From a virus: DNA of 55,712 bases. Positions 1-55,712 of the stretch are shown here, one piece after another; the first letter of the stretch is position 1; each line of letters begins with the position of its first letter. The position numbers and the translations under genes were made by a program. The notes beneath the pieces were generated by a model, which was given only the letters and a program-made list of their open reading frames with translations, had not been told where the DNA came from and ran no database searches. The DNA lies in IMG/VR virus record IMGVR_UViG_3300040807_003706, positions 1 through 55,712 of that record; one strand, 5' to 3'.

Positions 1-160
1 AAGGATTGCCACTATCGTTTGTCACTTCCACTTCGGCGCCAATAGTAACACCGCTAATAGTCACGCCACTGGCAAAGGCCACAGGCACCGGACCACCATT
101 AAGGTCTCCGCGAATCAAGAGAGCTTCGTATTGCTCTCCATTGATAACTCTCTGTGCCAT
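1..160 (-). CDS. Partial phage structural-type protein (N-terminus only)
   Basis: ATG on the minus strand at 160 opens a frame that runs off the window edge. The 53 visible residues begin MAQRVINGEQYEALLIRGDL and are rich in Val, Gly and Thr, as in beta-rich phage tail or fibre accessory proteins. It is the most downstream member seen of the minus-strand structural cluster. The family is not recognised, and the missing C-terminus prevents any functional call. Confidence 0.7.
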   Translation of the reverse strand, partial: MAQRVINGEQYEALLIRGDLNGGPVPVAFASGVTISGVTIGAEVEVTNDSGNP

Positions 161-218
161 GGTAGCGAAGTGCTTATTCTTCCATGTTAATACAAAAAAG
201 ACAAACACTATGCGCTCA

Positions 219-803
219 TTAGCTTCTAACGATCATTTTCATGAATTCCACTAAAACACTGTCGCTCTTGGTTTTGTTTTGCACAATGAAAAAAATCCTA
301 TCGTCAGTTGTTAATTGCACAAGTGCTTGAATGGCTCCATTTTTAGGCTGATTTGATTGCGTGCCTGCATTCACGTAAATTTCACTTTCTGAAATTCGAT
401 CAGCATCAGGATCCAATGGAGAAGATGCATCACGATTAACTCCAATGTAAAAACCACAAGTATCTTGACTGCCAGAATAAAAACTAAATGTAGCGATGGC
501 ATGGAAGCGCCCGTTGGTTCCTTTATATTTCAAGGAATTAGTGGAAGCGTCCTTTTCAAAATTCACCAATGAGCTAGTCAGCATTGTGCCAGACGCCACA
601 GCTCTGCCATCGGCAATGGAAATAGGCGTAGCAATGTCATTGTTCTTTAAATAAATGACACCTGAATCTTCACTTCGTGGCGGTCCTTGTGTGCCAGGTG
701 CTGTTAGCAAAACGCTGACATCGCTGCTTGTCACGCCAACGTTACTATTGTCTTCAGTGACAATAATTGTGTTTTGTTGCTCTTGAACTGTTACTGCAGT
801 CAT
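219..803 (-). CDS. Virion protein with C1q/TNF-like C-terminal beta fold (putative)
   Basis: 194 residues from the ATG at 803; a longer frame opens at 836 but would overlap the preceding gene, which stops at 806, so MTAVTVQEQQ is preferred. The second half (KGTNGRFHAIATFSFYSGS, then FYIGVNRD, ending TTDDRIFFIVQNKT) has the strand rhythm and the 'L-x-x-x-D-x-I-x-x-x-V-x-N' ending of trimeric jelly-roll head domains in phage fibres and capsid spikes. That reading is from pattern only. It lies directly downstream of an Ig-like small protein gene with a 2-base gap. Probably an exposed structural appendage; exact position in the virion unknown. Confidence 0.75.
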   Translation of the reverse strand: MTAVTVQEQQNTIIVTEDNSNVGVTSSDVSVLLTAPGTQGPPRSEDSGVIYLKNNDIATPISIADGRAVASGTMLTSSLVNFEKDASTNSLKYKGTNGRFHAIATFSFYSGSQDTCGFYIGVNRDASSPLDPDADRISESEIYVNAGTQSNQPKNGAIQALVQLTTDDRIFFIVQNKTKSDSVLVEFMKMIVRS

Positions 804-805
804 GA

Positions 806-1147
806 TCAGCTTCTCCAAGAAAGCCCTGGATTCCAAAACGCATTACCTTCCAAAAGGTAAAATTTGTCACCAGCCGCTGTGGTTACAAGTACATCGTATT
901 GCCCTTGTTCAGTGATGCCACTTGTTGTTGCAGCTTCTAAACGCATAGTAAACATGCCGCTGGGTTGAGAAACATAAGGCGTAGAAAACGTTGCAAGCCT
1001 ATTGTTTCCAAGTCTGTCCCATAATGTGCCGCTAATAGTGTAGCCGCTCATATTAACTGGCACATTTGAGCTGTCCTTGTATTGCACTGGCAATTCAAAG
1101 GTGGCGCCTTGGTAAATAGTTATGTCATATTTGCCTGGTTGGATCAT
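806..1147 (-). CDS. Small Ig-like virion protein (BppU N-domain type)
   Basis: 113 residues. The pattern DITIYQGATFELPVQYKDSS, then VPVNMSGYTISGTLWDRL, then a closing strand set matches the short Ig-like domains found at the N-terminus of baseplate upper proteins and as stand-alone proteins in cyanophages: QGATF, YKD, LTGYT-type motif, then a bulky strand. It would act as a beta-sandwich adaptor linking an appendage to the tail or baseplate (family inference). It ends 2 bases before the start of the next gene, so the two are probably translationally coupled. A terminator hairpin lies just upstream of it. Confidence 0.75.
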   Translation of the reverse strand: MIQPGKYDITIYQGATFELPVQYKDSSNVPVNMSGYTISGTLWDRLGNNRLATFSTPYVSQPSGMFTMRLEAATTSGITEQGQYDVLVTTAAGDKFYLLEGNAFWNPGLSWRS

Positions 1148-1180
1148 TGTATTAAAGCTTTCTTTTCATTGTAGAGGCAA

Positions 1181-1208
1181 AAAGAAAGGGCCTTTTGGCC
1201 CTTTCTTT
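1181..1208 (-). terminator. Rho-independent terminator
   Basis: Perfect 12-bp stem AAAGAAAGGGCC / GGCCCTTTCTTT with a TTTT loop; it works on either strand. On the minus strand it begins at the stop codon of the 45-residue basic protein gene and separates it from the next structural gene. Confidence 0.85.
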
Positions 1209-1345
1209 TATTTACCTTGTCCAATTTTTAGCTTGCGCCCATGACTGGGTTTGCTATTTTTACCGTTGCCTTGTCTAGTGCGCTTGCTTTTGTTTGGCAC
1301 AAGCAGCTTTTGCCCGCTAACGACAATCTTTGATTTTGATGCCAT
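1208..1345 (-). CDS. Small basic protein, 45 aa
   Basis: ATG at 1345, stop TAA at 1208-1210, which merges into the terminator stem. Sequence starts MASKSKIVVSGQKLLVPNKS and ends in a Lys/Arg/Gly-rich tail (KPSHGRKLKIGQGK). Too short for standard ORF cut-offs. The strongly basic, glycine-rich tail suggests nucleic-acid or anionic surface contact. No family recognised; kept because the frame fits exactly between the 59-residue gene and the terminator. Confidence 0.6.
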   Translation of the reverse strand: MASKSKIVVSGQKLLVPNKSKRTRQGNGKNSKPSHGRKLKIGQGK

Positions 1346-1368
1346 GAGGAAGAGACTAAACCAAAAGT

Positions 1369-1548
1369 TTAACCAACCCAAGGCATGTCAGTACCTTTGG
1401 TGGGCGAAGCTTGTTCGTCAATTTGCGCTTGAAGAGCGGCTTTGATTTCATCCACTTTCTTCTCGCCAAACTTATCAAGCAGCCAGCCCACTACAATTTC
1501 TTCTGTCAAATCAGCAAAGGGGCAAGGTTCTATGGAGCTACAGGCCAT
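1369..1548 (-). CDS. Small acidic-helical protein, 59 aa
   Basis: ATG at 1548, overlapping the end of the tail assembly chaperone gene by 19 bases. Begins MACSSIEPCPFADLTEEIVV and continues GWLLDKFGEKKVDEIKAALQ, a compact helical protein. Short proteins of this type (WL...FG.KK..EIK) occur beside tail-fibre assembly genes in cyanophages, but I cannot name the family firmly. Probably a tail-assembly accessory, from position. Confidence 0.6.
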   Translation of the reverse strand: MACSSIEPCPFADLTEEIVVGWLLDKFGEKKVDEIKAALQAQIDEQASPTKGTDMPWVG

Positions 1549-1985
1549 TCAATTGAGGACGGGAAACCTGCCTGCAGCGTAATATCACGCAGTTTTTGGC
1601 GATATGACGCCCAAGCTTTTTTATCTACTGGCACGTCTGGCAATTGAGTCCAATCACTTTTTTCAAGAAGCTCATTTCGCTTTGCTTTGCATTGCCCTTC
1701 TTCTAATCTTTTGCGACCTTCAATGATGCGGTGGCCCAAGCTGACCACCTCCCATTGCTGCAACCATTCCCCTTCTTTTAAAACGGGAAGCGCTTCGTTA
1801 AGCGTTTCCTTTGTATAATCAAACTTTGGAGGACTAGTTGCTTTTACAACATAAGCGCCATATCTAGAAAGATCAAACGAAGAAACATCAGAGGGAAAGC
1901 TCACGCTTGGGAATTTGCGACGCAAGTCATTGATGCTTGCGGGATATTGTTTAACTGTTGAATTTTCCGCAAAAACAAGAATCAC
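1530..1985 (-). CDS. Phage tail assembly chaperone-like protein (Phage_tail_APC type)
   Basis: 151 residues. The C-terminal segment reads RNELLEKSDWTQLPDVPVDK, then AWASYRQKLRDITLQAGFPS, ending IEWPVAP; this SDWTQLPD...WA.YRQ.LRDI...GFP..I.WP pattern is the signature of the tail assembly chaperone / fibre assembly family, whose members help fold or attach tail fibres and are not usually in the mature virion. The gene lies just downstream of the fibre and beta-propeller genes and overlaps the latter by 4 bases, the usual arrangement for a fibre chaperone. Confidence 0.85.
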   Translation of the reverse strand: MILVFAENSTVKQYPASINDLRRKFPSVSFPSDVSSFDLSRYGAYVVKATSPPKFDYTKETLNEALPVLKEGEWLQQWEVVSLGHRIIEGRKRLEEGQCKAKRNELLEKSDWTQLPDVPVDKKAWASYRQKLRDITLQAGFPSSIEWPVAP

Positions 1986-3352
1986 TCAATAGTACCTCGC
2001 CTTGGAGTGTTGTTTGTAATAGGACTACCTGCCGCAGAGACACTACTTTGAGTTGAAAACTGAAGATTGCTGGTAAATGAAGAAGATGTATATACATTAG
2101 TAGTGTCGCTGGATAGATTAACCCTTGATTCTAAGGTTGCATTGCCGTATTCAAGAGTGTAACCAGCCAAGTTTGTATACGTACCCCTTAAGCTACCATT
2201 AGTTGGCACTTTTAGTACAAACTGATAGTCGGAAGAAAAACTAACGATAAGATAATCTCCGCTAACCCCTAGGCTGATCCTAGTAGAAGACCTAATTTGA
2301 ATAACCGGGGGCCCCCCTGAAAGGATGTCAATAGTATTCTTCCATACTACATTGCCATTTGTGTCTATTTTTATTAATAAAATAGCGGTGTTATCAAAGA
2401 CTCCGGCGCAATAAGCATTGCCATTATCATCTACAGCTAGGTCTCCGTAAAAAAAGCTGGTCCCAGGTATAGCATCAAATCTTTTCAACCAGTAAAGATT
2501 TGTTCCAGTATTGGCAGCATTAGGGCTAACTTTGGCTATAAAAGTCTGGCCAGTAGATGGGAAGGCAACGTCGAGGCCTATTAGATAGCATATTTGAGGA
2601 GAGGCATTTGAAGCAGCAGGGACAAAGTCAAAACCTCGTGGGATGCATAGAGCATTTTGATAGATAAAAGGAAAGCTGTTGCCAGACGGAAACGGGCTCG
2701 TCGCTTCTAGCGGATATAGATGTGCAGCATTGTTGCCATTGTATCCAGTCAATGCTAAAGCTAGAGGCGTTCCATTTACGTTTTTAGCTTGTACACCGCG
2801 AATATTGGTAGAAGAGGTGGTGAATCTTGTAATGTATTCCGTTTGGCTTACAGAGCCGTTTGCATTGTAAACAACATAAGCATTTTCCACTGAGGACGAA
2901 GTAAAGCCAGCAGCGCTTCCTTCAAGAACTGCAATGTCTCCGTTTGATTTAATAAAAACACTGCCAAAAACGCAAGGATTTCCATTGCCTTTGTCAAATT
3001 CTCTGGCCCAAATAGTACTACCATCGACACTGCTGATTTTAATCAAAAATCCTTTACTTCCGCTCCCAGTTATATTGCCACCGCAAGCATAAATATTGCC
3101 GCCGTTATCCCCTGTTAATGACAAAAGACAAGAACCATTGCTGTTAACTGGATTGATTGATCGTGCCCATTCAACAACACCATTAAACTTAAGCTTGACT
3201 AAGTAGCCAATACCAAGTCTGTAAAATGAAGTATAAATTGCACCATCGGTATCAGCAAAAAAAGACGGACTGAGAGTGTCTGCCTGCAGGTCAGTAAAAG
3301 CAAGCCACGCCTGAGACTTTTCGATGTTGCCAAGTAAAAATTTAGTAAACAT
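1982..3352 (-). CDS. Beta-propeller-like tail appendage protein
   Basis: 456 residues from ATG at 3350-3352, which overlaps the stop of the upstream long fibre gene by one base; the longer frame from 3478 lies inside the fibre gene and is disregarded. Repeating blocks such as GGNIYACGGN...GFLIKISSVDGSTIWAREFD, GNAYCAGVFDN...ILLIKIDTNGNVVWKN and LVKLKFNGVVEWARS are SBBP/PQQ-like propeller blades: strand, 'G..Y..G', then 'K.d..G...W'. Probably a receptor-binding or fibre-tip domain carried on its own polypeptide. Ligand unknown. Confidence 0.75.
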   Translation of the reverse strand: MFTKFLLGNIEKSQAWLAFTDLQADTLSPSFFADTDGAIYTSFYRLGIGYLVKLKFNGVVEWARSINPVNSNGSCLLSLTGDNGGNIYACGGNITGSGSKGFLIKISSVDGSTIWAREFDKGNGNPCVFGSVFIKSNGDIAVLEGSAAGFTSSSVENAYVVYNANGSVSQTEYITRFTTSSTNIRGVQAKNVNGTPLALALTGYNGNNAAHLYPLEATSPFPSGNSFPFIYQNALCIPRGFDFVPAASNASPQICYLIGLDVAFPSTGQTFIAKVSPNAANTGTNLYWLKRFDAIPGTSFFYGDLAVDDNGNAYCAGVFDNTAILLIKIDTNGNVVWKNTIDILSGGPPVIQIRSSTRISLGVSGDYLIVSFSSDYQFVLKVPTNGSLRGTYTNLAGYTLEYGNATLESRVNLSSDTTNVYTSSSFTSNLQFSTQSSVSAAGSPITNNTPRRGTIE

Positions 3353-6204
3353 TACACATAGCTCCCAAGGTAATTGCCGTAAACAGTAGCGCCAACTTGC
3401 CAGAAAACAATAGCATCCTTGTTCGTTAAAGTAGGTGCAATGTTGCCAATATTCGACACCCAAGATACCGCTGGCCAAGTCACTGTATAAGTGGCGCCGT
3501 TTTCCAGCATCAACAGTACACTTTGGCCACTTTCTAAGGACTCAGTGAAGGTGGTGTTTCCAGATAATGTTTTTGTTTGAATGCCACCATTCGCTGGATC
3601 TAAGTTTGTATCAGCGAGAGCATATACAGTGTCGGAAGTCTCGACAAAGGTTTGCTGTGCGCTAAATGTTTGCGCATTTGTAAGCCGAGCAATATTATTG
3701 CTTACCGTACCAGCAAGAGTGACATTACTGCTCCCATTAATAGAAACACTTCCAGCAAGGTCTCCGCTTAAAGAGATCGTCCTTGCATTTGCCCAAGTGT
3801 TAGCGGTAGATGCATTGCCTGACAAAGAAGCAGTGATTACATTGGCCGCAAAGCTCCCATTGGCATCACGGGAAACAATTGCATTGACAGAACTTGCCGG
3901 AGTGGCGTTGGAAGTAACGGTAAAAATACCAGCTTCGGTATTGACGCTTCCAGAAATACCGCTGCCGACAGTGCTTGCCTTTCTAACATAAGAACCAGTG
4001 GTGTCAGTTCCCAAAGCAACGGAATTACTGACAATATCACTCGTCAAAGTGACATTTTGACTTCCATCAAAAACAACAGAGCCACTTACATCTCCACTTA
4101 ATGTGATCGTCACTCCAGAACTTAAGGCGCCTGCAAAAGCCACAGTTCCACTGGCCAATGTATTAACTGCATTTCCCACAAAGGCAGTGGTTGCAATTTG
4201 AGTGGTTGAAGTGCCAGCGGTTGCAGTGGGCGCAGTTGGAGTGCCAGACAAGCTGGCGTTAACAACTGCCGCCTTTGCATCCAATGCAGATTGCAAACCA
4301 TCTACATTGCTAATAATGTGATTATGAGAATCATCGGCAACAACTCCACTGATGGTAACATTGCTGCTGCCGTCAAAAACAGCACTACCACTTAGATCAC
4401 CCGCCAAGCCAATGCTCACTCCAGATGCCAATGCAGAGGCGGTATTGGCATTGCCACTAATGGAAATGCCCCAGGTACCTGTTGCACCACCGCCTGTTTT
4501 AGTGGGGGCGTCATTCGCAATTTCACTATTGACAAATGCAGTGGTTGCTAATTGAGTGGTATTAGTGCCCACTGGTGCAGTGGTCCCAGAAACATGACCA
4601 GTGAAAGTGCCTCCGCTAATAGGGATGGCATTAGCCGCCAAGTCATAAGCGCTTTTAACAGCACTTGCAGTGGCCGCTAAGCCACTGCTTGCGCTGTTAA
4701 CACCGTTATAAAGTTGAACAATGCCAGCCGCAGCAGTATTGCCAGAAATCAGGACATTGGAAGTAAGCTTTGTCGTTCCACTGTTAAGAATTCCCAACAC
4801 CTGATCGGGCGTTAGATCTTGTGGATTACCACCAGCAACAGCACCCTTAATTGTCAAAGCCGTCATATCAGACAGCTTTAAATTGCTAACAGAATTATCT
4901 GCAATTGTTGCGTCGTTTAAAACAGAGAAAACAAGAGGATCAGTATCAAGAACGGGATTATTTGTAACTTGAGTAAATTGAAGATTGCCATTTGTTGTGC
5001 CACTCTGCACAAACATAAAAATACCAGTCTTCACCTCTGCGCTACTATTAGCATCATCTGTGCGAGTAAACACTGCGCTAATGCCAGGCGCTGCTGCGGT
5101 TGTTAATGCATAGATGCCATTTTGAGATGCAGTAGTTTGATCCTTGACTAATACTCGCGTGCCGACATTGGTAATATTTACTCCGTCAAAAGAAGGAGTG
5201 CCAGTTCCTGTTACTGTAAGCGTAAAAGCAGGACTGCCCGCATAAGTAGAAACTACATTGGCTGTAGTAGCCGCAATTACTGCTTCTTTAATACTTAAAC
5301 CAGCACTAACTTGATCTACGTAAGCACGATTTGCGGCGTCAGTCGCACCAACTGGCGAACCTACATCGGTAATACGATAATTATTGACACTTACATTCTG
5401 AGTGGCGCCACCAAGGATATCATCGGGATTTGCAATGATTGCAATGTCGGTGCCATCAGTTGTTACGCTAATAGTGCTATTTCCAGCTTTTACACCTTTA
5501 ATTTCGCCTCGAAATTCATTGGCCACCTCTACGGTGTCGTTTACAATAAGACTTTCACCGCCAACGCCAACGTTGGTAACGTATTTCAATCCACCAATAC
5601 CTTTTAATGCTTGTTGAGCCGTGTCTGCGCCAGTGCCACCTTGGCTAATAGAAAGAGCAGTTGTGAGGCCGGTTAATCCAGTAATATCACTATTGCTTCC
5701 TGCTTTTGCTGCTCCCAAATTAGAGCGGGCACTAGACGCTGTGCTTGCGCCCGTGCCTCCTTTGTTAACTTCAAGGGGAGAAGCAGAAGCTAGGTCGTTA
5801 ATATTGATTTCAGACGCGTTGACGCCAATCGTCACGTCTACACGATTTTCGCCACTATTATCAACACCGCTAACCGTAGCCGCAGTGCCGGCGATAAAAT
5901 TCAATTCTTGCCGCGCTCCAATTTCGCCGCCACCAGATGAAACGATGGTACGCTGAGTGGTTGTATCATTAACCACTGAAAGGGTGAGCGTATTGTTTAA
6001 ATCGTTATACGATGCATTGATACCAGTGCCACCAGAAGTGAGCGTAGCGACTACATCCTGCAAGTCCTCTTTCAAGGACGCATACGAAATTTTCTTTGTT
6101 ACGCCTAGCGACGGATTTGTAGTGTTATCAACAATTACAAATACGTCTTCGTTATTGGGAGTGACAAGCTCAACAAGCTCCGAAATCAACCGTGTTTGAG
6201 CCAT
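3352..6204 (-). CDS. Long repetitive tail fibre protein
   Basis: 950 residues. The N-terminus (MAQTRLISELVELVTPNNED, VTKKISYASLK) is the attachment segment typical of cyanophage fibres. The shaft contains repeated units: GGTGASTA/GGTGADTA, SGNANTAS/SGNASTAN, LSGDLSGS...FDGSSNVT (four near copies) and SGTPTAPTA...TTQIATTAFV. A central block (RVLVKDQTTASQNGIYALTT) is a frequent fibre insertion domain. The C-terminal ~70 residues (NTTFTESLESGQSVLLML..YTVTWPAVSW) form a beta domain also common at fibre ends. The internal repeats make it prone to domain exchange. The downstream propeller gene overlaps by one base. Confidence 0.9.
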   Translation of the reverse strand: MAQTRLISELVELVTPNNEDVFVIVDNTTNPSLGVTKKISYASLKEDLQDVVATLTSGGTGINASYNDLNNTLTLSVVNDTTTQRTIVSSGGGEIGARQELNFIAGTAATVSGVDNSGENRVDVTIGVNASEININDLASASPLEVNKGGTGASTASSARSNLGAAKAGSNSDITGLTGLTTALSISQGGTGADTAQQALKGIGGLKYVTNVGVGGESLIVNDTVEVANEFRGEIKGVKAGNSTISVTTDGTDIAIIANPDDILGGATQNVSVNNYRITDVGSPVGATDAANRAYVDQVSAGLSIKEAVIAATTANVVSTYAGSPAFTLTVTGTGTPSFDGVNITNVGTRVLVKDQTTASQNGIYALTTAAAPGISAVFTRTDDANSSAEVKTGIFMFVQSGTTNGNLQFTQVTNNPVLDTDPLVFSVLNDATIADNSVSNLKLSDMTALTIKGAVAGGNPQDLTPDQVLGILNSGTTKLTSNVLISGNTAAAGIVQLYNGVNSASSGLAATASAVKSAYDLAANAIPISGGTFTGHVSGTTAPVGTNTTQLATTAFVNSEIANDAPTKTGGGATGTWGISISGNANTASALASGVSIGLAGDLSGSAVFDGSSNVTISGVVADDSHNHIISNVDGLQSALDAKAAVVNASLSGTPTAPTATAGTSTTQIATTAFVGNAVNTLASGTVAFAGALSSGVTITLSGDVSGSVVFDGSQNVTLTSDIVSNSVALGTDTTGSYVRKASTVGSGISGSVNTEAGIFTVTSNATPASSVNAIVSRDANGSFAANVITASLSGNASTANTWANARTISLSGDLAGSVSINGSSNVTLAGTVSNNIARLTNAQTFSAQQTFVETSDTVYALADTNLDPANGGIQTKTLSGNTTFTESLESGQSVLLMLENGATYTVTWPAVSWVSNIGNIAPTLTNKDAIVFWQVGATVYGNYLGSYV

Positions 6205-6207
6205 GAA

Positions 6208-7017
6208 TCAAGAAGCTCCGCTAACTTTAATTTCCTTGAATACTGGTATCGTAGCACTATTACTAGACTCTCTCGTCCAAAAGAATGGCCTCAATGTTTG
6301 ACCGTTTGAACCAATCGCGTAAATCTCGGTATTATTTCTATAGACGCCAACATCTTCTGAAATGCCGTTTCGTCTAATTTCAATCAAGTCATCACTCCTT
6401 AAATAGACTGGACCGCCACTAATTGTGATATCAATAACATCGCCAATCAGCGACTGATTGTGACTAGAAGCAAGCCTGATCTTGTCTTCCCCAGAAGTGG
6501 TGACATAGTACTTGGTATTAAGCTGCAGCGGAGAAGGAGGACTTCCGCTATAGATGACCACTGCATCACCGTTGCTATAGCCATGTCCAGATATGGTAAG
6601 CGTATCAAAGCCAATATCAGTTGATGTGGACTGACGATTTTTTTGAATGAAACCAATTGTGCTGCCAGCACAACAAATGTTAATCTTGTTGCTTACCAAG
6701 TTATTTTCAGCAAAGCTAACGCAATAAACTCCGTAACTTTGCCCATCATCGCTAATTTCTTCTGTTGAAGACCAAGAAGAAATAGAGGAAATATTATCTG
6801 CAGTGGCAAGTCCAATTGCCGTGGTCCCTACAGTGTCCCCAGAAATGCCTACATCGAACAATTCAGGATCCACCTTGAAGCTAAGGCTTCCATTCCTCGG
6901 GTCTTGATCTGGATTTTGAAAAATTTGCGTGCCTATGCAAAATGCATATGCATAGTCTTGCGTTTCGTTTGGAAGACCGCTTGATGCGACATTAATAATA
7001 GAGCTGCCGTCCGCCAT
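6208..7017 (-). CDS. Virion structural protein, beta-rich
   Basis: 269 residues. The middle contains SGHGYSNGDAVVIYSGSPPS then LNTKYYVTTSGEDKIRLASS, a short beta module ('G....Y.V......f.LA.s') common in cyanophage tail proteins. The ends are Ser/Gly-rich. Sits 9 bases downstream of the paralogous pair at 7.0-10.7 kb and 3 bases upstream of the fibre gene, so it is likely part of the baseplate or fibre-junction complex. No enzyme motif seen. Confidence 0.7.
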   Translation of the reverse strand: MADGSSIINVASSGLPNETQDYAYAFCIGTQIFQNPDQDPRNGSLSFKVDPELFDVGISGDTVGTTAIGLATADNISSISSWSSTEEISDDGQSYGVYCVSFAENNLVSNKINICCAGSTIGFIQKNRQSTSTDIGFDTLTISGHGYSNGDAVVIYSGSPPSPLQLNTKYYVTTSGEDKIRLASSHNQSLIGDVIDITISGGPVYLRSDDLIEIRRNGISEDVGVYRNNTEIYAIGSNGQTLRPFFWTRESSNSATIPVFKEIKVSGAS

Positions 7018-7026
7018 GCTTTTACC

Positions 7027-9111
7027 TTATCGAAGCCCGTAATTAAGGAATACTCGCACTTCGGGAGATGGGCTAACAATATTATAGGTGCCAGAAGTGC
7101 TACAACCATAAGTCAACATCCATTCCGCCCTCTTTTCGCTAAATGACAAAGGAATTAGCTTGTCTTGAATACGTCTGGCGGCAATAATGACGGCGCCTTG
7201 GTCAATTGGCCGGGCACGCGAAGCAATTGCTTGATCAATTACCAAATCATAAAATGCGGTGCCAAAATCACCGGGCACAATTCCCTTTCCACTAAAACCA
7301 GTGAAAACGCTGCCTCCCTTCGTCTCACTTATTTTGATGCTTGAAACGCTTGGAATAGAGACAATGTAATAAGTATTAAGACCAATTACAAACCTAAAGC
7401 CAAGCTCCAAAGTGTGCTTACGAGAAAGCGAAAGAGTGCCATCTCCTGCGATTGATTCGATTTGATAGTCCTCGTTTGTCACAGGAAAAGTAAATTTACT
7501 GTCGTATTCGGTGCTAATTGCTTCCCGCACTAAATCATAAATTCTTGTCAAATCAATTCTTTCGCCCTTGTTGCTTCCCGCATAAAAAGTTGCAAGCGTC
7601 TTTCCAGCTACCACTTGACGCAAAGTAAAGTTGCCTTCAATTGTGCCCATGTCAGTAGTTGTATAAGGCTCTTGCGCAGACAGCGGCAGAGCATCAGGAG
7701 TCTCAGTAGTAATTGCAATTGCATTGCCGCCGGAATCAAATCCAGTAAGCAACGATTCCGACACCCCATAGTCGCCAGGATTATTCCTTGGAAGTGTGCC
7801 ATTGATATGGCCCACTTCCTGCTCTAAATCTCTAAAAACAGGATCTTTAATAACAGCAATTTCAGTGCGATAATTTGCAAATACATCCATTGTTTTAGGA
7901 AGTGCTTGCTGGCTATTCAAAATTTGATTTGCAGCAAAATCCACCCCCCTCAAGCCAAAAACAGGAAAGAAATGTGCCGCCTCGGAACCACCATAAACTG
8001 GCCCAATTTCACGTCCTTCAGAAATATCAGCAGCACGCATGTCTGCTTTTTCTGTTTCGCCCCCATCAATTTGAAGGCTTAGTCCATATTTAATAATGTA
8101 TTGCGGCTCTACAAGGTATCCAGTATTGCTGATTTCAATGGTAAATGGCAATGATGGCGTGCCCAGGCTTGGGGCATCTAAGCTGTCGGGAATCAACAGC
8201 TCATGCATTAACACCCAGCGTCCGCGTGGGATTTTGCTAACCGTAACAGGCAGGTCTACTGCTTCGTCAATTACAAAAGCATAAAACCGAGCAGAACTTG
8301 CGCCGTACCATCCCCATTCCACCAAATACATACAGTTCTTGGTGAAATCAATAGACGCATTGCTACTGCCAGTACCATCTAATTTGTCGCCATTAAAACT
8401 GCTGCGCGGAACAATGACTTCCTTTGTTAATCCATCGCCAGATGAACGACGGTGGACCACTCTAAAATTATCACCTTCCCCGTCTGCAATAATTTGAAAA
8501 AAGAAGCCATCAAGAGAATCGCCAATTCCCCACAGTTTTTCGCAAGCTGGCAATTCAGTTAAGCTCATCTGCAGACATACAGATGAGCGAACTACTCGGC
8601 CAGTTTGATAACGGAAACGTTTTTTAGTGCTAATGCGAGCCCGTTGAAATCCTCCTTTTGATTTTGCAAGTTCAACGCGAACAGCACGCCTTGCTGCATC
8701 GTATTGAATGTAGCCAGTTGGCAATGGGCTATATTCAATTAAAGTGTCTTGAAGCTGTGCCCATTTGGCGCTTTCAATGTCTCCATCGCCCGTTTCGTTA
8801 AGGCCGCGAATTTCACTGACATAGACATCCTCTCGAAATGCATAATCGTCAGTGTAATTAAACAGGCTTAAAGTTTGTTCTGCTCGTGCAGTGCCAAATA
8901 AATCATTCTTGATTTCAGTGGGCTTTTCTTTATAAAGACTAACTGGAACTCCTGCGCCAAATAAAGGTAGAGCAGTAGAAATACTGTTTGCCTTTAATTC
9001 TTGGCCAGAAGAAAATTCACCAGCTTCCTGAAGAACAGTGCCGGAATTTGCGCCACTCGCAACAACATAGCGTTGTTGCCCCACTTCTGGAGAAAGCTGG
9101 TAATAAGCCAT
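7027..9111 (-). CDS. Virion structural protein, paralogue 2 (FNGDKLDG family)
   Basis: 694 residues. Residues ~150-350 carry the virion module RFRYQTGRVVRSSVCLQMSL, later PRSSFNGDKLDGTGSS, GWYGASSARFYAFVID, SLGTPSLPFTIEISNTG and IDGGE, a domain widespread in cyanophage and other marine phage structural proteins. The upstream gene at 9121-10671 has the same module in the same order, so the two arose by duplication. The N-terminal part contains LFGTARAEQTLSLF, also shared. Likely a tail or baseplate wedge component, stoichiometry unknown. Confidence 0.75.
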   Translation of the reverse strand: MAYYQLSPEVGQQRYVVASGANSGTVLQEAGEFSSGQELKANSISTALPLFGAGVPVSLYKEKPTEIKNDLFGTARAEQTLSLFNYTDDYAFREDVYVSEIRGLNETGDGDIESAKWAQLQDTLIEYSPLPTGYIQYDAARRAVRVELAKSKGGFQRARISTKKRFRYQTGRVVRSSVCLQMSLTELPACEKLWGIGDSLDGFFFQIIADGEGDNFRVVHRRSSGDGLTKEVIVPRSSFNGDKLDGTGSSNASIDFTKNCMYLVEWGWYGASSARFYAFVIDEAVDLPVTVSKIPRGRWVLMHELLIPDSLDAPSLGTPSLPFTIEISNTGYLVEPQYIIKYGLSLQIDGGETEKADMRAADISEGREIGPVYGGSEAAHFFPVFGLRGVDFAANQILNSQQALPKTMDVFANYRTEIAVIKDPVFRDLEQEVGHINGTLPRNNPGDYGVSESLLTGFDSGGNAIAITTETPDALPLSAQEPYTTTDMGTIEGNFTLRQVVAGKTLATFYAGSNKGERIDLTRIYDLVREAISTEYDSKFTFPVTNEDYQIESIAGDGTLSLSRKHTLELGFRFVIGLNTYYIVSIPSVSSIKISETKGGSVFTGFSGKGIVPGDFGTAFYDLVIDQAIASRARPIDQGAVIIAARRIQDKLIPLSFSEKRAEWMLTYGCSTSGTYNIVSPSPEVRVFLNYGLR

Positions 9112-9120
9112 AGTCGTTAA

Positions 9121-10671
9121 TTAGCGTTCGCCCCAAGTAATAGAGCCAGCAACCGTATTGCCGCTGTCTGCAATGCTTTGAGCAGTAAGCACAAGAACAT
9201 CACCACTGCTTCCGGTGTCATTGGAAATTGGGCGAGTCAAAAACTCGCGGTTATAACGGAAAATTTCGTCTAGCAAAATGTTTTGACCGTCATTATCGCC
9301 TGTAAAGAATACTGCCACTGGTTCGCCTCCGGTGACGCCGGTTGCAGTGGTGTTATATTCAATGGCAGACAGAGATGCAGTGGAAGTAAATACGCCAGAT
9401 GCAATGGCAGGATCCAAAACAGAACCGCTCACCACAATACCACTAGGATTCTTGATTAACGAAAATTTGGTGCGATATTGTGACGATAAATTAGCCATTA
9501 AAGGCACAGCACGCAAGATGTTTTGCTTGCTATTACCGTCATCATTTACAATGTTTTCTTTACAGCGAATAGTAAGCAATGGGCGAATAGTTCCTGGATC
9601 AATGGCTACTGCATTGCTTTCCTGTGAGTAGATGTCATATTTGCTTGCATCTCCTCCGTCAATCTCTGCTTTTGTTCCATACACTTTCAGGAAACATGCT
9701 TGAGAAATGTTTCCAGTTTTTGCAAGCTGGAAAGTCATTGGCAAATTGGGATTGCCAAGACTTGGGAAAGGCAGTCTGTCGCAAGTATTAATTTGATGAA
9801 TGGTCACCCATCGAGCATTGCGTGCAGTGGCGCCAGCAGGCAGGTTTTCGTCCACTGGTACATACGCCATCAAACGTGCCGCAGAGCCGCCGTACCAGCC
9901 CATTAGGATGCGGAACATTGTCACCTTTGACAAGCTCAGCGTATGAACGCTGGAGCCTTGTCCATCAAGCTTGTCGCCATTAAATGCAGAACGCGGAACA
10001 ATCTCTTCCATTACAGAAGGATCTTCCGGGAGTACGCGATAACGGTGGTTGTTATAAAGACTTGTTGGATCGTTAATTGTAAAATCAGTACTACCAATGG
10101 GAGCGCCACTATTCTGAGGACTCTCTCCAGAATTTGTGCGGCGAACAAAATACAAATCATCGCCAATAATGCGAATAATGTAGCCATTGTTGCCGTCAAA
10201 AATACCGGCCTCAATAGTTACATTATTATCGCGAAGCATGCTAATGCCAAAACTTGCATCAGTAATACGCCCCGTTTGATACGGAAATACCAAACGGCTT
10301 TGCATCCGAGCAACAGTGCTGTTCGGTGCATTGGTGTTGATTAAAAGCTGGGCGCCACTTTCTTGGGGAAGGTGCGTAACACTGGAATTATCCGGTGTTC
10401 CAGTTTCGTCAAATGTTAATTTCCACGCCTTTGGATCAATGGCAAGAATGTTGGTGCTATCCCAAAGTTGCAAACTACTTTGCACTCGTGGGTTACCAAG
10501 CAAATCATCATGCACCTCGCTAGGGGCACTTAGATTGTCCAGGATGGGAACAGGTGTTTGATCACTGGCGATAACCACCGGAAGTGATTGCGCCATTGTT
10601 GCCTGACCCGCCTGGATCGGCTCAGTTCTGCCAACTGTTACTACTTGTTGACCTTCTTCAATGTCAGGCAT
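9121..10671 (-). CDS. Virion structural protein, paralogue 1 (FNGDKLDG family)
   Basis: 516 residues. Same module as the next gene: VFPYQTGRITDASFGISMLR, PRSAFNGDKLDGQGSS, GWYGGSAARLMAYVPVDENL, PSLGNPNLPMTFQLAKTG, IDGGD. N-terminal DDLLGNPRVQSSLQLWDS corresponds to the shared LFG/LLGNxR...SLxLW element. Shorter than its paralogue, lacking the extended C-terminus. Proteins with this module are virion components in cyanophages; precise role not known. Genes are separated by 9 bases, so both are expressed together. Confidence 0.75.
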   Translation of the reverse strand: MPDIEEGQQVVTVGRTEPIQAGQATMAQSLPVVIASDQTPVPILDNLSAPSEVHDDLLGNPRVQSSLQLWDSTNILAIDPKAWKLTFDETGTPDNSSVTHLPQESGAQLLINTNAPNSTVARMQSRLVFPYQTGRITDASFGISMLRDNNVTIEAGIFDGNNGYIIRIIGDDLYFVRRTNSGESPQNSGAPIGSTDFTINDPTSLYNNHRYRVLPEDPSVMEEIVPRSAFNGDKLDGQGSSVHTLSLSKVTMFRILMGWYGGSAARLMAYVPVDENLPAGATARNARWVTIHQINTCDRLPFPSLGNPNLPMTFQLAKTGNISQACFLKVYGTKAEIDGGDASKYDIYSQESNAVAIDPGTIRPLLTIRCKENIVNDDGNSKQNILRAVPLMANLSSQYRTKFSLIKNPSGIVVSGSVLDPAIASGVFTSTASLSAIEYNTTATGVTGGEPVAVFFTGDNDGQNILLDEIFRYNREFLTRPISNDTGSSGDVLVLTAQSIADSGNTVAGSITWGER

Positions 10672-10677
10672 TGTTCC

Positions 10678-11355
10678 TTAAATCGAGGTGATGCGAGGCT
10701 TGACCTGCAATGTTCCTAATACAATCGTATCCTCTTTTAGCACTCTTAGAGTGCCGCCAGAGGCTACAGAGCTAAATAATGGAGAACCCGCAGTGGGAAT
10801 CACTTCAAACACGGTGCTTGAAATAATGTTTAACGTATTGGCGGTATAAGTGGAATTGTAGCCAGAAACGCTTGCTCCAGCTATGCGAACAATGTCAAAA
10901 GAAGAAAGATTATGATTGCCGCTTGTCGTCACTCGCATCCGATAGGTGCCAAGCAATTCATCTACTATTGCGCCCTGCGAAATTGAAGCAATGCCATTTC
11001 CTTCTTCCACATAGTACAACTCTTTTAAATCCCATAAATAAAGAGCGCCAATATCTGCGGGATCATCGGCTTGCCTTCCCACGTCATAAGTGATTGCTCT
11101 TTCGCTGTAACCACTAGAAATATTGCGCCGCAAACTTTCTGTTTGCGTTGAAGTTAATGCAAGCTTTAAGTGCCCAGTAGTTGAAAGCTTGGTAATGCCA
11201 AACGTGTCAATTACACTGCCAGCAAAGGTTTCTTTGATTTGCGCCAGCACTTCTGAGCTGGAGAAATCATGAGGCGTGCCAATGGGTTTTTGAAAGGCAA
11301 GATATAGCTCGTCAAAGCTGTCCCCCTCTCGCACCGTTACATTAATGCTTTCCAT
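10678..11355 (-). CDS. Baseplate-type protein with Ig-like N-domain
   Basis: 225 residues. N-terminal REGDSFDELYLAFQKPIGTP followed by DFSSSEVLAQIKETFAG resembles the BppU-type Ig-like domain (GdsF...f....G.p.DfSg..v.a.ik), as in the 113-residue protein near base 1000. The C-terminal half has TTSGNHNLSSFDIVRIAGAS, a 'G.H.L...D.V.i.g' beta module. Its start overlaps the stop of the coiled-coil gene upstream by one base. Probably an adaptor between tail tip and fibres. Confidence 0.65.
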   Translation of the reverse strand: MESINVTVREGDSFDELYLAFQKPIGTPHDFSSSEVLAQIKETFAGSVIDTFGITKLSTTGHLKLALTSTQTESLRRNISSGYSERAITYDVGRQADDPADIGALYLWDLKELYYVEEGNGIASISQGAIVDELLGTYRMRVTTSGNHNLSSFDIVRIAGASVSGYNSTYTANTLNIISSTVFEVIPTAGSPLFSSVASGGTLRVLKEDTIVLGTLQVKPRITSI

Positions 11356-12179
11356 TAGCCGTTGATTAATTTATCAAGGTTGGCAATTGCTTCATTGCGC
11401 AAAGCAGAGGACTGACGCACAGGGCTCTTCAGTTGGTCAATGCGCAATAAAAGCTGGCGCTTCTCATTGCTAAGTCTATCAATCTCAGCGTGCAAGTTCG
11501 CGAAATGCGTACTAACTGACATTGCGCGATTAATTTCGTCTTTCAACTCTGTATTTGCCTGCTTCAGCAGTTCAATTTCCTCTTGATAGCTAGCTATTTC
11601 TTGAATAAGAGAATCGGGGCCAATCCTTTTTTCAATGACGTGCTCAGTTTTAATTACCACTGGCTCAGAAGGTTTATGCGCCTTTTTTTGTGCTTGCGAT
11701 AAATTGGCAGCCAGTGCAGCAGCTTGACCTTTCGCCGCCGCTGCATTGCTTTCTGCTTCTGTTAGTTGCCGCAATAATTTTGTATTTTGCTCTTCAAGTA
11801 GCCTAACTTTTTCTTGCTCTTCGCTTAATTCGTTACGTAAAGCAATGTTTTCAAGAGCATCGCCTTTTCGCGCAACATTTTGACGCAATGTGCCCTGTCG
11901 TGAAACACCCCTTGCATCGTCAATTGTAATTTCCGAAATAGATGGCACTCTCCATCGCTCCATGTAAGTCAAACGAGTAATATCACCTGCGTCTTTCCAA
12001 TCCACAAAATATGGCATTCCGGCTGGACAAGGCGGTAATTCAATGTCCACCAAACCATCTTCCACTTTGAATGACAAATCTTTAGAAGGGGCGCCAATAA
12101 AGGCGCCCCCCGCCTTTACGTATAGCCGCCCATTTAACGCTCCATTGACTCCCTCTAAAAAGCCGACAATGCGTGTCAT
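11355..12179 (-). CDS. Coiled-coil tail protein
   Basis: 274 residues in two parts: a beta-rich N-domain (~1-85, with GRLYVKAGGAFIGAPSKDLS and PPCPAGMPYFVDWKDAG) and a long coiled coil (~110-265) with heptads such as LSEEQEKVRLLEEQNTKLLR and YQEEIELLKQANTELKDEIN. The coil could form a trimeric or hexameric rod in the tail tip. Position between the J-like tip protein cluster and the Ig-like adaptor supports a tip-to-fibre spacer. No enzymatic motif. Confidence 0.65.
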   Translation of the reverse strand: MTRIVGFLEGVNGALNGRLYVKAGGAFIGAPSKDLSFKVEDGLVDIELPPCPAGMPYFVDWKDAGDITRLTYMERWRVPSISEITIDDARGVSRQGTLRQNVARKGDALENIALRNELSEEQEKVRLLEEQNTKLLRQLTEAESNAAAAKGQAAALAANLSQAQKKAHKPSEPVVIKTEHVIEKRIGPDSLIQEIASYQEEIELLKQANTELKDEINRAMSVSTHFANLHAEIDRLSNEKRQLLLRIDQLKSPVRQSSALRNEAIANLDKLING

Positions 12180-12181
12180 GC

Positions 12182-12589
12182 TTACACCTCGCGATAGGTG
12201 ATTAAAGTTTGATATTCAATGCCACTGCTTACCACCGTTTGCAAGCTTTCACCTGATGCCGTCTGGAAAAGTCCCATTGGGCTGCCAAATGACAAAGGAA
12301 AACCTGATGCGTAAACGGGAAACGCGGGTGTAAGCGTAGAACCAGAAGTGCCACTTCGAAACTGAACAGTGCCTCCACTTGTGGCAGTGCAAACTACATT
12401 GAGAACCCTCAGGGAAACACCCGTTATGCCAGATACAACCACTTCACCGCTTGTACTGGTCACCCATGCACTTTTGATGCCCGATGGGAGAATGTCATGC
12501 TGAAGAATGTACGGAACGCTAATGCTGCCATCGCCTTGCGCTTGCACATAAGCTGTGTTGCCTGCCGCATCAAGACCGAAAAGTGCCAT
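12182..12589 (-). CDS. Small beta-rich virion protein
   Basis: 135 residues, starting MALFGLDAAGNTAYVQAQGD, dominated by Ser/Gly/Thr/Val strands. Composition and length fit a beta-sandwich decoration or tip accessory. Two bases separate it from the next gene on each side. Family not recognised. Confidence 0.6.
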   Translation of the reverse strand: MALFGLDAAGNTAYVQAQGDGSISVPYILQHDILPSGIKSAWVTSTSGEVVVSGITGVSLRVLNVVCTATSGGTVQFRSGTSGSTLTPAFPVYASGFPLSFGSPMGLFQTASGESLQTVVSSGIEYQTLITYREV

Positions 12590-12591
12590 GG

Positions 12592-12990
12592 TTAAAACAT
12601 TAAAAAGAAGAGGCGTTGATTCGGCTTGCTTTCGCCGTTAGGTAGCCTAACAGTATCGGCAACAGAAAAGTCAAAGCGCAATGGCGAGGCGATGTAGCGA
12701 GAGCTGTAGGACCATCCACTGCGCTTGCCACTTACGCCAATTGTAGCAATCCGAATGAGATAGGAAGATTTAATGTCGTAACTAGGAATGTCAACGTAGG
12801 CGTAATTTTTTTCCGTTTGCCCTAAATTTAGCCATAGATCTTCTTCCTCTCTGTACACCTCCACGTCAAATGATCGAATGAGAGGATTATTGATGGGCGA
12901 TTGCCAGCAAATAGCTGGATTAATCGCGTTCAAAATGGAATAAGCGGTGTACTGCGGATATTCCCATGTGGCTTCTAATCGAGTGGTCAT
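12592..12990 (-). CDS. Fibronectin-III-like tail tip accessory protein
   Basis: 132 residues. The middle (IRSFDVEVYREEEDLWLNLG, then NYAYVDIPSYDIKSSYLIRI and IGVSGKRSGWSYSS) has the FnIII strand order: 'y.vev......w..l......y...........y..rV.a.s..g.rS.ws'. In lambda J such FnIII domains are fused to the C-terminus of the tip protein; here the J-like protein stops early and this gene overlaps it by 4 bases, so it may be a split-off J domain. Confidence 0.7.
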   Translation of the reverse strand: MTTRLEATWEYPQYTAYSILNAINPAICWQSPINNPLIRSFDVEVYREEEDLWLNLGQTEKNYAYVDIPSYDIKSSYLIRIATIGVSGKRSGWSYSSRYIASPLRFDFSVADTVRLPNGESKPNQRLFFLMF

Positions 12991-14969
12991 AATCCCGAGA
13001 AATCAATGGTGGAAGCATTAACATTTGGCAATCCAACGAGATTAGATGTGGCTACAGAAGTCAAAGTTGGAGAACCAAGAGAAAAATTATCTACTAAGTC
13101 ATACTTTGCTTCGTAATACTCCGTTGCTAAAACATTAACAATTCCACTGTCTTCAGTTAGGCTAACAATACGATATTTTTTACCTACAGCCAATGCTTCT
13201 CTAATTAGCCACGGAGAACCTACTTGAGGCGCAGTTGAAAAAGAAGGCGCCACTGAAATGCTGCTTGTCGCTCCCGCAGAATTGGTAATAGAAGAAGTAA
13301 GCTCTTGTCCGCTATCGCTAATAATAATTTGATAAGACACTCCTTCTTGTAAAGTTACATCCCTATCTAGTGAAACTGTTGAGGTGGTGGCTGCTGTAAT
13401 TGCACCTGCAGCTACTCCTGATGTTCTATACGGATCGGCAATTTCAATAATCTCACCAGGCATCAAGAAAAAGCCTTGAGCGCTCACTTTAAACGTGACG
13501 GTTTCTGTTTCATTCAAATTGGTGAGCAATGTCCAGTAACCAATGCGGCGAGCTTGTGATTGTTTTGTTGTACCAAAAGCCCTGATTTCTATCTCTCTAT
13601 ATCCATAGCGTTCAATGCCTGCAGCATCTTCTACGTATTCAACTTTGCTTTTGAACTTATCATTTCGGTCATTCCATGAAACAAGAGCAACGGTCTTACG
13701 GGCTTTAAGAGAAGTGCCTTCGTAAGTAAACGGAGCACTTGTTACTTCCCCTTGCTCATTAACATTGACAACGACATTGGAAGGTGAAAATTGACGAACA
13801 ACAGGGCCAGAGCGGTCCTGCGTAGACATAATAAGGCCTTGTGCAAAATAAATCATGCCGCGAAATACCGCTGCAATTCCATTCATCACTTCATATGCTT
13901 CTGCTCGATTATTGATTACTCCATTAAAAGTAAAGCGCTTTTCGGTTCCCCCTGTTCCATTGGGCACTCGCTCGTCGCAATATTGGGCAATTTGATATAA
14001 CGAATAAATGTCAATATCATCAGCTTCAATGTACAAACCAGTGCCGTATCTTTCATTTGTCATCAGATCGTACAACACCCATGCGGGATTGTTGCTGTAT
14101 TCATAAGTAAAGCTTCCATCCCATACGCCATTTGCTCCCACTCCAGTGGGCACTCTAATTTTTAAGCCCTGAATTTCCACTGAAATCTTTGGCACGCTCG
14201 AAAAAGCTTCTGCCGAAAATTTCATTCCCATTAAGGCAGTATTTGGATAGAAAAGCTTGTCGTCTAAAACACCAACAATTGCTTTGAAGTATAAATCATT
14301 GCTTGTTTTTAAATCTTTAGGATCGGCAGTTGTCCTTCTAACGCGAACAGTCCAAGGGCCAGTTCCAGACAGTGGATAGAAATATTCTCTATCAAATGGC
14401 CCTCTGCTTTTCCCTTGAATTGCAAGATCTTCACTAACAATTGGTTTACTGCCAATTGAATCAAAAATCCTGATATTAAACTCAACTTTTGTTGCCTTTA
14501 CATCTCCATCGTCTTCAACCTTAAACAAAGAACCAACGCCAATACGGACAACAATGCGATTGAGATCTGAACGTGTTGTAGTAGCAGAAACACGGCCACT
14601 TTGTTTTGTCAATTTTGTCCCAATGCTTTGCTCAATGCGAACATCAGCAAAGCCAGTCATGGGTGACTGTGATTGCGTTCCAGTTCTAAATTGAATTTCT
14701 ACATCGTTATCATTTTTCTTATTGAAATTGCTTGAGCCATTTGCAGCTATCAATGGCGTGTCATCAAGATAAATGTACTTTCCTCTTTCGCTTGGGCTAA
14801 TACCAGGAAATCCTTCAACCTCTCCTTCGCACAGGGCTAAAACAATGCTTGCCTCTGCTTGACTTCGCAGTGTATCTGGATCTTCAACAGGAGCATTTCC
14901 ACCCCCTTTGCCGCCGCCACCGGAGCCGACAATTTTCCATTGTTGATCTTGGCCGTACAGCTTCTCCAT
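12987..14969 (-). CDS. J: Tail tip host-specificity protein, lambda gpJ-like
   Basis: 660 residues. Opens with a Gly-rich strip (IVGSGGGGKGGGNAPVEDPD) and DTLRSQAEASIVLALCEGEV, as in gpJ ('AKvl.llcEGpieGl'). The best match is WVLYDLMTNERYGTGLYIEA ... YSLYQIAQYCDERVPNGTGG TEKRFTFNGVI, paralleling lambda J. It forms the central hub of the tail tip and contacts receptor and tape measure. It is about half the length of lambda J because the C-terminal FnIII and receptor-binding parts are absent; the neighbouring FnIII-like gene and fibre genes may supply them. Confidence 0.9.
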   Translation of the reverse strand: MEKLYGQDQQWKIVGSGGGGKGGGNAPVEDPDTLRSQAEASIVLALCEGEVEGFPGISPSERGKYIYLDDTPLIAANGSSNFNKKNDNDVEIQFRTGTQSQSPMTGFADVRIEQSIGTKLTKQSGRVSATTTRSDLNRIVVRIGVGSLFKVEDDGDVKATKVEFNIRIFDSIGSKPIVSEDLAIQGKSRGPFDREYFYPLSGTGPWTVRVRRTTADPKDLKTSNDLYFKAIVGVLDDKLFYPNTALMGMKFSAEAFSSVPKISVEIQGLKIRVPTGVGANGVWDGSFTYEYSNNPAWVLYDLMTNERYGTGLYIEADDIDIYSLYQIAQYCDERVPNGTGGTEKRFTFNGVINNRAEAYEVMNGIAAVFRGMIYFAQGLIMSTQDRSGPVVRQFSPSNVVVNVNEQGEVTSAPFTYEGTSLKARKTVALVSWNDRNDKFKSKVEYVEDAAGIERYGYREIEIRAFGTTKQSQARRIGYWTLLTNLNETETVTFKVSAQGFFLMPGEIIEIADPYRTSGVAAGAITAATTSTVSLDRDVTLQEGVSYQIIISDSGQELTSSITNSAGATSSISVAPSFSTAPQVGSPWLIREALAVGKKYRIVSLTEDSGIVNVLATEYYEAKYDLVDNFSLGSPTLTSVATSNLVGLPNVNASTIDFSGL

Positions 14970-14975
14970 TTTGCT

Positions 14976-15599
14976 TTAAACAGGAATCCGTTCAGTTGAA
15001 ATAGACGAAGACACAATCAACGGCGAATCCAAGAAATAACGTCCATACAATAAAGGCACAGGATAACCCTGTGTTGTCAATTCGGCAGCCCTGTCAAAAA
15101 TAAAGCTTTCTTTCTTTTTGGTATCGCTACTTGGTGTTTGCACCTGTGGCGATAAAAGGCCTGCAATGCCAGTAAGAAATAAACTCGCGCCAAGACTAAA
15201 TAAAGCCACGCTGCCTGCAGCAGTTTTAGCGGCAGCAAGCCCTGCAAAAGCGCTACTGCCAGCAATTGGAACAAAAGCCAGCGCAATTAATGCTGCACCA
15301 ATCAAAATTTGTCCGACATTGCCACCAGCACCAGTTACTACTGGTGCCATTACTAAGCGATCACAGCTTAAAAAAACTCCTTCGTAATCAAGACCCTCTG
15401 GCTCTTTTGTAATAAGCTTAAAACCAATACCATTTTCATGTGCAGTAGTTAAATATTCTTGAAATCCAGCAATTTGGCGAGACAATGCAATGATAACTTC
15501 ACGTGCATTTAGAGCCATAAAACGATAAGTGCGCCCAAATTTACGGCCAAGCTCTCCTAGAAGCTTCACTTCCACCCATCTTCTCTTTGTGCCCGTCAT
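14976..15599 (-). CDS. I: Tail assembly protein, lambda gpI-like
   Basis: 207 residues. N-terminal ubiquitin-like part (VEVKLLGELGRKFGRTYRFM, ALNAREVIIALSRQIAGF) then a Gly/Ala hydrophobic stretch (~90-160: NVGQILIGAALIALAFVPIA and SLFLTGIAGLLSPQ) as in gpI. gpI acts with J, K and L in building the tail tip initiator and is not a major virion component in lambda. Sits between K and J genes as in lambda; overlaps K by 4 bases. Confidence 0.88.
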   Translation of the reverse strand: MTGTKRRWVEVKLLGELGRKFGRTYRFMALNAREVIIALSRQIAGFQEYLTTAHENGIGFKLITKEPEGLDYEGVFLSCDRLVMAPVVTGAGGNVGQILIGAALIALAFVPIAGSSAFAGLAAAKTAAGSVALFSLGASLFLTGIAGLLSPQVQTPSSDTKKKESFIFDRAAELTTQGYPVPLLYGRYFLDSPLIVSSSISTERIPV

Positions 15600-16303
15600 A
15601 CATCCTTGTGTCGCAACACTTTCACTGTCACTTTAGCCCAATATCCGCCATAAACAGATGACTGTGACAGGCGGTTAGAGAGATGATGATAAAAACAAGC
15701 CCCATTGCCATTCATTACGCCCACATGGTTTGGCTGCGGCGATTGCATCCTCATAAGCAACATGTCTCCTTTTTTATCTGGTCGTCCAACTTCATAGAAA
15801 CCTTGGCTTTCATAATTCTCAAGAAACATGGACCATTCAGGATTTAACCATTCTTCGTCATGTTTCCTTTCAAAATCATCTAATTGAATATTGAATTCAC
15901 GGGCGTAAAAATCACGCAGCAAAGCATAGCAATCATGTAGCCCATAGGTCCATTCGCGCCCTTCATAGGGCGCGTTACCAGTTGGGTCAATGTAATGAAA
16001 ATTATTACTAGGAATATGTACCATCACCCATGGAACATTGCATTGCTTGCACGCTTTTAAATCATGCATCGAAAAAGCATCAATTCCTCCAATGTGCGAA
16101 TGATAGATGGCTTCAATTTTCCCCCTCTCTTCCGCTCTTGCGTAATCTTCGGCGGCTATTGCGAAATTAGTTTCTGGTGAATTGTGCGCATTTTTGCATG
16201 GCATAATTTCACCGTCAACAATGAAACCGCAACACTCTTCGGGGGCGCATTGAGAAGCCTCATAGGCAATGGCTTTTTTAAGGCGATAAGAAAGTTGATT
16301 CAT
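15596..16303 (-). CDS. K: Tail tip peptidase, lambda gpK-like (JAB + NlpC/P60)
   Basis: 235 residues from ATG at 16301-16303 (overlaps the stop of the L gene as ATGA); the longer frame from 16369 lies within L. N-terminal JAB/Mov34 metalloprotease motifs: PEECCGF, then YHSHIGG.DAFSMHD (H-S-H...S..D) coordinating zinc in the family. C-terminal NlpC/P60 domain: WTYGLHDCYALLRDFY with the catalytic-type Cys, and later PNHVGVMNGNG with the His. In lambda, K is required for tip assembly and may cleave peptidoglycan cross-links during DNA entry. Confidence 0.9.
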   Translation of the reverse strand: MNQLSYRLKKAIAYEASQCAPEECCGFIVDGEIMPCKNAHNSPETNFAIAAEDYARAEERGKIEAIYHSHIGGIDAFSMHDLKACKQCNVPWVMVHIPSNNFHYIDPTGNAPYEGREWTYGLHDCYALLRDFYAREFNIQLDDFERKHDEEWLNPEWSMFLENYESQGFYEVGRPDKKGDMLLMRMQSPQPNHVGVMNGNGACFYHHLSNRLSQSSVYGGYWAKVTVKVLRHKDV

Positions 16304-17769
16304 CGGAATAAATTTGCGCCAGGAAACGCCCCGAAAGGCAAAGTAGACAAACCAAAGCGTAAACGACAACTTGTCAATCTCTTACCACATTGATCATTAT
16401 TAAAAATCGGGTCATTGGGGGGTAATGCTGCAAGTGCGGCATCAAACGTTGCTTGTGCGGCGATTACAGCGGCTTCTGCTTCTGCTAATTGAGTTTCGGC
16501 GGCCTGCAATCGTTCTCGCGCAGCGTCGCATTGCGCCGTACTTACCCGCCAAATCTGAATGTCAACAACTGGCGCCACGTTGTTGTCGCGACGTTCACCA
16601 CGAGCAAATACAATCTGCCCAAGAGTTCCTATGGAAGGGGCAGTGCCTGGAGCGGCATTGCTAATGGCGCTTAATATGCTTCCATTTCTACATGCAACAA
16701 TTTGACCGTCTAAATCTCTAAAAGCAAATGTACTAGGGGGATCGTATTCACCTTCTGTAACTATTTCAGCCTCAATACTGTTTGGCCCGCCAGGAAACAA
16801 TGGCGGCCCTTCAACACCAATCCATTGATTAATAGCCCAAACATTGCCAGTACCATTATTTCCAGGGCCACGTCCAGTATTTTGAGTGAGCCCCATAATT
16901 GCGTTTCCTTCCTGAGGGTTGGCAGGATCGTAATCAAATTGCGCAGGAGGAATCAACTGATTTTCGTAGTACGCAGCAAAATATGTTGTCCCGTCAAGAA
17001 TGCCAAATGTATATGGACCATTAGATCGACGCAGATTAAAAAGTGGCTCACTACGTTCGATAATATCAACAGCGCATGCAATGTCCACATCTCCAGTGGC
17101 TGCATTAAGTTCGTTTTCCGCAGAAATTACTGCAGAATTAGCCTGAAGCAAAGCTTCAAGCGCAGCCCGATAAGCTTGCGCCTCAGCCGATGCTGACCCT
17201 GGAAGCGAATCAAGCTCATTGGCCACTGGAGGGCCTGAATAGCCGCATTCAGGCCCTTTGTAGCGCCATAAGCAATGGTTTTGAGTGATAACACGGCGTG
17301 GCAGCAATAAGCCCTCAAGATCTATTTTGCTGGCAAGCTGCCAGCTAACAGTAATGTTTGTTTCAGCGGTTTTGCGCTCAATGTAAAAAATATCCTCTGG
17401 AAATTCCTGTGTGGAATCAGGAGTGGGGCCATTGTCTAAATATTTAAACAATGTTCTACGTCGAATTACTTTTGCGCCAACAAGATCATTTGCGGAAGAT
17501 ATGACAGCGCTGAATGTGCCAAGCACGTTTGCTACGGTAATTTCTGGCTGAGGCATTTGGCCTTTGGTTGTAACATCAAAACCGCTAGCTTCAATGGGAA
17601 ATGACGTATAAGTTTGCCCCTTCCATACCACGGAAGAATTATCAGGCATTACTTCATTAGTAAAAAAATATTGCCCAGACAGTCCATCCTCAATAGTGGA
17701 TAGATCAATTTCAAACATTTCAATGATGGCATCATGCCACCCTTGTTGCACGTCGTTTTTAATTGGCAT
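16300..17769 (-). CDS. L: Tail tip protein, lambda gpL-like, with large internal insertion
   Basis: 489 residues, about twice lambda gpL. N-domain: MFEIDLS....YFFTN and YTSFPIEASGFDVTTKGQMP QPEITVAN. Cysteines C166 and C175 (HCLWRYKGPEC, spacing 9) and C461 and C468 (CGKRLTSC, spacing 7) reproduce the two pairs that hold a 4Fe-4S cluster in lambda gpL, but about 285 residues lie between the pairs instead of about 20. The insertion contains a coiled region rich in Ala/Glu on each side and a GILDGTTYFAAYYENQL / IWRVST beta domain. Ends LRFGLSTLPFGAFPG as expected. Genes L-K overlap by 4 bases. Confidence 0.88.
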   Translation of the reverse strand: MPIKNDVQQGWHDAIIEMFEIDLSTIEDGLSGQYFFTNEVMPDNSSVVWKGQTYTSFPIEASGFDVTTKGQMPQPEITVANVLGTFSAVISSANDLVGAKVIRRRTLFKYLDNGPTPDSTQEFPEDIFYIERKTAETNITVSWQLASKIDLEGLLLPRRVITQNHCLWRYKGPECGYSGPPVANELDSLPGSASAEAQAYRAALEALLQANSAVISAENELNAATGDVDIACAVDIIERSEPLFNLRRSNGPYTFGILDGTTYFAAYYENQLIPPAQFDYDPANPQEGNAIMGLTQNTGRGPGNNGTGNVWAINQWIGVEGPPLFPGGPNSIEAEIVTEGEYDPPSTFAFRDLDGQIVACRNGSILSAISNAAPGTAPSIGTLGQIVFARGERRDNNVAPVVDIQIWRVSTAQCDAARERLQAAETQLAEAEAAVIAAQATFDAALAALPPNDPIFNNDQCGKRLTSCRLRFGLSTLPFGAFPGANLFR

Positions 17770-17771
17770 TT

Positions 17772-18125
17772 TTAACTCCTTGCGTCATAAATACGCCGAC
17801 ACGTAAAAGAGATGACATTGGAATTTGGGCCAATATTTTCCCAGCTCCATTGATTGGGATCTAGGCGATATTTATACTGTTCAGCATCTTGAAAAAATTT
17901 GGCATAAAAGAAATCCCCCTGCAAATCAGAAAGTGTTCCATCTAAAGCCAATGCTTGTTCGTCAGTGATAGGCACTGTACGAATGTCATACATTCTAATA
18001 TCAGTATTTGCGCCATCAGGAATCACCTGTTCAAAGCCATCACCAAATTGCACGCGCCTGGTGCGCGTGCCTCTTTTGGCAGTAAGGCCATATTCAACGT
18101 CAAGAACTAATGTGGGCTGTGCCAT
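17772..18125 (-). CDS. M: Minor tail protein, lambda gpM-like
   Basis: 117 residues. Contains RRVQFGDGFEQVIPDGANTD, the hallmark 'RVRFGDGYEQ...DGiN' of gpM, plus the C-terminal FTCRRIYD ending. In lambda, M joins the tip complex after J, I, L and K have assembled. Gene order TMP-M-L-K-I-J is the same as lambda (H-M-L-K-I-J). Two-base gap to the L gene. Confidence 0.92.
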   Translation of the reverse strand: MAQPTLVLDVEYGLTAKRGTRTRRVQFGDGFEQVIPDGANTDIRMYDIRTVPITDEQALALDGTLSDLQGDFFYAKFFQDAEQYKYRLDPNQWSWENIGPNSNVISFTCRRIYDARS

Positions 18126-18128
18126 GGA

Positions 18129-21100
18129 TTAACGCTGGTTGTAAATAATGCCGCCAGGACGACTTTCTTTGAGAATGACGCTACGAACGGCGCCTTCCAA
18201 TTCGCGGCCTAGGGATTGACCTCCAGAGCCGTTAATTTGAGACGACGCTTGGCCATTGTTGACATTGACAACAATGTTAGTGGAGATGTTATTGCCAGCG
18301 CCGCCGCCAAGATCGACAGGGATTTTACGTCCGTCAGGCAGTGGCACAACGGCTTCGTTGAAACGACCTTCTCCGACAAGGCCAAGGGTGGGGCCTTTCA
18401 CCACTCCGCCGTTAGCAAAAGGAGTGAAACCACCTTCCCATACAGCGCCGTTTGCAGCAGTCAAGGCTACAGACCCTGGGAGAGGCGGTTTGGCGCCACC
18501 ACCACCTCCTCCTGTTAAGCCAGGCAGGAACATGCCAATGATTTGCACTGCAGCCCACTTGGCCAGTATTTGAGCAACCATATCGGCAAACATGCTTGCC
18601 ACGCTTCGAAAGGCATTCCCCAGCCCCTCTTGCCATGTTTGAGCACCAGTGGCGATGTCGGTAAATGCCTTGCCGAAAGCATCTCCAATGCCATTGGCCG
18701 CCGTGACAACCATGTTGGCTACGTTGGCTAATTTACCTAAGTCCTTTTCGGCTTGCTCGTAACCTTCGGAAATGATCACGCCAAACGGCTTCGGCCCCTG
18801 TGCCTCCGTTGCAGAAGCCTCGGTTTGCGCCTGCTGCCCAGGAAGAGCATCCCTCCCTTCGATGCGAAGACCAAGCTGTTTCTCCATTTCCCTGGTTATC
18901 GCTTGCAAATGAGCAAGACGCTCTTGTTCTGTTCTCGTTAAATCCTCTTTTGCCTGCAATTCGGCAATCGTAAGCTTTTGTTGATCAATACTCGTTTTCA
19001 ACTGCTCAATTTGAGCGTCGAGAGATTTCTTCTCTTCAGCAAAACGCTTCGCTATTTCTACCTTTAGCTTCGCAACGGCAGGCGTCACCCCGTTTAGAAC
19101 AAGGTCGTAATACTGTTTCACATAGGAAGTCTCTTCTTCCTGCGAAGCCACAATATCCTTAAGTTTCTTCTTGGTTTCTTCGTATTGAGTGTTTAAGTCA
19201 AGTTGCAACTGTAGCTGGCTACTGAGGATCGCCTCTTGACGCTGAAATTGCAGCTCGGCAAGTTTCGCCTTTTTCTCCTCCATTGGAATATTTTCCAGGA
19301 GTACCTGCTTGCCCTGATTCTCAAGTTCAGTGAGCTGCTTGAGCAGCTCAAGCTCAGACACTAAAATCTCATTGCCATTAATTCTTGCTGTTGCAATCTG
19401 CTTGTTAATTTCAAACAGTTTCTTTGCAAGTTCCAAGCGCAATTGGAGCTGTGGCAACTGGCTTTCACGCTCTTTCTTGGCCTTAGCTTTACCACCTTTG
19501 CCATCGCTTGTTGCGCCCAAATCAAGACCAGCACCAGGTCCGCCATATGTGAAGTCGTCCACCTTGGCTGGAGCTTGAGCATCAAGGGCGGCCTGGCCGC
19601 CCATGGCCTCAAATTGCCTCTGCAGTTGCTGCCTTCTCAACTCAAGGCTGTCAGTAGCCGCACCGCGACGTTTTCCGCTCGCTGCTCCACTTGCAATCTT
19701 TGCATTTACCTTGTCCAAGTCGCGCTTAACCTCGGCAACCGACATCATGCCAAGGAGTCTTCTCACCTCTCTAAATGCTGCACTAAAAGCTTTAATAATT
19801 GCAGAAGACACCTTTACAGCGACAGAAACCATGGTGCCGATAATACGAGCAAAGCCCGTAACTAGAACCCCCCAGTCACGCAAATATTCCGAAACAAACT
19901 GCTTGTTCTCATTCACCCAACTGGTGAATCCCTGGATTGTCTCGGTGAAGAAGTCTTGGAAGACAGCACCAGCAGGGCCAAGAGCAGAGCCAACGGCGAT
20001 TTGCATATCAGCCATCGCCTTCTCAAGGCGGCGCCCTGCAAATTCAGGGCCAGTGGCTAATCTTTCAGCAAACTTACCATAGTCTTCGTAGTTCTCCTTG
20101 GCGAACGTAACGAATTCCTTGATGCCAACTTCACCATTCTTGAGAGCATCTTGCAGCTCATCAAAGCTCATCTTGTTCGCTTGCGCGAACTTAATCACGG
20201 CGCCAGGGAAGCGCTCACCTAACTGGCCACGAAGTTCTTCCGCTTGAACACTGCCCTTGCTGAAGATTTGAACGATCGCACGCATGGCGCCGTCCACGTC
20301 TTCCAAAGAGCCCCCGACAGAAGACACCGCCAATACGGTGCCTTCCAAAATCTGCTGCGTATCTTGGACGGACAGTCCATATTGCTTTGTATTCACTCGC
20401 AGTTGAGTGAACTGGCGATACACCTGCTCCATAGGGACGACAAGTGTATTGCTGCTATCGGCAATGGCCTTTTGCGACTCAGCAAAATCCTTTGCATCGA
20501 TGGAGGCAAGGGCTAGGCCTCTTTGGAGCTGAGCAATGGTCGCAGCGCTCTTGGCGGCGCTGGAAATCATGCCGCTCATGTTGTCTACAGCCTGGCCAAT
20601 AGCAGCCCCTGCAAAAGCCCCAGCAGGGCCTCCCATGAGGCCGCCAGCAATGCCGCCTACAGCACTACCAACGCCGCCGCCAAGGCCTCCTCCGTAAAGG
20701 AATGCGCCACCAGCAGCACCAAGGCGTTGACCCCTGGTTAGTGGACGCCTAGTTTGCTTCGCAATGCCCCTTTCGGCTTCACGAATTTGTTTATTAAGCT
20801 CCCTCCATTCTTCGGTGTCGGGACTAATTTCTCTTGCCCTGTTTCTAAGAATGGTCAGCTTCGCTTCAAGCTGATTCAAACTGCCAGGAGTGAATGCTCC
20901 AAGCTGATTACTTAACTGAACGCTTTCAGCAAGTCTGCTCGTAGATTGGAGCTGGCCATTTAACTTGCCAATTTGCCCCTGAAGGTTGATCCACGCTTCA
21001 GTGTTAGGCGCAAGCTGCGAAGCTTCAATACTCGCAGCTTCAATTTGCTTGCGCAGTTGAACGAAACTACCAGCATCAAATGCACCTGCCTGCGCACCCA

Positions 21101-21407
21101 ATTGAATGGCGCGAGCTTGCATGCCACCACGCTCGCGCATGCCTTGCGCAACGCCCAAGCCAGTGGCTGTTTCCTGGAATCGCCTGCTTCCAATTCTTAA
21201 GCCAGACAATCGCCGCTCTATGGCGGCGATTTGCTTGTCAAGAGTTCTAAACGTGGCATCAAAACTGGTCCTCAAAGAGCCAGTGTCAATATCAATCTTG
21301 ATCTTCTTGCCATTGCGAGCAACATCTGCAATGGCCTTATTAACCTTCTCTAGCTCGCGAGCAATTGCGTTCGCGTTCGTAGAGAAATTAATCGTATAGC
21401 GTGCCAT
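18129..21407 (-). CDS. H: Tape measure protein
   Basis: 1092 residues, the longest gene here. Contains the TMP_N type domain (~300-480: VPMEQVYRQFTQLRVNTKQY, AQEELRGQLGERFPGAVIKF, AVGSALGPAGAVFQDFF), Gly/Ala-rich hydrophobic helices (~225-280), long coiled coils (~640-850) and a C-terminal Gly-rich segment (VVPLPDGRKIPVDLGGGAG). It sets tail length, spans the tube and is ejected with DNA. At about 1.5 angstrom per residue, 1092 residues implies a tail around 160 nm, which suits a siphovirus (inference). Confidence 0.93.
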   Translation of the reverse strand: MARYTINFSTNANAIARELEKVNKAIADVARNGKKIKIDIDTGSLRTSFDATFRTLDKQIAAIERRLSGLRIGSRRFQETATGLGVAQGMRERGGMQARAIQLGAQAGAFDAGSFVQLRKQIEAASIEASQLAPNTEAWINLQGQIGKLNGQLQSTSRLAESVQLSNQLGAFTPGSLNQLEAKLTILRNRAREISPDTEEWRELNKQIREAERGIAKQTRRPLTRGQRLGAAGGAFLYGGGLGGGVGSAVGGIAGGLMGGPAGAFAGAAIGQAVDNMSGMISSAAKSAATIAQLQRGLALASIDAKDFAESQKAIADSSNTLVVPMEQVYRQFTQLRVNTKQYGLSVQDTQQILEGTVLAVSSVGGSLEDVDGAMRAIVQIFSKGSVQAEELRGQLGERFPGAVIKFAQANKMSFDELQDALKNGEVGIKEFVTFAKENYEDYGKFAERLATGPEFAGRRLEKAMADMQIAVGSALGPAGAVFQDFFTETIQGFTSWVNENKQFVSEYLRDWGVLVTGFARIIGTMVSVAVKVSSAIIKAFSAAFREVRRLLGMMSVAEVKRDLDKVNAKIASGAASGKRRGAATDSLELRRQQLQRQFEAMGGQAALDAQAPAKVDDFTYGGPGAGLDLGATSDGKGGKAKAKKERESQLPQLQLRLELAKKLFEINKQIATARINGNEILVSELELLKQLTELENQGKQVLLENIPMEEKKAKLAELQFQRQEAILSSQLQLQLDLNTQYEETKKKLKDIVASQEEETSYVKQYYDLVLNGVTPAVAKLKVEIAKRFAEEKKSLDAQIEQLKTSIDQQKLTIAELQAKEDLTRTEQERLAHLQAITREMEKQLGLRIEGRDALPGQQAQTEASATEAQGPKPFGVIISEGYEQAEKDLGKLANVANMVVTAANGIGDAFGKAFTDIATGAQTWQEGLGNAFRSVASMFADMVAQILAKWAAVQIIGMFLPGLTGGGGGGAKPPLPGSVALTAANGAVWEGGFTPFANGGVVKGPTLGLVGEGRFNEAVVPLPDGRKIPVDLGGGAGNNISTNIVVNVNNGQASSQINGSGGQSLGRELEGAVRSVILKESRPGGIIYNQR

Positions 21408-21928
21408 TATTTAGTCTCCTTCTTAAATACAGTGTCGATCACTTCAAAAAGATCTTCGATGGTCTCCTCCGTCCACGGTCTCGCTGGATTGCGAGCACCA
21501 GACCCCCTGGCAACATAGCCATCATGCACCCCTCCTGCATGAGGCGCAGTCCATTCAAATTCTGTAACCGAAGAATTCACGTCATCTCTTCGTTTACTGT
21601 TTAACAATGTAGATGTATCAACAATGTCGCGAGGCTCAGTCACCCTTTGACCGTTCTTCCTGCGCGTTTCGAAATCAGGCCCTTTCCAGCCCCATTTCTC
21701 CAATGTGATTTGCTGATCAAAATCATTGTCAGCCCAGTCCATCGACAGGCTAAACGTGCGCTGGCAAACGCCGCGCAGTTTGACGTTGCGATTCACTTCC
21801 TCCTCTCGCAATTTGACGCCAACCAATTTTTTCGCACCCTTGATCGTGCGTTCCAGTGCGTCTAAAGCTCTACCAATAACATTGTCAGCTTGAAACGCAC
21901 TGCTCTCAAAACGGACTTGGTACGTCAC
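21407..21928 (-). CDS. HK97 gp10-like neck/tail-completion protein (putative)
   Basis: 173 residues. Ends with EPRDIVDTSTLLNSKRRDD... FEWTAPHAGGVHDGY....NPARPWTEETI: the 'PR.i.DTG.L..S......  y...vHdG....R.PaRPW' motif of gp10-like head-tail joining and minor tail proteins. Position is unusual, between the tail chaperones and the tape measure, whereas in many siphophages it lies near the connectors. Its stop overlaps the tape measure start by one base. Likely acts at the neck or tail terminus. Confidence 0.7.
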   Translation of the reverse strand: MTYQVRFESSAFQADNVIGRALDALERTIKGAKKLVGVKLREEEVNRNVKLRGVCQRTFSLSMDWADNDFDQQITLEKWGWKGPDFETRRKNGQRVTEPRDIVDTSTLLNSKRRDDVNSSVTEFEWTAPHAGGVHDGYVARGSGARNPARPWTEETIEDLFEVIDTVFKKETK

Positions 21929-21969
21929 AACTACAATGCGCCGACTATATGCTGTTGATAATCTAGCAT

Positions 21970-22380
21970 TTACGCCAATTCACTACCAAGCATTGCAACA
22001 ATAGCGGCGGGAAGTTTTTGCTCTCTAAGCGCCCATTTCAACGCTTCCCTCGTGCTTTCCGTAATTACTGATTCATCGTCTTCCAGCTCGTAGGGCAAGA
22101 AGTCGGTAATTTTTGCCTTGTTGCTCTTTCCACCAAGGGCAGATGCAACCATGACACCAAGCTTTGCCGTGGACACGCTACTTGCGTTCATCCGCATCTT
22201 GGTGATCTTTGCATTGCTCTCTAGTACGTCTGAAATCAAACGCACAGGCAGTCTTGCAAAGTTTTCCGCGTGAAATATTGGGTCTGGTAAATTTAACGCG
22301 GCTAGTTGACAATACAACAACGTCCAATCCGTCAAGCCTTCAAGGGCCTTTTCGGCTCCTTCAACTAGCCGAGTAATTAG
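21970..22380 (-). CDS. Tail assembly chaperone, -1 frameshift extension (GT 'T' part)
   Basis: Open frame in the -1 register continuing from the slippery site. Read from the shift it begins LITRLVEGAEKALEGLTDWT and gives about 136 residues; the only internal initiator is a TTG at 22335, which has no good ribosome site. It therefore most likely exists only as the C-terminal part of a fused chaperone, as lambda T in gpGT. In lambda the T domain binds the tube protein while the G part coats the tape measure. Position between the G-like gene and the tape measure fits. Confidence 0.85.
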   Translation of the reverse strand, partial: LITRLVEGAEKALEGLTDWTLLYCQLAALNLPDPIFHAENFARLPVRLISDVLESNAKITKMRMNASSVSTAKLGVMVASALGGKSNKAKITDFLPYELEDDESVITESTREALKWALREQKLPAAIVAMLGSELA

Positions 22381-22907
22381 TTTTTTTCAGGATTCTCCCC
22401 GTCCTCCGCCTGTTTCTCTTCTTCCTTTTGATCGCCCACCTCTTCCATCATCATGAAAGCCTCTACTAGCTCAATAGTTAACTTTGGCAGCATCTTGGTG
22501 TCTTCATCGGTCCAATCAGACGTGGGCTCCCACTTCTTGCCCTGAAGCACCTCGCCCCTGTTCCTGAAGAACATCGTCACAAGCTGTTCCGTCTGACTCC
22601 GATTGGACGGCATGCTCTCCATCAAAGCGGCGGCTTCATTGGCGTAGCTGCCAACAAATTCGTCGTCAAACATGGCGCTGCTTTGAAGCATCTCAAATGC
22701 TTCGCCTTCACTGATGCCCTTTTCCCTTGCAATCTTCTTCGCAAGGTCAACAGCTTTCAATGTGAAGAGCGCTCGCTTCTGGGATTGCTCTTCCCTCAGC
22801 CACGCCTCCTCCGCAAGCCAACTACCATACTTCCGTAGACGCAACTTATCGCCAAGCTTCTCGTACTCTGGGCTGCTGAGAAGAAAAAACGAGGAATATT
22901 TACTCAT
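22377..22907 (-). CDS. G: Tail assembly chaperone (G-like)
   Basis: 176 residues, helical N-terminus (SPEYEKLGDKLRLRKYGSWL) and a strongly acidic C-terminal tail (EEVGDQKEEEKQAEDGENPE). Ends GAA AAA AAC TAA, so the stop codon is immediately after a slippery heptamer. Function by analogy with lambda gpG: coats the tape measure and prevents premature tube assembly. Starts inside the end of the preceding 78-residue gene (8-base overlap). Confidence 0.85.
   Translation of the reverse strand: MSKYSSFFLLSSPEYEKLGDKLRLRKYGSWLAEEAWLREEQSQKRALFTLKAVDLAKKIAREKGISEGEAFEMLQSSAMFDDEFVGSYANEAAALMESMPSNRSQTEQLVTMFFRNRGEVLQGKKWEPTSDWTDEDTKMLPKLTIELVEAFMMMEEVGDQKEEEKQAEDGENPEKN
22380..22386 (-). promoter_or_regulatory. 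Programmed -1 ribosomal frameshift site (A AAA AAC)
   Basis: On the minus strand the zero-frame codons read GAA AAA AAC TAA, giving the textbook X XXY YYZ heptamer A AAA AAC at 22386-22380. The -1 frame is open from here through 21970. This is the standard mechanism making G and GT from one message in siphophages. Confidence 0.9.
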
Positions 22908-23136
22908 GGGGGGCGCTAATAAGCAGAGAGAGTCTAGCGTTCGTCACCTTTACTGGCACAGGGCTGTTTACAACCTTTAATGGCACAACAACGCGGCACT
23001 CTTCTCCGCAAAGCTCCACTTCAATGCTCTCTCCACAGCCAGGCAAGAAGCATGCCAATCCAGCGGCAATTTCATCATTCCGCTTGGTTGCATCAAACAA
23101 CCAAGCTTTCTCACATTTACTTTTGACCAGCTTCAT
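22900..23136 (-). CDS. Small conserved-looking protein in tail module
   Basis: 78 residues, with four Cys (CFLPGCGESIEVELCGEECR) and a Val-rich C-terminus. It overlaps the tail terminator-like gene by 4 bases and the chaperone gene by 8. The cysteines might bind a metal. No family recognised; role in tail tube or chaperone step inferred only from position. Confidence 0.65.
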   Translation of the reverse strand: MKLVKSKCEKAWLFDATKRNDEIAAGLACFLPGCGESIEVELCGEECRVVVPLKVVNSPVPVKVTNARLSLLISAPHE

Positions 23137-23537
23137 TCAGCAGGCATGTATTGAGTGAGCGTCTCAACGTCAGGGATCAGCACGCGATACTGCTCGTAGG
23201 CAATGTCACTGTACTCCTGATAACTGCTTCTGGCATCTGGAAAATGCCTCAACAGACGCAAGATGGCCTCTTCCAGGTTCTTAGAGCTAGTTGTGTAATT
23301 GACCAGCACCACTTCCCAAGTCTTGTTGAGCTGCACCGTACCCACCAGTGCGCGAGATGTTTGCCTTGGATACTGACGGATGGTCACCTCCAGTCCAGTG
23401 GCCTTCCAGCCCTTGGGCACGCCATGCTCTCCAGTGACATACAAAGCTGGCTGTTGCATATTGTTTGGCAATGTATAAGTGCCAATCAATTCAGACAGCA
23501 GTTGAGAAACCGTGTCGCGCAGTTGGATGATGTTCAT
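23133..23537 (-). CDS. Tail terminator-like protein (putative)
   Basis: 134 residues beginning MNIIQLRDTVSQLLSELIGT. Length, alpha/beta character, and a segment with NLEEAILRLLRHFPDARSSY and a final Y.VLIPDVE resemble tail terminator/completion proteins of the lambda gpU/HK97 gp11 type, which cap the tube. It lies right after the tail tube gene, an accepted place for it. No diagnostic motif, so moderate confidence. Confidence 0.5.
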   Translation of the reverse strand: MNIIQLRDTVSQLLSELIGTYTLPNNMQQPALYVTGEHGVPKGWKATGLEVTIRQYPRQTSRALVGTVQLNKTWEVVLVNYTTSSKNLEEAILRLLRHFPDARSSYQEYSDIAYEQYRVLIPDVETLTQYMPAE

Positions 23538-23548
23538 TACATTAAAAT

Positions 23549-23566
23549 AGCCCCCTTTCGGGGGCT
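23549..23566 (-). terminator. Hairpin terminator after tail tube gene
   Basis: Stem AGCCCCC / GGGGGCT with a four-base loop; on the minus strand followed by ATTTTAAT. The weak U-tract suggests partial termination, so downstream tail genes would be made at a lower level than capsid and tube protein. Confidence 0.75.
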
Positions 23567-23588
23567 GTAGCGTTCACTAAGCCTAGGC

Positions 23589-24167
23589 TCAGGAGTTGGG
23601 ACTGGTCGGGATGAGCGCACCAGAGATGGTGCAACGGCCAGCACCGTAGGTGCCACGGCTCATTAGATCGAAAGTGGTCTCAACGAGGTTGTCAGCAGGA
23701 TAGCTCTCGTTGTAGTTCATCACGGTTGCTGCGAAGCAGGTGAGGTCGTATGTTTGATCGCCGAGGAACTTGAAGATCTCAACGTACAGCTCAAAGTCTT
23801 TTTCAGTACGACCGCGCAGCACCAGATCCATTGCCTCATCAAACTGAGTGGAATCAATCTGGCTGCCATCCAGATCTTTCTGGAAGTACGAAGTAATGGA
23901 AGCTTGGCAACGCTGGGTCACTTTCACGCCATCAGCAAAACCGCCATTACCAAGCAGGTAATATTCGGTTTCACCATCGTTGAAAGCAACGCTTGCATTT
24001 GTTACGCCGCCAAGGAAATACATGGCGGAGGGCACGCCCGATGTGGGGCGGCTAAGAGCGCCGGCAGTGGCGGGAGTAATAGCAGGGCGAGTGGCGCCAG
24101 AAAGAGCGCCCACATACACAATAGTGTCCTGGCTCTTAATGATCTGTGTGGGATGTTGAATGGCCAT
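23589..24167 (-). CDS. Major tail (tube) protein (putative)
   Basis: 192 residues starting MAIQHPTQIIKSQDTIVYVG. Features of tube proteins: a Pro/Ala-rich flexible segment near 30-45, a conserved style 'LGNGGFADGVKVTQRCQASI TSYF', and FELYVEIFKFLG in the second half. It is followed by a terminator and lies exactly between connector genes and the terminator/chaperone genes, the normal slot for the tube protein. Codons look unremarkable. Confidence 0.75.
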   Translation of the reverse strand: MAIQHPTQIIKSQDTIVYVGALSGATRPAITPATAGALSRPTSGVPSAMYFLGGVTNASVAFNDGETEYYLLGNGGFADGVKVTQRCQASITSYFQKDLDGSQIDSTQFDEAMDLVLRGRTEKDFELYVEIFKFLGDQTYDLTCFAATVMNYNESYPADNLVETTFDLMSRGTYGAGRCTISGALIPTSPNS

Positions 24168-24190
24168 TGAAACAATGCGAAGGAGCGTGA

Positions 24191-24580
24191 TTAACGATTA
24201 AGAACACTTCCTGCTCCCACAACTCTAAAGTAGCCGTGGATTGGAGTGCCCAAAAACTGACGGTAGTGGTCAGTCATCTCGGTCGTAGGGAGTAATTCAA
24301 AACGCCCCTCCTGATTTTCAATGGTGGCCGCAGCCACACTTCCAGGGGGCACTCCCGAAAACGCTAGTGGGCTAACGATTCTGCCTTTCATATAGATGGC
24401 ACTTTCATCAGCCCCGAGTCGTTGATCGTATCGAGGATCCCTGCTCTGCTTCAAAGTGGCATAGTACGTTACATCTCCAGTGAGTTCAACGTAATTACCG
24501 GTGGTCGAGTCTGTTGCATATCCGCTCGCCACTGCAAACACCAGTGTGGCATTGGCTAGTGGCGGAGCAGGATTAGTCAT
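24191..24580 (-). CDS. Head closure / stopper-like protein (putative)
   Basis: 129 residues, beta-rich. The part LKQSRDPRYDQRLGADESAI YMKGRIVSPLAF followed by VPPGSVAAATIENQEGRFEL resembles small beta-barrel head-closure proteins (a central 'G.l..P..lP..i..g..' run). It overlaps the preceding connector gene by one base. Between adaptor and tube genes, the usual place for a stopper; the assignment is positional. Confidence 0.5.
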   Translation of the reverse strand: MTNPAPPLANATLVFAVASGYATDSTTGNYVELTGDVTYYATLKQSRDPRYDQRLGADESAIYMKGRIVSPLAFSGVPPGSVAAATIENQEGRFELLPTTEMTDHYRQFLGTPIHGYFRVVGAGSVLNR

Positions 24581-24891
24581 TAGACAACGAAACCAAGCAG
24601 AGAGGATGATGCCGCTTCAGTGAGACGTTTGAATTCTTGCCCATACAATGTGGCATCGAGCCCCTTGCCATAAACCTTGCCATCTGTTGCGCCAATTTGA
24701 ACGCCCATTTGTGCAAGCTGAATAGCAATGATGTGAGCGGCTAGAAAACGTACTGCTCGGTCTGTCTGATCACCAAAGATGTCCGACGAAACGTCTGCAG
24801 AAGCGCTTTCAATGGCCCCGTTCACAATGCCCGATGGATGAGGGCTGAACTCAGGGAAACGCTCTAGGAAACCAGCGTAAGTGACTGTCAT
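24580..24891 (-). CDS. Head-tail adaptor, DUF4054-like
   Basis: 103 residues. FLERFPEFSPHPSGIVNGAI ESASADV and RAVRFLAAHIIAIQLAQMG fit DUF4054-type connectors: 'F...FPeF......V...i..A......' followed by an Ala/His helix ('A...l.AH.la'). These form the ring beneath the portal. Overlaps the upstream gene by 4 bases. Confidence 0.75.
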   Translation of the reverse strand: MTVTYAGFLERFPEFSPHPSGIVNGAIESASADVSSDIFGDQTDRAVRFLAAHIIAIQLAQMGVQIGATDGKVYGKGLDATLYGQEFKRLTEAASSSLLGFVV

Positions 24892-25274
24892 GCTTTTCCT
24901 ATGCGAATGGCTTCAAGACGACGGTTAATCGCATTGCGCACCCTCACGCGACCTTCAATCTTCTTCCAATCACCGAGTTTATCCTCGTCGTGAAGAAGTT
25001 CAATGGCCTGGATGGCTTGACTCAGAGGAAGCTGTGAAAGATTCTCGGCGGATTTGGGAATGGTCTCAATCTCCACGCGCTCTTTCATCTCCTCAATAGC
25101 CCCAATACGAAGAAGACTCTGCACCGTAGGGTTCAGTTTTGCTTCTTCCCATTGCTCATCAGGAATTTCCTGATTAAGGCCAGGAGCAAGGCTAATTACG
25201 CCTCGCTTGGTAATCACTCCGAAACTGGCTTCTCGCGGCGGGTTTTCAAGTTCGGGACGGTAAGCGATAAGCAT
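24888..25274 (-). CDS. Hypothetical head-module protein
   Basis: 128 residues from ATG at 25274 (a TTG five codons upstream is a less likely start). N-terminus MLIAYRPELENPPREASFGV, then a helical, charged C-terminus (LPLSQAIQAIELLHDEDKLG, KKIEGRVRVRNAINRRLEAI). The arrangement of a conserved beta segment plus a terminal basic helix right after the capsid gene suggests a connector or completion protein. Family not recognised. Confidence 0.6.
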   Translation of the reverse strand: MLIAYRPELENPPREASFGVITKRGVISLAPGLNQEIPDEQWEEAKLNPTVQSLLRIGAIEEMKERVEIETIPKSAENLSQLPLSQAIQAIELLHDEDKLGDWKKIEGRVRVRNAINRRLEAIRIGKA

Positions 25275-25338
25275 TTGTTGAATTAACAAACCTGATTAGC
25301 TTAACCGTCCTTTCTTGACAAACTACCTAAAGATTTCC

Positions 25339-26253
25339 TCAGGGAGCTTGAACGTAAATGACACTCTTGGGATAGTACAGAGTGATGCCACCCACGCGAG
25401 CATGGGCAGGAACGATGAATTCCAGACCGCGCTGCTGAGGGGGGAACAGCTCAAGGGGCTGAGGAATGTGCAGTTGCACTTTGCCCGGATCACGCTTGTA
25501 CACAACCATCCGGTTCTTGCTGAGAGCGCTCTTGTCAGCATCAAGCTGGTTAATCGGCTCAACGTTACGGATGAAAGGATTGGTGCGCAGGAAATATTCC
25601 AGCACAGTCACGTCCGAAGAATCGGAGTTACGAGTGGTGGAAACAATGTTGTAATCTTCCCACGACATCAGAATGGTGTCGGGCTGCTCCTTCATGTTGG
25701 AGCCATTGATGATGGCAGTAACACCCTGGTTCAGCAGCTCCAGCATGTCCTGAGAAGTAGTACCAGTGGCGGTGACACCGGTGAACCACTTGTCAGCGGC
25801 CAACACGTCAACGGTGGAGTTGTTGAAGAAGCCGACGAGGTTAACGGAAGCCTCACCGAACATTGCAATCTCTTCAACCTTCTCTTCATAAGCACGACGC
25901 ACAGCGGCGGCGCGGCGCTGCTCCAGAGCCACGTTGGCCATTTGAGCGGCACGCAGTTCCTGTACGGTGTAACCGAAGGAACCACCGAACGAACGGATGT
26001 TGATGCTCCGCTCGATCTGGCTCACATCAGCACGCGGCAGATCATCTGCGGCGTCAGAGATGAGCTTGAAGTCACCAGTCGCATCCATGATGCGGTAGGT
26101 GAAGGTCTGGGCGCCAGGGCCAGCTTCGCTGGTTACAGGCAGGATTGTTGCGTATTTGATGTCGGCATACTCGACTTCAAACACTTGAGGGCGAATGTAC
26201 TCAAGCTGACGCTCAAGAAACAGGCTCGCCTCGTCCATACGAAATTCGCTCAT
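25339..26253 (-). CDS. Major capsid protein, DUF2184 type
   Basis: 304 residues. LPVTSEAGPGAQTFTYRIMD then AADDLPRADVSQIERSINIR SFGGSFGYTVQELRAAQM and RRAYEEKVEEIAMFGEA are the shared elements of DUF2184 HK97-fold capsid proteins. C-terminal IVPAHARVGGITLYYPKSVI matches the end of the family. No long N-terminal scaffold arm; a separate scaffold is supplied upstream. It follows the decoration and protease genes. Confidence 0.88.
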   Translation of the reverse strand: MSEFRMDEASLFLERQLEYIRPQVFEVEYADIKYATILPVTSEAGPGAQTFTYRIMDATGDFKLISDAADDLPRADVSQIERSINIRSFGGSFGYTVQELRAAQMANVALEQRRAAAVRRAYEEKVEEIAMFGEASVNLVGFFNNSTVDVLAADKWFTGVTATGTTSQDMLELLNQGVTAIINGSNMKEQPDTILMSWEDYNIVSTTRNSDSSDVTVLEYFLRTNPFIRNVEPINQLDADKSALSKNRMVVYKRDPGKVQLHIPQPLELFPPQQRGLEFIVPAHARVGGITLYYPKSVIYVQAP

Positions 26254-26265
26254 GGGGTCCTCCTA

Positions 26266-26835
26266 TCAGGAATCGACGGCAAGGGTGAAATCAGGGCCGT
26301 TCAGCTCCAGCAGAGCAATTCCAGCACCAGTAGTCTTCGACGCCCAACGGGCGCCAGTTAGACGGCGGGTCTTACCGCTCACAAAAGCATGAGAGAAGCG
26401 ACCAGGATGTGCGCCAGCAGTGGCGCCAGTGTTTGTGACGTAGTACACGCGCACAGGAGAGGTGAGATCGACGGCGCCAGTCACATAGACGGCAACAACG
26501 CCTTTGTTCACCACGTTTAGAGCCTGCTCATCAGAAGCAGCAGGACGACCATTGGCATCAACGTTGGCTTCCTCGATGTAGGTGAGAGCATTCACGCCCA
26601 CCACAGTGTCACCAGTAGCAGCAACGGTCTTGGCAGAATTACCAACGGAACCACCAGTGTTAACCACCAGCAGGTCACCGAAAGCGATGCCAGCGCCAGT
26701 TTCGTTCACGAAAGTGGCGACGTTATTATCAGCAATGTCAGCGAACTGGCCTTCCAGAGCAGCGGTCAGTTCCAGCGGGTAGCTGGACTGCACACCGCCG
26801 GCAGCACCTGCGCTGGGGGTAAAAACAACGGCCAT
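26266..26835 (-). CDS. Capsid decoration/cement protein, DUF2190-like
   Basis: 189 residues, small-residue and beta-rich. TFVNETGAGIAFGDLLVVNT then VVGVNALTYIEEANVDANGR and VNKGVVAVYVTGAVDLTSPV RVYYV fit trimeric beta-barrel cement proteins ('G..i.fG.lv', 'G.....', 'v.....G...V'). Sits directly between protease-scaffold and capsid genes, as decoration genes often do. Confidence 0.7.
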   Translation of the reverse strand: MAVVFTPSAGAAGGVQSSYPLELTAALEGQFADIADNNVATFVNETGAGIAFGDLLVVNTGGSVGNSAKTVAATGDTVVGVNALTYIEEANVDANGRPAASDEQALNVVNKGVVAVYVTGAVDLTSPVRVYYVTNTGATAGAHPGRFSHAFVSGKTRRLTGARWASKTTGAGIALLELNGPDFTLAVDS

Positions 26836-26838
26836 GGA

Positions 26839-28035
26839 TTACTTAGCCTCCTTGGAAATGGAGAGAGGGGATTTCCAAGCGTTCTGCAGTTTTTCCATAT
26901 AGGAAGAAGGAGCAGAAGCAGGAGTGGCAATAGAAGCAACTGCCTTACGCAGATCCTCAGTTGAATCAGCGCGATTGGCAGCATCTTCTGAAATGGTGTC
27001 AAACATTGCTTGAACGTAATCATCAGAACGTTCATCCAATGCAACAGAATCACCGCGAACTGCCTTGATGGCATCAACCATCACTTCACGGTCGCTCTTG
27101 CCGCTAAATTCATAGGCGGCATCCAGTACAGGCTTAGCTTGAGAAATAAGAGCCAGACGCTCTTCAACGATGGAATCCACGTTGATTTGCTTGGCTTCTT
27201 CCAGCTCAGCTTTCAAGGTTTCGACTTGCTCGGCCAGACCATCGGCCCGCCCTTCGGCGGAATCCATTTTGCCCTTCATTTCTTCAGCCATGCCGTCCAT
27301 TTCGGACTTCATAGCATCAGCAGCGGCCTGAAGCTCGTCGTACTTCTTTTTCATGTCCTCATAGGACATCTTGGCGTCATCGCGTTCTTTGGTGATCGCC
27401 AGAGCAACGCTCTCGCTCACCTCAAACTCGGCGCCGTCGAAAACGACTTTTGCGCTCATTGTTTGATTTTTCTCAATGGAAAGTAGAGAGGGGTCGGCGG
27501 CATCTTGGCGATCCAAATGCAACCTTACCTGCGGGCCGGCTCGGCCCCGACGAACGATAGCAACATGATTACCACTGATCTCCTTTTGGATGCCGTCGTA
27601 ATGCTCGCCGCTATCGGTAACGCCAGGCGTAGGATCATAATTAACCCTATAACCAGCGCTCACTTCGCGAACATCGCCGCGCATTACCTTATCAATAGTT
27701 TCGCCGTCAGTGACTGTCATGACGGCTTTTACAAAGCCATTGTCATAAACAATCTCAGAACCAGTAAAACCGATTTGGTAATCCTTGGTATTCTCGCTAT
27801 CCAAAAGGACAGGAGGATGTTCCATCGTGATGGCCTTCCCCGCAAAAGAGGCAAGGCTTTCTGGAGACGCCACTTCGGTATCAGGGCGGTATTCCCGCCT
27901 GATAGAACCATCAGCATCGGTGTAATGCTGAATGCCGGTACGTGCAATAGAAGCCCACACCCGAAGATAACCTTCAGGTGTCATTTCATATTTCTCGATA
28001 GGAGAAATGTCGTACCGACAAGATGTGGTGCTCAT
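26839..28035 (-). CDS. Prohead protease-scaffold fusion, DUF2213 type
   Basis: 398 residues. N-domain (~1-165): EGYLRVWASIARTGIQHYTD, ITMEHPP and REVSAGYR carry the His and Ser of the DUF2213 serine protease fold; ISGNHVAIVRRGRAGPQVRL follows. C-terminal half (~195-398) begins MSAKVVFDGAEFEVSESVAL and is a long acidic/basic coiled coil, the scaffold. Cleaves scaffold and itself during capsid maturation. A second ATG at 27459 could yield scaffold alone, like lambda C/Nu3 (inference). Confidence 0.85.
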   Translation of the reverse strand: MSTTSCRYDISPIEKYEMTPEGYLRVWASIARTGIQHYTDADGSIRREYRPDTEVASPESLASFAGKAITMEHPPVLLDSENTKDYQIGFTGSEIVYDNGFVKAVMTVTDGETIDKVMRGDVREVSAGYRVNYDPTPGVTDSGEHYDGIQKEISGNHVAIVRRGRAGPQVRLHLDRQDAADPSLLSIEKNQTMSAKVVFDGAEFEVSESVALAITKERDDAKMSYEDMKKKYDELQAAADAMKSEMDGMAEEMKGKMDSAEGRADGLAEQVETLKAELEEAKQINVDSIVEERLALISQAKPVLDAAYEFSGKSDREVMVDAIKAVRGDSVALDERSDDYVQAMFDTISEDAANRADSTEDLRKAVASIATPASAPSSYMEKLQNAWKSPLSISKEAK

Positions 28036-28083
28036 ACATATACTGTAAGGGCTTCATTTGCTTATTCTAGTAGATATTATGCT

Positions 28084-28097
28084 ATTCTGCATAGAAT
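28084..28097 (+). promoter_or_regulatory. Palindromic operator candidate at repressor start
   Basis: ATTCT-GCAT-AGAAT inverted repeat ends on the ATG of the HTH gene (28096-28098). Upstream TATTAT at 28075-28080 region could serve as a -10. The 60-base spacer between divergent genes 28035 and 28096 must hold both promoters, so binding here could regulate both. Confidence 0.5.
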
Positions 28098-28386
28098 GAC
28101 GCAAAAAGAACTGCACGGGCGTAAAGTTAAAAGCCCTCTTTCTTCTTACAACGAAGCAAAAACCCTAATTGGTTCCCGAGTGCGGGAAGCTCGTCAAAGT
28201 TGCGGGCTCTCACAGCGAGCCCTAGCAGAACTTCTTTTTTGCGATCAGGCAACCATCTCTCGCATTGAAAGCGGCATTCTGGCTCCCGACGTGGCTCAAA
28301 TTAAAGTGATGAGCGGAGTGTTTCAGCTTAGTGTTCTTTGGTTAATGGGCTATCCGTCCTTCGTTGTTCATGCAACGAAGGACTAA
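28096..28386 (+). CDS. XRE/Cro-C1 family transcriptional regulator
   Basis: 96 residues; ATG at 28096 is chosen because the frame upstream runs across the divergent protease gene. Residues ~25-80 form the HTH: IGSRVREARQSCGLSQRALA, then CDQATISRIESGILAPD with the classic Q-x(3)-S-x-I/E-x-G helix 3 pattern. DNA binding as a dimer is expected. A single-domain protein without cleavage or peptidase motifs, so not a LexA/CI self-cleaver. It is the only plus-strand gene in the 1-34 kb structural arm and lies between the protease and a hypothetical gene, with no spacer to the convergent gene at 28387. Confidence 0.88.
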   Translation: MTQKELHGRKVKSPLSSYNEAKTLIGSRVREARQSCGLSQRALAELLFCDQATISRIESGILAPDVAQIKVMSGVFQLSVLWLMGYPSFVVHATKD

Positions 28387-28704
28387 TCAACCGTCCTCCT
28401 CTTCGTCATCTTCATCGCGAATGGAAGCAAGTTGTTCTTCAATGCCATCCATGATGTAAGCCTTGGCCATTGCCACTGCTTCAAACACTAAAAATTTGGC
28501 AGGCTCAAACTGTGAATCAGGAAGCTCATAAACACTCACCACATATTCGTGCGTCTCCTCTAAGCGCCCATTCTTAAAAACTTGCTTTTCAACAAGCTCC
28601 CAGCGAGAAGTATTTCGATGTGCATTCCGAGACAGAATCTGCAAGGCCTGCATCACACTGATGCCATCTTCTTCCTCACGCACAACCCTGATCCCTTCCA
28701 TCAT
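28387..28704 (-). CDS. Hypothetical protein, 105 aa
   Basis: Starts MMEGIRVVREEEDGISVMQA and ends in a very acidic tail (RDEDDEEEDG). Its stop abuts that of the HTH regulator (28386/28387), so the two are exactly convergent. Helical with a beta middle (EYVVSVYELPDSQFEPAKFL). No family recognised. Confidence 0.65.
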   Translation of the reverse strand: MMEGIRVVREEEDGISVMQALQILSRNAHRNTSRWELVEKQVFKNGRLEETHEYVVSVYELPDSQFEPAKFLVFEAVAMAKAYIMDGIEEQLASIRDEDDEEEDG

Positions 28705-28727
28705 TTTTGCTGACGCTTTTCAGCATC

Positions 28728-29027
28728 CTACTTCCGCCTTTTCCTTAAGGACGCCAAATAACCTTTACAACGGGCCTCTGCAGGATTGGCATCCATCTCT
28801 TCCTCTTCCTCCATGCCTTGCTTACTCATCGAGCCGCACATCGTGTCGATGTAGGCATCCCAGTAGGCATCGCTTTTCTCTTTCTTCTCCATGCCAGCTT
28901 CGCTCATTGCAATGGCAATGGCTTGCTGGCGGCTTTTCACGGGCTCGCCACTGCTGCTCTTGAGAGTGCCAGCTTTAAATTCGCGCATCACCTTACGCAC
29001 TTTTGCCTGCTTTTGCTTAGTAGTCAT
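28728..29027 (-). CDS. DUF6496-like protein
   Basis: 99 residues. N-terminal VRKVMREFKAGTLKSSSGEP VKSRQQAIAIAMSEAG is the DUF6496 signature seen in phage and plasmid proteins (function unknown). The C-terminus adds an acidic run (MEEEEEMDANPAE) and a basic end (CKGYLASLRKRRK). Overlaps the methyltransferase gene by 4 bases, so co-expressed with the glycan cassette. Confidence 0.75.
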   Translation of the reverse strand: MTTKQKQAKVRKVMREFKAGTLKSSSGEPVKSRQQAIAIAMSEAGMEKKEKSDAYWDAYIDTMCGSMSKQGMEEEEEMDANPAEARCKGYLASLRKRRK

Positions 29028-29566
29028 TTAATTACAAGCCCCCAAAAATACAAATCGTAACTCTTTGTATTTACCTTAAAGCAATGTTCTGAAAACATGC
29101 AAGCAATGGGAAATGTAGTATAAAAATCTTCTTCAATTAAATTCTTGTAATAATCCCAGCCTTTGCTTACGGTCAATGGACTGCTACCCCTATCGCTTCT
29201 TGTCGTGCCGTGCTCAGGGCGTCCAGCAGTGGCACATGTCATCACTATCAATCCTTCATCTCTCACTAAACGGTGCATGTTTGCGAACGTGGCTTCCCAA
29301 TAGGGATTGTGCTCAAAACACTCAGCAGAAATAGCCACATCAAAACTCCCCGTGGCCCCGTCATAATCCTGCCCCTCGCACACCACATCAACGCCTTTCC
29401 CAGGCCCCACGTCAACGCCTACATACTCCTTCGGCTTTTCAAAGAAGCGCCTCACGCTTCCATTGATATCAAGACTCCCCATCTCAATAATTCTTCCTCC
29501 ATGAAAGAACGACGGAAATTCGTTTTTTACACTTTGTACAAACTCTTGCTGTTCAAAATGCGCCAT
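29024..29566 (-). CDS. SAM-dependent methyltransferase (class I-like)
   Basis: 180 residues from ATG at 29566, just after the stop of the glycosyltransferase gene at 29569. Motif I-like GGRIIEMGSLDINGSVRRFF, motif II YVGVDVGPGKGVDVVCEGQD, then FDVAISAECFEHNPYWEATF (motif IV with EH) and a GLIVMTCATAGRPEHG strand. The EMGS/VDVG pair binds SAM. As a sugar or small-molecule methyltransferase it would fit with the two glycosyltransferases. Target unknown; motif I lacks the usual GxGxG. Confidence 0.78.
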   Translation of the reverse strand: MAHFEQQEFVQSVKNEFPSFFHGGRIIEMGSLDINGSVRRFFEKPKEYVGVDVGPGKGVDVVCEGQDYDGATGSFDVAISAECFEHNPYWEATFANMHRLVRDEGLIVMTCATAGRPEHGTTRSDRGSSPLTVSKGWDYYKNLIEEDFYTTFPIACMFSEHCFKVNTKSYDLYFWGLVIK

Positions 29567-29568
29567 TG

Positions 29569-30255
29569 CTATTTGCCAAATGGAAAAGTAAATTGTTCCT
29601 TGCCAGGAAGGCCTCCCCATTTTGATTGATAGTAGGCCTTGTTGCGCTCAAAGCAACACCAATGCATTCGCTTGTAACGATCATCGCCGCTATGTAATGT
29701 GCTGCTGTTGTCATGCTTCCACGAATGAAGATTCACCTTAATCACAGGATTATTCTCCACCAACAATCGCCAACGGCAGTCGTTATCTTCAAAATAAGCA
29801 GGCGCAAATAACTCATCAAAACCCCCCATTCCCAACCAACGCTCAGGACGATTTACGTAAAACGTAGAAAACCCGCCAACGGGATGATTCGTCTCTAGCA
29901 AAATACTACCAGGATTGGCATCAGCGGCCTCTAAAAAGGCCGCGATATCATTTAGTCCAAACACTACATCATCATTCGCAATAATGCATTGATTAAGTTG
30001 ATTGATTAGATAATTCCAGGACTTTGCCACGCCAAGGTTGTACGGTGGCACTGCAATCTTCCATTTGGAAAGATCGCAGCATTCCGCTAATGCGTCAACG
30101 GCGAAATTCTCCTTCATTTGCCCACCATTGTCAAGAATGAGTACCTCTGCTTCTATGCAAGGGTGCTCATCATTAAGAAGATGATTGCACAAGCGGATGA
30201 GCTTGTCATAACAAGAAAGCGTGGGAATCCCCACGCTTACGCGACGCTTAGTCAT
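29569..30255 (-). CDS. Glycosyltransferase family 2-like (GT-A)
   Basis: 228 residues from ATG at 30255, 8 bases inside the end of the preceding gene. VSVGIPTLSCYDKLIRLCNH (GT2 start), then EAEVLILDNGG and PPYNLGVAKSWNYLINQ, and CIIANDDVVF (DxD-like) mark a GT-A fold. YFEDNDCRWRLL is the ED acceptor motif. Transfers a sugar from a nucleotide donor, target likely a virion protein or host surface glycan (inference). Retains the expected core without an obvious truncation. Confidence 0.82.
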   Translation of the reverse strand: MTKRRVSVGIPTLSCYDKLIRLCNHLLNDEHPCIEAEVLILDNGGQMKENFAVDALAECCDLSKWKIAVPPYNLGVAKSWNYLINQLNQCIIANDDVVFGLNDIAAFLEAADANPGSILLETNHPVGGFSTFYVNRPERWLGMGGFDELFAPAYFEDNDCRWRLLVENNPVIKVNLHSWKHDNSSTLHSGDDRYKRMHWCCFERNKAYYQSKWGGLPGKEQFTFPFGK

Positions 30256-31444
30256 TGCCAAAGCCCTTGCCACAAGTAGGCTCTTTCAAGACATTGCTAA
30301 CAATTTCAACGACGCTTGCACCAATCGTGCTCCACGAATACTTCTCATCCTGAAGTTCGTCGTAGCACCATTGCGCCACCTTGTCAAGGTTTTCGCGATT
30401 TTCGTAATAATTATTAAGAATGGCCACGAGGTCATCTGCGGAAGGAATACCGCGATCCAAGCCGTAATTGCAATCCACTTCCCAGCTTTCAATGGGAATA
30501 CGCGGAATGCCTTTGAAGATTTCTTTCAGCGATGTATGATCAGGCACGATTTGAGCAGTACGTGTAGCAGCATGCTCAAAGTTCACCAGGCCCCAGCCTT
30601 CGCCAATGCAAGTATTAATACCCACGTCACAAGCGTTATAGACAAGATTTAGCTTGTCAATTGGCAGGCAATTTGTTACATCAAAATCTTTACTGGTAAG
30701 AATTAACTTCCCGGCAGGATCGTAACCATAATCACGAGACATCCGCTTGAACAATGCAATCAAGTCCCATCCTTGATCTTTCGGTCCCATGTTTAGCCAC
30801 AAACGCGCATTGGGCTTATCCAGCGCAAACTTAATAAACGCTTTAATAGTCAAATCAATACGTTTTCGAGGCTGATTTCGATTGCCATTGAAAACAATAA
30901 ATAAATCTTCAGGCACACCCATTGCCTTGCGGGCTTCATCCTGCTTCACAGGGAAGAATGTAGATCGATTAATGCCATGAGGAATTACATCGCACGGCAT
31001 TTCACAGCCCGCCTTGCGCACTTCTTCCAAACCGAACTGCGTATAAGTAGCCATACCATCCCATTCCTTACAGTCTTCAAACACCTCCGGGAAGAATCCA
31101 TAGCTGTCGGTAGGAAAGTAACCATACCATTTAAAACCAATCTTTTCTTTCAACGGCTTGGCCACCTTCCAAAGCTTATTCAGCACCCAAATATCATTCA
31201 CCGCAAACACCAAATCGGGCTTCTCCTTGATCAGAAGCTCCTGCATCCGATGAGAACCAAACGGATCGGATCCTCCTGCATTAGCTGGATACATCCGATA
31301 GGGCAGCTCATGCGGGTCACCCCACCAGTTGACGGCGAGCACCACCATTTCATGCTCTTTCGCAAGCTCAGGCAGCAAATTCTCTGCCACCCGTCCGAAT
31401 CCAGTTTGAACTGCAGCGTCTCCGCAGTAAAGTATTTTGGCCAT
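30248..31444 (-). CDS. Glycosyltransferase family 4-like (GT-B)
   Basis: 398 residues. Starts MAKILYCGDAAVQTGFGRVA (donor/acceptor Rossmann start) and carries FNGNRNQPRKRIDLTIKAF and, around residue 285, GEGWGLVNFEHAATRTAQIV, the E-x7-E motif of GT4 retaining enzymes. Complete length for the family. Together with the GT2 and methyltransferase genes, overlapping by a few bases each, it forms a small glycan-modification cassette located inside the head module, between decoration-side genes and the minor head protein. Confidence 0.87.
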   Translation of the reverse strand: MAKILYCGDAAVQTGFGRVAENLLPELAKEHEMVVLAVNWWGDPHELPYRMYPANAGGSDPFGSHRMQELLIKEKPDLVFAVNDIWVLNKLWKVAKPLKEKIGFKWYGYFPTDSYGFFPEVFEDCKEWDGMATYTQFGLEEVRKAGCEMPCDVIPHGINRSTFFPVKQDEARKAMGVPEDLFIVFNGNRNQPRKRIDLTIKAFIKFALDKPNARLWLNMGPKDQGWDLIALFKRMSRDYGYDPAGKLILTSKDFDVTNCLPIDKLNLVYNACDVGINTCIGEGWGLVNFEHAATRTAQIVPDHTSLKEIFKGIPRIPIESWEVDCNYGLDRGIPSADDLVAILNNYYENRENLDKVAQWCYDELQDEKYSWSTIGASVVEIVSNVLKEPTCGKGFGND

Positions 31445-31482
31445 ACAAAGCGCAATGTCTTGCGCAATGTTAGGCCTAGTTT

Positions 31483-32145
31483 TCAGACCGGGACTGTCGG
31501 CACAGCATTACGCTTGTATTCAACACTGCACCTACATCTAGACCGGCATTCGCAGCGCTGCCCAGGCATCGGCAGGCTTCCCATCGACACCAATCCAGCC
31601 CTTGCATAGCGAAGGCAGTCATCGCAATGCTGCGCTTGCGGATCGAGAATGCGACGCATTAAGGAGTAGCCCTGTCGTTCCTGGCGAATACTGGTGCCTT
31701 CCCAGTAAGAACCTCGCACGCTCTCAGCATATAGCTGCACACGAGCAAGAGCCATGGCAGTAGAAACGCGACCAGCCAGAATATCCCCAGCAAACTTCTG
31801 AAGATAACCGTATTCCGCACGAAGCCTTTGACCGATGCGGCCATACTCTGCGCTGCCCATACCGTCCTTGCCACCATGCCCAAGCACTGTTGCTTGAATA
31901 TGAGCAGCCTTAATTGCCTCGCGGACACTACCTTGCCACTGATCAATTGTGATGTTGCCATCGGCCAGCATTTGAGTGAAACGGCGTAGCTGCTGACCAA
32001 GCTTGTCGATGCGACCATCGACAAGCGCCATCACAGCCTTCTGGCTCATGAATTGGCCAGAGGGGCGCCTGTAGCGCCCCAGCTTAGTGTCATATGACCA
32101 TTCGGCATCAAACCGAGGCCACGAATCACTCAATGGGCTGAGCAT
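31483..32145 (-). CDS. Minor head protein, Mu gpF-like (head morphogenesis)
   Basis: 220 residues. C-terminal DPQAQHCDDCLRYARAGLVS then PMPGQRCECRSRCRCSVEY has the C-x2-C ... C-x-C-x3-C-x-C cysteine set of Mu F-like / SPP1 gp7-like proteins, probably zinc-binding. These associate with portal and are packaged in few copies. The gene overlaps portal by 20 bases, the usual neighbour. Confidence 0.87.
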   Translation of the reverse strand: MLSPLSDSWPRFDAEWSYDTKLGRYRRPSGQFMSQKAVMALVDGRIDKLGQQLRRFTQMLADGNITIDQWQGSVREAIKAAHIQATVLGHGGKDGMGSAEYGRIGQRLRAEYGYLQKFAGDILAGRVSTAMALARVQLYAESVRGSYWEGTSIRQERQGYSLMRRILDPQAQHCDDCLRYARAGLVSMGSLPMPGQRCECRSRCRCSVEYKRNAVPTVPV

Positions 32146-34012
32146 CAGAAGCCTCCAGAATGTCCTTAAAGCGCTCCGGCGCCTCCGCCTTCCACTGGTT
32201 CAATGCAGAATCAATATCGGCTTGGGAAATCAGGGAGGCCTCGTCGATATCGCTAAGAATGAGGCCTTCGGCCTTCATCGGTTTGATGGCATCCTTCTTG
32301 AAATACTCGGCAGTCTCTTTCTTGCCCTTGAAAGCGCCTTCCATGTTGCCATGCTTGCGCTTATACAGCTCTTTGTACTTTCGCGTTACATAGGCGCCGG
32401 CCACTGCGCTCGGCCAAGTTTTGAACTTGGCTTTCGCTGCAGCAATTGCCTTTTTGTGGAGTTCCTTGTCTTTGAATTCCACGTCGCCACGCTGATGCTC
32501 TAAATCCCGAGAGAGATAGAGGCCCGCCTCATCCATCTTCTCCGATTCCGCCCCTTCAGAAGCTTCTCGCGTTCCATCCATAGGAAGACTGCCGTTTTGT
32601 TGATCCAAAGGATCACGCCCGCCAGGAGGCACTGCCATCTTCCCGTCGCCATTGCCCGCCTTGTCAGGTATTTCTCGCACGATGGACGGATCAATGGTGG
32701 TCTCAATGCTGTATTCGCTCTTACCGAAACGGCTATCTGCCACTTCTTGAGGCGTGAGCACACCCACTTGGATGTAACGAGCATCCACCGCAGCCACACG
32801 CGCACGCACGTCTGCCAGCTCTCGTTCGTTCATCTCGAACAACGGTTTGAAGCTGACGCGCCAATTATCCGGCACGCGCCCGTTTGTCGGCCCTGTCTTG
32901 CTCAACATTATGTATTCCATCAGCTTTGTCAGGGGCTTACGGAAATGCGACTCTTGATAGTGATGGCACACTTTTGCAAAATCACGCTCTTCAGAGCGAC
33001 CAGTGGCGCCAAGGCCTGATGGCGACTGGCCAAAAAGCAATGTGTGAGGAATACCAGAAGCTGCAATGATGTCGATGCGCAGCTTCTCAAGAATTTCCGA
33101 CACGCCGCCAAAATTACGACCAATAAATTCCAACTCTTCCTTTTCAGCGTCAATCGCGTAGCCGCGATAGATGCTCTTACTCATATCATTCAATTGCAGG
33201 CGATCCCGCACTTGACTTTCCTTGCCTGCAACAAGCATCGAAGCCAAGCCTCTCACTTTGTGAACAAAAATGTCAAACTCAGTGAGAAGAGTTGCAATGG
33301 AGGAAGTGCCACTGTAGTAGTGGTTGAAGCTCTCAAACACGCTCTGCAGCACGCTCATGCCCCAGCCATAGTTCTTCTGGCGTGTACGATAAGGCAACCA
33401 AATGCCATCAAAACGCAAAATCCGGTCTTTATGAATAGCGCGAAGATTGGGCTGCTGAATTAGATCGCCAGAGATGATTTGATAGTAAGTCGCTTTGGCG
33501 TAATCGTACAAACTATCTTCACTAATAATCGGCGCAATTTGATGGCGGTCTAAACATTCCATGCCTTCAATGGCACGAATGTTATTCCGATCTACGGGCA
33601 TGTCAGAAGGACGCCCGTCATCGATGTAAAGAAGCAAAGCACTTCCGCCATAAAGGCGGGAAGTGCGGGCTGCTTCATTGAATGAAGGCAAAATCTCTAG
33701 ATCTTCAATAGCCTGTTCAACACCGGAAAGCGTTTCTGCATTTACGCCTTCCCCGCCAAATAAAATCTCGAAACCTTCTCGTGTGCATTCATCGGCCACA
33801 AGATCAACAATGCGCCGCATGAGCCAGTGCGCATAAAGGCCTTCAAGGTCTTCATGGCCCATAAAGCTGATGGGCTTAACAGTGGTGCGAGTGGTTTTAT
33901 CACGTGACGTGCCCATGCCGGTGAACACGTTTTGCAGGCCATCAGCCCGGATGCCACCGGCAGTCCCATGGCCAAGCTGAACCATGTCCACACCTTGTGT
34001 AACGTCAGCCAT
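32126..34012 (-). CDS. Portal protein, DUF1073 type
   Basis: 628 residues from ATG at 34012 (MADVTQGVDM); a TTG farther up is less likely. Conserved run: YAHWLMRRIVDLVADECTRE GFEILF, YGGSALLLYIDDGRP, MSVLQSVFESFNHYYSGTSS, HTLLFGQSPSGLGATGRSEE RDF, FKPLFEMNERELADVRAR. This is the DUF1073 portal family. C-terminal ~130 residues add a separate domain with AKFKTWPSAVAGAYVTRKYK, a small Lys-rich motif found on several phage proteins. Portal ring forms the DNA gateway and terminase dock. Confidence 0.9.
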   Translation of the reverse strand: MADVTQGVDMVQLGHGTAGGIRADGLQNVFTGMGTSRDKTTRTTVKPISFMGHEDLEGLYAHWLMRRIVDLVADECTREGFEILFGGEGVNAETLSGVEQAIEDLEILPSFNEAARTSRLYGGSALLLYIDDGRPSDMPVDRNNIRAIEGMECLDRHQIAPIISEDSLYDYAKATYYQIISGDLIQQPNLRAIHKDRILRFDGIWLPYRTRQKNYGWGMSVLQSVFESFNHYYSGTSSIATLLTEFDIFVHKVRGLASMLVAGKESQVRDRLQLNDMSKSIYRGYAIDAEKEELEFIGRNFGGVSEILEKLRIDIIAASGIPHTLLFGQSPSGLGATGRSEERDFAKVCHHYQESHFRKPLTKLMEYIMLSKTGPTNGRVPDNWRVSFKPLFEMNERELADVRARVAAVDARYIQVGVLTPQEVADSRFGKSEYSIETTIDPSIVREIPDKAGNGDGKMAVPPGGRDPLDQQNGSLPMDGTREASEGAESEKMDEAGLYLSRDLEHQRGDVEFKDKELHKKAIAAAKAKFKTWPSAVAGAYVTRKYKELYKRKHGNMEGAFKGKKETAEYFKKDAIKPMKAEGLILSDIDEASLISQADIDSALNQWKAEAPERFKDILEASDAQPIE

Positions 34013-34085
34013 GCATAAAGAATCCTGATGTTGCAATCATTCTAAAACTGGATACATTGAATCGTCAGGATACGCCTAGCACACA

Positions 34086-34613
34086 ATGGGTTACATAACG
34101 TGGGTTTTATCACCTTCCGAAAAGGCTCTTGCTATCACAGAAGGCGAACGCAGGCAGGCCGTTAACGTCGCGCAAGGCAAGCTGGGCCGAAATAACGGCC
34201 CAGCACATGGTGAAAATGCACTCCGCATACACATTCTTGGTGCTGGCGGTGAGATGGCAGTCGCTTCATATCTTGGCCTTAAAGATGAAGTGTTTCAAGA
34301 AACGGAAGCAAACCGAGGAAGTTCTGATCTCCCCTTCAATATTGATGTGAAAACACGCTCTCGGCATTACTATGATCTAATCTGCCTTCTCGATGAACGT
34401 GAAGATAAGGCCCTGGTTCTCGTTACGGTCGAAAACCGCGAAATTAGGCTCCATGGCTGGATACGAGCCAGTGAAGCCAAACAAGCTCAATGGAAGAAAG
34501 AATATGTGGCAAATCGCCCCTGCTATTTCGTTCCTAAAGAAAATCTTCGCTCTATGGAGGAATTGAAAAAATGCTTAGCTGCTCAGACTTTGCCAAGCAC
34601 GCTCTTCGATTAG
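34086..34613 (+). CDS. PD-(D/E)XK nuclease-like protein adjoining terminase
   Basis: 175 residues. GAGGEMAVASYLGLKDEVFQ provides the helix-borne Glu, SSDLPFNIDVKTRSRHYYDL provides the D...D-x-K core, and VLVTVENREIRLHGWIRAS completes a restriction-endonuclease-like fold: E, D, DVK. So a DNA nuclease or Holliday/branch-processing role at packaging is possible, but residues alone cannot tell activity. Overlaps the terminase start by 43 bases in another frame. ATG at 34086 is the first in frame. Confidence 0.65.
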   Translation: MGYITWVLSPSEKALAITEGERRQAVNVAQGKLGRNNGPAHGENALRIHILGAGGEMAVASYLGLKDEVFQETEANRGSSDLPFNIDVKTRSRHYYDLICLLDEREDKALVLVTVENREIRLHGWIRASEAKQAQWKKEYVANRPCYFVPKENLRSMEELKKCLAAQTLPSTLFD

Positions 34614-35935
34614 AGCTCTATCCCAAACAAGCTGAAATCCTCGACAGCTTCTTCACTGGAGGATTCTCACAAGCAACATGGGCTCTTGGTCGACGTAGTG
34701 GCAAAACGCTCATGGCTGCAGTGGCATGCGTCTACATTTGCTTTGTCTTGGAAGAAAAATACAAAAGCAAAGTGCGAAAAGGGGAGAAATGGTACGTGCT
34801 GACAGTGGCAAACAGTCAAGACCAAAGCCGCATCGCTCTAAATAACATTCGTCAGCTCATTCTTGATAGCCCCTTTGCCCAAGAAATTGCTCGCGAAACA
34901 GCAGATCAGCTTGAGATGAGCAATGGCTGCGTGTTTAAAGCAATTCCCACTTCTGGCCGTGCCGCTCGTGGTCTTGCTTGCTGTGCTTGCGTGTTTGATG
35001 AACTTGCTTTCGCTGTGGACGGTGATGCTAATTCCGGCGCCAACGGCATCTATCAGGCACTTTCTCCTGCAGTGGCGCAGTTCGGCCGGGAAGGCAAGAT
35101 CCTTGAACTCTCCTCGCCCTGGCTCACAGACGGGCTCTTCTATCAACACTTCAAGGAAGCCGCCTCAGGGCGGTTTCCTCATTTGCAAGCTGTAAATCTC
35201 CCAACATGGGAGATGAATCCCACCATCTCTCGCGAATTTCTAGAACTGGAGCGCCAACGCGATCCAGATAAATTCAATGTGGAATACGGGGCACAATTCT
35301 CTGCCAACCTCTCCGCCCTCATTTCCCCAGACGTGGTAGAAGCCTGCATTGATGACAAACGCAAAGCCCTGCCTCCTGAAGAGGCATTTATGGGAACTTA
35401 TGTATTAGCGCTTGACCCAGCTCGCGGCGGCTTGGGGCGAGATAACTACACCGCATGCATTGTTCATTTCAATAATGGCACGTTGGTCGTCGATAAGTTT
35501 CATACGTTTATTGCTGACTTTGAAATCAATGGAAGAAAGGAAGTGAATATTAACGCCGTTGAAGACTGGATAAGGGAGCAACACAAGCTTTATTTGTTTG
35601 ACAAAATTGTCATGGATCAATACAACAGTGCTGGCACAATTCAAGCCCTTGCTGGCGATTTTCCCATTGAGGAACTCACTTGGACTATTAATTCCAAAGT
35701 AAAAGCATTCTCGAAAATGCGAGAGTTGTTTAACGCTGGACAAGTGAACATTTACGATCACGAGAAAGCAATTAGTGAGATTAAAAATCTTACGGTTATT
35801 TACAGGGCAGGCGGGCAATGGACTGTAACTGGTGGCAAACAAACCGGCATTGATGACCATGCATTTGCATTGGCTGCAGCAATTCATGCTGCAAATCAAG
35901 ACGATGAGGCTAATTGGCTAGACGGATTCATTTAA
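34571..35935 (+). CDS. terL: Terminase large subunit
   Basis: 454 residues. ATPase: Walker A GRRSGKT at 40-46, motif with YVLTVANSQDQSRIALNN, Walker B VFDELAF with D143/E144, coupling motif LELSSPW. Nuclease (RNase H fold): D282 in ALDPARGG, D349 in VMDQYNS, D428/D429 in GIDDHAFAL. Both activities complete. Unlike nearly all head genes it is on the plus strand, with a divergent promoter region (34013-34085) shared with portal. Packaging motor ATPase that cuts the concatemer. Confidence 0.95.
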   Translation: MLSCSDFAKHALRLELYPKQAEILDSFFTGGFSQATWALGRRSGKTLMAAVACVYICFVLEEKYKSKVRKGEKWYVLTVANSQDQSRIALNNIRQLILDSPFAQEIARETADQLEMSNGCVFKAIPTSGRAARGLACCACVFDELAFAVDGDANSGANGIYQALSPAVAQFGREGKILELSSPWLTDGLFYQHFKEAASGRFPHLQAVNLPTWEMNPTISREFLELERQRDPDKFNVEYGAQFSANLSALISPDVVEACIDDKRKALPPEEAFMGTYVLALDPARGGLGRDNYTACIVHFNNGTLVVDKFHTFIADFEINGRKEVNINAVEDWIREQHKLYLFDKIVMDQYNSAGTIQALAGDFPIEELTWTINSKVKAFSKMRELFNAGQVNIYDHEKAISEIKNLTVIYRAGGQWTVTGGKQTGIDDHAFALAAAIHAANQDDEANWLDGFI

Positions 35936-35972
35936 CCATCTAGTATGTTCAAGAATTTATTTTTGCTATGCA

Positions 35973-36155
35973 GTGGAAACAATTGAGCTTAACTACAAGG
36001 AAGTGCAATTCCTAGTGGCGCTCCTGGAGGGTGACCGCCAAACTGCCCTTCAACTTCTCGCGGCAGAGCATTTTTATCAACCTTCTTTATTGCCTCGTTT
36101 GCGCAAAATTCAGCAAACGCTTAAAAAACAGCAACGCCAAGAACAATCTGCCTAA
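35973..36155 (+). CDS. Hypothetical small protein, 60 aa
   Basis: GTG start; METIELNYKEVQFLVALLEG then a helical Lys/Gln tail (KIQQTLKKQQRQEQSA). Follows terminase after 37 bases. Helical, basic; family unknown. Confidence 0.55.
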   Translation: METIELNYKEVQFLVALLEGDRQTALQLLAAEHFYQPSLLPRLRKIQQTLKKQQRQEQSA

Positions 36156-36189
36156 AACCGCCTATCCTGAAAGCGCTTAGGACAATGCA

Positions 36190-36432
36190 ATGGACAAAGA
36201 AGCTCTTCACAAGGCCTTTGCAAAAGTAGTAGACGCCTCTTTTGCATTCACCATGGCTTTTAACGAGCATGGGGCAGATAGTGAGCAAGCTTGCACGGCA
36301 AATAATTCCTATGTCGAGGCCATGGCAGCTTATAGAAAGGAAGCAGAACTCCCTTTTTCCACCTCAACACGCTGGGAGATTTTATGCCGGCAGAGTCCCG
36401 AAGCTCCCGAGTGCCGTCTCTACGACGTATGA
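36190..36432 (+). CDS. Hypothetical small protein, 80 aa
   Basis: ATG at 36190, MDKEALHKAFAKVVDASFAF, helical N-terminal half then ...STSTRWEILCRQSPEAPECR with two Cys at the C-terminus. Stop overlaps the next start as ATGA (36429-36432), so translation is coupled. No family recognised. Confidence 0.6.
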   Translation: MDKEALHKAFAKVVDASFAFTMAFNEHGADSEQACTANNSYVEAMAAYRKEAELPFSTSTRWEILCRQSPEAPECRLYDV

Positions 36433-36554
36433 ATGACAATACAGTTTGCATGCAATACATTCTTGATGGCCGCAAACGCCAAATTCGCATGCCGCTTCAT
36501 GAAGCACGTCACCACCATCGCTGGATTTTGGAGCAAAGTGGAACCATCCATTAG
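36429..36554 (+). CDS. Very small basic protein, 41 aa
   Basis: ATG overlapping the previous stop, TAG at 36552-36554. Sequence runs MNDNTVCMQYILDGRKRQIR MPLHEARHHHRWI; His/Arg-rich. Followed by a Rho-independent terminator. The ATGA coupling and terminator position support the frame. Role unknown. Confidence 0.55.
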   Translation: MNDNTVCMQYILDGRKRQIRMPLHEARHHHRWILEQSGTIH

Positions 36555-36557
36555 ACT

Positions 36558-36589
36558 TGGCGGCAATAGCGCCATTCTTTTATTTTTGT
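36558..36589 (+). terminator. Rho-independent terminator
   Basis: TGGCG / CGCCA stem with seven-base loop at 36558-36574 followed by a T-rich run to about 36592. Ends the terminase transcript. Confidence 0.75.
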
Positions 36590-36639
36590 TTTATAGTTGC
36601 TAAGCAGTCGCGATGCAGCCACAAAGGGACGCCTAAGTG

Positions 36640-36750
36640 GTTCCACAAGGGGTGGTTCAGGCACCCCTTATTCAGGAAAGGAGGGGAAGTCCTTTCCGCA
36701 ATGTCCGCACCAGGACGATGAAGCAGCGGAAGGGCCGCCGCACGGCCATT
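36640..36750 (+). ncRNA. Hairpin-rich noncoding stretch before tRNA
   Basis: Three successive perfect stems: AAGGGGTG/CACCCCTT (36647-36669), GGAAAGGA/TCCTTTCC (36675-36697) and GGCCG/CGGCC (36733-36747). No credible gene spans it. It could be an RNA processed together with the tRNA, or an untranslated leader; I cannot assign a class. Confidence 0.35.
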
Positions 36751-36781
36751 ATTGGACTATCGCGTCCTACTTCCGCCTTTT

Positions 36782-36855
36782 GCCCTTGTAGCCCAATTGG
36801 TAGAGGCATCTGGTTTAAGCCCAGAAAAGTGTCAGTTCGAATCTGACCAAGGGCA
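36782..36855 (+). tRNA. tRNA with anticodon UAA (Leu codon UUA), short variable loop
   Basis: Acceptor GCCCTTG/CAAGGGC, D arm with AATTGGTA loop, anticodon stem TCTGG/CCAGA with loop TTTAAGC (U33, anticodon TAA, G37), five-base variable loop, T arm GTCAG-TTCGAAT-CTGAC, discriminator A. No CCA encoded (TCA follows). The UAA anticodon means leucine, but leucine tRNAs normally have a long variable arm and this one is class I in form. Confidence 0.88.
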
Positions 36856-36943
36856 TCATGCTAAGCTGAAGCAACGTTCGCTCCGGCAATGGAGTGCATG
36901 ACAATACGGCAGGGAACGGGGCCGTATTTCATCGGGAACCATC

Positions 36944-37063
36944 ATGAATCCTCTTGCACTGATCAAGCAACAGCTTGAAAAAGCCGCTCGTCTGCGCGAA
37001 GCACAAATGGCCTCTCTCGTCTATCGAGGCGTGGCTTACGTGCCCAAACCGCACTGGTTCTGA
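36944..37063 (+). CDS. Small 'YRG' protein, 39 aa (DUF4278-like end)
   Basis: MNPLALIKQQLEKAARLREA then LVYRGVAYVPKPHWF. The YRGVAY element is the cyanobacterial/cyanophage DUF4278-type motif, function unknown. Stop at 37061-37063 is directly followed by a strong terminator. Confidence 0.65.
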   Translation: MNPLALIKQQLEKAARLREAQMASLVYRGVAYVPKPHWF

Positions 37064-37070
37064 GCTTAAT

Positions 37071-37101
37071 AAAAAAGGGGCCTCAAGGCCCCTTTTCTTT
37101 T
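37071..37101. terminator. Bidirectional Rho-independent terminator
   Basis: AAAAGGGGCC-TCAA-GGCCCCTTTT with T- and A-runs on both sides. Ends the plus-strand small gene and, on the minus strand, the membrane peptide gene, whose stop lies in the loop. Confidence 0.9.
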
Positions 37102-37280
37102 ACTGGCAGTGTGCATTCAACGTCGTTCCAGTGACGGATGACTCCTGCAATGATAAAAATATTAGTGGTCATGTATAAAAATAGTACAGCAGTTCTTATA
37201 AGGGCAACAATATCTGCTTCTTTTTTATTCTTTCCAGTCTTCTCGCCAAGTGCTTTTGCCCAAAGCCGCCACATAATCAT
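37083..37280 (-). CDS. Small single-TM cyanophage protein, 65 aa
   Basis: ATG at 37280 overlaps the phosphoesterase stop as ATGA. MIMWRLWAKALGEKTGKNKK EADIVALIRTAVLF, TM helix ~28-50 (IVALIRTAVLFLYMTTNIFI IAGVI), then RHWNDVECTLPV. Short membrane proteins with 'MWR.WAKALGEK....EAD.VA.IR' are widespread in cyanophages; their function is unknown. Inner-membrane location inferred from the single hydrophobic segment. Confidence 0.8.
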   Translation of the reverse strand: MIMWRLWAKALGEKTGKNKKEADIVALIRTAVLFLYMTTNIFIIAGVIRHWNDVECTLPVKEKGP

Positions 37281-37801
37281 TTGCCGTCGAAATAAGCCAT
37301 AACCTCGTCCCAGTGGACAGGCGCAAACCCGTGGTTTTCTACACAGCAATTGAAATACCTTCGATCTAGGCTCCCATCAGGGAGCCGCACGTTATGACAA
37401 TGTAGATGACCGTGAATGTTACCCCTAAAACGCCGTTCAAACAGTTCGGGGTGCAATGGAATGTGACTCAGCATGAATTCATGATGATAAAAACACCCCC
37501 TCACGTCATCAAAATACTGTGCATAATCTGACAGCTTGTAGATGTCATGATTGCCACGCACCAACACCTTGCGTCCGTTCAAACGCTCCAATACTTTTAG
37601 GCCTCTACGTGGAATGGCCACGTCGCCCAAGTGGTAAATCCTGTCCTTGGGCTTGACCACGGCATTCCACTTTTCCACCATTGCTTCGTCCGCTTTTTCT
37701 GCATTGGGAAACGGACGTAGCTTCTCACCATCAGGCCGCAGGAACGTACAGGCCTTTTCATGGCCAAAGTGCGTGTCTGAGATGAGCCAGCAATTGATCA
37801 T
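37277..37801 (-). CDS. Calcineurin-like metallophosphoesterase
   Basis: 174 residues. Motifs in order: SDTHFGH (D-x-H), HLGDVAI (GD), LVRGNHD (GNH[DE]), LSHIPL and NIHGHLHCH (GH-x-H). All metal ligands are present, so a dinuclear metal phosphoesterase is expected. Substrate unknown; phage versions may act on nucleotides or RNA ends. Translation coupled to the small membrane protein downstream. Confidence 0.9.
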   Translation of the reverse strand: MINCWLISDTHFGHEKACTFLRPDGEKLRPFPNAEKADEAMVEKWNAVVKPKDRIYHLGDVAIPRRGLKVLERLNGRKVLVRGNHDIYKLSDYAQYFDDVRGCFYHHEFMLSHIPLHPELFERRFRGNIHGHLHCHNVRLPDGSLDRRYFNCCVENHGFAPVHWDEVMAYFDGK

Positions 37802-37808
37802 GGCCCAA

Positions 37809-37845
37809 TATTAAAAGAGAGAGCAGGGAATTGCACCCTGCTCTT
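37809..37845 (-). terminator. Strong hairpin between homing endonuclease and phosphoesterase genes
   Basis: On the minus strand AGAGCAGGG-TGCAATT-CCCTGCTCT followed by CTCTTTTAAT; a terminator for the endonuclease transcript. A second stem, CTGGG/CCCAG, lies just upstream (37846-37862). Confidence 0.7.
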
Positions 37846-37909
37846 CTGGGCTATCTGCCCAGCGCTGTCTTAGCCTCCCCAGCCCGATGCAAGCAGAGCG
37901 GGAACTTCG

Positions 37910-38590
37910 TCAGTCTACCAGTTTTCTCAAAATACGCGCCGTCCATCCCTTGTAACCATTTGCTTTGCCATGCGCAGTTGCAGACATGTGCGCTTGGTGA
38001 AGACCGTGCTCTTTGCAAAATGCATTGAGGCTGCAGGTTGTGTAAATTTCCCCCTTCGGATCAACTATTTCATACTCGTACTTTACCTTGCCCTGGGAAA
38101 TTCGCTGCTTTGTTTCCCTTGTATGAGGCTTTCGTTTCCTACCTGTTCTCGTGCGAGACATTTTTTCTTTTGTCTCTTGCGAGTGCCTAAAACCAAGTCT
38201 GGCTTTAGTAACTCTTTCAACTACATCGGGCGGGCGTTTTCGCCCCGTCAATGACTGTGCAATCTTTTCCTTCGCAGTCTCTGACATCATTAAACCAGAA
38301 GAGCCCTCTCCTCCGTCGGTGAGATTCCGCAACATACCACTACCATTGTCAATGCGGCCATACAGGGAAATCGCGTATTTCTCAAGATTAAATGCATCTT
38401 GCTCCGTCATTCCTTCCTGCAGAAACACAATAAAGGATTTGTCAACTGGAGCAGGCGCTGATCTTTTGCTACTAAAAGCTCGACTTCCACATCCCTTTCC
38501 AATGTAATAAGGAGAGTACCTTGGGCCACTATCGCTATCACGACTCCTTAGGTACGCATAAACGTAGTAATTGCTCTCCTTGGCGCTCAT
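37910..38590 (-). CDS. GIY-YIG homing endonuclease with NUMOD3 repeats
   Basis: 226 residues from ATG at 38590 (MSAKESNYYVYAYLRS); the longer frame crosses the terminator. GIY-YIG signature YYVYAYL ... PYYIGKGCGSRAF (catalytic Arg), later EKYAISLYGRIDNGSGMLRN with the Glu-containing helix and Asn. NUMOD3 DNA-contact repeats: HSQETKEKMSRTRTGRKRKP and HTRETKQRISQGK. C-terminal SLNAFCKEHGLHQAHMSATA resembles a NUMOD1-like HTH. Free-standing homing endonuclease, expected to cleave a site in relatives lacking it; lies next to nrdB. Confidence 0.92.
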   Translation of the reverse strand: MSAKESNYYVYAYLRSRDSDSGPRYSPYYIGKGCGSRAFSSKRSAPAPVDKSFIVFLQEGMTEQDAFNLEKYAISLYGRIDNGSGMLRNLTDGGEGSSGLMMSETAKEKIAQSLTGRKRPPDVVERVTKARLGFRHSQETKEKMSRTRTGRKRKPHTRETKQRISQGKVKYEYEIVDPKGEIYTTCSLNAFCKEHGLHQAHMSATAHGKANGYKGWTARILRKLVD

Positions 38591-38630
38591 CGGTTCAATG
38601 TATATCCGCCTACTGTAGCACTTTGCAACA

Positions 38631-38656
38631 AAAAAGGCGCCCTGAGGCGCCTTTTT
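38631..38656 (-). terminator. Rho-independent terminator after nrdB
   Basis: AAAAAGGCGCC-loop-GGCGCCTTTTT; on the minus strand followed by a T-run. Directly after the NrdB stop. Confidence 0.9.
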
Positions 38657-38658
38657 GC

Positions 38659-39390
38659 TCAAGCGTTTCCGTAATTCGGCAAGTTGAGCGCATTCGTTTC
38701 AAAGAACGCTGGCACCGATGACGCTCTCGTGGCATTTAACTCAGGAGCCTTGCCGCTATAAAAAAGGCTATCGCTTTGACGAAGCCAGAAATCTTTGTCC
38801 AGATACTTATTAGAAGAACTGCCGAGCTTGTCGTAAATCCAAAGCGCGGTCATTTTGCGCAGCTTGTTCAGGCTCTCTCCATACTTCTCATTTGCTTCTT
38901 CACAAATTTTTGTGTGGCAAAAAGCATGGCAGATTTCGTCCCTCGAAATGTCGGTTGCAACAGTGCGCAGTCCTTTGTCTCCATTAAAACGGAAAAAGGG
39001 CAAAATTGTAAAGAACAAGCTGCGCTCTAGCGTTGCCACTTTGGCAATGGGATGGGCAGGATGATCGTACCAAGCTTGGCGAATGCGCAAAGCCTCCGCC
39101 TCAGCCTTCTCATCCACTCCGTGCGCGGCAGCTACATAATTCAATGCAAGATCATGTTTTTCCTCATCAAGGATATTGCTGTGAATGCTCTCAATGAGAC
39201 CAGGGGAGTCTGGAAGGTCCCTCTCGAGCCCCTCCAAAAGCATATCCTTGACGGGAAGCTCTAGGTGGCGGATGGCAAGAGCGCGAAGAATTGTTTCTTC
39301 GGAACCAGGCACAAGCTCCCCTTGTGTTACAGGCATTGCTTGCCACGGACGCTTTTTGGCCACCGCAGAAAAATAATCAAGAACCGCCAT
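38659..39390 (-). CDS. nrdB: Class I ribonucleotide reductase beta subunit, cyanophage short type
   Basis: 243 residues, shorter than typical NrdB. Ferritin-like ligand set: E44 (RHLELP), E76-x2-H79 in DEEKHD, E122 (LERS), E152-x2-H155 in DEICH. Position H79+4, the usual radical Tyr, is Leu83. Small cyanophage RNRs once called class II have been reassigned to class I with a separate short beta subunit (established knowledge), and this pair matches. Works with NrdA to make dNDPs. 76 bases downstream of nrdA. Confidence 0.8.
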   Translation of the reverse strand: MAVLDYFSAVAKKRPWQAMPVTQGELVPGSEETILRALAIRHLELPVKDMLLEGLERDLPDSPGLIESIHSNILDEEKHDLALNYVAAAHGVDEKAEAEALRIRQAWYDHPAHPIAKVATLERSLFFTILPFFRFNGDKGLRTVATDISRDEICHAFCHTKICEEANEKYGESLNKLRKMTALWIYDKLGSSSNKYLDKDFWLRQSDSLFYSGKAPELNATRASSVPAFFETNALNLPNYGNA

Positions 39391-39425
39391 GATTTGCTAT
39401 TTGCGAATAGGGAATAGACAGCAAA

Positions 39426-39443
39426 GGGCAGCCAATGCTGCCC
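39426..39443 (-). terminator. Weak hairpin between nrdA and nrdB
   Basis: GGGCAGC-CAAT-GCTGCCC; minus strand followed by TTTGCTG. Could lower nrdB expression relative to nrdA or protect the message end. Confidence 0.5.
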
Positions 39444-39466
39444 CGAATTAAACAGAAAGACAAGGA

Positions 39467-40882
39467 TCACTCAGCACAACTGCTACAAAATCCCGCCTCT
39501 AAAGAGCAAGCTTCTAGCTCGCCATCCAGACCAAAGAAATCGGTCAGACTCTCCCCTAATTCTACTCCAACATCATCTTTGGCCTGAGTGCCAGTTTGTA
39601 CTTGCAGTGCATAATACAGCGATGTTTGAGGACTCTCAAGCCAGTCACGAAGAAAAGCTTCGTCGCATGCAACAAGATCTGACCACCAGTTCATGGAGTA
39701 AGCATGAAGAAGGCCAGTGCGTTCCATTAGACGCATAATGCCATCCGCCACTTTCCTAAATGCTTCCCAACCCACCTCCTCGGCAATTTCCACGGGCCCA
39801 TATTCAAATCGCTCTACTCCCATAGTCTCGCTATCGCGATCAACAACGCGATCAATGGGAGGCGCAATCTCTGGGGCAGTTGTAAAGCCGCGAGTATCGA
39901 GATATCGATAAGAACACGATGCAGTGGGGGCAATTGTAAACGCACGCTTCATGCCAAAACTGCGCGCGACATCAGCAGCGTCATCAATTGCGCTTGCCAA
40001 TGCATCAATTGCCTTGCCAGTCGTGTCAAGCTGCCGACTACCAAAAGATAGGTAGTTATCTAGTGCATCGCCGAAATCCTTGTAGGTGATTCCATGGATG
40101 GAAAGAAAATTGGCAAGACCAAGCATGCCAAGACCTACCTGCTTGTCGATTTCAGGAGAAAGATATTCGCCAGTTTCTCCCACACCAGTGCGTCCATGCA
40201 GTTCACATAGTTCTTTCATTCCAGCAACAAAAGCACTCTCAAGATTCTCAATGGAGCATGCCCCAAGATTGATATGCTCAAGAAGGCAAGTACCTCGATG
40301 GGGAATCAAAATTTCCAAACATACGTTGGCGTAAATTCGATTGCCATCGGCATCATGCTTAATTTTTGTAAGCCACAGATCCCCATTGGCAATGGCCTTC
40401 AAAGATGCCGCAATTAACTCGGGCGATGCTTTTTCTAGAAAATTGCTGTCGACGTTAAGGCAACGCTTGGCCCACGGCAATTCGGCGCGCGATGCTTTTA
40501 CAAAATCAATGGCATCGGGATGGAAATAATCGAGATGCAACGTAATTGCGCCATTGCGAAATTTGCCACCACGTCGAAGAATTTCGTTTAATTTGCTGTA
40601 AATAGTGGCAAAACTTACTGGGCCACTGGCAATCAGCCCTTTTCCGTTGTCGCTGCCTTTTGGGCGCAGCTTGGAAAGATGCACTGCCACGCCAGCAGCA
40701 TTCCTCAGGCCGTGACTTACAAAGCGCCAAGATGCCTCAATACCGTCCGACGCCTCCATATCATCCTCTACTACGAATGTTGTACACGAAACTGGCAAAC
40801 GGCTTTCAGGACTATCCATCCAATCCTGCACACGTCCAGTGCGTGCAATTGGCTCACATTTTGCTTTTTGCTTAAATCCCAT
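39467..40882 (-). CDS. nrdA: Class I ribonucleotide reductase alpha subunit, short cyanophage type
   Basis: 471 residues, without an N-terminal ATP cone. Catalytic set N186-C188-E190 in ANVCLEIL, redox Cys pair C33 (VSCTTFVV) and C199 (GTCLLEHINLG), phosphate loop APTASCSYRYLD, and a C-terminal C466-x2-C469 (FCSSCAE) for reactivation. So an active enzyme is expected. RNRs raise dNTP supply during infection. Has its own terminator region downstream and the nrdB gene after it. Confidence 0.9.
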   Translation of the reverse strand: MGFKQKAKCEPIARTGRVQDWMDSPESRLPVSCTTFVVEDDMEASDGIEASWRFVSHGLRNAAGVAVHLSKLRPKGSDNGKGLIASGPVSFATIYSKLNEILRRGGKFRNGAITLHLDYFHPDAIDFVKASRAELPWAKRCLNVDSNFLEKASPELIAASLKAIANGDLWLTKIKHDADGNRIYANVCLEILIPHRGTCLLEHINLGACSIENLESAFVAGMKELCELHGRTGVGETGEYLSPEIDKQVGLGMLGLANFLSIHGITYKDFGDALDNYLSFGSRQLDTTGKAIDALASAIDDAADVARSFGMKRAFTIAPTASCSYRYLDTRGFTTAPEIAPPIDRVVDRDSETMGVERFEYGPVEIAEEVGWEAFRKVADGIMRLMERTGLLHAYSMNWWSDLVACDEAFLRDWLESPQTSLYYALQVQTGTQAKDDVGVELGESLTDFFGLDGELEACSLEAGFCSSCAE

Positions 40883-40890
40883 GAGACGAC

Positions 40891-40910
40891 AAAGCCCCGC
40901 CTAGCGGGGC
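40891..40910 (-). terminator. Rho-independent terminator
   Basis: GCCCCGC / GCGGGGC with three-base loop, followed on the minus strand by TTTGTCG. Separates the small protein gene from nrdA. Confidence 0.75.
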
Positions 40911-40942
40911 GCGATCAACACGAGACAGGCTAGCGCAGGCTT

Positions 40943-41131
40943 TTAATCACACAGCATTTCAGGATCCTCAATCGACTGCCTGTCCTTTGCAAAGAGCATG
41001 GCTTCGCTCTTACTGCGGAAGTAATAAGGCTTGCCTTCGTAGGCGATGAACCACGTATAGCCAGGGCGACTATGGGCGGGCCATAGCTTGATTGAGCCAA
41101 CCATGAAAGGCTCCGGCAGATCGTCCCACAT
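40943..41131 (-). CDS. Hypothetical protein, 62 aa
   Basis: MWDDLPEPFMVGSIKLWPAH then RPGYTWFIAYEGKPYYFRSK SEAMLFAK. Small beta-alpha protein with aromatic residues, of the type seen in cyanophage 'host-takeover' clusters. Chosen over an overlapping frame ending at 40930 because composition and the clear ATG fit. No family named. Confidence 0.65.
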   Translation of the reverse strand: MWDDLPEPFMVGSIKLWPAHSRPGYTWFIAYEGKPYYFRSKSEAMLFAKDRQSIEDPEMLCD

Positions 41132-41210
41132 GGCATTCTCCGCTGTATCTCTTCACGCTAAAGAGAGAATAATGGGAGGGAAGTAGTCAATAACACAATG
41201 TGCGAAAGCA

Positions 41211-41912
41211 TTAACTAAGTCTTAAGCTTTTCGCGCTTTTTCTTGGCTTCGCTTCTGCGTGATCAAGCTCCGCATTCTCTAGCTCCAACTTGCCCTCTTC
41301 TGTGACAGAAAATGTCTTGTCCTTCCTCTTTGTAATAAGCTTCTCCTCTTCTAAGTCCATCAACTGGTTGTAAATAGTTTTCGCTTTGTAGATGTCACGA
41401 TTTGCTTCGTGATGAATGATGGCATTCGATGTGACGAAATAATCGCACGTATCAAGATCATCAATGGCCCAAAGCGTATAGAGCCTTGCATTCTTGATAA
41501 ACCCTGGGATGCGCTGCTCCTGCTTCATCGTCTCTAGCAGCACAGAAGTGTTTTGCCTCATGGGCACCCATTTCACGTCGTCTTCAATGCCCTTGCCAAA
41601 TTTCACCTTGGCTTCAAGCGTTTGACAGGGTGCTTCCTCCTGCAAATACCTCTTGATCGCTGCAGACAGGCGAAACCACTCTCTCCTCTCTCTTGCCGCA
41701 TCGAAACGATCATGCAAATCCTTCTCCATTTCACGCGGAGCCTGAAAAATCTTCAGCACCACCAGCGTGTCCGCTGAACAAGTGAGAAACGATGCAAAAC
41801 GGTCTTGTGGCGATGTGGTGAAGCCGATTTTGACCATCCACGGCATCGACGACCATTGCACGAAATACACCCATCCGTCATTTTTGCGCTGCAAAGGCTT
41901 CTGCTTGACCAT
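41211..41912 (-). CDS. T5orf172-type GIY-YIG protein with winged-helix tail
   Basis: 233 residues from ATG at 41912. N-domain: GWVYFVQWSSMPWMVKIGFT (GIY-YIG core), RFASFLTC, then LVVLKIFQAPREMEKDLHDR FDAARERREWFRLS, the T5orf172 pattern with catalytic Arg and Glu. Residues ~135-225 resemble a winged helix: ARLYTLWAIDDLDTCDYFV... IYNQLMDLEEEKLITKRK. Probably a DNA-binding nuclease or regulator. Upstream is a long noncoding region with divergent transcription. Confidence 0.82.
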   Translation of the reverse strand: MVKQKPLQRKNDGWVYFVQWSSMPWMVKIGFTTSPQDRFASFLTCSADTLVVLKIFQAPREMEKDLHDRFDAARERREWFRLSAAIKRYLQEEAPCQTLEAKVKFGKGIEDDVKWVPMRQNTSVLLETMKQEQRIPGFIKNARLYTLWAIDDLDTCDYFVTSNAIIHHEANRDIYKAKTIYNQLMDLEEEKLITKRKDKTFSVTEEGKLELENAELDHAEAKPRKSAKSLRLS

Positions 41913-41959
41913 GGAAACGAGCCCAACTCTCCGCACTATACCTGGATCGGGAGTAAAAG

Positions 41960-42320
41960 GACAGAAACAGCTCCTTTCAGCTTACGTTATGCTGGATGCA
42001 TAGTGCAACGCCTGCCTTCTAACAGGCGACACTGACGAGCGACGCCTCACCAGTGATTCAGCACTAAGCGAGGGGCCGCCCCAAGCGGCCAACGAGCGCT
42101 CTAGAGCAACCAAAAGCTCTCGACGCCAAAGCCCCTCGCAAGCCTTCTAGGACTGGCAAATGTCCTTCCAGCCCTGAGACGCCGCCCTAAAAGCGGCGTC
42201 GCTCCAGGACGCCTGGTAAATGCAAGGGGAAAATGCGTGCAACTGCGCGGGTGAAGCAAAAACACACGTAAACAATGGCTTTCGGCACAAAAAGGCGCCC
42301 TCTTAGGGGCGCCTTTGTTC
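41960..42320. ncRNA. Structured noncoding region between divergent genes
   Basis: No gene is credible from 41937 to 42515. Stems visible: CGCCTG/CAGGCG (42009-42028); outer GCGAGGGGC/GCCCCTCGC (42068-42076 with 42131-42139) enclosing GGCCGC/GCGGCC and GCTCTAGAGC; GACGCCGC/GCGGCGTC (42178-42200); CCAGG/CCTGG (42204-42216). It ends in a terminator. Could be a structured RNA or leader; class unknown. Confidence 0.4.
42291..42316. terminator. Rho-independent terminator
   Basis: AAAGGCGCCC-TCTTAG-GGGCGCCTTT, symmetrical, T-run on the plus side (TTTGTT) and A-run on the other. Ends the structured region. Confidence 0.8.
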
Positions 42321-42515
42321 TGGAACAACAGCCAAAGAAACGATGGAGGGGAATGGTTGTTTCTCAATGCCTTCGGCGAGTTCTTGACCGGAAAAGCTTT
42401 TTTGAAAATCGTCTGTAACATTTATTCACAGGTGATTCAGAAGGGCACGATGCCCTGCGCATCGTTCAGTATCTCATCGCCTTAACCATGGATACTTTCT
42501 ATCTTCTTCTCGAAA

Positions 42516-43523
42516 ATGTCTTTGTACATAGTCGATTTTGGTAGCCTCTTTTGGCACATTCTCAGCGTGCAAACAGGCACCATCACACAACTCTCTCCTG
42601 AACAGTTCCGTACACTTGCTTGGCTCCCCAATGGAGCCAAGCTCATCTGCGAAGCTGCTCACCTCGGCACACCACGCACTGATTTCAGCCTTGCACAGGT
42701 GTACACCGAACAAGAGCTCCTCTCTCTATACGCTGCGCTCACAGCTAAGGGCTGTGAGCTGCGCTTGTTCCCACAAGGCATCACGGCTAAAGCCAGAGCA
42801 ATGGCGGGGATTAATGATAAAAGTGATAAAGGCGATCTTCTCGCTATTGCTTACTACGTCCAAAAATTTCCCAACACGCCCCTTAAGCGCCCTCCTACAT
42901 CGTTCGTCACTGAACGTCGCGTAGAAGCTGGCTGGACGTTCAAAAAAGAAAACGATGGCATCCTCAATGTGGCCCGTCGTTTCAAATATTTTCGCCACGA
43001 TGACTACGTGGCATTGTTCGTCGAACGTAATTTCGACGAACTAGCCTCGCGCTTGTCAAACAATGCAAAGGAATTTGTCCATTTGTCCGACGACTATCGT
43101 TCCAGAAAAAAAGGCAAAAGCTGGAATCAAGACAGCACGCGCAAATCACGCATCTACACGCTTGCCGCATTGTTCCTGCATCCTGATGGCTACGCCCGCA
43201 GACGCCCTGACACTGGCACACTGCCAGGCATTAATTGGCTAAAGCGCTATGTGCTTCATTTCAGCCCTTTCCATTTCAAGGGCGGCATTGCACGCTCCAA
43301 TTTGAAATGGCATGCTTTCCGCAATGAAGCCATTAACGCCCTCGGCACTCGCAAGGCATCGTCAAAAGGCAAAGTGCTCTCGCATTACGATTTCAACGAT
43401 GACCAGCACGAGCAATTCCGTCAATGCCGGAAGGAATTCATGGGAGCCGTCACGGAAACCATGCAAACCATTCGCGATATGGTGCAGGAAAAGCTTGAAA
43501 ATGGAGAGCTTGTCCTCAAATAG
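42516..43523 (+). CDS. Protein with RuvC/RNase H-like N-terminal signature (putative)
   Basis: 335 residues. MSLYIVDFGSLFWHILSVQT (D7 on strand 1), GAKLICEAAHLGTPRTDFSL (E46 on a mid strand), and DKSDKGDLLAIAYYVQKF (D101, D104, D107) parallel RuvC/RNase H folds, where acids sit at 'D', 'E' and 'K..D..DA.AIA'. The remaining ~215 residues (positively charged, KFYF/RRRP rich) are not recognised. The reading as a resolvase or nuclease is inference; it may be inactive or a different family. It is the only plus gene near here and is followed by a gene-poor stretch. Confidence 0.55.
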   Translation: MSLYIVDFGSLFWHILSVQTGTITQLSPEQFRTLAWLPNGAKLICEAAHLGTPRTDFSLAQVYTEQELLSLYAALTAKGCELRLFPQGITAKARAMAGINDKSDKGDLLAIAYYVQKFPNTPLKRPPTSFVTERRVEAGWTFKKENDGILNVARRFKYFRHDDYVALFVERNFDELASRLSNNAKEFVHLSDDYRSRKKGKSWNQDSTRKSRIYTLAALFLHPDGYARRRPDTGTLPGINWLKRYVLHFSPFHFKGGIARSNLKWHAFRNEAINALGTRKASSKGKVLSHYDFNDDQHEQFRQCRKEFMGAVTETMQTIRDMVQEKLENGELVLK

Positions 43524-43555
43524 GCAGCTATGATATGGGCACGCTTCCTTCATTC

Positions 43556-43760
43556 TGCCATGATTCTTCGCGCATCATTCAGTTCATCAGGAAGCTGCCT
43601 TCCTTTTGCTAACGCTTCATTCAGGTGGTCATAACGACACGCTCGTTATTCAACGCCTCATGAAGCCATAGCTCAACATTGCGCATCGCCTCTTTCAATC
43701 TGTCATAACGCTAACCACGCGCTATTCATCCCATCAAGAGGCATGCACATATGCATTAAG
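43556..43760 (-). pseudogene. Possible decayed coding remnant
   Basis: Minus-strand frames between 43760 and 43556 hold two short, related peptides, RYDRLKEAMRNVELWLHEAL and RYDHLNEALAKGRQLPDELN DARRIMAE, in different registers separated by stops. They look like repeats of one helical motif broken by frameshifts. It is small and uncertain. Confidence 0.25.
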
Positions 43761-43814
43761 GAAAATAGTTGATGAAAAATGGCGCCGTTTCTGGCAAGGG
43801 TATGCCCACGCCGA

Positions 43815-43829
43815 GAATGAGAATCATTC
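43815..43829. promoter_or_regulatory. Fur-like palindrome, left flank
   Basis: GAATGA-GAA-TCATTC perfect inverted repeat; similar to half-sites of ferric-uptake-regulator boxes (GATAAT/ATTATC type). 15 bases before the LexA-like box and about 160 bases upstream of the plus-strand coiled-coil gene. Confidence 0.4.
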
Positions 43830-43843
43830 CCGCTACCGCGCTG

Positions 43844-43859
43844 TAGTACATTTGCACCA
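43844..43859. promoter_or_regulatory. LexA-box-like site, left flank
   Basis: TAGTACATTTGCACCA: one perfect half (AGTAC) and one divergent half (GCACC). Its reverse complement is almost identical to boxes at 48216-48321 on the other side of the island. Confidence 0.55.
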
Positions 43860-43989
43860 TCAGCTTTGCTTATGGCAGGCATAGGCAGCGCTTATGTTAC
43901 AGAGTGTGACAATTGGCTCGATCGGCGCCGATTCGCGGTAGACTGAGGCACGAGCGAGAGATCGCTCGCCCGACCCTCGACAATCCGCC

Positions 43990-44145
43990 ATGGCCTCCCC
44001 CTCGATCGCCGACCTGTTCGCGGCTCAGCTCGCAGAGCTCGAGAAGCGCCACCAGGAGAGCGAGAAGCGCCTCGAGAGAATGATCAGCAGCGTTCGCGGC
44101 ATGATCAGCGAGCTCGAGAGCATCGATTTGGAATCAGAATGCTGA
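43990..44145 (+). CDS. Small coiled-coil protein, 51 aa
   Basis: ATG at 43990, TGA 44143-44145. MASPSIADLFAAQLAELEKR HQESEKRLERMISSVRGMIS: a single amphipathic coil, probably dimerising. Uses the island's codon style (CTC, GAG, AGC). Followed by a very strong terminator, so it is its own short transcript. The LexA-like and Fur-like sites lie upstream. No family recognised; could bind a partner through the coil. Confidence 0.7.
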   Translation: MASPSIADLFAAQLAELEKRHQESEKRLERMISSVRGMISELESIDLESEC

Positions 44146-44153
44146 TCACAACT

Positions 44154-44179
44154 AGGATCCGATACGGATCCTTTTTTTT
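44154..44179 (+). terminator. Strong Rho-independent terminator
   Basis: AGGATCC-GATAC-GGATCCT followed by eight T. Ends the coiled-coil gene transcript before the iterons. Confidence 0.92.
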
Positions 44180-44190
44180 GGCCCGCACTG

Positions 44191-44258
44191 ATACGAAATC
44201 GTATCACGACAAGGCGCAATACGAAATCGTATCACGACAAGGCGCAATACGAAATCAG
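44191..44258. repeat. Tandem iterons (28-base unit, two full copies plus part of a third)
   Basis: A 28-base unit is repeated exactly at 44191-44218 and 44219-44246, and the first bases recur from 44247. Each unit carries the near-palindrome GATACGAAATCGTATC (arms GATACGA and TCGTATC) then ACGACAAGGCGCA. The repeated palindrome at fixed 28-base spacing is typical of replication initiator binding sites. Confidence 0.9.
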
Positions 44259-44280
44259 TTTTCCACAGGCCTGTGGAAAA
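44259..44280. promoter_or_regulatory. Back-to-back DnaA boxes in a perfect palindrome
   Basis: TTTTCCACAGG is followed directly by its exact reverse complement, CCTGTGGAAAA. TTTTCCACA is the DnaA box reported for cyanobacteria, so there are two boxes in opposite orientation. It adjoins the iterons. Confidence 0.75.
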
Positions 44281-44413
44281 CGTCGGTGATCCCCCATCTG
44301 GCGTCTATGCGTGTGGCAGCATAGGAAGCCACAGAAAGAAGCCCGCCACCCTACGGGAGGGGAGCGGGCTCTAAGAGATGTCTCTGAGGCCTCAGGAGAG
44401 GCGAGGAATAGGC

Positions 44414-44656
44414 TCAGGGGAGGTAGTTTCGGCCTCTGTTGTATCCGAGCCTGTCGAGCTTTTGGCGGGAGGAGAGGGAGCGAAGGCGAAGGAGCCAGAG
44501 GCCTGGGAGGCGAAGGGAGAGGAGGCCGAGCCATCCTGATTCTCTGGTGTGCCACGAGGAGAAGGAGACTAGGAAGGGGAGGCTAGGGGGAGCGGAGCGG
44601 GAGACGATGAGGAGGGAGCGAGAGGAGCGAGAGGGGAGACGGTAGGAGCGGATCAT
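44414..44656 (-). CDS. Island protein, 80 aa, Ser/Leu/Arg-rich
   Basis: Starts at ATG 44656, overlapping the stop of the preceding gene as ATGA. MIRSYRLPSRSSRSLLIVSR ... WHTRESGWLGLLSLRLPGLW then LDRLGYNRGRNYLP. The coupling supports it, but composition follows the pyrimidine-rich strand, so the reading could be coincidental. Last gene of the island operon. No family seen. Confidence 0.45.
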   Translation of the reverse strand: MIRSYRLPSRSSRSLLIVSRSAPPSLPFLVSFSSWHTRESGWLGLLSLRLPGLWLLRLRSLSSRQKLDRLGYNRGRNYLP

Positions 44657-44883
44657 AAGAGCGCCTCCTCTGCCTCGGTCTCTGCGCAGAGGCGAGCCTC
44701 TGAGAGCTGCTCCTCGAGCTGAGAGATGAGGCTCTGCAGAGTGTAGGAGCGGGAGACGGAGGCCTCCTCGAGCGCGTCATACAGGGAGGAGAGCGCCTCC
44801 TCTGCCTCCTCGAGGGAGGCGAAGGAGGCCAGCTCCTCATCGTGGCCGTAATGGGAGCGAGCTGTGAGAGAGAAGGGAGCCAT
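44653..44883 (-). CDS. Island coiled-coil protein, 76 aa
   Basis: ATG at 44883, four bases after the stop of the DUF7227-like gene. MAPFSLTARSHYGHDEELAS then EEAEEALSSLYDALEEASVS and LISQLEEQLSEARLCAETEA: acidic helical hairpin. Clear amphipathic repeats rather than random composition. Function unknown. Confidence 0.65.
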   Translation of the reverse strand: MAPFSLTARSHYGHDEELASFASLEEAEEALSSLYDALEEASVSRSYTLQSLISQLEEQLSEARLCAETEAEEALL

Positions 44884-44887
44884 GGCC

Positions 44888-46003
44888 TCAAATGCGAGAG
44901 AAGGCGAAGGAGCCGCCACCAGCCATGGGAGCGAAGGTGCCAGAGCCAGGAGCGAGAGCGAAGCGAGAGGCCGCCGAAGGATCGGCTCCTCTCGATCGCT
45001 TGAGGCGAAGGAGAACAGCGAGGCCAGAGAAGCCAGGAGCGGGAGACGGATCGAGCATCCTGAGATCGTTTGCATCTCCATCGACGCACTGGAGGAGCGC
45101 CTCTCTCCCTCGATCATCGCGGAGGAGGAGGGAGCGCGGGAGCTCCTCTCCCTTGCCGATCAGCACGGGCACTGCCAGAGAGAAGCCTGCCTCGATGGCA
45201 TCGAGAGCGCGAGAGGCTCCTCCCTCACGATCAGCAGCGAGGGATGCCGTGGTGTGGATCCCTGCCTCTCTCATGGCCAGGAGGCCAGAGCGGCCGTAGA
45301 GGGGAGCCTTCGCGTAGTCGTACAGCTCGAGGAAGGGTACAGAGGCGAGCGCCTCGGGGATGGTGCGGATGCCGCAATCTATGGGAGCGCCGAACAGAGC
45401 CGAGAGGCTCGCGGCCTCTGCAGGAGAGAGGCGAACAGAGAGCCAGGCCTCAGTCCATGGGAGCTCTTGAGTGCCGTTAAGGCGAAGCGCGAAGGGGAGG
45501 CCGAGGCGCCGAGCCTTGCGATAGGAGAGGCCAGCCGCCCATAGGACGGAGAGAACGAAGGCCTCACGATCCGCGAGGAGCGCGAGAGCGCGGCGAGCAC
45601 GACACGCGGGGATTGCTGGGCTCATGCCTCCGTGCCCACTGTATGCGAGACAAAGCTCCTGACAGGCCTCCGAGGCAAAGGGGCAAGCATTAAAGAGGAG
45701 AGCTCGAGCGGTGAGGCCTTCTCTGTCTGCCAGAGCACGGATGCCTGGGAGCTCTCCCCTCACGGGAGAGGCATGAGAGCCAGGGGAGACGGCTCGAGCG
45801 AGAGCGCGAGCAGGGGGGAGATGGAGTATGGCAGAGAAGGCGAGACCGCTCCCCTTCGCGAGCTTCGCATTAGCAGAGCCTGAGGTGAGAACAGAATCCA
45901 CAGAGAGGCCAAACCTAGCGAGGAGGGAGCGGACACGCTCAGGAGCGCGAGGAGCGCGAGAGAGGCGAGCGGGAGCGGGGGGAGCCAGGAGAGCGGGAGC
46001 CAT
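44888..46003 (-). CDS. DUF7227/GP88-like protein
   Basis: 371 residues. N-region SANAKLAKGSGLAFSAILHL, Cys cluster NACPFASEACQELCLAYSGHG, then CRARRALALLADREAF, RLNGTQELPWTEAW, FLELYDYAKAPLYG, AADREGGASRALDAIEAGFS LAVPVLI, and CVDGDANDLRMLDP ending AVLLRLKR. This order (C-P-x-A...C...C, RLN, YDYxK, DGDxxDxRxxDP) is that of DUF7227, related to mycobacteriophage Gp88, of unknown function; the Cys set may bind a metal or Fe-S. It is the only island gene assigned to a known family, which shows the island is genuinely coding. Confidence 0.85.
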   Translation of the reverse strand: MAPALLAPPAPARLSRAPRAPERVRSLLARFGLSVDSVLTSGSANAKLAKGSGLAFSAILHLPPARALARAVSPGSHASPVRGELPGIRALADREGLTARALLFNACPFASEACQELCLAYSGHGGMSPAIPACRARRALALLADREAFVLSVLWAAGLSYRKARRLGLPFALRLNGTQELPWTEAWLSVRLSPAEAASLSALFGAPIDCGIRTIPEALASVPFLELYDYAKAPLYGRSGLLAMREAGIHTTASLAADREGGASRALDAIEAGFSLAVPVLIGKGEELPRSLLLRDDRGREALLQCVDGDANDLRMLDPSPAPGFSGLAVLLRLKRSRGADPSAASRFALAPGSGTFAPMAGGGSFAFSRI

Positions 46004-46032
46004 GAGATCAGCAGAGAAGGAGGGGAGGGGGA

Positions 46033-46050
46033 GGCCTCCTCGCGGAGGCC
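46033..46050 (-). terminator. Intergenic hairpin GGCCTCC-TCGC-GGAGGCC
   Basis: Perfect 7-bp stem between the 85-residue gene and the DUF7227-like gene. No T-run, so it may act as RNA processing or stabilising element. One of a set of similar hairpins in the island. Confidence 0.5.
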
Positions 46051-46064
46051 ATGAGAGGGAGAGC

Positions 46065-46322
46065 TCAGGAGAGCAGCAGAGAGGCAGAGGCGAGAGGGAG
46101 CCAGAGGAGAAAGGCCTCGAGCTCTGGCAGGCTCTGGCTCTCGTGAGCGATCGAGGGGGAGGCCGTCTCGATCAGCAGGTAAGAGCCACGATCGAAGGCG
46201 AGGCGAAGGCCTCGCGAGAGCGCGAGGAGGGAGAGCAGAGGCGCGGCCTCAGAGGCGCGATCGATAGAAGGGGAGGAGAGCATGAGAGGAGCGAGGCGAA
46301 CAGAGAGAAGGCCTCCCCCCAT
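46065..46322 (-). CDS. Island protein, 85 aa
   Basis: ATG at 46322 sits in the loop of a hairpin (46310-46336). MGGGLLSVRLAPLMLSSPSI, then LSRGLRLAFDRGSYLLIETA and SLPELEAFLLWLPLASASLL with a hydrophobic tail. The upstream gene stops 20 bases before. A frame covering 46065-46676 also exists but would overlap two other genes. Function unknown. Confidence 0.5.
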   Translation of the reverse strand: MGGGLLSVRLAPLMLSSPSIDRASEAAPLLSLLALSRGLRLAFDRGSYLLIETASPSIAHESQSLPELEAFLLWLPLASASLLLS

Positions 46323-46336
46323 GGGAGGGGGAGGCC
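46310..46336 (-). promoter_or_regulatory. Hairpin enclosing a start codon
   Basis: GGCCTCCCCC/GGGGGAGGCC with the ATG of the 85-residue gene in the loop. Could limit or time its translation. Confidence 0.4.
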
Positions 46337-46342
46337 AGGAGC

Positions 46343-46582
46343 TCAGGAGCGAGCGGAGCGCGAGAGCTTCTCTGCAGCATCGCAGGAGGCAGCAGCAGCG
46401 AGAGCCACAGAGGCAGCAGCAGCGGAGGCGAACAGAGCGAAGGGAGCGGCGAAGGGAGCAGCGGCTCGAGCGGAGGGAGCTAGAGCGATGCGGTTGCCGT
46501 AGGAGGAGGCACAGAGGCCGAAAGCTACAGAGCCCGCGAACAGAGCGAGCGTAGGAGCGAGAGCGCGAACAGAGCGGAGCAT
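46343..46582 (-). CDS. Island membrane-like protein, 79 aa
   Basis: MLRSVRALAPTLALFAGSVA FGLCASSYGNRIALAPSARA, then PFAAPFALFASAAAASVALA AAASCDAAEKLS: two hydrophobic segments (~8-25 and ~42-65), Ala-rich, suggesting a small membrane protein with both termini on one side. Preceded by the shared leader GCTCTCTGTTCTC. Small-residue TM segments are reminiscent of holins, but that is only resemblance. Confidence 0.6.
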   Translation of the reverse strand: MLRSVRALAPTLALFAGSVAFGLCASSYGNRIALAPSARAAAPFAAPFALFASAAAASVALAAAASCDAAEKLSRSARS

Positions 46583-46611
46583 GAGAACAGAGAGCGAGAG
46601 GGAAGGAGAGC

Positions 46612-46631
46612 GGGAGGCCTCGCGGCCTCCC
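46612..46631 (-). terminator. Intergenic hairpin GGGAGGCC-TCGC-GGCCTCCC
   Basis: Perfect 8-bp stem between the 38-residue and 79-residue genes. Same loop (TCGC) and arms as others in the island. Confidence 0.55.
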
Positions 46632-46639
46632 TTGAGAGA

Positions 46640-46756
46640 TCAGAGAAGGGAGGAGCGGAGCCCTTGCCAGAGGCAAATAACGGCAGAGGAGTCGTAACGA
46701 CCGCCAGAGCCCTGAGCGTTAACGATGATCAGAGCGGAGATAAAGTCGAGAGCCAT
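46640..46756 (-). CDS. Island protein, 38 aa
   Basis: ATG at 46756 preceded by the leader GCTCTCTGTTCTC; TGA at 46640-46642. MALDFISALIIVNAQGSGGR YDSSAVICLWQGLRSSLL. Short, hydrophobic start then a Gly-rich turn. The shared leader supports translation. Function unknown. Confidence 0.5.
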   Translation of the reverse strand: MALDFISALIIVNAQGSGGRYDSSAVICLWQGLRSSLL

Positions 46757-46822
46757 GAGAACAGAGAGCGAAGGAGCGAGGCGATCTCTCGCCTCATGCA
46801 CGCAATGGTAAGGCCTCGAGAG

Positions 46823-46850
46823 GGGGAGGCCAGAGCCTCCCCTCTCCTTT
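46823..46850. terminator. Hairpin with short T-run
   Basis: GGGGAGGC-CAGA-GCCTCCCC; on the plus strand followed by TCTCCTTTT. It occupies the spacer between the 55-residue and 38-residue genes. Confidence 0.5.
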
Positions 46851-46875
46851 TGAAATATTTCGTAACAATCCGCGA

Positions 46876-47043
46876 TCAGAGATCAGCAGAGGAGAGCTCC
46901 TCGAGATCAGAGAGAAAGGCCTCGATCGTGGCAGACGGCAGCCACCTAGCGAGCTCCTCGAGGAGGAGAGGGAGGCCAGAGGAGGCGAGGCCGAGCTCCT
47001 CGGCGCGATCGAGGAGCCGAGCCCGCAGGTAGGAGGGGAGCAT
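46876..47043 (-). CDS. Island helical protein, 55 aa
   Basis: ATG at 47043, TGA at 46876. MLPSYLRARLLDRAEELGLA, then LPLLLEELARWLPSATIEAF LSDLEELSS: a compact amphipathic helix bundle with charged faces. Sits 11 bases after the 94-residue gene. Real-looking sequence despite low-complexity DNA. No family. Confidence 0.65.
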   Translation of the reverse strand: MLPSYLRARLLDRAEELGLASSGLPLLLEELARWLPSATIEAFLSDLEELSSADL

Positions 47044-47054
47044 GAGAGGGAGCC

Positions 47055-47339
47055 TCAGGAGGAGAGATCAGCAGCAGAGAAGGAGAGCGGGAGCTCGATC
47101 GCCAGAGGGAGGCCATGGCGAAGGCGAAGGAGGGAGCGCCTCTCCCGTAGGAGGCGCTCCTCGGCCTCGCCAGAGAGGCGAGGGAGGAGGCGCTCGATCG
47201 TGGCGAGGCGCCTCTCGAGGAGGGAGAGCTCCTCGCGAGGAGGGAGCGCGAGAATAGCCTCGAGCTCAGAGGGGGAGAGCTCGCGGCCTTCGCTCTCTAC
47301 GGCAGAGCAGAGCGAGGCAAGCTCAGAGGGGGAGAGCAT
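47055..47339 (-). CDS. Island coiled-coil protein, 94 aa
   Basis: MLSPSELASLCSAVESEGRE LSPSELEAI (two LSPSEL segments), then LSLLERRLATIERLLPRLSG EAEERLLRERRSLLRLRHGL. Heptad-rich, alternately acidic and basic. Probably oligomeric. Between the 65-residue and 55-residue genes in the same operon. Confidence 0.65.
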   Translation of the reverse strand: MLSPSELASLCSAVESEGRELSPSELEAILALPPREELSLLERRLATIERLLPRLSGEAEERLLRERRSLLRLRHGLPLAIELPLSFSAADLSS

Positions 47340-47348
47340 GGCAGAGCC

Positions 47349-47546
47349 TCAGGAGACGGGAGAGAACAGGAGGGAGAGAAGCTCCTCGAGCGCCTCCTCG
47401 GCCTCGGCTCGAGCGGTAGGAGAGAGCGAAGGGGAGGCGAGCTCCTCCTCAAGCTCGCGAGCGAACAGAGCGGCCTCACGGCGAGAGGAGAAAGAGAACC
47501 GAGGCCATGAGAGATCAGAGGCGCTGATCTCATGAGTGGGAGCCAT
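47349..47546 (-). CDS. Island protein, 65 aa
   Basis: ATG at 47546; MAPTHEISASDLSWPRFSFS SRREAALFARELEEELASPS LSPTARAEAEEAL, acidic helical. The longer frame from 47609 crosses a hairpin and lacks the ATG context; rejected as start. Gap of 9 bases to the next gene. Function unknown. Confidence 0.6.
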   Translation of the reverse strand: MAPTHEISASDLSWPRFSFSSRREAALFARELEEELASPSLSPTARAEAEEALEELLSLLFSPVS

Positions 47547-47581
47547 GGGAGCCAGAACAGAGAACAGAGAACAGAGAGAGG

Positions 47582-47599
47582 GGAGGCCTCGCGGCCTCC
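47582..47599 (-). terminator. Intergenic hairpin GGAGGCC-TCGC-GGCCTCC
   Basis: Perfect 7-bp stem between the first and second gene of the island operon, same TCGC loop as at 46033 and 46612. Confidence 0.55.
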
Positions 47600-47613
47600 T
47601 GCAGGGCATAGCC

Positions 47614-47988
47614 TCAGATGAGGCCGAGGCGAGAGGCGCGGCGAAGGAGAGCGGAGCGGGAGGCCTTCGCCAGAGAGGAGGAGCTCTCGCCTGCCTCGAT
47701 CAGCGCGGCGACCAGCAGAGCGCGAGGGGAGGCAGAGGAGAGAGGCTCAGGCAGAGCAGAGGCGAGGCGCTCGAGCCAGGAGGCCAGAGCGCGAAGGGAG
47801 GGAGCGAGACGGCCTCGAGCCTGCCAGAGGCGAGCGGCGAGAGCATGGCAGAGAGCCACAGAGAACAGGAGCGCCTCGAGAGCCTGAGCGGCGATCGTCT
47901 CCCATGGGAGAGAGGAGAGCGCCTCGATCAGATCAGAGAGAGGAGGGAAGGAGGGAGAGGCGGAGCCTCTGAGAGAGGGAGCGAGCAT
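47614..47988 (-). CDS. First gene of island operon, 124 aa, membrane-helix protein
   Basis: ATG at 47988 preceded by the shared leader GCTCTCTGTTCTC; frames further upstream run into the repeat array. MLAPSLRGSASPSFPPLSDL IEAL, one hydrophobic helix (LEALLFSVALCHALAARLW), then basic/hydrophobic helices (LRALASWLERLASALPEPLS, ALLRRASRLGLI). Likely membrane associated. The operator array lies 120-430 bases upstream. Confidence 0.6.
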   Translation of the reverse strand: MLAPSLRGSASPSFPPLSDLIEALSSLPWETIAAQALEALLFSVALCHALAARLWQARGRLAPSLRALASWLERLASALPEPLSSASPRALLVAALIEAGESSSSLAKASRSALLRRASRLGLI

Positions 47989-48109
47989 GAGAACAGAGAG
48001 CAGAGAACAGAGAGGCGATCTCTCGCCTCGATCGAGACAATACAGAGAAGGAGAGCGAGCGGGAGGCCTCTCCTCGCGGATTGTCACATCTCTTAACGTA
48101 TGCGGCCAT

Positions 48110-48305
48110 GCGCATAGGCGCATAGCCTCTCAGGCTCTCTTGTTGCAACTGATTCTCAATTGCGACTAGGCCCATGCGGGTATGCGCATAGGCGCATAGG
48201 CGCATAGGCGCATAATGGTGCAAACGTACTATGCGTGCTGGCGCATAGGCGCATAGGCGCATAATGGTGCAGGTGTACTATGCCGGTATGCGCATAGGCG
48301 CATAG
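48110..48305. repeat. GCGCATAGG tandem repeats in four clusters
   Basis: GGCGCATA units occur at 48110-48125, 48184-48215 (about four copies), 48240-48264 (about three) and 48290-48305 (two). The last three clusters each lead directly into a LexA-like box, giving a compound unit of roughly 45 bases. Confidence 0.9.
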
Positions 48306-48321
48306 TGGTGCAGGTGTACTA
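48216..48321. promoter_or_regulatory. Three degenerate LexA-like boxes
   Basis: TGGTGCAAACGTACTA at 48216-48231, TGGTGCAGGTGTACTA at 48265-48280 and 48306-48321. Right half (GTACT) matches the cyanobacterial LexA box; left half is GGTGC rather than RGTAC. Confidence 0.65.
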
Positions 48322-48329
48322 CTGCTTAT

Positions 48330-48344
48330 TGAGAATGATTCTCA
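48330..48344. promoter_or_regulatory. Fur-box-like palindrome, right flank
   Basis: TGAGAAT-G-ATTCTCA, a perfect 7-1-7 palindrome, followed by TTATCA. Close to the Fur-box pattern. It lies between two LexA-like boxes, mirroring the left flank. Confidence 0.5.
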
Positions 48345-48357
48345 TTATCAAAAAAAG

Positions 48358-48413
48358 TAGTACAAATGTACTATCGGTAGTACAAATGTACTATCGGTAG
48401 TACAAGCGTACCA
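48358..48413. promoter_or_regulatory. Three LexA (SOS) boxes at 20-base spacing
   Basis: TAGTACAAATGTACTA at 48358-48373 and 48378-48393, and TAGTACAAGCGTACCA at 48398-48413. The first two fit the cyanobacterial LexA consensus RGTACNNNDGTWCB exactly; the third deviates in the spacer end and last half. Spacing is exactly 20 bases, so bound dimers would lie nearly on the same helix face. Confidence 0.75.
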
Positions 48414-48418
48414 GCGGC

Positions 48419-48440
48419 GGCGCCGAAAACGCCTTTTTTT
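48419..48440 (+). terminator. Rho-independent terminator-like hairpin
   Basis: GGCG-loop-CGCC followed by TTTTTTT. Just to the right of the operator array. Confidence 0.55.
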
Positions 48441-48498
48441 AAGCGCTTCTACTTTACCGCGTTTTAGAAAGTCCCTTACCATTTTTCAGCGGGTCTCT

Positions 48499-48573
48499 TT
48501 ACCGCTTTTTGGCGAGTCCCAGGCACAGCCAAGCCCAGGCTGCAAGAGAAATCAAAAGAAGGAGAAAAATCAC
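48499..48573 (-). CDS. Possible 24-aa membrane peptide
   Basis: GTG start overlapping the previous stop. MIFLLLLISLAAWAWLCLGL AKKR: one hydrophobic helix with a basic end. Very short, so it could be coincidental. Confidence 0.3.
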   Translation of the reverse strand: MIFLLLLISLAAWAWLCLGLAKKR

Positions 48574-48728
48574 CAGCCATGACCATCAAAGGCTGCCTTG
48601 ATGGCAGCCTCTTCATCAGAAAAAGGGCCGCCAATGATTGAATCATCATCATCGGCATAAAAATACCAACCTTCGACGAGTTCAGTGCCTTTGCAGGCAG
48701 ATTCCGAGAAAAAGTCAATGAGAATCAT
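48570..48728 (-). CDS. Small acidic protein, 52 aa
   Basis: ATG at 48728, TGA 48570-48572. MILIDFFSESACKGTELVEG WYFYADDDDSIIGGPFSDEE AAIKAAF. The motif 'W.FY.d....iiGPFsdeeeA' is seen in cyanobacterial and cyanophage small proteins. Two bases after the stop of the preceding gene. Function unknown. An overlapping 80-residue frame is rejected as less protein-like. Confidence 0.7.
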   Translation of the reverse strand: MILIDFFSESACKGTELVEGWYFYADDDDSIIGGPFSDEEAAIKAAFDGHGW

Positions 48729-48730
48729 CT

Positions 48731-49036
48731 TCAAGGTCTCTTAAATCGGCGTAAGTTGTTTTTCCAACTAAGTTCGCTCATTTCACCAGGGCGATAGAGG
48801 GAATAGGCAGGTTTGCCTAAAACCATCCCGCCTTCACCATCGTCAATGGGCTCAGCTTCATCGAGCCACATGCCAAGGCATTCAGAATCGTCGTTAAACA
48901 CGGCGACAGCCTGATCGCCATCCTCCATGCACACGCGAATGTGCATCAGCAGCTCCTTGAGGGAAGCTGCTTGATATTGTCCTTGAGTGGGGCTGAAATA
49001 GGGACCGTTGCTGGAGTAGTTACAGATGAAACGCAT
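48731..49036 (-). CDS. Hypothetical protein, 101 aa
   Basis: MRFICNYSSNGPYFSPTQGQ YQAASLKELLMHIRVCMEDG, then AVAVFNDDSECLGMWLDEAE. Alpha-beta composition, 'AVFNDD' strand-turn. Located just downstream of TATATA tracts that could form its promoter. No family recognised. Confidence 0.65.
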   Translation of the reverse strand: MRFICNYSSNGPYFSPTQGQYQAASLKELLMHIRVCMEDGDQAVAVFNDDSECLGMWLDEAEPIDDGEGGMVLGKPAYSLYRPGEMSELSWKNNLRRFKRP

Positions 49037-49058
49037 GATTTAGAGGCGATGGGGACAG

Positions 49059-49096
49059 TATATATAGCCGATATATATATATCCGCGTATATATAT
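49059..49096 (-). promoter_or_regulatory. Three TATATA tracts, possible promoter/melting region
   Basis: Alternating TA runs at 49059-49066, 49071-49082 and 49088-49096, separated by GC-rich CCG/CGCG bases. Upstream of the gene starting at 49036 on the minus strand. Confidence 0.35.
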
Positions 49097-49102
49097 GCCT
49101 TT

Positions 49103-49381
49103 CTACATTTGATCGCAGATGCCCATGAGCACTGAGCCCACGTAATGCTGGCTCTTTCTGAGCTGATCTAAAGCTTCGGCCCGCTCATGGCGGGCCTTAT
49201 CAAAGGCGCATTGATCTTGCACGTAGAAATCACGAGCATTGCATGTGGTGTTGACAAAAGCTTCAATGGCTTTGTTCAATGCCTCGTAGGCGTGTGCATA
49301 TTCCTCGCGAAGCGTGGTGGCGCCAGTGCCGTTGAGGTGGACAGAGGGAACGGTGAAACCGTGAACGGTGCGGAGGCTCAT
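49103..49381 (-). CDS. Hypothetical protein, 92 aa
   Basis: ATG at 49381, just past the preceding stop at 49384. MSLRTVHGFTVPSVHLNGTG, then a long helix (YAHAYEALNKAIEAFVNTTC NARDFYVQD, KARHERAEALDQLRKSQHYV). Mostly helical. Not recognised. Confidence 0.65.
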   Translation of the reverse strand: MSLRTVHGFTVPSVHLNGTGATTLREEYAHAYEALNKAIEAFVNTTCNARDFYVQDQCAFDKARHERAEALDQLRKSQHYVGSVLMGICDQM

Positions 49382-49383
49382 GA

Positions 49384-49623
49384 TCAGGCGTGGATGATGT
49401 TGTAGAAATACTGCTCGGCTTGCCACTTGTGGTCAAAGATGCCGTAGCTGGTGTAATGGAGCTGCAGCTCAGTGATGCGCTCCCAACCATAGGCTTCCCA
49501 CTTGCGGGAGCCATCTGCGCAAAGGTATTGACGAATGTCGTAGCCAGAGTGTTGTGCTTGGCGATCGGCTTCAAGCTTGGCCAGGTAGGGCGATTCCTTG
49601 TGGCCTTCGTAAGGGCGATGCAT
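49384..49623 (-). CDS. Hypothetical protein, 79 aa
   Basis: MHRPYEGHKESPYLAKLEAD RQAQHSGYDIRQYLCADGSR KWEAYGW. Tyr/Trp-rich beta-alpha protein. In the same tight minus-strand series. No family recognised. Confidence 0.65.
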   Translation of the reverse strand: MHRPYEGHKESPYLAKLEADRQAQHSGYDIRQYLCADGSRKWEAYGWERITELQLHYTSYGIFDHKWQAEQYFYNIIHA

Positions 49624-49682
49624 GGTTTCCTCGGTTCAGTGGGCGGTCTCCTGCCCATGCCGAGAAGTTTACAGCACGATGG

Positions 49683-49895
49683 TCAGGAGTGCAAGCTTTC
49701 TACGCGATAGGGGCCAAGGCGGCCAACACGCAGCGCCTTCTCCCGAACAAACTGTTGGCTATTGGTCTTGGTGTTACGAATTTTGTAAAGACCTCGATCG
49801 TCTTCAGGCGTTTTGATGACGGTGTATTCACCCTTCCATTGCCTCAGGCCTACGTCATAGAGGTCGACGATGGCACCCACAGAAAATTTAGGCAT
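49683..49895 (-). CDS. Small SH3/KOW-like beta protein, 70 aa (putative)
   Basis: MPKFSVGAIVDLYDVGLRQW KGEYTVIKTPEDDRGLYKIR NTKTNSQQFVREKALR: 'f..G..V.l......w.GeytVi....d....Y.i.n' resembles small SH3-like barrels. Possibly nucleic-acid or protein binding; inferred from the strand pattern only. Confidence 0.6.
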   Translation of the reverse strand: MPKFSVGAIVDLYDVGLRQWKGEYTVIKTPEDDRGLYKIRNTKTNSQQFVREKALRVGRLGPYRVESLHS

Positions 49896-49959
49896 GATCT
49901 ATGGTGGTGGCGCCCATTGATTTCTTCATGGGGCGTTACTGGCGATGGAGCGTCATTAA

Positions 49960-49983
49960 GACCAGGCCTCGTGAAGCCTGGTC
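49960..49983. terminator. Hairpin, minus-strand terminator candidate
   Basis: GACCAGGC/GCCTGGTC with eight-base loop. Lies between the genes ending at 50017 and starting at 49895. A second hairpin (GCCGCT/AGCGGC) lies at 49997-50015, right after the 50017 stop. Confidence 0.55.
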
Positions 49984-50016
49984 CAACTCTGACGGGGCCG
50001 CTCCTGAATAGCGGCT

Positions 50017-50199
50017 TCAGTCCTCATTTGCTATTTCGCTGATTTGCTTGTTGCACCATTCAGCAAAAGCACCTTCGATGGTGGCCATCGTGCGATTGTC
50101 CAGCTTTTCTGGGTAACGGATGAGGCCAATGGCCAAGCCCAGTGCGTCACCGAGCTTGTTTTCCAGGGGATTCAATGCAGGGAAATAAGGATCGTTCAT
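50017..50199 (-). CDS. Hypothetical protein, 60 aa
   Basis: ATG at 50199 overlaps the SWIM gene end (50196) by 4 bases. MNDPYFPALNPLENKLGDAL GLAIGLIRYPEKLDNRTMAT IEGAF. Two short helices with 'LGDALGLAIGLIRYP' hydrophobic face. Same transcript as the SWIM gene. Not recognised. Confidence 0.6.
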   Translation of the reverse strand: MNDPYFPALNPLENKLGDALGLAIGLIRYPEKLDNRTMATIEGAFAEWCNKQISEIANED

Positions 50200-50591
50200 G
50201 AGCCGATGTTGAGTTGCATGTGAGCTGCAAGAATGTGCTTGCAGCAAGGCTCTTGACCACGCTCCATCATGAAATGGGCATCAGTGCAGGTGCAGCTCCA
50301 CTTGCCTTCAATGCCTTTGGCGTAGGCGCCAGTGCGGATGACGGTGTGGGCATCAGTGTTGGTGGTGGGATCAAGCACCAACCACACATTGTTGGCGATA
50401 TATCGGGCATGGCACCCGCGTGCCTTGTGGGCACGCTGCTTGGCTTCCCAAGCGTCAAACACCTTGCGGCTCATGAAACGAGGGCCACGCTCAGTGCGAA
50501 TGACCACGCAATGCTGAAGCACGTTTAGAACGGTGATTCCCAGGGCGTTCTGGGCCTTCTTGCTCACCTTGAAATGAGAAGCAGTAGTCAT
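50196..50591 (-). CDS. SWIM zinc-finger protein
   Basis: 131 residues from ATG at 50591. C-terminal KWSCTCTDAHFMMERGQEPC CKHILAAHMQ is the SWIM finger C-x-C-x(n)-C-x-H, zinc binding and implicated in DNA or protein contact. N-terminal part (SKKAQNALGITVLNVLQHCV, FDAWEAKQRAHKARGCHARY) is positively charged and may bind nucleic acid. SWIM proteins in phages are often small host-interacting factors (weak inference). Confidence 0.85.
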   Translation of the reverse strand: MTTASHFKVSKKAQNALGITVLNVLQHCVVIRTERGPRFMSRKVFDAWEAKQRAHKARGCHARYIANNVWLVLDPTTNTDAHTVIRTGAYAKGIEGKWSCTCTDAHFMMERGQEPCCKHILAAHMQLNIGS

Positions 50592-50641
50592 GGTTTCCAA
50601 AAGAAAGGTGCCCTCTCGGGCGTAGCGGAATGGTAGGGCGC

Positions 50642-50666
50642 AAAAAAGCCCCCGTCAAGGGGGCTT
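50642..50666 (-). terminator. Rho-independent terminator
   Basis: AAGCCCCC-loop-GGGGGCTT; minus strand followed by TTTTG. Ends the transcript of the small membrane protein gene before the SWIM gene. Confidence 0.85.
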
Positions 50667-50713
50667 GAACATTCCAGAGCCAGCGTATCAGGACGGGAGC
50701 CCGACTGCCGATG

Positions 50714-50896
50714 TCAGTCAGGCAAGAGCTCCACTGGGAAGCCATTCGCTATTCGGCAATAGCGGACGGGATGAAGCTCCTGGCATTTAGCCAGGCCTGC
50801 GTGATTGGGCTGCAACTGAGGAGCAGCAATTAAGGTGAAGACGCCCAGGCCACAGACTGTGAGCAGGATGCTAAGGGAAGCGAGGCGGTCAAGCAT
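50714..50896 (-). CDS. Small membrane or secreted protein, 60 aa
   Basis: MLDRLASLSILLTVCGLGVF TLIAAPQLQ forms a clear N-terminal hydrophobic segment (~5-25); the rest (CQELHPVRYCRIANGFPVEL) has two Cys that could pair outside the cytoplasm. It lies between the RlpA-like gene and the SWIM gene. Could be a spanin-like or lysis accessory by position, but there is no specific evidence. Confidence 0.6.
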   Translation of the reverse strand: MLDRLASLSILLTVCGLGVFTLIAAPQLQPNHAGLAKCQELHPVRYCRIANGFPVELLPD

Positions 50897-50918
50897 GGTT
50901 TTAGAGGATGGGAGCTGA

Positions 50919-51275
50919 TCAGGCTTTGCTCATGCAGATGTTGGCTATGCCCTGACTAGGCGAAGCAATGCGAGAGAAACTGCCGTAGGACAGATCAAGC
51001 ACGCGCCCGCCAATGTATGGGCCGCGATCATTGATGGTCACCAGCACAGTCTTGCCATTGTCACGATTCTTTACAAGCACCCGTGAGCCCATAGGCAGCG
51101 ATGGATGGGCGGCGGTCATGCCATAGGCATCAAAGCGTTGGCCAGAGGCAGTCCGTTGCCCGTGGTAGCCATCGCCAATGCCGTAGTGGCTTGCTTGGCC
51201 GCATTGAAACGATGCTGCTTGGGCGGATGGTGCAATGGTGCCCAGCAGCAGAAGGGAGGAAAGAAAACGAAGCAT
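50919..51275 (-). CDS. Secreted RlpA-like double-psi beta-barrel protein
   Basis: 118 residues from ATG at 51275, giving signal peptide MLRFLSSLLLLGTIAPSAQA with AQA cleavage; an earlier ATG at 51350 would lengthen the N-terminus. Mature part: ASHYGIGDGYHGQRTASGQR, GMTAAHPSLPMGSRVLVKNR, GKTVLVTINDRGPYIGGRVL DLSYGSFSRI, matching RlpA DPBB (the conserved 'ND' and 'GP'). In bacteria, RlpA is a septal lytic transglycosylase; in phage it could degrade or remodel peptidoglycan. Export signal is unusual for an endolysin that would need a holin. Confidence 0.85.
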   Translation of the reverse strand: MLRFLSSLLLLGTIAPSAQAASFQCGQASHYGIGDGYHGQRTASGQRFDAYGMTAAHPSLPMGSRVLVKNRDNGKTVLVTINDRGPYIGGRVLDLSYGSFSRIASPSQGIANICMSKA

Positions 51276-51617
51276 TAGAAAGGGGAGGTATGTCCAGAGG
51301 CTGCAGGCAGTCGCCAGCACTGCAGTTTTACCATTGTGCCCCATTTTCACTAGTCATTGCAGGGTTTTTAAAGATTGCTGCTGATTTGGTGGATGCCATG
51401 GTGGTGGCGGGTGCTACTATTTCTGAGTGGTCGGTCCTGGAGGTTTAACGGCTTCCCTCGTCATTAGCGTGGCGAGCCGCAAGGGTGGACGGGTGAGACA
51501 GTACGGGAACGGTCGTTACGGCCCTTCCAAGGCACAGCATGAGCCTCAGAGGCGTACTGTCCCTTTAGTTGAGCAATGCTCCTGAAGGTAAAATTGCTCA
51601 TCGGAGGCCATAAAGAG

Positions 51618-51641
51618 AAAGGGGGGCAATTGCCCCCCTTT
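51618..51641. terminator. Perfect palindromic terminator
   Basis: AAAGGGGGGC-AATT-GCCCCCCTTT, followed on the plus strand by CCTTTT. Would end a plus-strand RNA from 51.45-51.6 kb. Confidence 0.9.
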
Positions 51642-51731
51642 CCTTTTGGTGAAACGAAGATCTATTGAAAGACGCGCGAACGTCTTGCGAATTTGATTCG
51701 TTTGTAGTTCAATTGTATCAACCATTAAGAA

Positions 51732-51757
51732 AGGCGGGCTTAGAGGCCCGCCTCTTT
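51732..51757 (+). terminator. Rho-independent terminator
   Basis: AGGCGGGC-TTAGAG-GCCCGCCT then CTTTC; second terminator before the gene at 51792. Confidence 0.75.
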
Positions 51758-51791
51758 CATGCGCGATAATGGAAGTGCAATGGAGAGGATA

Positions 51792-52019
51792 ATGAAGCTT
51801 TCATCAAAACAGGAAAAGGAACGCCTCGCGCAATGGCTGCGCCATGGCGTGGTGTACGACCCGCGCAATGAAGAAGATTACGACACTTTTGAATACGGCA
51901 CCGAGCCGCTACCAAATGATTACACCTGGGCGCAAGCTAAAGGGAAGACTGGCCGCGAAACCAGCGCTGTTTGCTTTGAAACCACTCCGCTATCGCCACA
52001 GGATCTGGCGGACGAGTGA
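51792..52019 (+). CDS. Hypothetical protein, 75 aa
   Basis: ATG at 51792 has a good ribosome site (GGAGAGG, about 4 bases before); an earlier in-frame ATG at 51759 is inside the terminator's tail. MKLSSKQEKERLAQWLRHGV, then PLPNDYTWAQAKGKTGRETS. It converges with the gene at 51937 with an 83-base overlap. Not recognised. Confidence 0.65.
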   Translation: MKLSSKQEKERLAQWLRHGVVYDPRNEEDYDTFEYGTEPLPNDYTWAQAKGKTGRETSAVCFETTPLSPQDLADE

Positions 52020-52257
52020 AGTGGTCCAATGGATCGGAATCGACAATTCCTAAAGCCTGACAGAAGCCATCAAGGCTCTCCTGAGACATCTCTCCATTGA
52101 TCGCCACATCACGAGCCTTTTTAAGCCAGTCATTCACTGTTGGATTGCGGGCTGCAAGCTTCTGGAGCCACGCTATCTCAGAAAGTTCAACTGGCGCTCC
52201 TTGTGCAATGCGTTGGCAAATAAATTCCACCCGCTGACGCATCGCTGTGGACAACAT
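51937..52257 (-). CDS. Hypothetical protein, 106 aa
   Basis: ATG at 52257 (a GTG lies two codons earlier). MLSTAMRQRVEFICQRIAQG APVELSEIAWLQKLAARNPT VNDWLKKAR: helical, 'LQKLA..NP.V..WL.kAR' pattern suggests a small helical adaptor. C-terminus overlaps the plus gene, where it reads DPVAIAEWFQSKQRWF. Not recognised. Confidence 0.65.
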   Translation of the reverse strand: MLSTAMRQRVEFICQRIAQGAPVELSEIAWLQKLAARNPTVNDWLKKARDVAINGEMSQESLDGFCQALGIVDSDPLDHFTRPPDPVAIAEWFQSKQRWFRGQSSL

Positions 52258-52298
52258 ATTCACACTGCAATATCAGGAACAATTATAAAGGGAGTAAT

Positions 52299-52323
52299 AA
52301 AAAAAAGCCCCTAATGGGGCCTT
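52299..52323 (-). terminator. Rho-independent terminator
   Basis: GCCCC-TAAT-GGGGC; minus strand followed by eight T. Ends the 46-residue gene. Confidence 0.9.
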
Positions 52324-52326
52324 GGA

Positions 52327-52467
52327 TTAGATAGAAGTTGCCTGTCGGTAGCGTTCTAAAATAAGTTCTTCCTCAGTCTTCTTTAGTTTGGCTAGGCGTT
52401 TCTCCAAGCGTCGCATGCGATGTGCCATCTCTTCAAAGAATTCAGAAGGTTTCATTGTCCATTTCAT
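52327..52467 (-). CDS. Small basic coiled-coil protein, 46 aa
   Basis: ATG at 52467; MKWTMKPSEFFEEMAHRMRR LEKRLAKLKKTEEELILERY. Amphipathic, Lys/Arg-rich helix. Directly followed by a terminator. Too short for usual ORF detection. Function unknown. Confidence 0.6.
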   Translation of the reverse strand: MKWTMKPSEFFEEMAHRMRRLEKRLAKLKKTEEELILERYRQATSI

Positions 52468-52484
52468 TAGTTCTCTGTCAATTG

Positions 52485-52880
52485 TCACACTTCTCCTTGG
52501 CCAACTGCTTTTGCAAATGCACTGAGATAGGCCTGCATTAGATCAGGCTTTTCCATGGCCATGCATTCAACAACTGAACCGTGCATCACTGAACTATCAC
52601 GTATCAATGCATCCAAGCGATTTTGCAGGTGGTTCAAATCGTTAATGGCATTGTCCAGTATTGCGGACGGGCCAACGTCTGAGCGTTGGCCCTCCAGGGC
52701 GCAGAGAGCGGTTTCAAGGGACTGGCAAGTGCGGAGTAGTTCATTCACGCGAAACACGCCTTCAACAACGGGCTCACTACAAAACATGACTGGCACTGTA
52801 TTGCCAAGAATGTTTTTGGCGAACACAGCTAAGCCACGATCACTGGTGTGGGCTGACACGGACACGACTTTGGAATGCAT
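52485..52880 (-). CDS. Hypothetical protein, 131 aa
   Basis: MHSKVVSVSAHTSDRGLAVF AKNILGNTVP, then a helical region (NELLRTCQSLETALCALEGQ, NAINDLNHLQNRLDALIRDS). Alpha-beta mix. No family recognised. Separated from its upstream gene by 55 bases. Confidence 0.65.
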   Translation of the reverse strand: MHSKVVSVSAHTSDRGLAVFAKNILGNTVPVMFCSEPVVEGVFRVNELLRTCQSLETALCALEGQRSDVGPSAILDNAINDLNHLQNRLDALIRDSSVMHGSVVECMAMEKPDLMQAYLSAFAKAVGQGEV

Positions 52881-52935
52881 GATTAAGGAGCAATGGGCGG
52901 GACTCGCGTCCCATGTGCGACATTGTGCCGTCTTT

Positions 52936-53370
52936 TTACCAGAGCGTCAAGCCCTTGTTACGTTTTGCGTCACGAAGTTCACGCACAATCTTGGAGGAGG
53001 CTTTAGTGCCCTTTAACGGCTGATCGCGCCATTCAGTAGCTAGGCAATGGCAATCTCCAAGAGGTTCTAAAACTGCATAGCGATGGGCACGACCAAGTAA
53101 TGTTTGAAAAGCATTGCGTCTTGCCTTGGTAAGAGGCTCTTCAGGTTCTTCTAATTCCACGCGAGCAAAGTCTGCAATTTCCGTAAGATCATCTAGGGAT
53201 GTAGCTGTTACTACAAAATAACGATTACGTTGTTGAACTCTGGCCCACACAGGATGAGGCAATGGATCTTCTTGACTTTTTGCCATCACTTCTTGCGCTA
53301 AAGCAGGCGGAATGCATATATATGCTTGCCGCCCACTGCAAGGTTTATTTTCCGAAAAACCAAACTTCAT
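52936..53370 (-). CDS. Hypothetical protein, 144 aa
   Basis: ATG at 53370, overlapping the upstream gene by 26 bases; the longer frame from 53487 would overlap further. MKFGFSENKPCSGRQAYICI PPALAQEVMAK, then SLDDLTEIADFARVELEEPE and SSKIVRELRDAKRNKGLTLW, a basic C-terminus. Not recognised. Confidence 0.65.
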   Translation of the reverse strand: MKFGFSENKPCSGRQAYICIPPALAQEVMAKSQEDPLPHPVWARVQQRNRYFVVTATSLDDLTEIADFARVELEEPEEPLTKARRNAFQTLLGRAHRYAVLEPLGDCHCLATEWRDQPLKGTKASSKIVRELRDAKRNKGLTLW

Positions 53371-53521
53371 TTGGGAAAAGGACTTTTGTCCACCCCCAAT
53401 GGGATTGCCCCATAAGCTGGGTGCCTTGGGAGATTGTGTTGGCCCATTCAACGGTGATTGGACCGAGCTGGAAAATGCCTCCTGCATGGCTAGTAGTAAA
53501 ACGGAGTGTGGAAAGAATCAT
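53345..53521 (-). CDS. Hypothetical protein, 58 aa
   Basis: ATG at 53521, ATGA overlap with the stop at 53518. MILSTLRFTTSHAGGIFQLG PITVEWANTI, ending FPNEVWFFGK; beta-rich and aromatic. Overlaps the next gene by 26 bases in another frame. Part of a three-gene overlapping chain. Confidence 0.55.
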   Translation of the reverse strand: MILSTLRFTTSHAGGIFQLGPITVEWANTISQGTQLMGQSHWGWTKVLFPNEVWFFGK

Positions 53522-53706
53522 TCGATGGTTAGAACAGTACAAGGAATGTCAGATGGCCATTCCGTTACTGTTGAAATGCGCTTACGCGGGAAATGCTTGG
53601 CAAATAGCTGACGAGCAAGCCATTCATTGGGTGCTGCAAGCGAAATCATCTCGTCACAACTGGTAGTGATGAGATAGGCATTCATGGCATTGGGCATGTC
53701 AACCAT
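53518..53706 (-). CDS. Hypothetical protein, 62 aa
   Basis: ATG at 53706 overlaps the upstream gene end (53699) by 8 bases. MVDMPNAMNAYLITTSCDEM ISLAAPNEWLARQLFAKHFP RKRIST. Alpha-beta. An internal ATG gives MNAYLITT. No family recognised. Confidence 0.6.
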   Translation of the reverse strand: MVDMPNAMNAYLITTSCDEMISLAAPNEWLARQLFAKHFPRKRISTVTEWPSDIPCTVLTIE

Positions 53707-54169
53707 CGCCTTGCTCCCGTGCCTTGTATTCATCCACTTCGGAAACAATGCTTTCCTTAAGCATGTCTCGCCAGGAATCATCGCCACCAAAGCTTCCTAC
53801 GGTTTCCAGGAGCTGAATGGCGCCACTTACGCGAGCGGCGTCCATTGCACCAGCAATGGAGGCAGCGGTGTCTTCCATTTCAATCATCTCTTGGATGACG
53901 CCAGCATGAATGGCGTACCACTTGCCCATGCAGAAAAGGGCAATTTGCCTTAATGGCTCATCGCCATACTTCTCAAGAAGAATGCCAATGGCATCAGCCA
54001 GGTCTACTGGTACGCCGATGGCATGGGGATCGTTAAGGAAGTCTTGAGCCCAAGCATTCGCTTCAGCGCGTTGATCGCGCTTCGCTTCACCAGCTTTTCG
54101 CAAGAAATCGTCAACGCTGTCAAAGGAAAAAGACAAAGGAAGTGAGCAACGCTTGTATCTTGCCGACAA
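53699..54169 (-). CDS. Hypothetical protein, 156 aa
   Basis: MSARYKRCSLPLSFSFDSVD DFLRKAG then a helical acidic body (DLADAIGILLEKYGDEPLRQ IALFCMGKWYAIHAGVIQEM, AASIAGAMDAARVSGAIQLL). All-helical. Located just downstream of the HTH protein gene (25-base gap). No family recognised. Confidence 0.65.
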   Translation of the reverse strand: MSARYKRCSLPLSFSFDSVDDFLRKAGEAKRDQRAEANAWAQDFLNDPHAIGVPVDLADAIGILLEKYGDEPLRQIALFCMGKWYAIHAGVIQEMIEMEDTAASIAGAMDAARVSGAIQLLETVGSFGGDDSWRDMLKESIVSEVDEYKAREQGDG

Positions 54170-54194
54170 TAACCAAGTTCGTCAATGAACGGTC

Positions 54195-54926
54195 CTAAAG
54201 ACTTTCTGCACTTTGCAGGAATCGCGTGCGCATTGATACGTCTTCCGTCTCGCTTTTCTCATCTGCGTCCATTGCTTCGATTTCCACTGCTCCTTCTTTC
54301 ATGGCAGTGTCTTCGCTAAGTTTCTTTTCTTTACCAATGGTGACGGTTAGATCTTTCAAAAATTGTTGATAAGTCTTGTCTTGCTGTTCTTCACGCTTCA
54401 ACTCATGCAGGCCCAAGAGTTTGGCCTGCTCCACTAGCGCATTCTTAGCCACATTCAGGAAGCCATGTTCACCAGCACTTTCTTCCACCTTGATCATGGT
54501 TCCGCCTTTCCCATCGTCACCATCTTGAATGGTCGTCACCTTCTTGCGTTTGCTGTGCTCAAACGCTTCCATAGCCTTGTCTTTCAAGTCCATTTGCTCT
54601 TTAAGCAGACGTGCCCGATGCACGTCTGCGCTCTGCAGGAGCTTTTCCGTATAGAGCTGGCGAGCGTGATGGCGATCAGCATTTACTGTTTCTTTACTAA
54701 GCTGCAATGCATCAGCAATTTGACGATTGCTCATATTTGCCGCCAGCAGCTCCTGAACCATATATCGACGCAGGCCGATAAGGTCTTTCGCCATGTTCAC
54801 GCCAGGCTTGTTCTTTGCTCGAACACGTTCAATCTCTTCTGGCGACAACCCAGCATCAGTAAGGATTTTTAACGCATAACGCAAGCCTTCTTCTTTATCT
54901 TTAAAAACAATTTCAGGCTGAGCCAT
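54195..54926 (-). CDS. HTH protein, terminase small subunit-like (putative)
   Basis: 243 residues. HTH around residues 50-95: RRYMVQELLAANMSNRQIAD ALQLSKETVNADRHHARQLY, the 'A..G.s...IA..L..s..TV..d' type used in small terminases and sigma-like factors. Followed by helices (EQMDLKDKAMEAFEHSKRKK) and an acidic C-terminal tail. Small terminases recognise the packaging site and recruit TerL; here TerL is 20 kb away on the opposite strand. Could equally be another regulator. Confidence 0.55.
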   Translation of the reverse strand: MAQPEIVFKDKEEGLRYALKILTDAGLSPEEIERVRAKNKPGVNMAKDLIGLRRYMVQELLAANMSNRQIADALQLSKETVNADRHHARQLYTEKLLQSADVHRARLLKEQMDLKDKAMEAFEHSKRKKVTTIQDGDDGKGGTMIKVEESAGEHGFLNVAKNALVEQAKLLGLHELKREEQQDKTYQQFLKDLTVTIGKEKKLSEDTAMKEGAVEIEAMDADEKSETEDVSMRTRFLQSAESL

Positions 54927-55104
54927 TGTTTGCAGTTGCTATTGGCGCAATTGTATCGCCTTGATAAGGAAGCGTTCGTACAAATAACTCTGCAAAACGT
55001 TGCATCTTATTAGCAGCGACAGCAGGAGGGCCATCTTTAATGGCCCTCCGTATCGAATCCATTTCGGTCCATTCCGCATCAGATAAAATATTACTATGCG
55101 TCAC
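54913..55104 (-). CDS. Hypothetical protein, 63 aa
   Basis: MTHSNILSDAEWTEMDSIRR AIKDGPPAVAANKMQRFAEL FVRTL. Helical. Overlaps the HTH gene by 14 bases and the upstream gene by 4. No family recognised. Confidence 0.6.
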   Translation of the reverse strand: MTHSNILSDAEWTEMDSIRRAIKDGPPAVAANKMQRFAELFVRTLPYQGDTIAPIATANNGSA

Positions 55105-55385
55105 GCTTTTCCTTGCGTTGCACTTTCTAGTTTAAAGCCAGCATCAATAAGAGATTGAATGTCGTTAAGACTGCGCCTCCAATGCCGTTCGCCTTCGGGG
55201 CTCACGGCACCGTACAAATAACGTGGCGCTGGCTGAATTCCTCGATCTGGAATGGAGAAACCGTGATGGATGCGGCAGACGATTTCCACGCCATTGTGCT
55301 TTAGCGAAGGAAGGCTTTCAACAGGCTTAGGAGGATTGAGCATTGCAGATTTTGTTTGCCCTGCAATGTTACTTACGATTTTCAC
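55101..55385 (-). CDS. Hypothetical protein, 94 aa
   Basis: GTG start at 55385, overlapping a short upstream frame as GTGA. MKIVSNIAGQTKSAMLNPPK, then VEIVCRIHHGFSIPDRGIQP APRYLYGAVSPEGERHWRRS. Small alpha-beta protein. No family recognised. Confidence 0.6.
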   Translation of the reverse strand: MKIVSNIAGQTKSAMLNPPKPVESLPSLKHNGVEIVCRIHHGFSIPDRGIQPAPRYLYGAVSPEGERHWRRSLNDIQSLIDAGFKLESATQGKA

Positions 55386-55480
55386 CTTGGAAGACGCCTT
55401 TGTGCTTCTAGGGGATCTTGGCCTAGGTGCCGACTCCCGCTCCGCCCCTTTGGGGGGCTTCGCTGGTGCTGGAAGGCCAT
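55382..55480 (-). CDS. Possible 32-aa basic peptide
   Basis: ATG at 55480 to TGA at 55382, GTGA overlap with next gene. MAFQHQRSPPKGRSGSRHLG QDPLEAQRRLPR. Arg/Pro-rich. Spans a GCCCC hairpin, so it might be coincidental. Confidence 0.3.
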   Translation of the reverse strand: MAFQHQRSPPKGRSGSRHLGQDPLEAQRRLPR

Positions 55481-55575
55481 GCCTGAAGGAAGTCTAGTGC
55501 TCGTCAGTTCTGGAACTGGTTGCGCTCGGGACTTTCCGTGACCACTGTAGCACGAGCCTCAAAACGCCCAAGAAA

Positions 55576-55712
55576 TCAGCCAAATCCCTTCCATTTCGGA
55601 CGTTCCAGGCGAGCATCGTCCTGCAGTTCCTTGGTGATTTCTTCGACTTCCACATTGTTCTCAACTTGCTCTACCACGTTTTGTTTGATGACAGGGGCAG
55701 AGTCAGGGGCAG
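55576..55712 (-). CDS. Partial protein (C-terminus only)
   Basis: Runs off the window edge; visible residues include PDSAPVIKQNVVEQVENNVE VEEITKELQDDARLERPKWKGFG before TGA at 55576-55578. Acidic helical segment with a basic end. Nothing can be assigned to it. Confidence 0.65.
   Translation of the reverse strand, partial: APDSAPVIKQNVVEQVENNVEVEEITKELQDDARLERPKWKGFG

Follow-up and report, generated by a model that had tools for sequence, protein, structure and literature searches.

The window analysed here is the whole 55,712-nt stretch (positions 1–55,712) of IMG/VR record IMGVR_UViG_3300040807_003706. Outside the region described below, it is collinear with Synechococcus phage S-CBS4 (HQ698895) over most of its length (tblastx), including the terminase, portal, capsid and tail genes; the virus is an S-CBS4-like cyanosiphovirus of picocyanobacteria. 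At 44.0–48.1 kb lies a sharply bounded island in which the GC fraction rises from about 0.50 outside to 0.60–0.67, with a GC skew of +0.2 to +0.27 and an AT skew of up to +0.5. The bounds were taken from the maximal-likelihood segment of a two-state dinucleotide-Markov segmentation of the 55.7-kb window. The core (cassette A) is a single segment of 890 nats, almost thirty times stronger than the runner-up (43,919–44,126, 31 nats), which is a small plus-strand gene. GC, skews and segmentation thus bear out the first-pass annotation, which had described the block at about 43.9–48.1 kb as unlike the rest of the genome.

Ten ORFs are called on the minus strand of the island, and its mRNA is therefore pyrimidine-rich; the sole plus-strand gene is the 51-codon gP at the left edge, followed by a GGATCC hairpin and a T8 terminator (Table 1). 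In every called gene, codon position 3 holds most of the differences between the window and its relatives, so the called genes code, as first supposed. The narrow codon use that had been noticed is also present (GAG 49 of 52 Glu codons, CTC 119 of 154 Leu codons; both totals are slightly low, with three small genes counted short). CTC is indeed the main Leu codon, although 'almost only CTC' somewhat overstates its 77% share. A tRNA-Leu gene at 36,781–36,857 has the anticodon TAA, though Leu in the island is encoded mainly by CTC and not TTA.

Table 1. Features of the island and its edges (window coordinates)
Feature	Position	Strand	Basis
Core of island (cassette A), private dinucleotide dialect	44355..48080	.	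Markov segmentation and composition
HLR1-like direct-repeat box GTTACAGAGTGTGACAAT, putative inward promoter of gP	43896..43913	+	14/16 consensus positions; conserved in relatives
gP, 51 aa, predicted coiled-coil-like	43990..44145	+	homologues 29–87% identity in relatives; position-3 excess
28-bp iteron x2.4 and palindrome TTTTCCACAGGCCTGTGGAAAA (DnaA-box-like)	44191..44281	.	window only; gap in 10/10 aligned relatives
g10, 80-aa ORF, overlaps g9 stop (ATGA)	44414..44656	-	similar in 15 relatives; weak position-3 signal
g9, 76 aa, acidic helical protein	44653..44883	-	relatives; position-3 excess
GP88 family protein, 371 aa (PF17338, PHROG 1617), invariant CX6CX3C	44888..46003	-	Pfam/PHROGs; model pLDDT 79.5
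g7, 72 aa	46065..46283	-	relatives; position-3 excess
g6, 79 aa, hydrophobic, membrane-like	46343..46582	-	relatives; position-3 excess
g5, 38 aa	46640..46756	-	position-3 comparison with 2 relatives only
Internal HLR1-like box GTTACGAAATATTTCAAA, putative second promoter ahead of g5	46849..46866	-	13/16; counterparts in relatives
g4, 55 aa	46876..47043	-	81–98% identity in at least 20 relatives
g3, 94 aa	47055..47339	-	relatives; position-3 excess
g2, 65 aa	47349..47546	-	relatives; position-3 excess
g1, 124 aa, first gene of the operon	47614..47988	-	relatives; position-3 excess
Operon promoter: box GTTAAGAGATGTGACAAT (48097-48080), 37 nt, TATTGT (48042-48037)	48037..48097	-	aligned in 14 sequences

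Boxes facing inward stand at both island edges (GTTACAGAGTGTGACAAT and GTTAAGAGATGTGACAAT) and are kept in relatives. The consensus of HLR1, the element bound by RpaB, is (G/T)TTACA(T/A)(T/A)NN(G/T)TTACA(T/A)(T/A) (PMC11633204); GTTACAGAGTGTGACAAT matches it at 14 of 16 positions, the internal box GTTACGAAATATTTCAAA at 13 and GTTAAGAGATGTGACAAT, the main box in the operon promoter, at 12. The respective chance rates per 130 nt are 0.0008, 0.011 and 0.07, so that the score of the main box is reached by chance in 7% of such stretches; as a sequence match, only GTTACAGAGTGTGACAAT appears clearly beyond chance. The operon would be read from these inward promoters, and host RpaB might act through the boxes. 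Each intercistronic gap examined contains a hairpin of 7–11 bp and then an open CU-rich leader ahead of the ATG, mostly with no Shine-Dalgarno sequence; the distinctive leader and hairpin style reported at first reading is thus real. Concerted evolution of the leaders was considered and rejected, the mean distance within a genome (7.27 of 14) being no closer than that between orthologous leaders (6.69).

Also at the right edge (48,140–48,345) lie palindromes of the TTGAGAATGATTCTCATT type, similar to Fur boxes, together with GCGCATAG in tandem repeat (a 49-bp unit, 2.4 copies); both vary in relatives. At 48,359–48,412 there are three palindromes of the AGTACAAATGTACT type, which we take to be like the cyanobacterial LexA box; in most of the relatives that were checked, those with DUF7227 included, boxes of this kind lie next to the cassette.

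GP88 is the only island product with a named family: none was assigned to the others when the larger ORFs were scanned with Pfam and PHROGs, and the antisense plus-strand ORFs had no family match in these scans. The window protein matches PF17338 at 33.8 bits (E 4e-8), above the curated cut-off of 24.4 bits, and Pfam gives it no match to DUF7227 (PF23872). The initial label 'DUF7227/GP88-like' is therefore correct in its GP88 part, whereas DUF7227 is the gene of another cassette found at the same locus (the protein of contig L047 matches it at 1e-77). The two proteins have a similar motif order, with an hhalign pairwise E of 0.03 and a probability of 1.6%, and homology between them is only suggestive. 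Searches of solved structures by sequence returned nothing for GP88 and nothing useful for DUF7227; NCBIfam has no family for GP88, and the collection of papers searched had none on DUF7227. The predicted model of DUF7227 is of poor quality and looks like a generic TIM barrel. The predicted GP88 model is barrel-like and Cys-rich. The nine best VIA rows of its fold search are all radical-SAM enzymes, at weak Z scores of only 4.5–5.3, and Foldseek gave no PDB match below 0.001. Because the canonical radical-SAM motif CX3CX2C is absent, GP88 is not filed under that superfamily, and a radical-SAM-like role is only a guess.

The composition of the island amounts to a private dialect, in which each base tends to precede its transition partner (GA, AG, CT and TC, at 1.55–2.03 of expectation) and AC and GT are avoided (about 0.38). 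The dialect score is 2.5–5.0 inside the island and 0.65–1.18 in all other kilobases of the window. Base identity is low at lag 1 (0.72–0.88) and high at lag 2 (1.16–1.26) with no longer periodicity; tandem slippage is not supported as a source, since identity is raised at lag 2 (about 1.2) but stays near 1 at most lags from 4 to 8. Against codon shuffles that hold protein and codon use fixed, the bias across codon junctions stands out (z of +9.0 for TC, +8.6 for CT, +6.5 for AG, +5.8 for GA, -4.5 for AC and -3.0 for GT), with the same signs in four distant relatives, and the dialect is also visible in untranslated gaps. It thus acts on the nucleic acid, at coding, codon-junction and intergenic bases. 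The HIP1 sequence (GCGATCGC) does not occur in the window island. When other dialect islands were sought by means of the leader motif, 59 stretches were retrieved; high dialect scores were confined to members of the same cassette family.

These measurements bear directly on the idea that codons optimised for the host, or for high expression, produced the composition. Codons ending in C dominate, and GC-rich picocyanobacteria have a GC content close to that of the island. Nevertheless, GAT is used over GAC (18 vs 5), Thr and Val account for only 1.8% and 2.4% of cassette residues (Leu, Ala and Ser for 19%, 18% and 13%), and neither the junction bias with fixed amino acids and codons nor the bias of the untranslated gaps would follow from codon choice. 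We consider this explanation very unlikely.

The island occupies an exchange locus between a small conserved gene pair (48,570–49,036) and the ribonucleotide reductase (RNR) block. Both flanks are spanned by 43 distinct contigs (50 loci), of which 42 carry exactly one cassette type and none carries two: 19 GP88-A, 1 GP88-B, 5 GP88-C, 17 DUF7227 and 1 neither. GP88 or DUF7227 served as the bait by which most of these contigs were retrieved; the sample collected with less bias is small. The locus therefore hosts at least four alternative, mutually exclusive cassettes (three GP88 lineages and DUF7227) in S-CBS4-like cyanosiphoviruses. Contig L047, for example, has flanks with 84–89% nucleotide identity to the window on both sides of an unrelated 2.3-kb DUF7227 cassette of ordinary composition. 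In L045, nearby sequence is about 77–87% identical to the window, with a GP88 of only 50% identity in a block of 70% GC that is biased differently. GP88 genes of ordinary composition (L046, L143–L148) and DUF7227 (L118–L140) occupy the same position. GP88 of cassette C, ordinary in composition, still aligns with that of cassette A over 233 columns (hhalign E 2.4e-27).

In the contig with neither gene (L048, 5,639–11,485), the locus contains other ORFs, including one of 238 aa and HNH-like ones, and is possibly a fifth cassette. A 335-aa plus-strand gene at 42,516–43,523 of the window, with no family, is 93% identical in L047 and 44–76% identical in several contigs with the DUF7227 cassette and a few others.

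A relative of the window GP88 is encoded by 30 IMG/VR contigs, nearly all close, and almost all of these contigs share the high-GC, pyrimidine-coding block between ordinary flanks. The first-pass annotation had named relatives with the same block and composition as something that would tell against its reading; these were looked for, and the same block, gene order and composition are present in about 30 contigs. Besides the window, 19 other contigs span the island with the same neighbours and composition. An assembly chimera might have been suspected, given that three metagenome contigs stop within the island or at its edge and that, in one sample, a hairpin near 48.0 kb lies between the end of one contig and the start of another. 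Because relatives carry the same block, composition and neighbours, and many independent contigs cross both edges, chimerism is excluded, with a vanishingly small probability. The likely cause of these breaks, as of the gap in the S-CBS4 record described below, is the difficulty of sequencing or assembling a block so rich in GC and hairpins.

Phylogeny indicates that the cassette travels. Between the window and L006, GP88 is 94% identical in amino acids with a fourfold-site difference of 0.25, and RNR is 72% identical with a difference of 0.60; in L011, RNR groups with S-CBS4 and L047 and GP88 groups with the window. This conflict between the two gene trees means that the cassette is passed from one phage to another within the group; RNR may itself recombine, and the trees do not fix the direction and partner of each transfer. 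Judged from these trees, related phages have exchanged cassette A as one unit, presumably by homologous recombination in the flanks. The proposal of a coding operon of its own is upheld. That of a horizontally acquired cassette stands as regards transfer between related phages (tree conflict, shared flanks), but the cassette is not a recent arrival.

Recent import from a GC-rich organism, with the phage composition not yet adopted, would fit both the strong compositional contrast and the mobility of the cassette. Imported genes are usually expected to drift to the composition of the new genome. Against such an import, relatives that differ from the window at 0.54–0.63 of fourfold sites (L027–L030) all keep the dialect. 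This is near saturation for the island composition (about 0.65, by our estimate); the dialect is therefore maintained, rather than being a fading foreign signature. In addition, no relative of GP88 was found in 84,980 prokaryote genomes or in plasmids, and an isolate-phage collection gave three distant hits only. The import reading is largely refuted, and we rate it as quite unlikely.

The first-pass suggestion that the phage keeps an intact satellite or captured plasmid could draw on the size of about 4.2 kb and on the origin-like iterons at the left edge, with their perfect palindrome of two TTTTCCACA boxes. These motifs are absent from all ten aligned relatives, so a replication origin in the island was rejected as a candidate. 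The larger ORFs, searched with Pfam and PHROGs, revealed no replication, integration, mobilisation or packaging gene, and GP88 lacks a plasmid relative. The suggestion does not survive, being highly improbable.

Another possibility is a regional mutation process that imposes the dialect on whatever lies at this genome position. The bias affects junction and intergenic bases as well and stops sharply at the edges, as such a process would predict. However, cassettes C and D are ordinary at the same position, which argues against a purely positional cause, and cassette B is biased differently. In the cassette B block, at 12,000–14,500 of L045, GGCC occurs 36 times per kb, TG/CA is favoured and TC and CG are disfavoured; the block carries another strong dialect, unlike that of cassette A. 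In the hybrid L059, dialect genes g1, g4 and g6 are followed by an ordinary-composition DUF7227 at the GP88 site (about 81% identical to other DUF7227) and then by dialect again, although this DUF7227 may be newly arrived. A regional process is thus unlikely. A heritable property under selection, or a process tied to the cassette lineage, is more likely than a general regional effect, and none of the causes examined accounts for the dialect.

Our preferred reading, to which we give a probability of about 0.62, is that of an exchanged cassette with a maintained dialect: an operon with inward promoters that would encode a GP88 enzyme, replaceable by DUF7227, and its helpers. During infection, GP88 would act as a metal-cluster barrel enzyme and modify a target in the host or a nucleic acid; the small co-expressed proteins may assist it, and DUF7227 could replace it. 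Here, a mobile operon keeps extreme neighbour-base rules at near-saturating divergence, strongly enough to alter protein composition, and homologues at the same locus lack them. Keeping the dialect in a moving operon requires either a mutational process linked to the cassette or selection on the nucleic-acid sequence, both of which can be tested. The dialect might itself be functional: the cassette would avoid AC/GT and doubled-base steps because these steps flag nucleic acid to the protein that it encodes, or to a nuclease or modification system linked with it. This is a speculative and rather doubtful idea; if it holds, the operon would be immune to the activity that it encodes, and the other cassettes would represent different activities with different dialects or none.

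Comparison with known systems begins with S-CBS4, which matches the rest of the window. Its 69,420-bp record starts at window position ~41,157 and stops at ~48,833, leaving out the island region, so that the published genome of the only isolated relative has a gap at this locus. The nominally complete record stops inside an ORF (...ECIGMWLDEAEPVDDGEV) that goes on for about 33 more residues in the window. The record probably lacks about 7.7 kb or the equivalent, although S-CBS4 may truly be without the island. With the locus probably missing from the reference genome of the group and contigs tending to break there, the gene may be undercounted in surveys. Relative to the GP88 family (PF17338, PHROG 1617), the window protein shares the Cys cluster and the NGT, YDYxK and GDxxDxR motifs with members of ordinary composition; it differs in being longer, with extra segments and an extreme amino-acid make-up. 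Among viral models, its predicted structure matches GP88 proteins and a phage Gp37/Gp68-like protein (BFVD; E 3.6e-10, target TM 0.75), which is only 18% identical to it and whose own function is likewise unproven. Like other mosaic exchange loci of phages, this one holds mutually exclusive modules at one position, with a history unlike that of the flanks; here, in contrast, all contigs sampled but one carry a GP88-family or DUF7227 gene, and one cassette lineage keeps its own nucleic-acid dialect. The locus is thus of an ordinary kind for phages, and its unusual feature is the dialect of one of its cassettes.

Follow-up and report, generated by a model that had tools for sequence, protein, structure and literature searches.

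The element at 44.19–44.28 kb of the window, by which we mean the whole 55,712-bp stretch that was analysed (a linear IMG/VR virus record and a genome fragment), is real and non-random. From its sequence and those of its relatives, it is best read as part of a cyanophage replication origin, namely an exchangeable cassette for initiator binding. More specifically, we consider it somewhat better than an even chance (a probability of about 0.6) that the phage's own origin of replication lies here, with the element as the initiator-binding cassette that would recruit host DnaA.

Repeats and paired DnaA boxes of the element

The element begins with a 28-bp unit, ATACGAAATCGTATCACGACAAGGCGCA (44191–44218), followed by an identical copy (44219–44246) and by the first 10 bases of a third (44247–44256), as an earlier note on this DNA had described. 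The palindromic core that the earlier note ascribed to each copy is present as an inverted repeat, but it is composed of 7 bp on either side of a central AA and is not gapless. Only copy 1 starts with GATACG; copies 2 and 3 begin with AATACG, and copy 3 is a half copy only. The repeat array is short (2.4 repeats of 28 bp) and abuts GTTTTCCACAGGCCTGTGGAAAAC, a gapless 24-bp palindrome, so that the perfect back-to-back pair of DnaA boxes reported earlier was found again (Table 1). Its identification as a pair of cyanobacterial boxes also holds, because TTTTCCACA is the cyanobacterial DnaA box (PMC4674748). Both boxes match the cyanobacterial consensus given in that study, and presumably that of the phage's own host, which is inferred from Synechococcus phage S-CBS4.

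The 2 boxes within the palindrome are the only exact TTTTCCACA sequences in the window. Among the palindromes of the window it ranks second in length, after one of 26 bp at 51617 that resembles a terminator hairpin; the maximum palindrome length in 100 block shuffles of the window was 22 bp. With up to 3 mismatches allowed, the iteron motif was matched 4 times, where 0.22 matches were expected. Both the iteron motif and the boxes exceed chance by a wide margin. The window has 2 exact boxes and not a cluster of several (typically 3 or more). Origins commonly have more than 2 DnaA boxes. Origins with 1 or 2 boxes exist, and a cluster is typical and not strictly required (PMC4674748, PMC4980987).

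The element had been placed inside a purine-rich island. It is located instead at the edge of that island, because it occupies a convergent gap (hereafter the slot) with terminators on its left and right: the gap lies between a 51-aa plus-strand ORF, which has its own terminator, and the terminator of a minus-strand operon.

Table 1. Features in and around the slot, in window positions
Feature	Position	Strand	Remark
Conserved core, AGCGCGGTA...GGGCATACCC...ATTTTTCATC	43755–43842	−	One match per genome where found
LexA-box-like GTACATTTGCAC	43846–43857		Degenerate in the window; AGTACNNNNGTAC in several relatives; LexA box form from PMC3091678
Inverted repeat TGTTAC-AGAGT-GTGACA	43895–43911		Found by eye
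51-aa coiled-coil-like ORF between slot and core	43990–44145	+	Present in close relatives
Terminator of the small plus-strand ORF	44154–44179	+	Left slot border in this phage
Inverted repeat GATACGA-AA-TCGTATC, first copy	44190–44205		Also in the same slot of relatives
28-bp direct repeat (two identical copies, then the first 10 bp of a third)	44191–44256		
24-bp palindrome, two back-to-back TTTTCCACA boxes with GGCC between	44258–44281		Box consensus from PMC4674748
Terminator-like hairpin of the GP88/island operon	44342–44357	−	Right slot border; equivalent hairpins in relatives
GP88-family protein (PF17338)	44888–46003	−	First large gene beyond the slot; query for finding relatives

The phage, its relatives and the shared slot

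The window includes genes for terminase, portal, head protease, tape measure, tail proteins and ribonucleotide reductase. Its TerL is 99.1% identical to that of S-CBS4 (HQ698895), whose genome is largely colinear. The terminase, portal and replication genes are closely related to those of S-CBS4 and stand in the same order; the replication genes, which lie beyond the window's extent, were read in the relative G010, whose primase/helicase is 87.6% identical to that of S-CBS4. Many proteins of G010 are 90–97% identical in amino acids to those of the window. Judged by these genes, the window is part of the genome of a virus of marine cyanobacteria, a cyanosiphovirus closely related to S-CBS4. G010 is 70.4 kb long, has a 178-bp end repeat with 1 mismatch and lacks the palindrome; G001 (73.4 kb) has an exact 127-bp end repeat and carries the palindrome; and G011 is 74.9 kb long. 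A direct nucleotide search of the phage collection gave no match of the locus.

Unlike the window, the S-CBS4 record (69,420 bp) has no equivalent of window 41.16–48.83 kb, and the locus is absent from it. The record starts at the equivalent of 41.16 kb and ends at the equivalent of 48.83 kb. The record breaks off within the homologue of the gene at 48731–49036, a sign of an assembly gap and not of a deletion, and the record of this isolate probably misses its island and origin. HQ698895.1 was deposited as "complete"; it is without a 7.7-kb stretch (window 41157–48832) and ends inside a gene.

Across the GP88-bearing cyanosiphoviruses, the core has the form AGCGCRGTA ... GGGNATACCCC ... AAAAGTGGCGCCATTTTTCATC, and a motif scan found it at most once per genome. 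RNAalifold analysis of 34 core sequences predicted no pairs and revealed no conserved fold, and an Rfam scan gave nothing above the gathering scores. In relatives, a sequence related to GTAAC/GTGACA adjoins the cassette, as judged by eye. A Pfam search with the 51-aa ORF gave no match above the cut-off. Beside the core, a 335-aa ORF (window 42516–43523, plus strand) has a weak match of the DEDD/IS110 transposase type (PF01548, E = 0.0018), which is below the cut-off; only 2 relatives of this ORF were found in IMG/VR (L407 and L408). The intergenic stretch at window 48170–48412 contains, by eye, tandem GCGCATAG repeats, a Fur-like inverted repeat at about 48330 and 3 LexA-box-like AGTACNNNNGTAC sites in a row.

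The double box recurs in other viruses. The exact 22-bp palindrome was found in 9 further IMG/VR viral contigs, and double boxes separated by any 4-bp centre (N4-spaced) were found in at least 119 stretches, the centres among the matches listed being GGGT/ACCC (55), GGGC/GCCC (23) and GGCC (9). A control palindrome with matching base composition gave 0 matches. In about 15 distinct related phage neighbourhoods, the exact double box lies beside the same core, at a distance of about 60–64, 76–81 or 100–109 bp (two main groups with few between), and in the window the 51-aa gene separates the two. In GP88-bearing cyanosiphoviruses, the palindrome is flanked by the operon terminator on one side and the conserved core on the other, and the double box recurs across two GP88 groups that are only 27–32% identical to each other. 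The 38 loci found via the G001-type GP88 were gathered without regard to boxes; their double box is perfect in 5 (representing 3 distinct phages including that of the query) and at background, that is, chance level, in the others.

The double box was also considered as a standard motif of host oriC, and this was rejected. Only 1 of 386 sampled cyanobacterial genomes has an N4-spaced double box, and it is the one used as the search centre; therefore, the exact N4 arrangement is not a common feature of host oriC. A Candidatus Cyanaurora contig (L174:6572–6698) contains 7 exact DnaA boxes within some 130 bp, the same double box among them, and this cluster adjoins a GCS2-family gene, not dnaN.

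Several other sequences occupy the slot in relatives. In relatives with GP88 identities of up to 94%, a DnaA box is missing from the slot; compared with L020 and L022, the window shows a net insertion of about 75 bp, which holds both the iterons and the palindrome. The other slot contents are TTAATCCCGA-N9-TCGGGATTAA, TTCTCAATAA-N-TTATTGAGAA, TATGCG..CGCATA and GATACG....CGTATC. The GATACG repeat of the window is also located in the slot of L299, L323, L355, L363, L366, L375, L350 and L297, and L350 is a second composite, in which a GATACG repeat of period 28 is fused to a double box with 1 change. The window and L010 are 88.8% identical over 41978–43808 and then diverge abruptly inside the core, with the palindrome beyond in both; that is to say, the core is also a mosaic junction. 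By these comparisons, the cassette is exchangeable in this phage family and the mosaics join at the core. The swapping of cassettes in the same slot suggests that DNA copying is plugged into different initiator proteins. We tentatively put forward, as a possibility, that the family keeps one origin core and swaps initiator-binding cassettes (the DnaA double box, the GATACG repeats and the first 3 of the other slot contents given above). Near-identical genomes would then use different initiator proteins, like plasmid incompatibility groups, and the window would represent 2 cassettes fused.

GC skew, replication genes and the proposed origin

In 7 related genomes with differing cassettes, the global minimum of the detrended cumulative GC skew lies 0.14–1.4 kb from the core. 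The distance is 174 bp in G001, 322 bp in G010, 239 bp in G011, 160 bp in G026, 1408 bp in G027 and 1190 bp in G028; in G039, which has a GATACG cassette, the minimum is at 21200 and the core at 21062. The minimum in the window, which is a fragment, is at 44053. The skew maximum lies roughly opposite in G001, G010 and G027. When the GP88 region of G001 was masked, the minimum moved to 3909, inside the palindrome (3902–3923), and when the island of G010 was masked, it was still near the slot. The main genes on either side of the skew flip run in the same direction, and gene direction therefore does not account for the sign flip. The combined probability of p = 1.8e-8 treats the 7 genomes as independent and overstates the case, because these genomes are related. 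Coding-strand GC3 skew was significant for the plus-strand genes of G010 (p = 4e-4) and the minus-strand genes of G011 (p = 0.016), and was not significant in G001. In 3 low-GC virus contigs with double boxes, which are possibly fragments, the skew minimum is located elsewhere.

Near the core, the 100-bp segment of lowest stability, as measured by stacking energy, ranks in the top 0–3% of the genome and is a strong candidate in G011, G026, G027, G001 and G010; it ranks at only 10% in G039 and 18% in the window and is weak in both. A consistent AT-rich unwinding element was not found across these 6 relatives and the window. G010, which is among the closest relatives, has the skew minimum and no DnaA box, so the boxes cannot be indispensable for origin function throughout the family. 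On this comparison, the DnaA box is one option among several for the origin.

Searches for Pol A, Pol B and Pol III alpha in G000, G001, G010 and G011 gave no match, and a phage-encoded DnaA (PF08299, the DNA-binding domain) was found in none of 10 records. Both G001 and G010 have genes for a primase/helicase, a Sak-like annealing protein, an exonuclease, ThyX and a dCTP deaminase. A phage that supplies its own priming and unwinding functions and has no recognised polymerase would have to rely on the polymerase of the host, and DnaA boxes of the host consensus at a presumed origin would suit such dependence. The earlier note had proposed a plasmid-like origin, serving either the island as an episome or the phage as a host-dependent origin. 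The second alternative is favoured, indirectly, by the skew minimum in 7 genomes, the agreement of the boxes with the host consensus, the lack of polymerase matches in 4 genomes and the recurrence of exact boxes at the same syntenic spot; the first is not upheld (see below).

The sequences themselves show the element, its recurrence, the slot, the coincidence with the skew minimum and the lack of matches to the three polymerase families and to DnaA. DnaA binding, origin activity, helicase loading and bidirectionality are what we infer for the element, each protein step being modelled on knowledge of DnaA and iteron plasmids (PMC4674748, PMC4980987). The origin region would be composed of the cassette together with the conserved core (43.74–43.91 kb), which lies to the left of the cassette at a distance of about 0.45 kb. 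Host DnaA would bind the 2 back-to-back boxes, and the GATACG iterons would bind a second putative protein, from the phage or the host, beside DnaA. Acting together, the 2 proteins may open the origin/core region and assist in the loading of phage primase/helicase and host polymerase III. Forks would leave both ways, at least early in infection, which would give the GC-skew minimum here and the maximum roughly opposite, and recombination proteins would later make concatemers for packaging.

No description of DnaA boxes or of a mapped origin in cyanophages was found in the open-access literature. If the proposed reading holds, replication initiation in these phages, which have no recognised polymerase, is coupled to host DnaA, viral copying is linked to host cell-cycle control, and the initiator site is swapped as a module. 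The question of where and how cyanophages start replication could then be addressed directly with a single short DNA fragment and a single isolate (S-CBS4 on Synechococcus CB0101).

Competing readings and known systems

The main rival takes the slot as a transcriptional operator, whose swapped inverted repeats would bind regulators (host DnaA, LexA-like, Fur-like or phage repressors) and set the expression of transcripts starting near the core, with the double box sensing host DnaA. LexA-like AGTACNNNNGTAC and Fur-like inverted repeats are located in or near the slot and core, a TTGACA-like sequence is present by eye between cassette and core in some relatives, and DnaA is a known transcription factor (PMC8203912). 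Transcriptional control by DnaA is a live alternative. However, no sigma-70-type site scores in the window region, and an operator leaves unexplained both the GC-skew minimum in 7 genomes and its insensitivity to gene direction. We regard this reading as rather unlikely.

A DnaA decoy, in which hundreds of phage copies with 2 strong boxes each would soak up host DnaA and stop initiation on the host chromosome, is improbable. Exact-box clusters also exist in T4-like cyanomyoviruses such as S-PM2, and the box clusters of the 3 low-GC virus contigs lie away from the skew minimum, but 2 boxes per genome are few for titration, and the fixed syntenic slot, the alternative cassettes and the skew minimum would be left unexplained. 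That the palindrome acts only as an RNA hairpin, for example as a bidirectional terminator in its convergent intergenic gap, is very improbable: separate terminators flank it on both sides, the T before and the A after its stem are the reverse of a terminator, compensatory stem changes were not seen in relatives, and the exact 9-mers recur with a varying 4-nt centre, an exactness that comes by selection in those matches but not at the 38 GP88 loci, which were not so selected.

The purine-rich island as a plasmid-like element that replicates as an episome from its own iteron origin, which the earlier note had entertained, is the least credible reading of all; iterons and DnaA boxes do resemble iteron plasmid origins (PMC4980987), but the island (44.4–48.1 kb) is syntenic and roughly 70–93% identical in many related phage contigs and is therefore ordinary phage backbone, the closest island-bearing relatives have neither iterons nor boxes, and PHROG/Pfam scans of the neighbours tested (the 51-aa ORF, the 335-aa ORF, GP88 and other island ORFs) matched no Rep initiator family. 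The stretch at window 44380–48090 has an extreme strand bias, with 40% C and 10.6% A on the coding strand and with AC and GT dinucleotides at about a third of expectation; the commonest codon of GP88 is CTC, and the bias is conserved in many relatives.

Among known systems, N4-spaced double DnaA boxes are shared with the window by at least 2 T4-like cyanomyoviruses, S-PM2 (AJ630128.1, near 19.23 kb) and S-RIM32 (KU594606.1, near 61.9 kb), which belong to the wider set of double-box virus records. They are phages of a different type, with other 4-bp centres (ACGT in S-PM2), a third box in S-PM2 and no shared core seen. Cyanobacterial oriC, as in Synechococcus elongatus, Anabaena and Cyanothece, resembles the element in its 9-mer (PMC4674748) and in its location at the GC-skew minimum. 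The element differs from oriC in that (i) it has only 2 boxes; (ii) these are palindromic; (iii) they have a fixed 4-bp centre; and (iv) they are not beside dnaN or dnaA. Compared with the iteron origins of plasmids and phage-plasmids (P1, RK2 and F), the element has only 2.4 repeats of 28 bp, the core of these repeats is an inverted repeat, no Rep gene was recognised beside it, the cassette is absent from the closest relatives, and the window record has terminase, portal and tail genes. The likeness lies in the direct repeats beside DnaA boxes, and in iteron origins DnaA helps a second DNA-binding protein (PMC4980987).
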